The notes beneath the pieces were generated by a model. That model ran no database searches and was not told where the DNA came from. It saw only the letters and a list, made by a program, of their open reading frames with translations. Below are positions 1-33,825 of a stretch of 33,825 bases of DNA, piece after piece (position 1 is the stretch's first letter; every line of letters begins with the position of its first letter). The position numbers and the translations under genes were made by a program. The DNA comes from an uncultured Roseibacillus sp. (GTDB lineage: Bacteria > Verrucomicrobiota > Verrucomicrobiia > Verrucomicrobiales > Akkermansiaceae), in NCBI GenBank assembly GCA_937949965.1, contig CALFBF010000091.1:1-33825 (forward strand), given 5' to 3'.

Positions 1-243
1 CGCATTTCGTTTAATTCTTTTTAATTAAATCTGGATTGTCGCTCAGCTACTGAAGTTGCGTAACTTTTGGAGAAATTTTAGTGAATTGGTGCTGGTTGGA
101 TTCTCAACTTAACTGGTTTTTCTCTATCTCTAAGCTGGTTAGAGGGAGAAAAAAGGATCCCTTGGGTTTGTTAGTTTTTTCAAATCATCGATTTCATTTG
201 ATGTTTTGATGACACTAACGACACGCTGAAAGTTTGCGAGAAT

Positions 244-268
244 TACGAAATGATGGTTTCGTATTTTT
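244..268 (+). terminator. Weak hairpin with T-run
   Basis: The 7-bp stem TACGAAA / TTTCGTA (244-250 with 257-263) encloses a 6-nt loop and is followed by five T residues. The form is that of an intrinsic terminator, but the stem is AT-rich and no gene ends just before it. Confidence 0.3.
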
Positions 269-336
269 AACAAAGCGACTTGTGAGGCGGTAACCTCAAA
301 AGTCAGTCAGCTTTCAGTTATTCGAAAATTTGTTTG

Positions 337-369
337 GCCGCTGGAGAAATCCAGCGGCTTTTTTCTTTT
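337..369 (+). terminator. Intrinsic terminator upstream of the ATE-like gene
   Basis: An 8-bp GC-rich perfect stem, GCCGCTGG / CCAGCGGC (337-344 with 351-358), has loop AGAAAT and is followed directly by a T-rich tract (359-369). This is a textbook Rho-independent terminator on the plus strand. It would end a transcript arriving from 1-336 or from outside the window, and it separates that transcript from the gene starting at 398. Confidence 0.75.
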
Positions 370-397
370 CGAGAAAGGATTCTCGTTTCATCCTTGA

Positions 398-1141
398 GTG
401 TTTAAGAAAATGGAGAGAAAGGTGGAAAGTACTTGGCCTTTGATTAATGAGCAAGGAGCAGCTGAAAGTGTCTCTCGGGCTCGTATGGACGAGTTGTGGG
501 CAGAAGGGTGGCGGCACTTTGGCTCCCGTTTTTTTCGCTATAGTTTGATGTGGCAGAGTGAGGTGTGGAAACGGGTATTGAATTTGCGTGTGCCATTGAT
601 GGAGTGGGAGCCGTCTAAGAGCCAACGAAGAACCTTACGCAAAAATCTAGATTTAGAGGTAGAAATTGCCCCTGCACTACCCGGTGCTGAGGAAGAAACC
701 TTATTCCAAATTCATAAGCAGAGGTTTAAGGAGAATGTTCCTGATTCTTTGCGAGATTTCTTAGGTGATGAGCCTAATGGGCAGCCGGTGCCTTGTGTGC
801 AGGTGAGTGTGCGAAGGGATAAGCGCTTGATCGCAGCGAGTTTTTTAGACTTAGGGGAACAGTCTTGTTCGAGCATTTATGGGATTTTTGATCCCGAGTT
901 TAGCGCGAGGAGACTTGGTATTTTGACTCTGTTGTTAGAGATGAAATACGCCAAGCGGTTAGGTTTTAAGCATTACTACCTTGGCTACGCTTGTTTGGAG
1001 GCTTCTCCCTATGATTATAAGAAAGAAATCCAGCCCTGTGAGGTCTGGAATTGGCGTGAGTGGCAGTTCTTCAGGCTCGACGATTACTCCAAACAAGACC
1101 TCCCAATACCAGCAGTGTTCCTGGGAGAAAGAAAAGGATAA
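398..1141 (+). CDS. Arginyl-tRNA--protein transferase (ATE/Bpt)-like protein, no Cys motif
   Basis: The protein resembles the C-terminal catalytic part of ATE1/Bpt aminoacyl-tRNA-protein transferases, which add an amino acid from aminoacyl-tRNA to protein N-termini. Visible family features are GWRHFGSRFFRYS (about 37-49), LRVPLMEWEPSKSQRRTLRKN (63-83), and the late block around YYLGY and YDYKKEIQP (about 193-212), typical of the GNAT-like fold. At 247 aa it has the length of bacterial Bpt. The cysteines normally found in the N-terminal half (CxxC-type, beside the LRVP block) are absent; the first Cys comes after residue 125. The GTG at 398 is used here and ATG 410 is the alternative; neither has a well-spaced ribosome site. 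The 3' end overlaps the convergent GldG-like gene by 71 bp. The family is fairly clear, but activity without the cysteines is uncertain. Confidence 0.7.
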   Translation: MFKKMERKVESTWPLINEQGAAESVSRARMDELWAEGWRHFGSRFFRYSLMWQSEVWKRVLNLRVPLMEWEPSKSQRRTLRKNLDLEVEIAPALPGAEEETLFQIHKQRFKENVPDSLRDFLGDEPNGQPVPCVQVSVRRDKRLIAASFLDLGEQSCSSIYGIFDPEFSARRLGILTLLLEMKYAKRLGFKHYYLGYACLEASPYDYKKEIQPCEVWNWREWQFFRLDDYSKQDLPIPAVFLGERKG

Positions 1142-2564
1142 GTCGATTAAGAAAAGTGATTTCCGGCCCAATGAGATTGAGTTTGTAGGTCCGTAGACCG
1201 CGTGGACCGACTCCGACGAGTTCTTCCCGACCGATGAGCCAGTTTACGGAGTTTTTTACAAAATCGATTTGTTCCTCGCGGGCGCGTTCGGGGTGGAGAA
1301 AGTGGCTGTTAGCGATGACGACCATACGGCTAGCGGCCTCGGCCGCTTCATCTGAAGTGGCATCTCCTACGATGACTGCCGCAGCAACGGGGAGGCCTTG
1401 TTCTCGTTGTAGATCTTCTGCGGAGTCAAACTTTGGCAATACTCCGACCTCCTGGTAACGAGTCTCGCCCCAGAAGCTAGGACTGGCCTCAAGGAGATTG
1501 AGGGGAAAGATGTTTTGTGTGTTGAGATCCTCGGCATTCTCCCGCACAGAGAGAGAACAAGTTGGCCCCTCGAAGGTCGTGGATTGCCCCGCAAGACCTT
1601 CGTTGACTTCGCCAAAGTCGGTGAAGATGGCGGATACTTGACCCACACTGCGGCCGTTCTGCACGCTGGTAAGTCTGTCGTTGTTAGGAGTGATGCCATG
1701 ACGCCGTAAGAAGGCCCGCAGTTTGGCCGGGCGATGCTTGGGGTCGAGGATGGCTAGGATAGCCGCTTGAGGCCGGATCCAGTAGTCGTCGAGGATTGCC
1801 AGTTCTCTATCTTCGAGGTCGTAGCTAGGTGCCACGAGGACGACTCCTTCGGCGTCAGCGGGGATTTCTTGGAGGTCTGAGAGATTGATGGGTTCGAGCA
1901 CGAGGTTCTGCCGGAGGAGGGTGTCCGCCAACATCGTCCAGGGGGACTCTGTGCTCCCAGATTCGACAGGTGATTTGTCGGCGAGAAAGTAGAGCTTGCG
2001 AGGTGCTCCCTCGGTAATGGAGAGGAGGGCGGTAGCGAGGCGGTCTTCGATTTGGAAGCCGGCTGGGCGGCGCTGGTTGTTCTGGTCCGTGCGGTAGATG
2101 ACAAGATCGTCAACCCAGAGGGAACGAGTGAGATTAGGATCAGGGGCGGAGGCTCCTGGGGCGCGAGCGTCGATGAGAATCAGATCACGATTGAGAGTGA
2201 GGTTGTAGGTGCTGGCGAAGGCGGAGGCGGCGTCGGGTTCACGGACTGGATCGAGGAACTGAGCGACGAGCTTGCCATCAGACTCGCGCACAAATTCTTG
2301 CACCGATCGACGAACTCGTTGATAGAAAGGCGAATTTTTGCGAAAGACAACCGTGAGACGGATCGGATCTTTCCGCTCGCTTATCGTTTTTTTAGCGAGG
2401 ATTTTCTGAGAAAGATCGGATAAGCTATAGTCCTGATCTTTAGACAGATCCCAGACCTTGAAGTAATGGGCTGATAGATAAGCGGCCGAGAGAAAAATCA
2501 CGAATGCCAGTACGAGCTGGATGAACGAAAGGCTACCGATGCCGAGGCGGGAGATTGGTTTCAT
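1071..2564 (-). CDS. GldG-type auxiliary component of an ABC-2 transporter
   Basis: This 497-aa protein has one N-terminal membrane helix (about 12-32), a large extracytoplasmic domain, and a C-terminal helix (about 470-492) ending in a short basic tail. That layout is the GldG / ABC-transporter auxiliary family, seen with GldF-type permeases in Bacteroidota and Verrucomicrobiota. The domain contains the family-like block near DDLVIYRTDQNNQRRPAGF (about 150-170) and a GIGP/GVGPRGLRTYKL-like segment just before the last helix. It follows the permease gene by 20 bp, so the two are probably co-transcribed. It probably assists export or gliding/surface functions, but the substrate is unknown. The usual DUF4340 partner does not follow. 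The 3' end overlaps the convergent gene at 398-1141 by 71 bp. Confidence 0.8.
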   Translation of the reverse strand: MKPISRLGIGSLSFIQLVLAFVIFLSAAYLSAHYFKVWDLSKDQDYSLSDLSQKILAKKTISERKDPIRLTVVFRKNSPFYQRVRRSVQEFVRESDGKLVAQFLDPVREPDAASAFASTYNLTLNRDLILIDARAPGASAPDPNLTRSLWVDDLVIYRTDQNNQRRPAGFQIEDRLATALLSITEGAPRKLYFLADKSPVESGSTESPWTMLADTLLRQNLVLEPINLSDLQEIPADAEGVVLVAPSYDLEDRELAILDDYWIRPQAAILAILDPKHRPAKLRAFLRRHGITPNNDRLTSVQNGRSVGQVSAIFTDFGEVNEGLAGQSTTFEGPTCSLSVRENAEDLNTQNIFPLNLLEASPSFWGETRYQEVGVLPKFDSAEDLQREQGLPVAAAVIVGDATSDEAAEAASRMVVIANSHFLHPERAREEQIDFVKNSVNWLIGREELVGVGPRGLRTYKLNLIGPEITFLNRLILFFLPGTLLVLGGLVWSNRRA

Positions 2565-2584
2565 AACAAGGACTGTTCTGGGGT

Positions 2585-3337
2585 TCAGTTACGCCAACGG
2601 CGGTAGTCCACGAGATGATGGGTTAGAAAAACAACAAGAGCAGCAGAGAGGAGATAGAAGGAGATGGCACGGGTATCGATCAGGCCGGTGGTGAAGTCTG
2701 AGAGATGTTGCTGTGAGGAGAGGTAGCGAAAGAGTCCCGCCGCTTGAAAGCTGTCTCCCCAGATCACAGGCACATAGCCTAGGAAGTAATGGAGAACTAA
2801 CAGACCAACGGTAATGATTCCTGCCACAATCTGTGATGAGGTCAGCGCGGAGCCGAGGAGGCCGAGCGCGGTGAAGTAGCTTCCCATCAAGGCCAAGAGA
2901 AGGATGCCACCAAAGAAGGAGCCCTGGGAGAAGGGAGCAGTCACCTCGGTGAGCACCGGGAAGAGGATGAAGTGGAGGATGGAGGGTAAGAGGAGAACGA
3001 GGTAGAAGGTGAGGGCGGCGAAATATTTAGCGAGGACTACTTGCCAAGTCTTTACTGGTGCCGTCATCAGGGTTTCGAGAGTGCCGGAGCGTTCTTCTTC
3101 TGCAAAAAGGCGCATTGTGATGAGGGGGAAGATAAAAAGGAAATAGAACCAGAAGTTGGGGGTGTGGTAGGTGACGTAGACGAGTGACTGCGCAACGGGA
3201 GCATCCGCAAAGCCCTTCATCGCAGTCGAAAGGGAGAGGCCTTGCATGAGGGCAACGAAAGCAAGGACAACCCATCCGAAGAGGGTGTAGAAGTAGGTCT
3301 TGAGTTCTTTGCGATAGAGATTGAGCAGTGGTCTCAT
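2585..3337 (-). CDS. ABC-2 type transporter permease (GldF-like)
   Basis: This 250-aa integral membrane protein has six predicted helices. It starts MRPLLNLYRKELKTYFYTLF, the usual opening of ABC-2/GldF-type permeases (a cytosolic segment with KEL before the first helix). The motif FAEEERSGTLETLMTAPV (about 79-96) is the cytosolic coupling segment conserved in ABC-2 permeases. The GldG-like gene follows at 20 bp. The ATP-binding subunit that normally lies immediately upstream is missing; a lipoprotein gene is found there instead, so the ATPase must be encoded elsewhere or shared. The start ATG (3335-3337) overlaps the stop of a 72-codon open frame in an ATGA arrangement, which may be chance. 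The family call is firm, the substrate unknown. Confidence 0.87.
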   Translation of the reverse strand: MRPLLNLYRKELKTYFYTLFGWVVLAFVALMQGLSLSTAMKGFADAPVAQSLVYVTYHTPNFWFYFLFIFPLITMRLFAEEERSGTLETLMTAPVKTWQVVLAKYFAALTFYLVLLLPSILHFILFPVLTEVTAPFSQGSFFGGILLLALMGSYFTALGLLGSALTSSQIVAGIITVGLLVLHYFLGYVPVIWGDSFQAAGLFRYLSSQQHLSDFTTGLIDTRAISFYLLSAALVVFLTHHLVDYRRWRN

Positions 3338-3478
3338 AAAGGGCGTGCGTGCACGAGGAAGCTACGCCGAGAGCCTTGTGGATAGCAAACTTTCTGTGCT
3401 AATAGCTCAGGAGAATCCGCTAGGAGGGATGATTTCGAGGTGCCTATTAGCTCGGAGTACTCGTGAAATTGCAGTTCA

Positions 3479-3940
3479 TCAAAAGATCGTGCCATCTGGT
3501 GCGAGCCAAAATGTGCCGCCGGGCTGGCCATCGAAATACCAAGTCCCTTCAAGTTCTTTCCCGTTTCGGCGCGACTCCCCTCGGAGAACGAGGCGACCGC
3601 TCAGGAGCTGGATTTCGCCTTTGCGACCATTTTTGGAGTGGTAAGTCGCCCGTTGAGTGATGTGTGGACCGTGATTATGGAGGAGAAAGCGAGAGGCCTC
3701 GTTTTGCGCTGAGATCGGGTCTGCGGCGAGCGAGAACCACAGCGAAAAGGGGAGTTCGGAATTAAATCTTCCGTTAGTGGTCGCTCTGCCTGAGAAGAAG
3801 AGCGCGCGATTCGCAGAGTCGAAAGAGACGTCCAGTTGAGTAGCCTCATCGGCTTCGGGCTCTTTTTCCTTACCTCCTCCGCATGATGGGAGAAGAAAAA
3901 TGAGCGGGATAGTGAGAATGAGGAAAAGGGAACGCTTCAT
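3479..3940 (-). CDS. Putative lipoprotein of unknown function
   Basis: This 153-aa protein begins MKRSLFLILTIPLIFLLPSC and has a clear lipobox (LLPS-C, Cys20) followed by GGGKEKEPEAD, so the mature protein is probably lipidated and exported. The body is rich in short beta-type segments, with SNRALFFSGRATTNGRF, LRGESRRNGKELEGTWYF and a Gly/Trp-rich end. This suggests a small beta-sandwich that may be repeated, but I recognise no named family. It lies on the same strand 141 bp upstream of the ABC permease and 18 bp downstream of the gene at 3959-4870, so it could share their transcript. The end GQPGGTFWLAPDGTIF looks intact. Confidence 0.65.
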   Translation of the reverse strand: MKRSLFLILTIPLIFLLPSCGGGKEKEPEADEATQLDVSFDSANRALFFSGRATTNGRFNSELPFSLWFSLAADPISAQNEASRFLLHNHGPHITQRATYHSKNGRKGEIQLLSGRLVLRGESRRNGKELEGTWYFDGQPGGTFWLAPDGTIF

Positions 3941-3958
3941 TACAAGGTGGTTGCAGTC

Positions 3959-4870
3959 TTAGAGGGGGGAAGGGACGGAAATGGTCACTTGTTCGATGAT
4001 GGAGTCCAGACCACCAAGAGTTTGCGTGCGCAGCCGCGAGGCCTTTGCGGCCATCATTTGCTGGAGACGAGCGTATTCGGCGCGGCCAGCTTTGGTCTCT
4101 ATTTCGATTGCCTCATAGCCGTATTGGGAGAGGTCATAGGGCGAGGCACGCATGTCTAGTTCACGCAGTTCTAATGCCAAGAAGAAGGCCTCACGTAGCA
4201 AGTCGGAGCCAATCCAAGGCATCGCTTTGAAGGACCATTTGTAGAGATCCATGTTGGCATGGATGCATCCTGGTTGCTCGTAATCTTCCCGGGTGAGGAG
4301 GGTGGGCTGGAGGCGATTGCGTGGCACGGCTTCTGGAGTGAAGAAGCGCACGGCATCGAAGTGAGAGCAGCTGAGAGTCTGAGATTCTACGAAATCAGAA
4401 ATCTCACTGGAAGAGAGTCGCAAGGGGGCTCGCTCACGGTGACGGATGTCCTCGCTACGATAAACCATGGCCCATTCATGTAACCCGTAGCAACCGTAGT
4501 TTGGAGGGCGACCGGCAGTGAGTTCGAGCAGTCTTCGTGAGAATTGAAGACGCTTGATTACTTTTGGTGGCAGTTGTTCGGGATTAAGCGAGAAACGATC
4601 TCCCTGCCATTGGTAGTGTTTTTTTTGAAAATGCGCAGGAGCTTCTGTTTCGACAACTAACGACTCTCCGAGTGCGGGATGCCATTGCTCTAACTTTCCA
4701 GCACGGTAGGGATAGTAGCTAAAGAGAAAGTCATAGACGGGGTGGAGTTGCCCGCAGGCTTTACGCTGTCGATAGGCTGACGTGATCGGCCCCAGTTTCT
4801 CTCGATGCGCACTCATCCGTGCACGCCAACTCTTCTCTAGGATAGGGTCTGATGGCGAAGACAAGTCCAT
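3959..4870 (-). CDS. Conserved protein, family often annotated 3-methyladenine DNA glycosylase
   Basis: This 303-aa soluble protein matches from memory a family common in actinobacteria and Verrucomicrobiota. The tell-tale regions are an N-terminal WRARMSAHREKL block, HPVYDFLFSYYPYRAGKLEQWHPA (about 43-66), a central GCYGLHEWAMVYR (about 125-137), and a C-terminal LDMRASPYDLSQYG (about 235-248). Databases often carry the name 3-methyladenine DNA glycosylase for this family. I see no helix-hairpin-helix, no AlkA/Tag signature and no Mpg-like features, so the enzymatic name is weak. The ATG at 4870 is the first good start; there is no obvious ribosome site. It lies between a small membrane protein gene and the lipoprotein gene, all on the minus strand. 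Confidence 0.55.
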   Translation of the reverse strand: MDLSSPSDPILEKSWRARMSAHREKLGPITSAYRQRKACGQLHPVYDFLFSYYPYRAGKLEQWHPALGESLVVETEAPAHFQKKHYQWQGDRFSLNPEQLPPKVIKRLQFSRRLLELTAGRPPNYGCYGLHEWAMVYRSEDIRHRERAPLRLSSSEISDFVESQTLSCSHFDAVRFFTPEAVPRNRLQPTLLTREDYEQPGCIHANMDLYKWSFKAMPWIGSDLLREAFFLALELRELDMRASPYDLSQYGYEAIEIETKAGRAEYARLQQMMAAKASRLRTQTLGGLDSIIEQVTISVPSPL

Positions 4871-4903
4871 AGAGAGAGAGCACCGGTAGAGAAAAGGGGG
4901 GGA

Positions 4904-5326
4904 CTAATTGCTTGAGGGAAGTAATCGAGTGAGGGCGTTAACCGCAGCAAGGGTCCAAACAAGAACTCGGAGCCAGTTTAATCGCGTCAAAGAGGCAAAG
5001 GCTCTAGGTAAGGGGCGGATTGAGATCTTACGGTGTAGGGGCATAAAAACGACAATCGTCAGAAACCAAGAGCACCCAGCGAGAGCCGTCGCCAAGATGT
5101 TGGGAAAGGTCATTTGGTTCATTACTAACAAAGATGCAGTTAGCAATTCAGTGACCATTAAGGGGAATACAATGAAGGTGATATTACGACTGTGGAGACG
5201 ATGAAAACGCGGCCAATGGGGAGCTTCAATCAGCTGAAACATTGGGTAGTGCACAAGTTGAATGGTCCAAATGAGTCCGAAGAGAGCAAAGACAGTAAAG
5301 CTATGAATAATTATTGCAGAATCCAA
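4904..5326 (-). CDS. Small four-helix membrane protein, unknown function
   Basis: This 140-aa hydrophobic protein has four predicted membrane helices (about 4-26, 48-68, 76-95, 115-135). A conserved-looking segment, WTIQLVHYPMF (about 20-30), is followed by HWPRFHRLHSRNITF (about 37-51). His residues beside helix ends like these suggest a metal- or haem-binding or redox role, but that is inference. It resembles a widespread uncharacterised membrane protein family. The start is a TTG (5324-5326), chosen because it keeps the whole first helix; the nearest internal ATG would remove that helix. The gene lies 33 bp upstream of the 303-aa gene and may be co-transcribed with it. Confidence 0.6.
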   Translation of the reverse strand: MDSAIIIHSFTVFALFGLIWTIQLVHYPMFQLIEAPHWPRFHRLHSRNITFIVFPLMVTELLTASLLVMNQMTFPNILATALAGCSWFLTIVVFMPLHRKISIRPLPRAFASLTRLNWLRVLVWTLAAVNALTRLLPSSN

Positions 5327-5436
5327 AGGAAATAAAGTGGTTGTTGATACTTAAAGTGTAGAGTCCGAACAAGCGTCAAGAGAAGGAACAAATCAGAAAT
5401 GTTAGGGGGGAGAGTTCCTCTCTTTGCTGCGACGAT

Positions 5437-8222
<2,786 letters not shown>

Positions 8223-9002
8223 ATGAGAAATACCATTTCCTTTTTCACGCTGCTTTCGACAATTGCATTGTCTGTAAGCAGTATTAAAGCCTCTGTAACC
8301 GTTTCCTCTGAAGACCTGATGTTTACGCCTTTGGGGGGAGCAACAACGGATCAGTTTTCCCAGGCTGATGGCGAGATCACATTTTTCAACTCTGCAAATC
8401 AGGGATCCGGTGCTGTTCTTGATCTAGGGCCGAATAGTCCATTTTCGGGTTCAGGTCCTACTTTTTTTAATTTCAGCGTGCGAGTAGGCCCGACTCTAAT
8501 AGAAACTTTTTTTGGACGAGTAGGTGCTACTCCCAATAGTGCCGACGGTCGAAGTGCGGACCTGACTGCATTCTCGTTAGGGATTAGTCCTGCAGGAGTT
8601 TCCACTTTTTCGAGAGGTTCAGAGTCAGCGCTCTTATCTCCGAACGCTCCGAGCACGTCTTTCGCGCCTGGAACTCGGTTAACTTTTGACGTTGTCGTCA
8701 ACCCTACGGAACAGAATCCTGGTCAATTCTTATTCGATTACGATGTGACTGTGACGGTGGATGAGACTGGTCAATCTGCTACCAGAACTGGAATTCGAGC
8801 CAACCAAAACGGGCAGTCCTTGGCTACAATCGAGGATTATACTTTCAACGGAGTTGGTACTCGAAACGGTTCCGGGTCAGTGGCGGAGAATTTGATTGGA
8901 CCTGTCATTGTTTCTAACAAGCCGATCTTGGTGCCAGAACCGACTGCCACCTTGTTTTCGGCGATGGCTCTCGGCTTCTGTGCTTTACGAAGACGCCGGT
9001 AA
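8223..9002 (+). CDS. PEP-CTERM sorting domain-containing exported protein
   Basis: From ATG 8223 the product is 259 aa: an N-terminal signal peptide (ISFFTLLSTIALSVSSIKA, cleavage near KA-S), a Ser/Thr/Gly/Asn-rich beta-type body with almost no Cys, and a C-terminal sorting signal. That signal is VPEP, then a hydrophobic helix, then a basic RRRR end. In PEP-CTERM systems the exosortase (EpsH) recognises this tail and removes it, linked to exopolysaccharide and surface display. No exosortase gene is in the window. A TTG at 8208 would add five residues, but the ATG gives a normal signal peptide. The next gene, 16 bp away, encodes a GT-C/TPR membrane protein that could glycosylate exported substrates (inference). 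The ligand or role of the body is unknown. Confidence 0.85.
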   Translation: MRNTISFFTLLSTIALSVSSIKASVTVSSEDLMFTPLGGATTDQFSQADGEITFFNSANQGSGAVLDLGPNSPFSGSGPTFFNFSVRVGPTLIETFFGRVGATPNSADGRSADLTAFSLGISPAGVSTFSRGSESALLSPNAPSTSFAPGTRLTFDVVVNPTEQNPGQFLFDYDVTVTVDETGQSATRTGIRANQNGQSLATIEDYTFNGVGTRNGSGSVAENLIGPVIVSNKPILVPEPTATLFSAMALGFCALRRRR

Positions 9003-9018
9003 GTAGTCAATTGATCGA

Positions 9019-10470
9019 ATGAAGCTGATGGCATGGCATTTTAATGCGATTGCGATCAGTCTCGTTTTTGGGTTAAGCTTATTTGTTTATTATTCGTCAC
9101 TCTCCTATGGCTGGCTGGAAGCAGAGGATGGCGCTTACTTTCTTCGAAACCCTCTTTTAGGTGATGCTCCGCTCTCTACTCGTTTGGCCAAGGCTTGGAC
9201 TTTGACTTGGGAGTCGAACTGGATTCCGGGGACGTGGACGTTCACGATTTTTTGGGAATCGTTATTCGGGCTCAGTGCGCCTGCCTTTCGGAGTGTTGCG
9301 TTATTGCTTCATTGTGCGAATGCGCTTCTCTTATTCTTTTTAGGTAAAAGGTTAGAAATTCCACGTGTAGCATCACTTTGCGGAGTTCTCGTGTTTTTGG
9401 TCCATCCCGTTGTCGTTGAGAGCGTAGTCTGGATTTCTTCGTTAAAGGGGCTTTTGAGCGTTTTTTTTGCGCTGGGGGCACTCCTCACTCTTTCTTTCCT
9501 TGCGGACAAGAAAGCGAGAGTTTTACACTGGTTGGCAATAGGGTTATTCGCAGTTGCCATTCTCTGTAAACAAGATGTGGTAACGCTCCCGCTACTCGTC
9601 TTACTACTTTTTCCGAGAACAGCACAGCCACTGAATGTTCACTTACTCATTCCGTTCACCGCTCTGTCGAGCGTGGGAATTATCGCGGCCTTGTTCGCCA
9701 ATCAGAGGAATGTAAATCCTGTTACTCCGGACACTCTTGGGGAACAGCTTTCGCGTCCATTTTGCGCTTTAGGCCACTATTTGAGTAATTGGTTTTGGCC
9801 GAGTGAGCTTTACCCCGAGTATGCTGCGGCTGCCGCCTTTTCACCAGTAACGACTCCGCTGGGAATCGGTGCGCTTCTTGTCGTCTTGCTATTAGTCGGT
9901 TGCCATTTGTTTGCGAAGAGTCGTTCTGTTTCTCTGGAATTCCGCCTCTTTAGCTGTGCTGTTTTCGCTCTCGTTCCATTTCTAGGTTGGTTCCCCAATC
10001 CGTTAGAATTCGCAAGTGATCGCGTGAGCTATTTTGCAACCGCTTTCATGGGTCTCTGCTTCGCTGGTCTCGTCGCGAAGGTATTTTCGGATCGGTTAAA
10101 GGGATTCGTGATAATGATGGGAGGTGTGATTTTGCTCTTCGTATCGCTAAGTCAGAAACAAGCGCAGATCTGGCAGAACGATCGGGTGCTCTGGTCTGCT
10201 GTTAGGGAGCGAGCACCCAGTCATTACCTAGCCACAATTAACTTAGCGTTGGTCCATGCCCGAGAGAAGAACTGGGAGAGAGCGAGGCCTCTGTTGGAGA
10301 GGGTCACGACAGAGCACCCCGAGCGAGTTCTTGGCTGGATTCACTATGCTCAAGTTCTTCATGCAAGTCACAGAATAGAAGAGATGAAGCAGGCGACTCA
10401 GCATGGATTGGAGAGACACCCTCAAGATCCCCAACTCATCCAGCTCCATGAGGTCGCGCTGTCTAACTAA
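9019..10470 (+). CDS. TMTC-like GT-C membrane protein with C-terminal TPRs
   Basis: This 483-aa protein has about ten predicted membrane helices over residues 10-390 and a soluble TPR-type tail (about 398-480). The tail shows helix pairs such as YLATINLALVHAREKNWERA followed by VLGWIHYAQVLHASHRIEEM. The first loop carries an acidic pair (WLEAEDGAYFLRN, about 32-44) where GT-C glycosyltransferases keep their catalytic acidic residues. HPVVVESVVWISSLKGLLS (about 133-151) is typical of the TMTC / O-mannosyltransferase-like group. The likely role is transfer of a sugar from a lipid carrier to exported protein or glycan, with the TPRs recognising substrate. It begins 16 bp after the PEP-CTERM gene and probably shares its transcript. 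Donor and acceptor are unknown. Confidence 0.72.
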   Translation: MKLMAWHFNAIAISLVFGLSLFVYYSSLSYGWLEAEDGAYFLRNPLLGDAPLSTRLAKAWTLTWESNWIPGTWTFTIFWESLFGLSAPAFRSVALLLHCANALLLFFLGKRLEIPRVASLCGVLVFLVHPVVVESVVWISSLKGLLSVFFALGALLTLSFLADKKARVLHWLAIGLFAVAILCKQDVVTLPLLVLLLFPRTAQPLNVHLLIPFTALSSVGIIAALFANQRNVNPVTPDTLGEQLSRPFCALGHYLSNWFWPSELYPEYAAAAAFSPVTTPLGIGALLVVLLLVGCHLFAKSRSVSLEFRLFSCAVFALVPFLGWFPNPLEFASDRVSYFATAFMGLCFAGLVAKVFSDRLKGFVIMMGGVILLFVSLSQKQAQIWQNDRVLWSAVRERAPSHYLATINLALVHAREKNWERARPLLERVTTEHPERVLGWIHYAQVLHASHRIEEMKQATQHGLERHPQDPQLIQLHEVALSN

Positions 10471-10490
10471 GCGAAATGGTATGCTCTCTG

Positions 10491-10514
10491 AGCCTTTTGA
10501 TTGCAGAAGAGGCT
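10491..10514 (+). terminator. Possible hairpin terminator after the GT-C gene
   Basis: The stem AGCCTTTT / AAGAGGCT (10491-10498 with 10507-10514, one wobble pair) lies 20 bp after the stop codon at 10470. It lacks a long T-run, so termination would be weak. Confidence 0.3.
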
Positions 10515-10572
10515 TTCCGAAATGGTCATACATTTACTGACGGTGGTTTCAATTGAGATACTTCCTTTCCCG

Positions 10573-10601
10573 TTGATATGCCTGCAAAAGGACGTTATAG
10601 G
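10573..10601 (+). promoter_or_regulatory. Candidate sigma70-type promoter for the HNH gene
   Basis: TTGATA at 10573-10578 and TATAGG at 10596-10601 are separated by exactly 17 bp and lie just upstream of the ATG at 10620. The predicted leader is only about 12 nt. The -10 box is imperfect, so this is a candidate only. Confidence 0.35.
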
Positions 10602-10619
10602 GATACCAGCTGAAAAGTT

Positions 10620-11240
10620 ATGGAAGCGATTTTAAACCATCCTGTCCTCGTGCTTAATCGACTGTGGCAGCCCGTGCAAACTTGTTCGGTCAAGCGTGCG
10701 CTCAAGCTCCTCTGCCTGGGTCATGCCGAAGTCGTTCAAACTGAGGGGGAGGCTAAGTATCAGACTCATAACCTCACCTCTTGGGTCGAGCATTCATTGC
10801 AGAATGTAGCTCATGTTGCGGAAGAAGTGATCCACTCGGTGCGGGTGGCAATGGTAGTTCCCAAGATTATCGTCCTTGCCGCCTACGACCGCATGCCTCG
10901 TAATGAAGTTAAGTTTACCCGCCACAATGTCTTTCTGCGGGATCAGTTCACTTGCCAGTATTGCATTAAGCAGTTCTCTGAGAAAGATTTAAACTTGGAC
11001 CATGTTTACCCTCGTGACAAAGGAGGGAAAACAACGTGGGAAAACATCGTAACTTCTTGTATACGTTGTAATACGCGCAAGGCCAACAAGCTTCCTCATG
11101 AGGTAAATATGAAGCTTCTTCGTGAGCCTAAGAGACCGCGTTGGCGACCACTTTTTGGAAACAAGACAGACCAGAATCCTCACGAATGCTGGGAGCAATT
11201 TATCCGGCCTGATAAGGGGAAGGTCCAGATGGTGCACTAA
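10620..11240 (+). CDS. HNH endonuclease family protein
   Basis: This 206-aa protein has an HNH nuclease domain in its C-terminal half. It shows CQYC (112-115), LNLDHVYPRDKGG with the catalytic D127/H128, WENIVTSC with N142, and CIRC (147-150) followed by N151. The two CxxC pairs form the zinc knuckle of the HNH fold. The N-terminal part, with VLVLNRLWQPVQTCSVKRAL (9-28), is characteristic of a large bacterial family of housekeeping-like HNH proteins whose role is unproven. These are usually stand-alone and not part of a restriction system, and no methylase or specificity gene is nearby here. It ends 16 bp from the convergent GtrA-like gene. Nuclease fold is confident, biological role unknown. 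Confidence 0.85.
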   Translation: MEAILNHPVLVLNRLWQPVQTCSVKRALKLLCLGHAEVVQTEGEAKYQTHNLTSWVEHSLQNVAHVAEEVIHSVRVAMVVPKIIVLAAYDRMPRNEVKFTRHNVFLRDQFTCQYCIKQFSEKDLNLDHVYPRDKGGKTTWENIVTSCIRCNTRKANKLPHEVNMKLLREPKRPRWRPLFGNKTDQNPHECWEQFIRPDKGKVQMVH

Positions 11241-11256
11241 GGAAGGATCGCTGAAC

Positions 11257-11709
11257 TTACCTTCGAAAAATCAGGAACTTGCGTGCGAAGAAATTCCCCA
11301 CCGCTGCCACGGCCGGGAAGCCGAGATTGGCAACATGGGTATTGAGCGATAGCGTACGAATGATGAAGTCGAGCGAATAGAGTGCGGGGAAAAAGCCGAT
11401 CGCAGAGGCGATGAAGAAGAGCCCCACTTCAGTGCGGCGCTGATGCCTCCCGGATTCGAAGACGAAGCGCACATTCAAGAGGTAGGCAACCGTGTTAGAA
11501 ATGAGGAAGGCACAGCTGTTGTTAAGTGCCGAACGTTCGAAGCGCAGTTGATCACCTAGCTGCTCGGCGAAAGCAGGATTGAGGGTATGGCCGAGGAGAT
11601 TGACGATCACCCAATGAATAAGAAAAGCGGTGCCTCCACACAGGAGATAGCGGCTGAACTGCTGCGCCCAAGCGGGAAGCCGTTTCAATAGATCTTCTAC
11701 CGCTTGCAT
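11257..11709 (-). CDS. GtrA family membrane protein
   Basis: From ATG 11709 the product is 150 aa with four predicted membrane helices. It has the GtrA signature: RYLLCGGTAFLIHWVIVNLL in the first helix, NNSCAFLISNTVAYLLNVRFVF in the second, and a C-terminal NFFARKFLIFRR basic end. GtrA-like proteins are thought to move undecaprenyl-phosphate-linked sugars across the membrane, or otherwise assist glycosylation of surface glycans. The upstream TTG at 11727 gives a slightly longer frame; the ATG was preferred. No glycosyltransferase is adjacent on the same strand, although a GT-C protein lies 0.8 kb away on the other strand. Confidence 0.85.
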   Translation of the reverse strand: MQAVEDLLKRLPAWAQQFSRYLLCGGTAFLIHWVIVNLLGHTLNPAFAEQLGDQLRFERSALNNSCAFLISNTVAYLLNVRFVFESGRHQRRTEVGLFFIASAIGFFPALYSLDFIIRTLSLNTHVANLGFPAVAAVGNFFARKFLIFRR

Positions 11710-11860
11710 CGGATGTGAAGCTAGCAAAAGTAGATCTTAAGACGATAGAAAAGGAAAATGGTGACCAATTCACTTGAAAGTAAAACAGGTTTTCTTTTGA
11801 ACATGTAACGCCAGAGGATTGCCAGCTGCTAGGGAAGCTGAAAGAGTCTTCTCAGAACTC

Positions 11861-13513
11861 ATGTTGTCCGTCTTACGTATTCAAAATCTCGCCCTCGTTG
11901 ATCAGCTAGTCTGGGAACTAGGACAGGGTCTTGTCGGAGTCACTGGTGAGACGGGTGCTGGGAAGTCTGTTATAGTAGGAGCACTCAAGCTCGTCCTCGG
12001 CGAGCGCGCAGATAAGGGATTGATCCGGACCGGAGAGTCTTCTTGCACGGTGGAGGCCGTCTTCGACCTTGCTGACTCTAGCGCCATTGATACTGTCTTA
12101 GAGGAGGCGGGTTTGAGCAGTTGTGAGGATGGACAGCTGATTATTCGTCGCGTCGTGGGAGAGAAGGGAAATCGTCAATTTGTCAATGACTCGCCAGCGA
12201 CCCTCACTCTATTGAAGAATCTCGCAGATCGTCTAGTAGACCTTCATGGGCCGGGAGAGCAGCAGAGCTTACATTCTGTGGAGCGGCAGTTAGGAATGTT
12301 AGATGCTTACGCTGGTTCGGGTAAGAAGCTCACTCAATATCGCCAAGCTTGGCGCCTCTTTACGGAAGCTCGTGAGAGTTATGAAGAATTGAAAAGCTCG
12401 GAGGAAGCCGGTGATGCTGAGCTCGAATTACTACGCCACAAGCAGGCTGAAATCGAAGGCGCAGCCATTAATCTCGACGAGGTTGCAAGCCTAGAAGAAC
12501 GCTATCAACAAATCTCCAATGGCGCGCGTCTGGGAGAGTTGGCTAGCGAGGCCGCAGGTCTGCTGACGGGGGAGAGCGGGGTGGTGACCCGTCTTAGCGA
12601 AGTTCAGCGACTTGCACGTGAGCTAGAGAGATTGGATGCCGGTAACGAGGAACGCTTCGCCGGCCTAGAGGCTGCCATGGTCGAGCTCGAAGAACTAGCG
12701 AACAGCCTCCAAGACTACCTTTCGGAACTCGAAGTCGATCCCAAGGAGGCTCGCGAGTTGGAGGAAAAGGTAGACTTGTTAGAAAGCCTGAAGCGAAAAT
12801 ATGGGCCTACTCTTGCGGAAGTCGTCGCTACCGGAGAAGCGGCTGCGACTCGTCTCGATACCATGGAGAACCGTGGCGAACGTCTTTCCGAATTACAGGA
12901 GGCGATGGCTCAGGCAGCGACTCAAGTGCAGGAGGCTGGTAAGGAGTTGAGCCGTATCCGCAAGCGAGGCGCACCTCGCATTTCTAAGGAAGTGAAATCT
13001 CATTTACGTGATTTGGGATTCAAGCAAGCTGAATTCGAAGCTGTTTTGAGTAAGCGGAAAGAAGCGGGACCGAATGGATTAGAGGAAGTTGAGTTCCAGT
13101 TTGGTCCCAATCCCGGGGAACCTCTCAAACCGCTCCGCAAAGTCGGTTCCAGTGGTGAGTTAGCACGAGTCATGTTAGCAATCAAAAGTGCTTTGGCTGA
13201 AAAGGATCAGACTCCCTTAATGGTCTTTGATGAAATTGACGCTAACGTCGGGGGTGAAGTTGCCGCCGCAGTGGGACGCAAGATGGCCGGTCTGGGAGAG
13301 GCTCACCAAGTGGTCAGCATTACCCACTTTCCGCAAGTAGCGGCTGTAGCGGCGAATCATTACCTTGTGGGAAAGGTGGTTGAAAAGGGACGCACTTTCT
13401 CTCGCCTGCGAGAAGTCAATGGCAAGGAACGAGTAGCAGAGCTTGTCCGTATGCTTGGCGGAGGCGGGGAAGAGGCTCACTCGATGGCTCGTAAATTACT
13501 AGAAAGTAAGTAA
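11861..13513 (+). CDS. recN: DNA repair protein RecN
   Basis: RecN is an SMC-like ATPase that holds DNA ends together during double-strand-break repair. The 550-aa product from ATG 11861 opens MLSVLRIQNLALVDQLVWEL, the family's usual start, and contains Walker A GETGAGKS (29-36). It also has the RRVVGEKGNRQFVND segment, a long central coiled coil rich in Glu/Leu/Ala (about 150-380), a signature-type GSSGELARVMLAIK, and Walker B VFDEIDANVGG (455-465). The length fits RecN (about 550). A TTG at 11819 opens a longer frame, but the extra 14 residues do not resemble family members. It stands alone on the plus strand between two minus-strand genes. Confidence 0.96.
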   Translation: MLSVLRIQNLALVDQLVWELGQGLVGVTGETGAGKSVIVGALKLVLGERADKGLIRTGESSCTVEAVFDLADSSAIDTVLEEAGLSSCEDGQLIIRRVVGEKGNRQFVNDSPATLTLLKNLADRLVDLHGPGEQQSLHSVERQLGMLDAYAGSGKKLTQYRQAWRLFTEARESYEELKSSEEAGDAELELLRHKQAEIEGAAINLDEVASLEERYQQISNGARLGELASEAAGLLTGESGVVTRLSEVQRLARELERLDAGNEERFAGLEAAMVELEELANSLQDYLSELEVDPKEARELEEKVDLLESLKRKYGPTLAEVVATGEAAATRLDTMENRGERLSELQEAMAQAATQVQEAGKELSRIRKRGAPRISKEVKSHLRDLGFKQAEFEAVLSKRKEAGPNGLEEVEFQFGPNPGEPLKPLRKVGSSGELARVMLAIKSALAEKDQTPLMVFDEIDANVGGEVAAAVGRKMAGLGEAHQVVSITHFPQVAAVAANHYLVGKVVEKGRTFSRLREVNGKERVAELVRMLGGGGEEAHSMARKLLESK

Positions 13514-13524
13514 TTATCCTGCGT

Positions 13525-13575
13525 TCTAGAATGAGGGCTCGATTGCTGGAGTGGTGATTGAGAACCCTTTCTAGA
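13525..13575 (+). terminator. Long imperfect inverted repeat after recN
   Basis: TCTAGAA (13525-13531) pairs with TTCTAGA (13569-13575), and inside it AGGG-CTC pairs with GAG-CCCT across small bulges. The repeat begins 12 bp after the recN stop codon. It could act as a transcript end or RNA-stability hairpin; the T-run is lacking. Confidence 0.35.
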
Positions 13576-13635
13576 CGGAAGAAAAACTTTTCCTTGCGCT
13601 CATAGACTTACCCGTTACTTTGGTTTACCTATCCG

Positions 13636-13649
13636 ACCGACCGGTCGGT
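13636..13649. promoter_or_regulatory. TetR-type operator palindrome ACCGACCGGTCGGT
   Basis: A perfect 14-bp inverted repeat without spacer lies 29 bp upstream of the ATG at 13679, where it would overlap or abut a promoter. Palindromes of this kind are common operators of TetR-family repressors, and a TetR gene lies at 15348-15926 on the same strand. The inference is that this regulator represses the hydrolase gene. I found no second copy upstream of the gene at 14747. Confidence 0.6.
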
Positions 13650-13678
13650 GTAATTAAAAATGATTCTCTAAATAGATT

Positions 13679-14644
13679 ATGAAAACAAAAATGAAACCTG
13701 CCTTTTACTTGGCTTCGTTGCTTGCTGCGGGAAGTTTGGCACCTATCACTGCCGCTCCAAAAGCTTCCGAGGTTGCCCCGGTGAGCCATAAAGTGGAAAA
13801 AATAGACGGCCTCGATATTTTCTATCGCGAAGCTGGCGACCCATCCCGTCCGGCGGTGGTCTTGCTACACGGTTTCCCGACTTCTTCGCAGATGTATCGC
13901 AAGGTCCTGCATGGTCTGAAGGACGAGTATTACCTCATTGCCCCTGATTACCCGGGTTTTGGTGAGAGTAGTGCTCCTTCGATTGATGATTTTGAATACA
14001 CCTTTGATAATCTGGCGAAGTATGTGGATCAGCTTCTAGAGAAAAAAGGGATAAGCAAATACACCCTCATGGTGCAGGACTACGGAGCACCGGTTGGATT
14101 TCGCATCGCATTGAAGCATCCGGAACGGGTCACCGGCTTGGTCTTGATGAATGGGAATGCCTACGAAGAGGGATTGGGCAAAGAAGCGTGGGCTCCGATC
14201 ATGGAGTTCTGGAAAGGCCGCACCCCGGAGTTGGAGGAAAAGATCAGTAGCATGGTCTTCAGTCTGGAGGGAATGCGCTGGCAATATACCTCAGGGACAA
14301 GGAATCCTGAAAACGTGAACCCAGACAACTGGAACATTGATTACCTTAAGATTTCTCGTCCAGGACAGAAGGAGATTCAGCTGAATCTCTTCTACGACTA
14401 CCGTAAGAACGTCACCCTCTATCCGTCTTGGCAGGAGTATCTTCGCACCAATCAACCACCTGCTCTCGTGGTATGGGGTAAGAATGATGCCTTCTTTCCT
14501 GAGCCCGGCGCAGAAGGTTACAAACGAGATCTGAAGGATGTGGACTACAATATTCTCGATACCGGTCACTTCCCGTTAGAAGAGGAAGGAGACTTCATCG
14601 TAGCCAAGATGAGAGAGTTCATGGCTCGGATTTCTAACGAATAA
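13679..14644 (+). CDS. Secreted alpha/beta hydrolase, haloalkane dehalogenase/epoxide hydrolase-like
   Basis: This 321-aa protein has a signal peptide (KPAFYLASLLAAGSLAPITAAP, about 6-27) and a complete alpha/beta-hydrolase fold. The oxyanion motif is HGFP (64-67). The nucleophile elbow reads VQDYGAPVG, giving Asp134 rather than Ser, as in haloalkane dehalogenases and epoxide hydrolases. The acid is probably Asp270 (WGKNDAFFP) and the base His297 (DTGHFPLEEE). The Asp nucleophile predicts hydrolysis through an alkyl-enzyme ester, not an esterase or lipase. It is preceded by a TetR-type operator and followed by a strong terminator, then by a PPOX-like gene and a tetR gene. Export of a dehalogenase-like enzyme is unusual; the substrate is unknown, and a fluoroacetate-type or epoxide substrate is possible. 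Confidence 0.82.
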   Translation: MKTKMKPAFYLASLLAAGSLAPITAAPKASEVAPVSHKVEKIDGLDIFYREAGDPSRPAVVLLHGFPTSSQMYRKVLHGLKDEYYLIAPDYPGFGESSAPSIDDFEYTFDNLAKYVDQLLEKKGISKYTLMVQDYGAPVGFRIALKHPERVTGLVLMNGNAYEEGLGKEAWAPIMEFWKGRTPELEEKISSMVFSLEGMRWQYTSGTRNPENVNPDNWNIDYLKISRPGQKEIQLNLFYDYRKNVTLYPSWQEYLRTNQPPALVVWGKNDAFFPEPGAEGYKRDLKDVDYNILDTGHFPLEEEGDFIVAKMREFMARISNE

Positions 14645-14660
14645 GAGAAGATTTCTTTGT

Positions 14661-14712
14661 TCCTGAAGAAAGCACAGTGACGAGGTTGTGCTTTCTCAGG
14701 AGTTTTCTTTTG
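14661..14712 (+). terminator. Strong intrinsic terminator after the hydrolase gene
   Basis: The left arm is 14661-14676 and the right arm 14687-14701, with one bulged A and a 10-nt loop; the core is GAAAGCACA / TGTGCTTTC. It is followed by GTTTTCTTTT. It lies 16 bp after the stop codon at 14644 and would end or attenuate transcription before the PPOX-like gene, making the expression of the two units unequal. Confidence 0.7.
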
Positions 14713-14746
14713 CTAACCTCGTTATCCATTCAAGGAATTTGATATT

Positions 14747-15340
14747 ATGGCAACGGGATTTTTAGCACGACTGGTTACTCCTGCGGTAAGCCGAGCTCAG
14801 GAACGCTTTTATGGCCGGGCGCAACCTGTGGCAGAGCTGACTGATGATCCTCTTACAGAGGAGGAGATTGAGTTTATTTCCGCGAGAGACAGCTTCTACC
14901 TCGGCACGGTGAGCGAGAATAACTGGCCTTACCTCCAACATCGTGGCGGGCCAAAGGGGTTTCTTAAGGTGCTCTCTCCGAGTGAGCTTGCTTTCGTCGA
15001 TATCAAAGGCAATCGTCAGATGCTTTCGGTGGGGAATATCTCCGCGAACGATAAGGTGTGTCTTTTCTTAATCGATTACGCGCATCGGCATCGCCTGAAG
15101 GTGCTTGGGCACGCCGAGATCCTAGATGTGAAGGGGAATGAGGATCTGCTTAGCCGGCTCGCTCCCGCAGAATTGTGCTCGAAAGTAGAACGGATTTTTA
15201 AAATTCGAATTGCAAGTTACGATTGGAATTGTCCGCAACACATCACTGAGCGATTCGATCGCGAAGAACTCAAAGGGCTAGTCGCACCGCTCGAAGCTCG
15301 CATTGCAGAATTAGAAGCCCAGCTAACAGAGAGAAAATAA
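14747..15340 (+). CDS. Pyridoxamine 5'-phosphate oxidase (PPOX) family FMN-binding protein
   Basis: This 197-aa protein has the split beta-barrel PPOX-type fold. An N-terminal helical stretch leads to LTEEEIEFISARDSFYLGTVSENNWPYLQHRGGPKGFLKVL (about 37-77), then LAFVDIKGNRQMLSVGNISANDKVCLFLIDY, then HRLKVLGHAEILD. Proteins of this group usually bind FMN or F420 and reduce or oxidise small molecules; this one lacks the residues I would expect for vitamin B6 synthesis by PdxH. The C-terminus ends in a short charged helix (LEARIAELEAQLTERK). AAGGA at 14732-14736, 10 nt before the ATG, is one of the few visible ribosome sites in the window. The tetR gene follows 7 bp later, so the two form an operon. 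The substrate is unknown. Confidence 0.82.
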   Translation: MATGFLARLVTPAVSRAQERFYGRAQPVAELTDDPLTEEEIEFISARDSFYLGTVSENNWPYLQHRGGPKGFLKVLSPSELAFVDIKGNRQMLSVGNISANDKVCLFLIDYAHRHRLKVLGHAEILDVKGNEDLLSRLAPAELCSKVERIFKIRIASYDWNCPQHITERFDREELKGLVAPLEARIAELEAQLTERK

Positions 15341-15347
15341 TGTAACG

Positions 15348-15926
15348 ATGAAAGTAGTATCTTCACCATTGTCTAAGCGTGAACAACTGATCGAGATTGC
15401 CGGTTCTCTGTTCTACCGTCAGGGTTTTGGGGCGACAGGAGTGCAGCAGATTATCAATGAGGCTGGTATTGCGAAGGGTACTTTCTACTCTCATTTCACT
15501 TCCAAGGAAGATGTCGGAGTCGCTTGGTTACAGTCTCGCCATGTTCAATGGAATGAGGCCTTGCAGATTGCCGGAACAAAAGCACGCAAACCGAAAGGAA
15601 AAATTCTAGGTCTTTTTGACTTGTTGGAGAATTGGATGAACGAAAGCAACTTTCGGGGATGTGCTTTTTTAAATAGCCTCGCAGAACTACCACAATCTGA
15701 AGGGGCGATGAGGGATGAGATTACGAAGCACAAGCTCGCGATCTGCGACTACGTGATTGAGCTAGCCTGCAGTCACTTCGCAGATCGCCCCAAAGCTTAC
15801 GGTGAACAGAAGGGGAAGGTGATCTTTCTCTTGTTTGAGGCAGCCCTGGTTGAGGGGCAGAACGTCCGTGCTCAGTGGCCAGTAGAAGTTGCGCGTAAGG
15901 AGGTGAAGGCGATGCTCTCCAGTTAG
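15348..15926 (+). CDS. TetR/AcrR family transcriptional regulator
   Basis: This 192-aa protein has an N-terminal TetR helix-turn-helix (about 8-55): REQLIEIAGSLFYRQGFGAT, then VQQIINEAGIAKGTFYSHF, then KEDVG. The C-terminal ligand-binding half (about 60-190) contains GCAFLNSLAELP, as in the group of TetR regulators with a TetR_C-type domain. It lies 7 bp behind the PPOX-like gene, and the gene cluster begins with a TetR-type palindrome at 13636-13649, so it most likely represses the cluster and is released by the substrate or product of the enzymes (inference). Its stop codon is only 3 bp from the end of the convergent priA gene. Confidence 0.9.
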   Translation: MKVVSSPLSKREQLIEIAGSLFYRQGFGATGVQQIINEAGIAKGTFYSHFTSKEDVGVAWLQSRHVQWNEALQIAGTKARKPKGKILGLFDLLENWMNESNFRGCAFLNSLAELPQSEGAMRDEITKHKLAICDYVIELACSHFADRPKAYGEQKGKVIFLLFEAALVEGQNVRAQWPVEVARKEVKAMLSS

Positions 15927-15929
15927 CTG

Positions 15930-18143
15930 TTAGGAGAAGTCGTGGGGGTCGATGTCGGTGACCAAGATCACATCTTCAGGGATGGGGAGCTTGGCTAACA
16001 CCTGATGTATATGCCTAGTGAGGGTGCGGGGATTGCGGTGGCGTAATAGGAGCTGGAAGCGATGAAGGTCGTGGGCCTTCACGATAGGGTTAGGGTTGGG
16101 TAGTCCAATCTCTAGCCCGGGAGCTGGATCTTCAGAGAGACGGCGGTGAATCGTCTGTAGGGTGAACTCGGCCCGTTTCTCGTGTCGACTACGAGTGGAA
16201 AGGAGGGCGAGATGGCTGAAGGGAGGAAAGTGATATTTTTCTCGAAACTCGAGTTCTTGTTCAACGAAACCTTCGAAATCATGATGGCGCGCGAATTGGA
16301 TGGATGGACTATGAGGGACGAACGTTTGAATAAAGACTTCACCTTCCATCTCCCCTCGTCCTGCTCGTCCTGCCACTTGAGTCAGCAGAGAGAAGGTGCG
16401 TTCCCCAGCGCGGAAGTCCGGCGCGTTCAGGGAGAGATCGGCATTGAGAACTCCAACGAGGGTGACGTTCGGGAAGTCCAGTCCCTTGGCGATCATTTGC
16501 GTGCCGAGCAGAATGTCAATTTTACGTGCTTTAAAGTCCGCGAGAGTGCGTTTAAGGACGTGTTTCTTGCGCACAGTGTCGCCGTCGAGACGTGCGAGCC
16601 GAGACTTGGGAAAAACTTTGCGGAGAATTTCTTCCACTTTTTCAGTGCCGTAACCTTGCAACCGAATGGCAGGGTCTTGGCATTTAGGGCAGGTCCGAGG
16701 CACGATGGCTTGGTAACCGCAGAGGTGACAGATGAGGCGTTCCTCCGCGCGATGGTAGGTCGTCGGGATCGAGCAGTGGGCACATTCGCAAGTGTGGCCA
16801 CAGGTAGGGCAGGTTAGTGAGCGGGCGAAACCGCGGCGGTTGAGGAAGAGGATGATTTGATCCCCTGCCGCTAGCTTCTGCTCCATTGCGTGCCGTAGTC
16901 GCTGTGAGAGGATGGGAGGGCCGCCTTTTTTTGGCTCGTTACGCATGTCGACGATACGGACGAGAGGGAGAGCTTGCCCATCTGCTCTTTTGGTGAGGGG
17001 GACGAGCTGGTATTTCTCTTTCTCACGGGAGTTATGGTAGCTTTCTACTGAGGGCGTAGCAGAACCTAACACGATGGTAGCTTGCTCCAGATGAGCTCGC
17101 ACGACAGCCAGATCACGGCCATGATATTTGGGGGGATTTTCTTGTTTGTAGGTGGTCTCGTGTTCTTCATCGACGAGGATGAGACCAAGGTCGGGCAAGG
17201 GAGCAAAGATTGCTGAACGTGCGCCGATGACTACGCGCGCGACTCCTTTGCGAATCCGATGCCACTCGTCAAAGCGTTCTCCCTGCGTAAGGGTGGAGTG
17301 GAGTATAGCTACCAGCTCAGGAGTCTCGCTAAAGCGGCTCTTGAAGCGTTGCACCGTTTGCGGAGTCAGGGAGATCTCGGGGAGTAAGACGATGACGGAA
17401 CGACCTGTCTTTAGTGCCGCTGCAGTCGCTTGGAGATAGACTTCTGTTTTCCCCGAGCCCGTAATGCCGTGTAAGAGAATAGGGGTTCGTTCTTCAGGAT
17501 GGTCGAGAGAAGCTTTGATTTGATTGAGTGCAGCGTCTTGTTCGGGGTTAAGCTTCTTAACAGGATCGTGCAAGAAGGTTTCGTCGCCCTCGGGATCACG
17601 TTGCACCGCAATGTCCTTGAGGGTGATGAGTCCCTTTTCCGCGAGAGCTTTCACAGGAGAGGCCGCTCCGTCGCCGAGTTGGGAGATGGGCATGCCTTCA
17701 CTTCCGGTAGCTTGTAGGAGGGAGAGAATAGCATGTTGGCGTTTGGCTCTTTTAGCGAGTTGGGTAAGAACTTCAGGTTCAATGTTCTCAGTCGCAATCG
17801 CTTGTTTGACGGTTTTTTCAGAATGATTTTCTTGCCGAACGGCCTCGGGGAGGAGGGAACGCATGATGTGTTCTAGAGGGGTGCCATAGTAACCCGTCAT
17901 CCAGTCCGCGAGCTGGAGCAATCCAGGAGTGATCAGCGGATCCGGATCGATGAGCGAGTGGAGTGGCCGGAGATCAAAGTTCAGTTCGACAGGTTCATGA
18001 ACGCGCAGCACGGTCCCCGAAGCGGGCCGATTGCGGAGGGGAATCTTAACCCGGTGACCAGGCACCACTTCGACGCCTTCTGGAATCGCGTAATCGAAGA
18101 CGAGTTCAGAAGGTCCGTCGATGAGGACTTGGGCGGCGAGCAT
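15930..18143 (-). CDS. priA: Primosomal replication restart helicase PriA
   Basis: PriA reloads the replisome at stalled forks as a 3'-5' helicase. The 737-aa product has the N-terminal DNA-binding domain (SELVFDYAIPEGVEVVPGHRV near the start), Walker A GITGSGKTEVYL (about 225-236), the DEEH box, and GSATPSVES. Four CxxC-type zinc pairs are visible (CPTC, CAHC, CHLC, CPKC). Motif VI appears as QVAGRAGRG. Length and domain order are standard. ATG 18143 gives a good family start. It converges on tetR with a 3-bp gap, leaving no room for a normal terminator, and is divergent from the gene at 18287. Confidence 0.96.
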   Translation of the reverse strand: MLAAQVLIDGPSELVFDYAIPEGVEVVPGHRVKIPLRNRPASGTVLRVHEPVELNFDLRPLHSLIDPDPLITPGLLQLADWMTGYYGTPLEHIMRSLLPEAVRQENHSEKTVKQAIATENIEPEVLTQLAKRAKRQHAILSLLQATGSEGMPISQLGDGAASPVKALAEKGLITLKDIAVQRDPEGDETFLHDPVKKLNPEQDAALNQIKASLDHPEERTPILLHGITGSGKTEVYLQATAAALKTGRSVIVLLPEISLTPQTVQRFKSRFSETPELVAILHSTLTQGERFDEWHRIRKGVARVVIGARSAIFAPLPDLGLILVDEEHETTYKQENPPKYHGRDLAVVRAHLEQATIVLGSATPSVESYHNSREKEKYQLVPLTKRADGQALPLVRIVDMRNEPKKGGPPILSQRLRHAMEQKLAAGDQIILFLNRRGFARSLTCPTCGHTCECAHCSIPTTYHRAEERLICHLCGYQAIVPRTCPKCQDPAIRLQGYGTEKVEEILRKVFPKSRLARLDGDTVRKKHVLKRTLADFKARKIDILLGTQMIAKGLDFPNVTLVGVLNADLSLNAPDFRAGERTFSLLTQVAGRAGRGEMEGEVFIQTFVPHSPSIQFARHHDFEGFVEQELEFREKYHFPPFSHLALLSTRSRHEKRAEFTLQTIHRRLSEDPAPGLEIGLPNPNPIVKAHDLHRFQLLLRHRNPRTLTRHIHQVLAKLPIPEDVILVTDIDPHDFS

Positions 18144-18286
18144 CGCTAGAACGAAAGAGGCTGAAAAGTCTTGCCGGAAAGGAAAGCGAAATTGCGAAAA
18201 AGTCTTATCGAATGAGGAATTTGTCTTTTTCTGAAAGCAGTGCTAGGTGCTTGTTAAGCGGTTAGTTATTCGTTATCAGTAGTTAC

Positions 18287-19999
18287 GTGGCTAATGATTT
18301 TCAGATTCAGGAGCTGATTGAACAGAATGAAGAAGGTGTTCTTTTTCAAGCGGTAGATAAGCAAACGGGTCATCTCGTTGCGCTACGCCGTTTTTTTCTC
18401 AAGAAAAAGCTTATCGAAAGACTTAAGGAAGAAGAACCCGATGGAGGAACTACTTTTGAGAAGGAGTTGGAATGGCTGCGTTCATTAGAGATTGCCCACC
18501 TTCAGAAGATTGTGGGCGGCGGTTTTGATTCTCTTGATGGAACCCCATTTCTAACTACGGCATGGATAGAGGGAACTACGCTAAGAGATGGTTTTAGAAA
18601 TGGAGCTTTAAAGAAGGAAGATGGAGAATTTTTCGAGACTCAAGCACGTGCTGTTTTGACGGGCTTGCCTTCCATTTTTCGTAAGGCGGTCGCGTTGCAA
18701 GAAGATGAAGTACTTTTTTCACGTGATGAGGCGGGTTGTTTAAAAACGCATTTTTGGCTCTCGCCAGCGCGTTTTTTTAAGATCTCAGGAGGAGAGGAGG
18801 TAGAAGTGGAGGAGAGCGAAAGACGCCTCCAGGCCTTGATCGCAAAATTTCCCCAACGAGAACCAAAGCCTACGACAGCCGTTCTGAAGCCTACCATAGC
18901 CCCTACTCCTGTTAGCCAACAGCCGATAGTAATCAAGAGCGCTCGCAAGGAGAGTGGAAGCGGAGTGTTTTGGTGTTCTCTCATGGGTTTGATTCTTGTT
19001 TTGGGGGGCGTGGTTTGGGTCATGATGATTTCTCCGAACCTGAACCGGGAGCGAAAAGTTGTTAGAACCGAGAAAGAGCCGCGTGAAGATAGAATCGAGG
19101 TAGATGCTGTGCAGGTTGTTCCGAAAGCGGAACTCGAATTGAGTGTCGAGGAGGTGCTAGATCATGAGGAAATACCCATTCTTCGAGAAGAACTTGTGGC
19201 AGAAGTAGTAACTCCTCCTCTTTTTGAGAAAAAAGAACAAGAGGAGGAATCTGAGGAGGAAGTAGTAGAGGTTTCTCGTCCAAGGCAATTTTCCTTTCAA
19301 GAAGAAAGGCCTGTTACCCCGACGAGAACAAAGAAGGAAGAACTGAGTAGTTCTGCCAAGCGGAACGGAATTCTCGGACCTAATGATCTTGTTCAGCTGA
19401 AGGCCAAGGCAGGAACTACGATTCAATTCGTAGGAACGGTTGCCGAAGCGAGTGCTAGTGGTAGTGGCAAGACTTGGTATCTCGACTTTGGCGATCGACG
19501 CAAGCAGGCCTTTGTCTCTTTCCCGCATAGCCAGACCGTTGAGGAAGAGGAGCGGGCAGACTGGGATCGTTTTGTCGGGCAAACCGTGAAAGTGGAAGGT
19601 GTAGTGGAAATCGAAACGCGCTGGATACGCGGAAGCGGAGTCAAAATTGTTCTCGCTAACTTAGAAGACCTTACTGTTCTTGAGAATGAGAACTCAGCTA
19701 TATCTTCCTCGGAGGTTTTCGATTTTGGCTCTATCGCGATAGGGGAAGAGATGAACTTCAAAGGGGTCTTTAGCAATTACATGAAGCGGGAAGACTACGT
19801 TTATCTCTTCTTTGAAGGTAAGGCGACTGTCGTGGCTCGTTTTGAAATTGGAGGGCCCCTTTCGAACCATCAATTTAAGCAAAAAATGGATTCGTTACGG
19901 GGGCTGCTGGTTCGAATTAAGGGAGTGAAAAGCGACGACCCAAACTACCCAGGTAATGTTGTGGTCCATCTCGTTGACAAAGAGGATTTTTCAAATTAG
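18287..19999 (+). CDS. Membrane-anchored pseudokinase-like protein with C-terminal OB-like domains
   Basis: This 570-aa protein starts at GTG 18287. Residues 1-190 look like a degenerate protein-kinase fold: FQAVDKQTGHLVALRRFFLKK (about 20-40) resembles the VAIK strand with Arg in place of the Lys, and WIEGTTLRDGF (about 93-103) resembles the hinge. I see no HRD or DFG catalytic motif, so it should be inactive as a kinase. A single membrane helix lies at 226-249. It is followed by a Glu-rich linker (about 255-350) and two beta-rich segments (about 373-463 and 478-566) of similar pattern, each with a G-x-V-x-V/I-KGV-type strand, possibly OB-like. The likely topology is kinase-like domain inside, OB-like domains outside. 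The role could be signalling or scaffolding (inference). The next gene, 60 bp on, encodes another exported protein. Confidence 0.55.
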   Translation: MANDFQIQELIEQNEEGVLFQAVDKQTGHLVALRRFFLKKKLIERLKEEEPDGGTTFEKELEWLRSLEIAHLQKIVGGGFDSLDGTPFLTTAWIEGTTLRDGFRNGALKKEDGEFFETQARAVLTGLPSIFRKAVALQEDEVLFSRDEAGCLKTHFWLSPARFFKISGGEEVEVEESERRLQALIAKFPQREPKPTTAVLKPTIAPTPVSQQPIVIKSARKESGSGVFWCSLMGLILVLGGVVWVMMISPNLNRERKVVRTEKEPREDRIEVDAVQVVPKAELELSVEEVLDHEEIPILREELVAEVVTPPLFEKKEQEEESEEEVVEVSRPRQFSFQEERPVTPTRTKKEELSSSAKRNGILGPNDLVQLKAKAGTTIQFVGTVAEASASGSGKTWYLDFGDRRKQAFVSFPHSQTVEEEERADWDRFVGQTVKVEGVVEIETRWIRGSGVKIVLANLEDLTVLENENSAISSSEVFDFGSIAIGEEMNFKGVFSNYMKREDYVYLFFEGKATVVARFEIGGPLSNHQFKQKMDSLRGLLVRIKGVKSDDPNYPGNVVVHLVDKEDFSN

Positions 20000-20059
20000 C
20001 TTGGAAAATTCCCAACAAACGACCGCTAATTGTCGTTAAAAGAGAACTCTATTCTTCTT

Positions 20060-21076
20060 ATGAAAAAGTCCCTACTTTTCTCTGCTCTTGGTGTTTTTGT
20101 TTTGGCAATTGCCTTCTGGCTTACAAACTCCAGGACTCCTTCGGATTCTCAGTCGGGGAAAATTGGACCGGAGAAAGGTGAAGGAAGAGTTTTAGAATCA
20201 TTAGAAGGTAAACAGAGTCGGGCACAAGCTAAATCGAAGACTGACCGAGATGGTGCTGCCAGTTATGAAGATATTCTAGCCTCGTTTGAGGGAGGTCCTA
20301 CTAAAGAAATGACGAGGATCATGAATCAGTCTTATATTGGTCGTAATAAAGGTAAGGCCGATCGACTTGTGGCGAGTCTTGTGGAGGAGTTGAATTTATC
20401 TCCCCGACAGGCTGCCGAGTTGAAAGAATTTTATGAGAAACAACTGGCTGTTATAGGTGAACTCTTGGATGGAAAGATGGAGACTGAGTCTCTGGACGGA
20501 ACTGGCTCTTCGGAACTCACGCTAGCGTTTTCTGTTTTGGAAGGTAAGGGCTTAAATGATACAATGTTAGCCTTGTTAGATGAAGATCAACAAACCTTGT
20601 GGAAGGAGAGAGAAGAGAAGAGAGTTCATCGCAGTGCGGACTCGGGTGCTCTCAAACAACTGGCAAGCTTGGGAAGTTCGATTGAAATTCGTGACGAACA
20701 ACGAGACGAAATTTATGAACACTTTTATCAAAAACAAGTAGCCCAAGATAATGTGGATGTTCCTGAAAATAGCGCTGTTACCGCTATTAATGGTATGACT
20801 GAAAGTTTAGGAATTGATCTCGGCCTCGAACGTTTGGTCAACATGGACTACAGTGCCTTAGCAGAAGGAACTACTGGTGATGATGGGAAAATAGATCCTG
20901 TTAAGTTGTTTCAAAAGCAGAAGGAATTGCACGTGAATGCACAAGTTGAGGAATTGGAGCCTTTTCTAGATTCTAACCAACTCGATGAATACCGAAATCA
21001 CCTCCAATCCCAAGAGAGCTTTTTGGACGGACTGATTAATAATGGAGCACTGGAGAGTCTTAATCTGCCAAACTAA
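20060..21076 (+). CDS. Exported helical protein with internal duplication, unknown function
   Basis: From ATG 20060 the product is 338 aa. It begins KKSLLFSALGVFVLAIAFWL, a signal anchor or signal peptide, so the protein is membrane-tethered or exported. A TTG at 20030 would add ten residues in front of the signal and is unlikely. The rest is predicted nearly all helical and acidic. Two units look related: NLSPRQAAELKEFYEKQLA (112-130) with LLDEDQQTLWKEREEK later, and EIRDEQRDEIYEHFYQKQVA (209-228) with FLDSNQLDEYRNHLQSQ later. This suggests an ancient duplication, loosely like the LTxxQ/Spy style of periplasmic helical proteins. It lies 60 bp after the pseudokinase-like gene and may work with it. 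I recognise no named family. Confidence 0.55.
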   Translation: MKKSLLFSALGVFVLAIAFWLTNSRTPSDSQSGKIGPEKGEGRVLESLEGKQSRAQAKSKTDRDGAASYEDILASFEGGPTKEMTRIMNQSYIGRNKGKADRLVASLVEELNLSPRQAAELKEFYEKQLAVIGELLDGKMETESLDGTGSSELTLAFSVLEGKGLNDTMLALLDEDQQTLWKEREEKRVHRSADSGALKQLASLGSSIEIRDEQRDEIYEHFYQKQVAQDNVDVPENSAVTAINGMTESLGIDLGLERLVNMDYSALAEGTTGDDGKIDPVKLFQKQKELHVNAQVEELEPFLDSNQLDEYRNHLQSQESFLDGLINNGALESLNLPN

Positions 21077-21199
21077 GGTAGAACAGAGAACAATCGGGTA
21101 GCGATCTTTGCGGAGAAAATTGGTCGCTTAACAAGACGTAAGATTTTCAATTTTTGAGGGAACAGTCTTGGAGATTGTGGAGCATTTAGGTGCTCGGCT

Positions 21200-21203
21200 A
21201 GGA
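21200..21203 (+). promoter_or_regulatory. Ribosome binding site AGGA deciding the GTG start of the sugar kinase
   Basis: AGGA lies 8 nt before GTG 21212 and supports that codon as the start, with no ATG nearby in frame. Confidence 0.5.
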
Positions 21204-21211
21204 TCAGAGCA

Positions 21212-22327
21212 GTGAGAGCTTCATGCGAGTCAGAGATAGAGCATATTGCGGATTTATTTGCGATTGAGGGACAGTTCGAGAGCGCCGTTGGTATTGAGAC
21301 GGGCTTGATCAACTCGACTTGGCTGGTGACTTATCACTCTCAGAGTGGCGAGGCTGTTCGTTACATTTTGCAGCGTATCAACGAGTCCGTTTTCGGGCAA
21401 CCTCAGGAGGTAATGCGTAATGTCGCAGCGGTCACACGACATATTAATCAGAAGGTCCTGCGCGTGAAGCGTGATGCAAGCGGGCAGACTCTCAATCTCT
21501 ATCCCGGACGCACGGGGTATAGCCACGTTGAAGGACCACAGGGTGGCATTTGGCGGTGCTATAATTTTATCGAAGGCTGCCGCACTTACGACGTTGTCGA
21601 GAATACGCGCCAAGCCTATCAGGCAGGACTTGCCTTCGGTGCCTTCCAAGATCTGGTGAGTGATTTACCCGCGACTCAGCTGAGCGAAGTCATCCCGGAC
21701 TTCCATCACACCCCGAAGCGCTATCAGCAGCTGCAGAATGCGGTTGCGGCGGATGAATGTGGACTAGTGAGCGAAGTAAGAGATGAATTGGCCCGAATTG
21801 AGACGATGTCTGGTGAGATGGACCGCATTGTCTCCTTGGAGGAGCAGGGGGAGCTTCCTATCCGAGTCACTCACAATGATACCAAAATTAACAACGTCCT
21901 CTTCGATGTTGATTCAGACGAAGCGGTTTGCGTTATTGATCTCGATACCGTGATGCCAGGTCTTTCGCTCTATGATATCGGGGATTTGATTCGAACCTCC
22001 GTTAATCCTGCCGCAGAAGATGAGCCTGATCTCTCCCAAGTGCAGGTTAGAATGCCCATCTTTGAGGCCTTGATCGAGGGCTATCTCCAGTCAGCAGGAA
22101 AAGGGCTTTCGCCGTTGGAAATCCAACTTATCCCATTCTCGGGAAAACTGTTAGCAGTGGAACTCGGGATAAGATTTCTAACAGACTATCTTTCCAAGGA
22201 TTCTTACTTCCGGGTGACTCATCCTCAGCAGAATCTTTTCCGCGCTCGGACACAGCTCAAGCTTGCAGAAGAATTAGCGAACGCTGAGCAGCAGATGAAC
22301 GCCTGCATTCAGAAGCTTATTTACTAG
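21212..22327 (+). CDS. Phosphotransferase of the APH/choline kinase fold, NahK-like sugar kinase
   Basis: This 371-aa protein has the aminoglycoside-phosphotransferase/choline-kinase fold. An N-terminal nucleotide-binding lobe carries GLINSTWLVTYHS (about 31-43) and RYILQRINESVF (about 50-61). The catalytic loop is VTHNDTKINNVLFD (about 219-232, Brenner motif with Asp and Asn), and the metal-binding motif is VIDLDTVMPG (about 241-250). The THNDTKxNN wording and the YDIGDLIR segment resemble N-acetylhexosamine 1-kinases (NahK) more than antibiotic kinases. The likely reaction is anomeric phosphorylation of an amino sugar or related hexose with ATP. It is not clustered with sugar-nucleotide genes here; the neighbour is lysA, convergent at 25 bp. 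Confidence 0.75.
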   Translation: MRASCESEIEHIADLFAIEGQFESAVGIETGLINSTWLVTYHSQSGEAVRYILQRINESVFGQPQEVMRNVAAVTRHINQKVLRVKRDASGQTLNLYPGRTGYSHVEGPQGGIWRCYNFIEGCRTYDVVENTRQAYQAGLAFGAFQDLVSDLPATQLSEVIPDFHHTPKRYQQLQNAVAADECGLVSEVRDELARIETMSGEMDRIVSLEEQGELPIRVTHNDTKINNVLFDVDSDEAVCVIDLDTVMPGLSLYDIGDLIRTSVNPAAEDEPDLSQVQVRMPIFEALIEGYLQSAGKGLSPLEIQLIPFSGKLLAVELGIRFLTDYLSKDSYFRVTHPQQNLFRARTQLKLAEELANAEQQMNACIQKLIY

Positions 22328-22352
22328 GTATAGGCCTGTTGTTAGGTTGAGG

Positions 22353-23639
22353 CTAGATTTCTTGGGCAAGGAGGTCGTCGTATGTTTGGCGCTTGCGAAT
22401 CACAGTAGTTTCTTCTCCATCTACGAGGATTTCAGTAGGAAGGGGGCGCGAGTTGTAAGTTGAGCCCATCACCGCTCCGTATGCTCCGGCTGACATCAGT
22501 GCGATCAGGTCTCCTTCTCGAAAATCAGGAAGCTCACGATCTTGGCAGAAGAAATCTCCGGTTTCGCAGACTGGGCCGACGACGTCGGTCTTCACCGTAT
22601 TCACTGGGCCGGATTGAGTGACAGGGACAATTTCGTGATAGCCTTCGTAAAGAGCAGGACGGATGAGATCGTTCATTCCCGCATCGACGATTTTGAATGT
22701 CTTGGCGGTCCCTTTCTTTTCATAGAGGCAACGGGTGAGGAGTACGCCCGCATTTCCCACGATGTAGCGACCAGGTTCGAGGAGGATTTTGAGCCCGAGT
22801 GGCTTGAGAATAGGAATAAGCGTTTCCGCATATTCTGCAGCTGTTAGAGGGCGATCGTCTTCGTTGTGAGCATCCCACCACTCTTTGCTGCCGGACTCCA
22901 GTGCAGGATCGTAGATGATACCGATACCTCCGCCGATGGAGAAGAACTCGATCCCATACTTGGCCTTAAGATCGGCTGCGAGGGGGGCGACTTTGGTCAC
23001 CGCGTCCGCAAAGGGTTGCACGGTGGTGAGCTGAGAACCGATGTGCATTTGCAGGCCCTTGAGCTCGATGTGCTCCATCTGAGCTGCTCGTTCGAAAACT
23101 CCAGAGATGAGGTCAAAGTCGATGCCAAACTTGTTCTCAGACTTTCCGGTAGAAATATACTTATGGGTTTTGGCATCCACGTTGGGATTGATGCGGATAG
23201 AGACGGGAGCTTTTTTCTCCACTTCTCCGGCCACCTTATTGATGAAGATGAGCTCCGCTTCGGATTCGACATTGAAAGCATGAATGCCCAGTTCGAGCGC
23301 ATACTCGATTTCTTCGCGAGTCTTGCCCACGCCGGCGAAGGTGCATTTGGCAGGGTCTCCTCCTGCTTTCACGACTCGAAAGAGTTCTCCTCCTGAGACG
23401 ATATCAAAGGACGATCCCGCTTTTGCCAAGAGGGAAAGTACTGCAATGTTAGAGTTGGCCTTCACCGCATAAGCGACTTCGTGATCGATGGGGGCGAGAG
23501 CTTGATCGAGTGATTGGTAGTGGTCGCGAATGGTGTTGGCCGAGTAGACAAAGGTAGGCGTGCCATGCTGCTCGGCAATCTTGTAAAGCGAGACTTTTTC
23601 GGCATGGAGAGAGCTATCGGAGAAGGAAAAGTAATGCAT
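22353..23639 (-). CDS. lysA: Diaminopimelate decarboxylase
   Basis: LysA decarboxylates meso-diaminopimelate to L-lysine, using PLP, as the last step of lysine synthesis. The 428-aa product from ATG 23639 begins MHYFSFSDSSLHAEKVSLYK. PLP-binding Lys60 lies in VAYAVKANSN. The family motifs SFDIVSGGELFR, HIGSQ, EPGRYIVGNAG and GPVCETGDFF (Cys/Glu from the partner subunit) follow in order, with a normal length. The frame stays open to 23810, but that extension overlaps the PAP2 gene, lacks family similarity and is rejected. The PAP2 gene ends 95 bp upstream on the same strand. Confidence 0.96.
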   Translation of the reverse strand: MHYFSFSDSSLHAEKVSLYKIAEQHGTPTFVYSANTIRDHYQSLDQALAPIDHEVAYAVKANSNIAVLSLLAKAGSSFDIVSGGELFRVVKAGGDPAKCTFAGVGKTREEIEYALELGIHAFNVESEAELIFINKVAGEVEKKAPVSIRINPNVDAKTHKYISTGKSENKFGIDFDLISGVFERAAQMEHIELKGLQMHIGSQLTTVQPFADAVTKVAPLAADLKAKYGIEFFSIGGGIGIIYDPALESGSKEWWDAHNEDDRPLTAAEYAETLIPILKPLGLKILLEPGRYIVGNAGVLLTRCLYEKKGTAKTFKIVDAGMNDLIRPALYEGYHEIVPVTQSGPVNTVKTDVVGPVCETGDFFCQDRELPDFREGDLIALMSAGAYGAVMGSTYNSRPLPTEILVDGEETTVIRKRQTYDDLLAQEI

Positions 23640-23734
23640 GATTTCGCGATTCGGGCGGACTATGAATTTGATGGCCCCAGACCGCAAGCGAGGAAGTGCT
23701 TTCTTTGCTCGATCTTCTCTGTTTCTTTTGTGGT

Positions 23735-24871
23735 TTAGCGTCGAAGGATTCGAGTGGAGGAATGGATTTTGAGAGCAGGTTCTTGCATTGTGGATGGGAG
23801 CATGACGCAATGTAGTTTTTCCTGCCCGATAAAGGATAAGGAGAGATCTTTTGGCACCGTTATGACCGTGCGGACGTTGAGTTCGGAGAAAAAGCCGCGT
23901 TGTCGGAAGTTGACTGTAATCGAGGGAGGGTTTTCGGTGAAAAGGCTCTTCGCAAAGAGGCGACTTTTAGGAGCACGGTGGCCTTCTGCAAAACAGGTGA
24001 TCGTGAAGTCTTTGCCGTGTTGAAATTCGACAACTCCATGGCCATTAAAGGCGAGTGTGAGTTCGCTCACTGATAGCGGAGGAGAGAGCGTGGTTTCGAT
24101 CTCTTGTTCGTAGGGGAGATAAGTTGCTGTTAGCAAGATGGCGGCGATAATGAGGGGAGAACTGACCCAGGGAATCCATCGTGGAGGGGGTTTGACGCCC
24201 GGTAGAGGTTGCCACCAAGGCGAGTGGGCAAGCTTGAGCCACTGGAAGAGAGCGAGTGAGACGAACCACATCACAGCCGCCGACCAGATCACGTCGGAGG
24301 AGAAGTGCGCTCCTTGCGCAACACGTGCGAGTCCGATCAGGGTTCCAAATAGAATGCTGAAGACGAACCAGAACCAACGCCACCGACCAGCTACTAGAGG
24401 CACGAACGCCAAAAAGAAATAGCCCACGGTGGCGTGACCACTTGGAAAAGACTCTCCTGTCGAATTGGGATTGAAAACCAATACTTTATCGAAGGACTCG
24501 GTGCCATTAAACTCGATCACTTGTTTTGGTCGTGGTCGTCCCCAGTGATCTTTGAGAATCGCATTCGTAATCAGACCGGAACCAAGCAAGAGCACTCCTA
24601 CGAAGTAAGCTCCCAATTTACGATACTTGGCCAAGCGGGGATTTCCTAATCCGAGTAATAGAACCAGCAGAGAAACGGTACCGAACAAGATGGCAGGAGC
24701 AGGTCCAAACAGGTAGAAGAATTCCCAAAAGGGAGACTCCTTGAAGCGCCATTCTTTCTCAACCGGATCGTAAAGGAGGCGCTGAAGAACGAGATCAAGA
24801 TCCGTGACCAGAAACGGAATGGTGAGCACCGTTAGAGTGATGAGAGAGAGGAAAACTGCGGCGCGCACCAC
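23735..24871 (-). CDS. PAP2-family membrane phosphatase with C-terminal extension
   Basis: This 378-aa protein has about seven membrane helices and the three PAP2 motifs: KDHWGRPRP (107-115, KxxxxxxRP), FPSGH (142-146), and ARVAQGAHFSSD (182-193, SRxxxxxHxxxD with Ala for Ser). It should hydrolyse a lipid phosphate such as phosphatidic acid or undecaprenyl pyrophosphate, with the active site facing outside. After the sixth helix, a further helix (about 238-252) leads into a C-terminal domain of about 115 residues (260-378), beta-strand-rich and without a family I know. Many PAP2 proteins end near residue 220-240, so this is an added domain. The start is GTG 24871 (another GTG follows directly). 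No operon partner is certain. Confidence 0.85.
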   Translation of the reverse strand: MVRAAVFLSLITLTVLTIPFLVTDLDLVLQRLLYDPVEKEWRFKESPFWEFFYLFGPAPAILFGTVSLLVLLLGLGNPRLAKYRKLGAYFVGVLLLGSGLITNAILKDHWGRPRPKQVIEFNGTESFDKVLVFNPNSTGESFPSGHATVGYFFLAFVPLVAGRWRWFWFVFSILFGTLIGLARVAQGAHFSSDVIWSAAVMWFVSLALFQWLKLAHSPWWQPLPGVKPPPRWIPWVSSPLIIAAILLTATYLPYEQEIETTLSPPLSVSELTLAFNGHGVVEFQHGKDFTITCFAEGHRAPKSRLFAKSLFTENPPSITVNFRQRGFFSELNVRTVITVPKDLSLSFIGQEKLHCVMLPSTMQEPALKIHSSTRILRR

Positions 24872-25000
24872 GCCACTGTGTAGAACTTATCACGATTTGT
24901 CAGTGCCGACCTGAGTCAAGAAGTGGATCACCCCCTGCGCTTATACAAGTGAGTATGGATTGTAATATCGAGTATCGGTTTTTCCTGAGAGAATGTTTTC

Positions 25001-25264
25001 ATGGTTCGTTATGTCCATCTTTTGTTAGCGATCGTGAGCGGATTTACTCAAGTCATACTCGCTTGGTTTGGAGGTTTGTTTTTGGTTAGCCATTTTGAGT
25101 TGCCGGGAGTTTTTGAGCTAGTGGCTTTTTACCTAGCGTTTCTGTCTTTGTGCTGGCCGATGATTCTCTATAACGCGATGAATGTGAATCGTCGTAGGTT
25201 GGCAGAGATAGTTCGCGAGCAGGGTATGAAAGAGGAGCAGGACTGTGAAAGTGTAGTCGATTGA
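25001..25264 (+). CDS. Small two-helix membrane protein, unknown function
   Basis: This 87-aa protein begins at ATG 25001 with two predicted membrane helices (about 5-28 and 36-58). A positively charged loop (NVNRRRLAEIVREQ) and an acidic tail (KEEQDCESVVD) follow. The single membrane hairpin with a charged cytosolic tail fits a small regulatory or stress membrane protein, but I recognise no family. Its 3' end lies 9 bp from the end of the convergent MOSC gene. Confidence 0.5.
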   Translation: MVRYVHLLLAIVSGFTQVILAWFGGLFLVSHFELPGVFELVAFYLAFLSLCWPMILYNAMNVNRRRLAEIVREQGMKEEQDCESVVD

Positions 25265-25273
25265 CGGGACCGT

Positions 25274-26074
25274 TTATGTGAGAACGGGGGCTGTGTGTCC
25301 TAAGATTTCGATTTCATCGCCGACTTGGATTTGGGCACCGGGTCCGATTGTTCCAGGTAGGGTATTAATCGCCACTCGGTAGAAATGGTCGAATCTCTCT
25401 CGGTGGGCCCATGGTGGGAGATTTTCCTGGCGTGCTTTCACAAAGGTCTTACTGAAGTTCTTAGTCTTCTCTCCCGTCGTCATATCGCGGGTAGGCACGG
25501 GGCAGCGTTGACAGGCGTTTTTGCCGAACAACTCGATATTACCCACTCGAAAGGATACGAGATCTCCTTCCTTAGGTCCATAGAGTTGATCTTCCCAAAA
25601 GGCCGGGACGCCTTCGACTTCGAGATTTGTTCGTAAGCGTTTACGGATCTCCTCAACGCTGAGGTCGTCGAACCAAGAAGCTACTGCTTCTAGAGTAGCG
25701 GTGCTGATAAGAGTAGGGCCAGTCGCAGTCCAGTCGTCTGCAAAACCAATCCGATCATCACGTTGTAGTTTAACAGGACGTTGCAAAATTTGTGAGAGCC
25801 AATTCCCAACCGCCACGCGCTCGTCTTCCAAATGGAAGGTCTCTTTTTTTCCATGAGCTTGGAAGCAAGTTTGCAGAGACTTGAGGTTTACTTTGGCTCT
25901 GAGCTGATGCAACTTCGCGCAGTCTTTAGCTTTGATGATATTACCGTTCCCCTCGAAGAGAGCATAGCAACGGTCGTTTTCTAACATTCCGTGTGGAGTA
26001 ACTTTGACTTCATTAAGTTCGACTGCGTCTAGGCTCTTGATGGGATAGACTTGAATTCGAGAAAGAGTAGCCAT
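25274..26074 (-). CDS. MOSC domain protein, mARC/YcbX-like
   Basis: This 266-aa protein has an N-terminal MOSC_N beta-barrel (LSRIQVYPIKSLDAVELNEV near the start, DRCYALFEGNGN at about 34-45) and a C-terminal MOSC domain. RLRTNLEVEGVPAFWED (about 147-162) matches the substrate/cofactor-binding RxRPN-type segment. NACQRCPVPTRDMTTGE (187-202) carries the cysteine expected to bind the molybdenum cofactor (Cys188 or Cys191). Family members such as mARC and YcbX reduce N-hydroxylated compounds using Mo. The iron-sulfur ferredoxin domain found in YcbX is absent. It is a single gene, convergent with the small membrane gene, and its promoter should lie in 26075-26171. Confidence 0.88.
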   Translation of the reverse strand: MATLSRIQVYPIKSLDAVELNEVKVTPHGMLENDRCYALFEGNGNIIKAKDCAKLHQLRAKVNLKSLQTCFQAHGKKETFHLEDERVAVGNWLSQILQRPVKLQRDDRIGFADDWTATGPTLISTATLEAVASWFDDLSVEEIRKRLRTNLEVEGVPAFWEDQLYGPKEGDLVSFRVGNIELFGKNACQRCPVPTRDMTTGEKTKNFSKTFVKARQENLPPWAHRERFDHFYRVAINTLPGTIGPGAQIQVGDEIEILGHTAPVLT

Positions 26075-26171
26075 CGTCGTAACTGTATTCGAAATTCAGG
26101 AATCAAGCAAAGTTCTTAAGCTCAGTTTGAAATCACAATGCCGATTAATTTGGCACCGTAATGCTGCAGTC

Positions 26172-27263
26172 TTATCTGACCACTCGCCCTGAGGAAGAAC
26201 CACCCATCAGGGCTTCGACCTCAGCACGAGTGCTGAAGTTAAAGTCACCTTTGATAGAGTGCTTCAGACAAGAGGCTGCTACCGCATAGCGCACAGCAGT
26301 CTGGGGCTCACTGAGCTCTGGGGTGGTGAGGGCGAAGATGAGTCCACCGGCAAAAGAATCGCCACCACCCACTCGATCGACCATGTTCTTAATCTCGTAA
26401 GACTGGTAGTTACTTTCCGCATCAAGGGGGGCAAAGACTGCCTGTTCCGAAGCGGCATCATAGAGCATCGCACCCCAGTTGTTATGGGAGGCCGAGAGGC
26501 TTTCTCGTAGCGTGATGGCTATCTGGTTGAGGTTGGGAAACTGCGCAACCACTTGACGCGCAACTTCGGGGTAGCGGCTGGTCTCTAACGATCCGGCGTG
26601 GACGTCAGTATCACCAGCCCGGATCCCTAAGACATCGTGGCAATCTTCCTCGTTCGCAATCATGACATCTACGAAGGGAAGAATCTTGCGCATCGTGGCT
26701 TGTGCTAAGTCACGACCCGAGAGCTGGTCATCCCATTTCCAGAGTTTGCCTCGGAAGTTGAGATCGAGAGAGACTCGAGCACCTGCTTCCTGCGCTTTTT
26801 GAGCGGCGATGCGAGTCGCTTCTGCCGCGTTCTTTGAGAGCGCAGGAGTGATGCCGCTGAGGTGGAGCCAGCTAGCTCCTCGGAAAATACTATTCCAATC
26901 GTAGTTTTCGGCAGGAGTGATTGCGATGGCGGAATCCTCCCGATCGTAGATGACATTGCTCGGACGTTGATTCGCACCGGTCTCCAGGAAGTAGAGACCG
27001 AGGCGTCCGCGGTCAGTGCGCAGGATGTGGGAGGTGTCTACTCCGACCGCTCGGAGGGCATCAATGGACGCTTCCGCAAGGGCGTGCTTGGGAAGGGCGG
27101 TGACGTAGCGAGCCTGGCCTCCAAAGTTGCAAATAGAAGCCGAGACGCTGGCCTCTGCACCAGCGTAGGTGATGTCGATAGAATGTGTCTGGCGAAGACG
27201 AAAGTAATCAGGCGCAGCCATGCGACCCATGATTTCACCGAAGGTGACGATGATATTACTCAT
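26172..27263 (-). CDS. kdgK: 2-keto-3-deoxy-gluconate kinase, PfkB family
   Basis: KdgK phosphorylates 2-keto-3-deoxygluconate (or the galactonate epimer) with ATP. The 363-aa product from ATG 27263 is a PfkB-family kinase. AGAEASVSASICNFG (about 34-48) is the substrate-binding glycine-rich segment, SLDLNFRGKLW (165-175) is typical of KDG kinases, and the anion hole/catalytic base is GGGDSF (Asp302). It is the last gene of the operon, 8 nt after the aldolase stop. A TTG at 27278 extends the frame over that stop region and is unlikely. With KDPG aldolase next door it would form the lower part of the pathway: KDG to KDPG, then pyruvate plus glyceraldehyde-3-phosphate. Confidence 0.88.
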   Translation of the reverse strand: MSNIIVTFGEIMGRMAAPDYFRLRQTHSIDITYAGAEASVSASICNFGGQARYVTALPKHALAEASIDALRAVGVDTSHILRTDRGRLGLYFLETGANQRPSNVIYDREDSAIAITPAENYDWNSIFRGASWLHLSGITPALSKNAAEATRIAAQKAQEAGARVSLDLNFRGKLWKWDDQLSGRDLAQATMRKILPFVDVMIANEEDCHDVLGIRAGDTDVHAGSLETSRYPEVARQVVAQFPNLNQIAITLRESLSASHNNWGAMLYDAASEQAVFAPLDAESNYQSYEIKNMVDRVGGGDSFAGGLIFALTTPELSEPQTAVRYAVAASCLKHSIKGDFNFSTRAEVEALMGGSSSGRVVR

Positions 27264-27271
27264 AGCAAAGG

Positions 27272-27913
27272 TTAGCAATTAAGAGCTTGCGTGACGGCGG
27301 TGGCGCGAGCAGTGAGGCCGCTCCAGTCACCCGATGCGACGAGGTCATTCTGGACAATCCAAGATCCACCCACGGTCGGAACGTTGGGTTCTGCGAGGTA
27401 GTCGCGCATGTTGTTAGCATTCACCCCTCCGAGTGGGAAGTACTGCAGTCCGAGGTGGTTGTAGGGAGCACTCATACTGCGAAGGTAGGAGATGCCCCCC
27501 AGGGCTTCGGCAGGAAAGAGTTTGAGGAAACGACATCCGAGTTCGAGTGCTGCTTCGATGTCCGATGGGTTGGCAATACCAGGGGCGAAGGGGAGGCTGA
27601 CTTCTTGCGCGGCGCGGATCACGTTGGGGTTGGTGCCCGGAGCGACGCCGAAGTGAGCTCCTGCGTCCTTGGTAGCATGCGCCTGTTCGGGAGTTAGGAT
27701 GGTTCCCACTCCGACAATCATCTCGGGCACTTCCGAGGCGATACAATGAACTGCTTCGAGACCTTGCTCCGTGCGGAGAGTGAGTTCGATGACTTCAATT
27801 CCGCCTGCGAGAAGAGCTTGTGCGAGTGGGACCGCTTTTTCGACGTCTTGAATCGAGAATCCTGCGACGATACGTGTTTTCGTTAGGCGAGAAATAAGTT
27901 CTTCAGGAAACAT
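27272..27913 (-). CDS. eda: KDPG/KHG aldolase (2-dehydro-3-deoxy-phosphogluconate aldolase)
   Basis: This class I aldolase cleaves KDPG into pyruvate and glyceraldehyde-3-phosphate through a Schiff base. The 213-aa product from ATG 27913 has catalytic Glu43 in IELTLRT, VGVGTILT (67-74), and the Schiff-base Lys131 in FLKLFPAE. A GGVN phosphate-binding segment follows, then PTVGGSWIV. Length matches the family. The frame stays open upstream to 28003 but overlaps the aldehyde dehydrogenase coding region; ATG 27913 leaves a 4-nt gap. The adjacent kinase gene implies that phosphorylated KDG/KDGal is the substrate. Confidence 0.92.
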   Translation of the reverse strand: MFPEELISRLTKTRIVAGFSIQDVEKAVPLAQALLAGGIEVIELTLRTEQGLEAVHCIASEVPEMIVGVGTILTPEQAHATKDAGAHFGVAPGTNPNVIRAAQEVSLPFAPGIANPSDIEAALELGCRFLKLFPAEALGGISYLRSMSAPYNHLGLQYFPLGGVNANNMRDYLAEPNVPTVGGSWIVQNDLVASGDWSGLTARATAVTQALNC

Positions 27914-27917
27914 GGAA

Positions 27918-29321
27918 TCAGTCGTTTTCGATGAGGACGGAGATTCGCTTGAGGGTGAGATATTCTTCCAAGCTGTATTTCGAGCAGTCCTTACCGATAC
28001 CACTTTGCTTCAAGCCACCGTGAGGGAGCTGGACCGAGTAGTGGGGCTCGTTGACGCAGACGCTGCCTGCTTTGATGTCACGAGCGGCGCGTAATCCGGT
28101 GGAAATATTCGAGGTGAAAACGTAGGCGGCGAGCCCGAGCTCGGTTGCATTCGCGAGCGCTATTTCATCATCATTATCGTTGAATTTAATGATGGAGAGC
28201 ACGGGGCCAAAGATTTCTTCACAGCTCAGGCGCATTGCGCGGCTGACATTGGTGAGGATCGTGGGCTCCATGTGATAGCCGGGGCCAGCGAGTTCTTTTC
28301 CTCCACAAACCAGTTCGGCACCACCAGCGACGGCATCGTTGATCGTTTTGAGAATGCGCTCTCGTTCTTTCTCGGAAATGAGCGGACCCATCTCAACTTC
28401 CGCAGTTCGTTTCTTGGCGGCGTTGAGAAATTCTTCGTAAACGTCTTCGTGGACAAAGCAACGGTTAGGGGACACGCAGACTTGTCCGCTGTTAGCATAC
28501 TTTAGGTCCACTGTCTTGATAGCTGCTGCTGTGACATCGGCATCGGGGTAGATCAGCACAGGAGCATTTCCTCCGAGTTCGACCGAGAAGTGCTTCACGG
28601 TTGTGAGGGAGCTATTCATGACCTCTAGTCCACCGCGTGTCGAACCAATCATGGTGACGAGTTCAGGGATATCGCTCTCGACGAAAGTCCTAGGGACCTC
28701 ATGATTGTCACAAGTCACCACGTTAAGAACTCCATCGGGAAGGCCTGCCTCTCTGGCGAGGTGAGCGATCTCTAATGAAGCGATTGGGGTCAAGGTGGCA
28801 GGCTTGAGGATGATACTGCAACCTGCGGCGAGGGCGGGGCCAATCTTGTAGCCCATATTGAGAAGAGGGAAGTTCCAGGCCAAAAAACCAACGACGACAC
28901 CAAGAGGTTGGCGCTGGACGTAGTGAAGGAAGCGACCGTCGGGATCGTGAAGTACAGGTTGGTCAAGGCGTTCGGCTTCTTCCACAAAGAAGCGCAAACA
29001 GGTGGTGAGCATTCCGAAGTCGTACTCTGCATTGTCACGGGGTTTTCCGGTCTCTTTGATCAGGAGGTCAATGAGTCGTTCGCGCTGAGATTCTAACACT
29101 TCGGCGTACTTGAGGATGATGGTGCGACGCTCGGCAGGAGTCATTCCAGACCAGACTTCGAATCCTTTTTGAGCAGCAGTTAGACACTCTTGTGCTTGTT
29201 CCTCTGTAAGATCAGGAACATAGCCGAAGATTTCGCCATTAGCAGGATTGACGATCTCAATGAGAGTATCGGTGGTCACTGCTTGGCCTCCGATGAGCAT
29301 GGGGAACGTTGCTAGAGGCAC
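27918..29321 (-). CDS. NAD(P)-dependent aldehyde dehydrogenase
   Basis: This 467-aa ALDH-superfamily enzyme oxidises an aldehyde to a carboxylate with NAD(P)+. The catalytic residues are all visible: Asn150 (LAWNFPLLN), Lys173 (ILKPA), the general base Glu248 (VELGGNAP), and the nucleophile Cys282 (SGQVCVSPNR). EEIFGPV near 395 is the usual late motif. Start GTG 29321 lies 3 nt after the upstream gene; ATG 29300 is an alternative close behind. Related groups include lactaldehyde, alpha-ketoglutaric semialdehyde and 3,6-anhydrogalactose dehydrogenases. Within an operon of sugar-acid enzymes it most likely oxidises a sugar aldehyde or a semialdehyde intermediate (inference). Confidence 0.9.
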   Translation of the reverse strand: MPLATFPMLIGGQAVTTDTLIEIVNPANGEIFGYVPDLTEEQAQECLTAAQKGFEVWSGMTPAERRTIILKYAEVLESQRERLIDLLIKETGKPRDNAEYDFGMLTTCLRFFVEEAERLDQPVLHDPDGRFLHYVQRQPLGVVVGFLAWNFPLLNMGYKIGPALAAGCSIILKPATLTPIASLEIAHLAREAGLPDGVLNVVTCDNHEVPRTFVESDIPELVTMIGSTRGGLEVMNSSLTTVKHFSVELGGNAPVLIYPDADVTAAAIKTVDLKYANSGQVCVSPNRCFVHEDVYEEFLNAAKKRTAEVEMGPLISEKERERILKTINDAVAGGAELVCGGKELAGPGYHMEPTILTNVSRAMRLSCEEIFGPVLSIIKFNDNDDEIALANATELGLAAYVFTSNISTGLRAARDIKAGSVCVNEPHYSVQLPHGGLKQSGIGKDCSKYSLEEYLTLKRISVLIEND

Positions 29322-29324
29322 GAT

Positions 29325-30488
29325 TTATTGTTGTTCAGTTTTTTGAAGGCAAAAACGAGCGAGAGCCTCGCGGTCGGGTTCGACTCCTAGACCAGGAAGG
29401 GTAGGCACAGAAGCGATACCGTTTTTGATCTCAAGTGGAGTGCTGTAAAGTTCATCTCGAAGCGGATTAGGAGTTTGATCAATCTCAAGAAGGGGAGGGG
29501 TGGTCTCTGCTCGACCAGGTTCAACGAAAGTGCTCGCCAGGAAGTGAGCGGCTGTCGCGAGATTGAGCATTGTGCCCCAGGCGTGAGGAATGACGTTCAC
29601 GCCGTGGGAAGAGGCGATAGCGCGGATTTTCAGAGCTTCGCTCGGTCCGCCACAATAGGCGAGGTCAGGCTGTGCGATAGCAATCCCACCAGCACTAAGG
29701 AGATCTTGGAAGCCCCAACGTGTTTGTTCGCACTCTCCGGTAGCTAGAGGCAGGTCGAGCTTTTCGGCCAGCTTAGTAAAGAGCCTCCCATGATTAGGGG
29801 AGAGCGGCTCTTCGAACCAAGAGTAACTGCACTCGTCTAACACTCGACCGACTTTGACGGCCTCGGGGAGGTCGTAGGCATGGTTCGAGTCTGCCATTAG
29901 CGCGATATCGGGAAAGGTCGCGCGCATGGTCCGAATCTGTCTGATGTCGAAGTCGATGTTTTTTCCTACTTTGATTTTGAGAGCCTGATATCCTAGGGCG
30001 ACGTAAGAGGCGGCTTCTTCGAGAATGATCTCTAACAGGTTAGACTCAGATACATTACGGAAATACATTCCGGTTGCGTAGCAATGGAGCTCATCGCAGA
30101 TTCGTCCCCCCATGAGCTCGGAGGCGGAGACGCCCAGTTGCTTCCCTTTAAGGTCCAACAAAGCCATGTCGATTCCCGACATCGCACCCATCATCACACC
30201 CTTGCGAGCAAAGTCGAGAGAGGCGCGCCAGAGATGTTGCCAAGCGGCTTCGTTTTGGCAGGGGTTCCAACCAATGAGTAAGGGAGCGTAAAAAGAATGG
30301 AGGCCGCTCTGCGTGACTTCAGTGGGACCATAGCATTCTCCCCAACCGGTATTACCTTCGCTATCTTCGATCTCAACGAGGAGAGCATTTCGTTTTTCGT
30401 GCTGCCATTGCGAGAACCCAAGAGGCTCCTCAAGACTGTGTTGCAAACGATGAGTGCGAATGGCTGTGATCTTTGGATGGCAAATCAT
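29325..30488 (-). CDS. Enolase superfamily sugar-acid dehydratase/cycloisomerase (mandelate racemase subgroup)
   Basis: This 387-aa protein has an N-terminal capping domain and a TIM barrel. The barrel carries the KxK motif (Lys171/Lys173 in LKIKVG), the three metal ligands Asp200 (LMADSN), Glu226 (WFEEPL) and Glu252 (GECEQT), and His302 (IPHAWGT). The wording, especially ITAIRTHRLQH at the start and PHAWGT, resembles D-galactarolactone cycloisomerase (Gci) as I remember it. A dehydratase of an aldonate is the other option. It is the first gene of the operon; ALDH, aldolase and KDG kinase follow at 3, 4 and 8 nt. Product logic suggests it makes a 2-keto-3-deoxy acid from an aldonate, a lactone or an anhydro-acid. 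The leader has two tandem hairpins and an AraC gene lies upstream. Confidence 0.85.
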   Translation of the reverse strand: MICHPKITAIRTHRLQHSLEEPLGFSQWQHEKRNALLVEIEDSEGNTGWGECYGPTEVTQSGLHSFYAPLLIGWNPCQNEAAWQHLWRASLDFARKGVMMGAMSGIDMALLDLKGKQLGVSASELMGGRICDELHCYATGMYFRNVSESNLLEIILEEAASYVALGYQALKIKVGKNIDFDIRQIRTMRATFPDIALMADSNHAYDLPEAVKVGRVLDECSYSWFEEPLSPNHGRLFTKLAEKLDLPLATGECEQTRWGFQDLLSAGGIAIAQPDLAYCGGPSEALKIRAIASSHGVNVIPHAWGTMLNLATAAHFLASTFVEPGRAETTPPLLEIDQTPNPLRDELYSTPLEIKNGIASVPTLPGLGVEPDREALARFCLQKTEQQ

Positions 30489-30504
30489 AATTTAAGGAGA
30501 ACTC

Positions 30505-30548
30505 AGCCCGTTTTGAAGGGCTTGAAAGCTAGCGAACAGAGAGCTTTC
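30505..30548 (-). promoter_or_regulatory. Two tandem stem-loops in the operon leader
   Basis: AGCCC / GGGCT (30505-30509 with 30518-30522) and GAAAGCT / AGCTTTC (30524-30530 with 30542-30548) form neighbouring perfect stems. They end 17 bp before the start codon at 30488. They could control translation or mRNA stability, or contain binding sites for the AraC regulator. The short stems make chance possible. Confidence 0.35.
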
Positions 30549-30646
30549 TCGCATGGTCGATTTTCTAATTGGCATTGCAAATTCAAGAAATTTTAAAGAA
30601 GCCTTAATATTACCAGCGTTCACGCCGCCTCCCGGTAACCTGTGCT

Positions 30647-30678
30647 TTCGAGAAGAAATGATTCCAAGTTTTCTCGAA
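30647..30678. promoter_or_regulatory. Inverted repeat TTCGAGAA-16-TTCTCGAA, candidate operator or hairpin
   Basis: A perfect 8-bp inverted repeat with a 16-nt spacer (half-site centres 24 bp apart) lies between the AraC gene and the operon. The stem may extend inward by two pairs with one wobble. It could be a regulator site or a hairpin behind the AraC gene (180 bp away). AraC-type proteins usually bind direct repeats, so assignment to this AraC protein is doubtful. Confidence 0.3.
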
Positions 30679-30859
30679 CCAACAAAGGATTGAAGTAATA
30701 GGTGTCCATTTTCATGGAATGAGGTTATCGCAAGCGTCCTTCAGTCAGAAGGTTTTTGAACTCTCTGGATTCCTTGTTTACGAGAGAAAGAAAAGTACTG
30801 AGAAGAGCTTATCCGCGGGGAAGTTTTTCTGCGAAATTTCCACCAAGATAGGAGTTCGC

Positions 30860-31780
30860 CTAATGCTCTTGTTTTCGGAATTCGGCTGCTGATTTACCGA
30901 TATGTTTTTTGAAGAGACGACTAAAGTGTGAGTAGTCGTTGAAGCCTACTTTGTAGCAGATTTCAGTAATATTACTTCCCGATTCCCTAAGGAGTTTGCA
31001 GGCGTTTTGGATTCGCAAATCGTTGAGATATTGCAGAAAAGTCATCCCAGTTTCGTGCTTGAAGAGCTGGCAGAAGTAAGTCGGTGAGGTGCCCGACATT
31101 GAAGCCATGTTTTTGAGCGTGAGAGTCTCGTCGGCGTGGTCGTGGATATAATTGAGCGTCTTCTGCAGCTTGGGTCGGAAGCGCGTTCTTGCTCCGGAAG
31201 TGTTAACTTGGATGTTTTCTCCGACTTGGCCAGAGGCAGTAAAATAGTCAGAGAGATAAGCGAGTAGACCTTGGAACTGGCAGCGTATTTGAGCGTTGGA
31301 GCTGGCATCAGAGTACTTGGAAAGCTCCCTGAGTTTTTCGAGGCGAGTAGTTACTTCCTCGCGCTCGGCTTCGGGAAGCTGTAGTTGGATGGCCGAGTTG
31401 TTCTCAGATGCGAGAGGCAGAAAGGGTTGAAAGAGGTGACGGTGCCCGGGGTTGGCATGCCCTGCTTCAGCCAAAGAACGAATGCTGGAATCAACCACTT
31501 CGGGGAGAAAACTACAACAATAGGCCAAAATGGGATTGTTCTGCTCCGTCGCCTCTAGGTAGTGCCGCACGTAAGGTTTCAGAATCAGGACATCGCCTGA
31601 TTTGAGTTCAATCTTATCGTTTACAAAGTGATTGAGTAGAGAACCGTCGGAAACGAATAGCAGTTCGAGATACTCATGCCGGTGCAGATTATTCTGAATT
31701 TGACGTCGCTCTGTCACTGAGTCGACCGTCATCGGAATGGCTCGATTGGCAAAGAGTTCGCGTGAAGTAACGAGAGACAT
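30860..31780 (-). CDS. AraC family transcriptional regulator
   Basis: This 306-aa protein has an N-terminal cupin-type sensor domain and a C-terminal AraC DNA-binding domain. The sensor region contains LHRHEYLELLFVSDGSLLNH (about 32-51) and DVLILKPYVRHYL (about 63-75). The DNA-binding domain spans about 205-303: the first helix-turn-helix is in TLKNMASMSGTSPTYFCQLF, and the second in ITEICYKVGFNDYSHFSRLFKK. The cupin probably binds a sugar. It lies on the same strand just upstream of the enolase-superfamily / ALDH / aldolase / kinase operon and most likely activates it (inference). Confidence 0.9.
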   Translation of the reverse strand: MSLVTSRELFANRAIPMTVDSVTERRQIQNNLHRHEYLELLFVSDGSLLNHFVNDKIELKSGDVLILKPYVRHYLEATEQNNPILAYCCSFLPEVVDSSIRSLAEAGHANPGHRHLFQPFLPLASENNSAIQLQLPEAEREEVTTRLEKLRELSKYSDASSNAQIRCQFQGLLAYLSDYFTASGQVGENIQVNTSGARTRFRPKLQKTLNYIHDHADETLTLKNMASMSGTSPTYFCQLFKHETGMTFLQYLNDLRIQNACKLLRESGSNITEICYKVGFNDYSHFSRLFKKHIGKSAAEFRKQEH

Positions 31781-32079
31781 AAGAGATTAAGTTCTTCAAT
31801 GTGCGCAAAAATGCCATCAGAAGGCAAGTGAAATTCTGCAATGAATGAATTCGTTGCTTTTTTCTCTTTTCTCAATAAGTTTTTTATTATCAAGGTTTAA
31901 GGTGAAATTATTATTATTCGAAAACAACAAAAGAGATTTCTTTTTGGGTCGTTAACCTTGCAGATTCTAAGCTGTGAGACTTAAAAGCTCTATTAATAGA
32001 GCATGAATTTTTCTCGGAAGCTTACGGAGAAAGGAGAGAGTATTCGAAGAATACAAAGAGAGTGAAATTGTTTCGAAAT
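31781..32079. other. Non-coding region between AraC and the attachment site
   Basis: About 300 bp, very AT-rich, with no coding frame. It should carry the AraC promoter. It contains a 16-bp perfect palindrome at 31987-32002 and a 6-3-6 inverted repeat GTATTC-GAA-GAATAC at 32040-32054. It is native chromosomal sequence that once lay directly downstream of an intact tRNA-Asn gene (inference). Confidence 0.4.
31987..32002. promoter_or_regulatory. 16-bp perfect palindrome GCTCTATTAATAGAGC
   Basis: A spacerless inverted repeat about 207 bp upstream of the AraC start and 78 bp from the tRNA fragment. On the plus strand a weak T-run follows. It could be an operator, a recombination-related site or the end of the former tRNA transcript; nothing decides between these. 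Confidence 0.3.
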
Positions 32080-32131
32080 TGGCTCCGGCGGTAGGATTCG
32101 AACCTACGACCTAGTGGTTAACAGCCACCCG
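32080..32131 (-). tRNA. 3' fragment of a tRNA-Asn(GTT) gene: attachment site of an integrated element
   Basis: Read on the minus strand, this is the last two thirds of a tRNA. The anticodon stem GGTGG / CCACT has loop CTGTTAA (anticodon GTT, Asn), followed by variable loop AGGTC. The T stem is GTAGG / CCTAC with loop TTCGAAT. The 3' acceptor strand CGCCGGA, discriminator G and encoded CCA complete it. The D arm and 5' acceptor strand that should lie at 32132-32155 are missing and replaced by unrelated AT-rich sequence. The fragment therefore cannot make a tRNA. It is what remains at the far end when a phage or island integrates into the 3' end of a tRNA gene, with the complete tRNA restored at the other end, outside this window. 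Confidence 0.85.
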
Positions 32132-32216
32132 ATTTAAATAATTATTGGAAAATAAAGACTTTGAGGCGGACTATGCTGAAAGTTATGCCAGAGCCGAAAA
32201 GACAGACAAGGGATAG

Positions 32217-32501
32217 CTAGTTAGCAATTGCGGCCATTGCCTCCGACCACGCCGCCTGCGCAGTTAAGGTCTTGGGGCCAGTCCAAAGGTAAGTCTTGAG
32301 GCTTAGCGAGTAAGTCAGGTGCTTAGGGTGGTCAGCAAGGTAAGATTGCAAATCTGCTGACGCTTGCGCGGAAGAGACCCCAAAGACATCCATCAAATCC
32401 CGCCGGCCAATACTGCCATGCTTGAGCGCGTAGCGCGGGATCCAGTCTCTACGGACCCGCGCAAACCACGTGTTACCAGAGCGATTACTCATGACCCACA
32501 A
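32217..32501 (-). CDS. Small winged-helix DNA-binding protein (WYL-regulator N-domain type)
   Basis: This 94-aa product lies in the element. WIPRYALKHGSIGRRDLMDVFGVSSAQASADLQSYL (about 20-55) reads as a helix-turn-helix. The phrase RRDLM..FGVS..QASADL..YL closely resembles the N-terminal winged helix of WYL-domain transcription factors, and a following LTYSLSLKTYLWTGP fits the wing. The WYL sensor domain is absent, so it is a stand-alone DNA-binding module. An ATG exists a few codons in (MSNRSGN); the first start may be the weaker one. It starts within the end of the gene at 32489-32761 (13-bp overlap), implying coupled expression. It may control element genes (inference). Confidence 0.6.
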   Translation of the reverse strand: MWVMSNRSGNTWFARVRRDWIPRYALKHGSIGRRDLMDVFGVSSAQASADLQSYLADHPKHLTYSLSLKTYLWTGPKTLTAQAAWSEAMAAIAN

Positions 32502-32761
32502 GCCTCCCAGGCTAAAATCTCTGCCTCCTCCTCACGCAAGCCGTCAATAGATCGCATGTCCTCACTTGGGGCCAAAGCCTCAACAATCCTCGCTTGGAGC
32601 TTGTGCCACGGGACGGCAGGCAGACTCACGACCCGAGCCGCTAGGCTTAACCTTTCTTGCGCTCGCCCGTTTGCTTGTCCAGCCCAGTAAGCAGCTTGGA
32701 CCGCTTTTTGCTCTGCACTCAAATCCGCGCTTTCCATTTCGATAATTTCTTTGATTTTCAT
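32489..32761 (-). CDS. Small element protein, unknown function
   Basis: From ATG 32761 the product is about 90 aa: MKIKEIIEMESADLSAEQKAV, then a helical Ala/Arg/Glu-rich body and an end EEEAEILAWEACGS. The length and predicted helices give no family. A further upstream start exists at 32788 but would place the coding start inside a GC-rich hairpin; ATG 32761 is preferred. The end overlaps the winged-helix gene by 13 bp. It could be a small phage-type accessory protein (inference only). Confidence 0.5.
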   Translation of the reverse strand: MKIKEIIEMESADLSAEQKAVQAAYWAGQANGRAQERLSLAARVVSLPAVPWHKLQARIVEALAPSEDMRSIDGLREEEAEILAWEACGS

Positions 32762-32777
32762 TTTTTTAAAAGGTTGA

Positions 32778-32797
32778 GGGAGGGGCAACCCCCTCCC
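32778..32797 (-). terminator. GC-rich hairpin between element genes
   Basis: The 8-bp perfect stem GGGAGGGG / CCCCTCCC (32778-32785 with 32790-32797) has a 4-nt loop and lies between the stop of the gene at 32811 and the ATG at 32761. On the minus strand it is followed by TCAACCTTTT, a weak T-run. It could be an attenuating terminator or an mRNA stabiliser. Confidence 0.5.
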
Positions 32798-32810
32798 ATG
32801 CTAGCAATAA

Positions 32811-33083
32811 TTAAGCACTAAATAGCGCGTCAAAATCGACCTCCTCAAGATCGGAGACCGAATCTCTAAATGCGTCAGTCTGAGTGCCTCGCCCCTCGGT
32901 GATAACAAGCTTGTTAGCTACGCAATCGTAATAAGCCTTAGTTGTCTTGCATCCGCGAAAAGTAACGTCGTAACCCACCAAGTTAAGGTAGACTCTAACT
33001 AAAGATTCTGACTTCTCCCAGATTGATGCAGAGTCAACCATTGGCAGAGTGAGGAGAGCTGTTTGGATTTCGGTAGTAGTCAT
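32811..33083 (-). CDS. Small element protein, unknown function
   Basis: From ATG 33083 the product is 90 aa: MTTTEIQTALLTLPMVDSAS, a mixed region with VRVYLNLVGYDVTFRGCKTTKAYYD (about 29-53), and an acidic tail SDLEEVDFDALFSA. The acidic C-terminus is reminiscent of small phage proteins that interact with host or DNA-mimic partners, but this is speculation. No family is recognised. An in-frame start at 33140 would add 19 residues over a leader hairpin; ATG 33083 is preferred. Its leader contains AACCTTAAAAAA, similar to the leader of the next gene. Confidence 0.5.
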   Translation of the reverse strand: MTTTEIQTALLTLPMVDSASIWEKSESLVRVYLNLVGYDVTFRGCKTTKAYYDCVANKLVITEGRGTQTDAFRDSVSDLEEVDFDALFSA

Positions 33084-33142
33084 AATGTTTGTCTTTTTTA
33101 AGGTTAAGCGGTCCGTCCCGCTGATGTTTAAAAGATACACTT

Positions 33143-33177
33143 AAAAAGTGAGAACGCAATATTTATTTTCACTTTTT
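33143..33177. terminator. AT-rich inverted repeat AAAAAGTGA / TCACTTTTT
   Basis: A perfect 9-bp inverted repeat (33143-33151 with 33169-33177) lies 65 bp downstream of the gene at 33243-33578. T-runs on both strands make a two-way terminator possible. A second, overlapping repeat CACTT-AAA-AAGTG lies at 33138-33150, so an operator is also possible. Confidence 0.45.
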
Positions 33178-33242
33178 TTGTGAGTTTTTTTCGTGCTATT
33201 TAAATGACGCCGGAAATCCTCTAATTACTATCCCTCTAGTAA

Positions 33243-33578
33243 TTACCCCGACAGCCTCTCAGCTATCGCCCAAGCGGTTTTGACCGTCATTGCGGCGTGG
33301 CCGCTTTGCAGGTTTTGAATTCGCCCATGGGCGAAACCTAACGCCTCCGCCGCTTTGGCCGCGTTGCCGCCAAGCTGCGAAACTATAAGCTTCATCACTT
33401 CTTTTTGCGTTTCTGGAGGCATAGTTTTGATGACGGCCGCTTGAAAGTTGACCCAGCGACCGGACGGCATAAAGCACACAAGCGATCCTCCCGGACCTCC
33501 CGCCAGCGGGATAGCCCCCGCCGGGAGAGGGAAGGCCCCGGCGGTAAATGTGTGGTAGTTTTCTAGTTTGGTGATCAT
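33243..33578 (-). CDS. Small element protein with HTH-like C-terminus
   Basis: This 111-aa product starts at ATG 33578. The N-terminal half is Gly/Pro-rich and unusual (FPLPAGAIPLAGGPGG, about 16-31), followed by SLVCFMPSGRWVNFQAAV. The C-terminal half, VSQLGGNAAKAAEALGFAHG then LQSGHAAMTVKTAWAIAERL (about 67-109), reads like a Cro/transposon-type helix-turn-helix, suggesting DNA binding. It follows the gene at 33583 by 4 nt, so the two are co-transcribed. The family is unknown; a regulatory role is inference. Confidence 0.55.
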   Translation of the reverse strand: MITKLENYHTFTAGAFPLPAGAIPLAGGPGGSLVCFMPSGRWVNFQAAVIKTMPPETQKEVMKLIVSQLGGNAAKAAEALGFAHGRIQNLQSGHAAMTVKTAWAIAERLSG

Positions 33579-33582
33579 TGTT

Positions 33583-33807
33583 TTATTTTAATTCGAATTC
33601 TTCTCCATTTGAGCGAAAAGCGAGGCCGACAAGAAGAGGGTGAGTCGCAAGAAAGCCCTGCTCCATCACAGAGTCAACACCCCTCGCTCCGGCTTCGGAG
33701 TAGTAAAAGTGAGGGAAGATCTCTATGGCCTCCCGAGAAGGGTTGGCCGCAAGCACGATGACCGCTTCAGGGCCTAAGTCGTTAAGCTCTTTAAGGTCCC
33801 TTATCAT
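33583..33807 (-). CDS. Small element protein, unknown function
   Basis: This 74-aa product starts at ATG 33807 near the window edge. It contains AVIVLAANPSREAIEIFPHFYYSEAG (about 15-40) and ends NGEEFELK. It is 4 nt upstream of the 111-aa gene, in an operon-like arrangement. I recognise no family. A gene upstream in the same transcript probably lies beyond the edge. Confidence 0.5.
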   Translation of the reverse strand: MIRDLKELNDLGPEAVIVLAANPSREAIEIFPHFYYSEAGARGVDSVMEQGFLATHPLLVGLAFRSNGEEFELK

Positions 33808-33825
33808 TTGCGGGGCCTTAGCTCG

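Follow-up and report, generated by a model that had tools for sequence, protein, structure and literature searches.

A tRNA-Asn fragment in a Roseibacillus contig as the probable attR of an element integrated in tRNA-Asn(GTT)

The sublocation of integration sites within tRNA genes is reportedly treated by Williams (2002). As described in an excerpt of the Islander paper (PMC4383910), tDNA islands carry the complete tDNA at one end, the displaced 3′ fragment at the other end, and a tyrosine integrase inside. In the table of the same excerpt, anticodon-centred sites are one of two site classes and account for 2083 of the 3919 islands. For Klebsiella pneumoniae, the portion consulted of a second paper (PMC4891358) describes how different islands have repeatedly integrated at tRNA-Asn(GUU) genes. 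Our literature search on Akkermansia, prophage, integrase, and tRNA-Asn found no report combining all these.

Here, we analyzed a stretch of 33,825 bases (the window), which is the whole contig C91 of an uncultured Roseibacillus sp.; the genome consists of 166 contigs (2.73 Mb, 90.6% complete). Window 32075-32131 very probably represents the attR left by a mobile element that inserted in tRNA-Asn(GTT), and the other end (attL) likely lies on contig C120. The arrangement is ordinary, of a common and well-understood kind, and its mechanism has long been known.

The tRNA-Asn fragment and its complete counterpart

The following features define the fragment and its surroundings:

30860..31780, minus strand: AraC-family regulator (HTH_18 E 2.2e-25, AraC_binding E 1.4e-6), the first chromosomal gene beyond the putative attR.
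32075..32131, minus strand: putative attR core, an exact 57-bp repeat of C120:26608-26664 (tRNA 3′ part plus 5 nt).
32080..32131, minus strand: 3′ part of tRNA-Asn(GTT), identical to bases 24-75 of the C120 tRNA-Asn; Rfam tRNA 29.9 bits.
32132..33825: presumed element side, about 1.7 kb to the contig end, with small genes without a Pfam match above the cut-off.

Read on the minus strand, positions 32131 to 32080 are the 3′ 52 nt of tRNA-Asn(GTT) and comprise the last D-stem base, the anticodon arm, the variable loop, the T arm, the acceptor 3′ strand, and CCA; no 5′ part is present. The tRNA identity breaks off at 32132, and the break was placed by eye at tRNA base 24, the last D-stem base. 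ARAGORN called no tRNA in the window. The Rfam tRNA model matches at 32146..32091 (minus strand) with a score just above its cut-off of 29 bits (E 0.0012). As only model positions 10-63 of 71 are covered, both acceptor strands are outside this match, whose D-arm part aligns with unrelated sequence. The first-pass annotation had described a 3′ part of tRNA-Asn(GTT) that lacks the 5′ part and breaks near the D-stem/anticodon-stem junction, and this description holds, with no mismatch to the C120 tRNA-Asn over the 52 nt. It gave no strand, and its core of about 51 nt was close but short, as the actual tRNA part has 52 nt and the exact repeat 57 bp.

Searching the own genome with the fragment gave three matches at E ≤ 0.001: the window itself, the complete tRNA-Asn on C120, and, weakly, a tRNA-Lys gene. 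The complete gene at C120:26585-26659 is the sole complete copy found in the genome. The complete tRNA-Asn predicted from the window, identical in its 3′ part, is located on another contig of the same genome in the right order and orientation. The exact direct repeat pairs the reverse complement of the window core with C120:26608-26664; BLAST lengthens it to 62 bp at 98% (C120:26608-26669). A match as long as this one does not arise by chance. A displaced 3′ tDNA fragment repeats the complete tDNA and, provided that one element is bounded by C120 and C91, order and strand are correct.

The complete tRNA-Asn of C120 is identical in the same-genus genomes G001 and G002, and the 52-nt tRNA identity therefore cannot tie C91 to C120. 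Past the CCA, the first 5 nt of the window and C120 are identical and 9 of 10 nt agree. This is modest support only because relatives, compared with the window by eye, also agree in 5 of 10 (G001), 4 of 10 (G002 and G003 each), and 7 of 10 nt (G021). On the element side, C91 ends about 1.7 kb and C120 about 0.8 kb from the core. We found no overlapping or bridging contig between them in the own assembly.

The integrase and the presumed element side of the window

Directly after the C120 tRNA-Asn lies an integrase frame (L002 1634-2365, 244 aa) that is open at the contig end. It matches Phage_int_SAM_5, a SAM-like core-binding domain (E 8.7e-10), and phrog_1, the integrase of PHROGs (E 1.1e-12). 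We read these first 244 residues as the N-terminal and core-binding part only, with the catalytic part (PF00589) beyond the contig end. By its Pfam domain and its phrog_1 match behind the complete tRNA, it is an integrase gene inside the element, and the tyrosine integrase expected from the window to adjoin the complete tRNA-Asn was thus found on C120. At E ≤ 0.1, Phage_integrase has 10 matches in the own genome, 8 of them above the cut-off; judged by position, none begins at a contig edge, where a continuation of this frame should. No relatives were found in phages or plasmids at E ≤ 1e-5, nor in genome_contigs and viral_contigs, where short exact peptide patterns limit the reach to close relatives. 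Between the tRNA-Asn and the integrase gene, folding gave a hairpin followed by a T-run (−13.8 kcal/mol, z −3.24). A scan for terminators downstream of the C120 tRNA returned nothing; the hairpin loop of 15 nt exceeds the length allowed by the scan. It thus seems that the element provides the tRNA with a new terminator in addition to the new 3′ part.

We searched 386 genomes drawn from the order, the own genome included, with the C120 integrase at a threshold of E ≤ 1e-10, and 5 genomes gave matches, the own among them. The nearest relative (34%) is from another genus, G252, where a full-length frame of 396 aa directly follows tRNA-Asn on the same strand. The relative in G184 follows tRNA-Ala on the same strand, and that in G332 has a tRNA-Met nearby on the opposite strand; for G084, no tRNA was present on the stretch fetched. 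A genome-wide search of G252 found no second tRNA-Asn fragment, and a relaxed search covering 120 kb of the 127-kb contig found none either; hence, the G252 element has decayed or ends differently.

In the proposed mechanism, the element would carry in its attP a duplicate of the tRNA 3′ part; the tyrosine integrase would recombine this attP with the tRNA-Asn gene of the chromosome, and the crossover would take place around the anticodon arm. The new 3′ part brought by the element would restore the tRNA at attL (C120:26585-26664), and the original 3′ part would be displaced to the far end of the element, where it would be seen as the window fragment. The integrase gene would lie at attL behind the restored tRNA and the terminator-like hairpin. 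The remaining element would be located between the right ends of C120 and the window, on sequence not found in the assembly. We infer that both contigs bound one element, and likewise the crossover place, the mobility, and the prophage nature. Order, orientation, and crossover place fit a textbook anticodon-type attR. The first-pass annotation had taken the fragment as the end of an integrated element with an integrase and a complete tRNA at the other end; C120 supports this view, with the two contigs joined by deduction.

On the element side, five small frames on the minus strand were taken as genes, and none of the five exceeds the Pfam cut-off:

32217..32501, minus strand: ORF of 94 aa; sub-threshold matches to Pfam DUF7503 (E 0.056) and phrog_6627 (E 0.22).
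32489..32788, minus strand: ORF of 99 aa; no Pfam match at E ≤ 1, best PHROG E 0.066.
32811..33140, minus strand: ORF of at most 109 aa; sub-threshold matches to Pfam Barstar (18.1 bits, cut-off 23.4) and phrog_16984 (E 0.011).
33243..33578, minus strand: ORF of 111 aa, probable HTH protein (phage repressor-like); phrog_2328 E 0.039, HTH_3 below the cut-off.
33583..33825, minus strand: C-terminal 80 aa of an ORF whose 5′ end is lost at the contig end; no Pfam match at E ≤ 1.

The change of gene style at the fragment that the first reading had pointed out is real in size and content, though the G+C content is level. With 0.503 on both sides of the fragment, a G+C shift gives no support for the element.

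The protein encoded by 33243-33578 has a 45% relative in one other of the 386 genomes (G024:C40), and this relative scores phrog_2328, a phage-type HTH regulator, at E 8.8e-5. Judged from these similarities, 33243-33578 probably encodes an HTH protein. G024:C40 also encodes a phage-type single-strand-binding protein (phrog_4932, E 2.8e-26). The HTH protein is the only one of the five window proteins to match this contig (E 6e-33; next best 0.66), the genes preceding the two HTH genes show no similarity, and no tRNA-Asn fragment was found on G024:C40. In viral_contigs, a 27-base piece near the window end is absent, and no relative of the 32811-33140 protein was found.

Of the element, the assembly includes only about 1.7 kb on C91 and 0.8 kb on C120, in which an integrase and a probable HTH protein were recognized. 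That the element is a prophage or phage-derived is our guess, because the phage hints are weak: the HTH relative lies on G024:C40, a contig without a tRNA-Asn fragment. Tentatively, and with considerable doubt, the element might belong to an undescribed Akkermansiaceae prophage family, which would use, in more than one genus (C120, G252), a common integrase with its site at the tRNA-Asn anticodon and would carry otherwise unrecognized early genes.

The tRNA-Asn locus in relatives and alternative explanations

In the same-genus genome G003, tRNA-Asn holds a different 7.7-kb element with an integrase and a 3′ tRNA fragment (G003:C33, L062 4985-12754). The integrase has 430 aa and its gene runs into the tRNA; the 3′ tRNA fragment is 7.7 kb off, and the repeat spans about 31 bp, with its start in the variable loop immediately ahead of the T arm. 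A G2P-like replication protein is encoded, and five further proteins have no PHROGs match at E ≤ 0.01. The element looks complete and is possibly a small phage or plasmid-like element. Like the C91/C120 element, it uses the same tRNA gene and leaves a 3′ fragment at the far end; it differs in its integrase, its repeat, and the G2P-like protein, and at E ≤ 1e-3 the G003 element stretch has no match to the C120 integrase or to any of the five window proteins. Hence, at least two kinds of integrase use the tRNA-Asn gene, at different places within it. Together, C120, G003, and G252 make the tRNA-Asn gene look like an entry point common to different elements in the genus and family.

There is a small chance that the fragment and the C120 integrase come from two different elements, in tandem or successive at the same tRNA-Asn, in which case the window would show a remnant or the distal end of an array. 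The two integrase kinds at tRNA-Asn in the genus (C120, G003) would agree with this, as would an element middle absent from the assembly and the G252 integrase relative, which sits at tRNA-Asn without a detectable attR. However, the assembled genome yields one fragment and one complete tRNA-Asn only. We prefer integration of a single element, a reading which rests on the single fragment and the single complete gene, the well-placed integrase, and outer flanks that are chromosomal at both ends.

On the window side, the genes left of the core encode NAD-dependent DNA ligase (ligA), an SMC/RecN-like protein, PriA (priA), and a PLP decarboxylase. A sugar-acid operon with the AraC regulator lies by the core (mandelate racemase-like protein, aldehyde dehydrogenase, KDPG aldolase, PfkB kinase). 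Window 15930-31800 matches parts of all three same-genus genomes (G001-G003) with 65-80% identity, the best matches being over the priA and decarboxylase genes; thus, contig C91 belongs in the genome. These matches argue against a mis-binned or chimeric window contig with a fragment from another genome. Such an error would be eased by the fragmented assembly and by a tRNA-Asn 3′ part that is at least 95% identical in several genera, and we consider it improbable, even more so than two elements.

A dispersed repeat occupies window 30627-30763, in the interval from the mandelate racemase-like gene to the AraC gene. Among the own-genome matches listed, 35 of 37 fall on it (72-88% identity, many contigs; 40 of 69 candidates scored). 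Four copies were aligned, no tandem array was found at 30627-30763, and the repeat is possibly a MITE- or REP-like element. On G000:C46, at about 2140-2909 (L013, L014), an integrase domain is in two pieces (2140-2340 and 2649-2909), and matches of the dispersed repeat (2346-2413 and 2455-2503) lie between them, which suggests that the repeat moves.

On C120, the chromosomal gene pfkB precedes the tRNA-Asn on its outer side. The same neighbor is found in G001 (93% protein identity) and G002 (91%) as well as on a contig of Roseibacillus ishigakijimensis, and it is absent beside tRNA-Asn in G003 and G021. Among 80 named loci with a related pfkB, one (L102) has tRNA-Asn on the fetched stretch and none has a relative of the C120 integrase. 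G001 and G002, with tRNA-Asn beside pfkB, likewise have no such relative. The genes that follow this tRNA-Asn are a restriction-type helicase in G001 and a histidine kinase and SecA in G002, the order differing between relatives. An empty site carrying the window AraC gene was not found; a search of 5 relatives at E ≤ 1e-30 gave no match to this gene. The G001 helicase gene (G001:C10, L060 13665-17204) is large, with ResIII, EcoEI_R_C, and HSDR_N, lies directly downstream of tRNA-Asn in place of the genes seen in the window, and may mark a defence island at this tRNA. In G024:C25 (L095 1-78), the contig stops 3 nt past the 3′ end of tRNA-Asn, the pattern expected of an assembly break at an attachment-site repeat.

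It is highly improbable that the fragment is a pseudogene or a partly duplicated tRNA with no relation to a mobile element: repeated tRNA-Asn copies do occur in some relatives, e.g., G040 with two matches starting 178 bp apart, but a 3′ fragment with CCA, an integrase by the complete gene, and the right orientation are the known integration signature, as given in the excerpt of PMC4383910.

Comparison with known systems

Under integration into tRNA-Asn, the reading that we prefer, one mobile-element end is located with single-base precision in a group that has been little studied, and an element split between contigs is recognizable from its tRNA fragment. Unlike the Islander islands as they appear in the excerpt of PMC4383910, the C91/C120 element has an interior missing from the assembly and is known here from its two ends only. 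With these islands, it shares the complete tDNA, the displaced 3′ fragment, the tyrosine integrase, and the anticodon-centred site. Whereas the portion consulted of PMC4891358 gives four identical tRNA-Asn copies for K. pneumoniae and one was found here, the C91/C120 element resembles the asn-tDNA islands of that species in having tRNA-Asn as the integration site.
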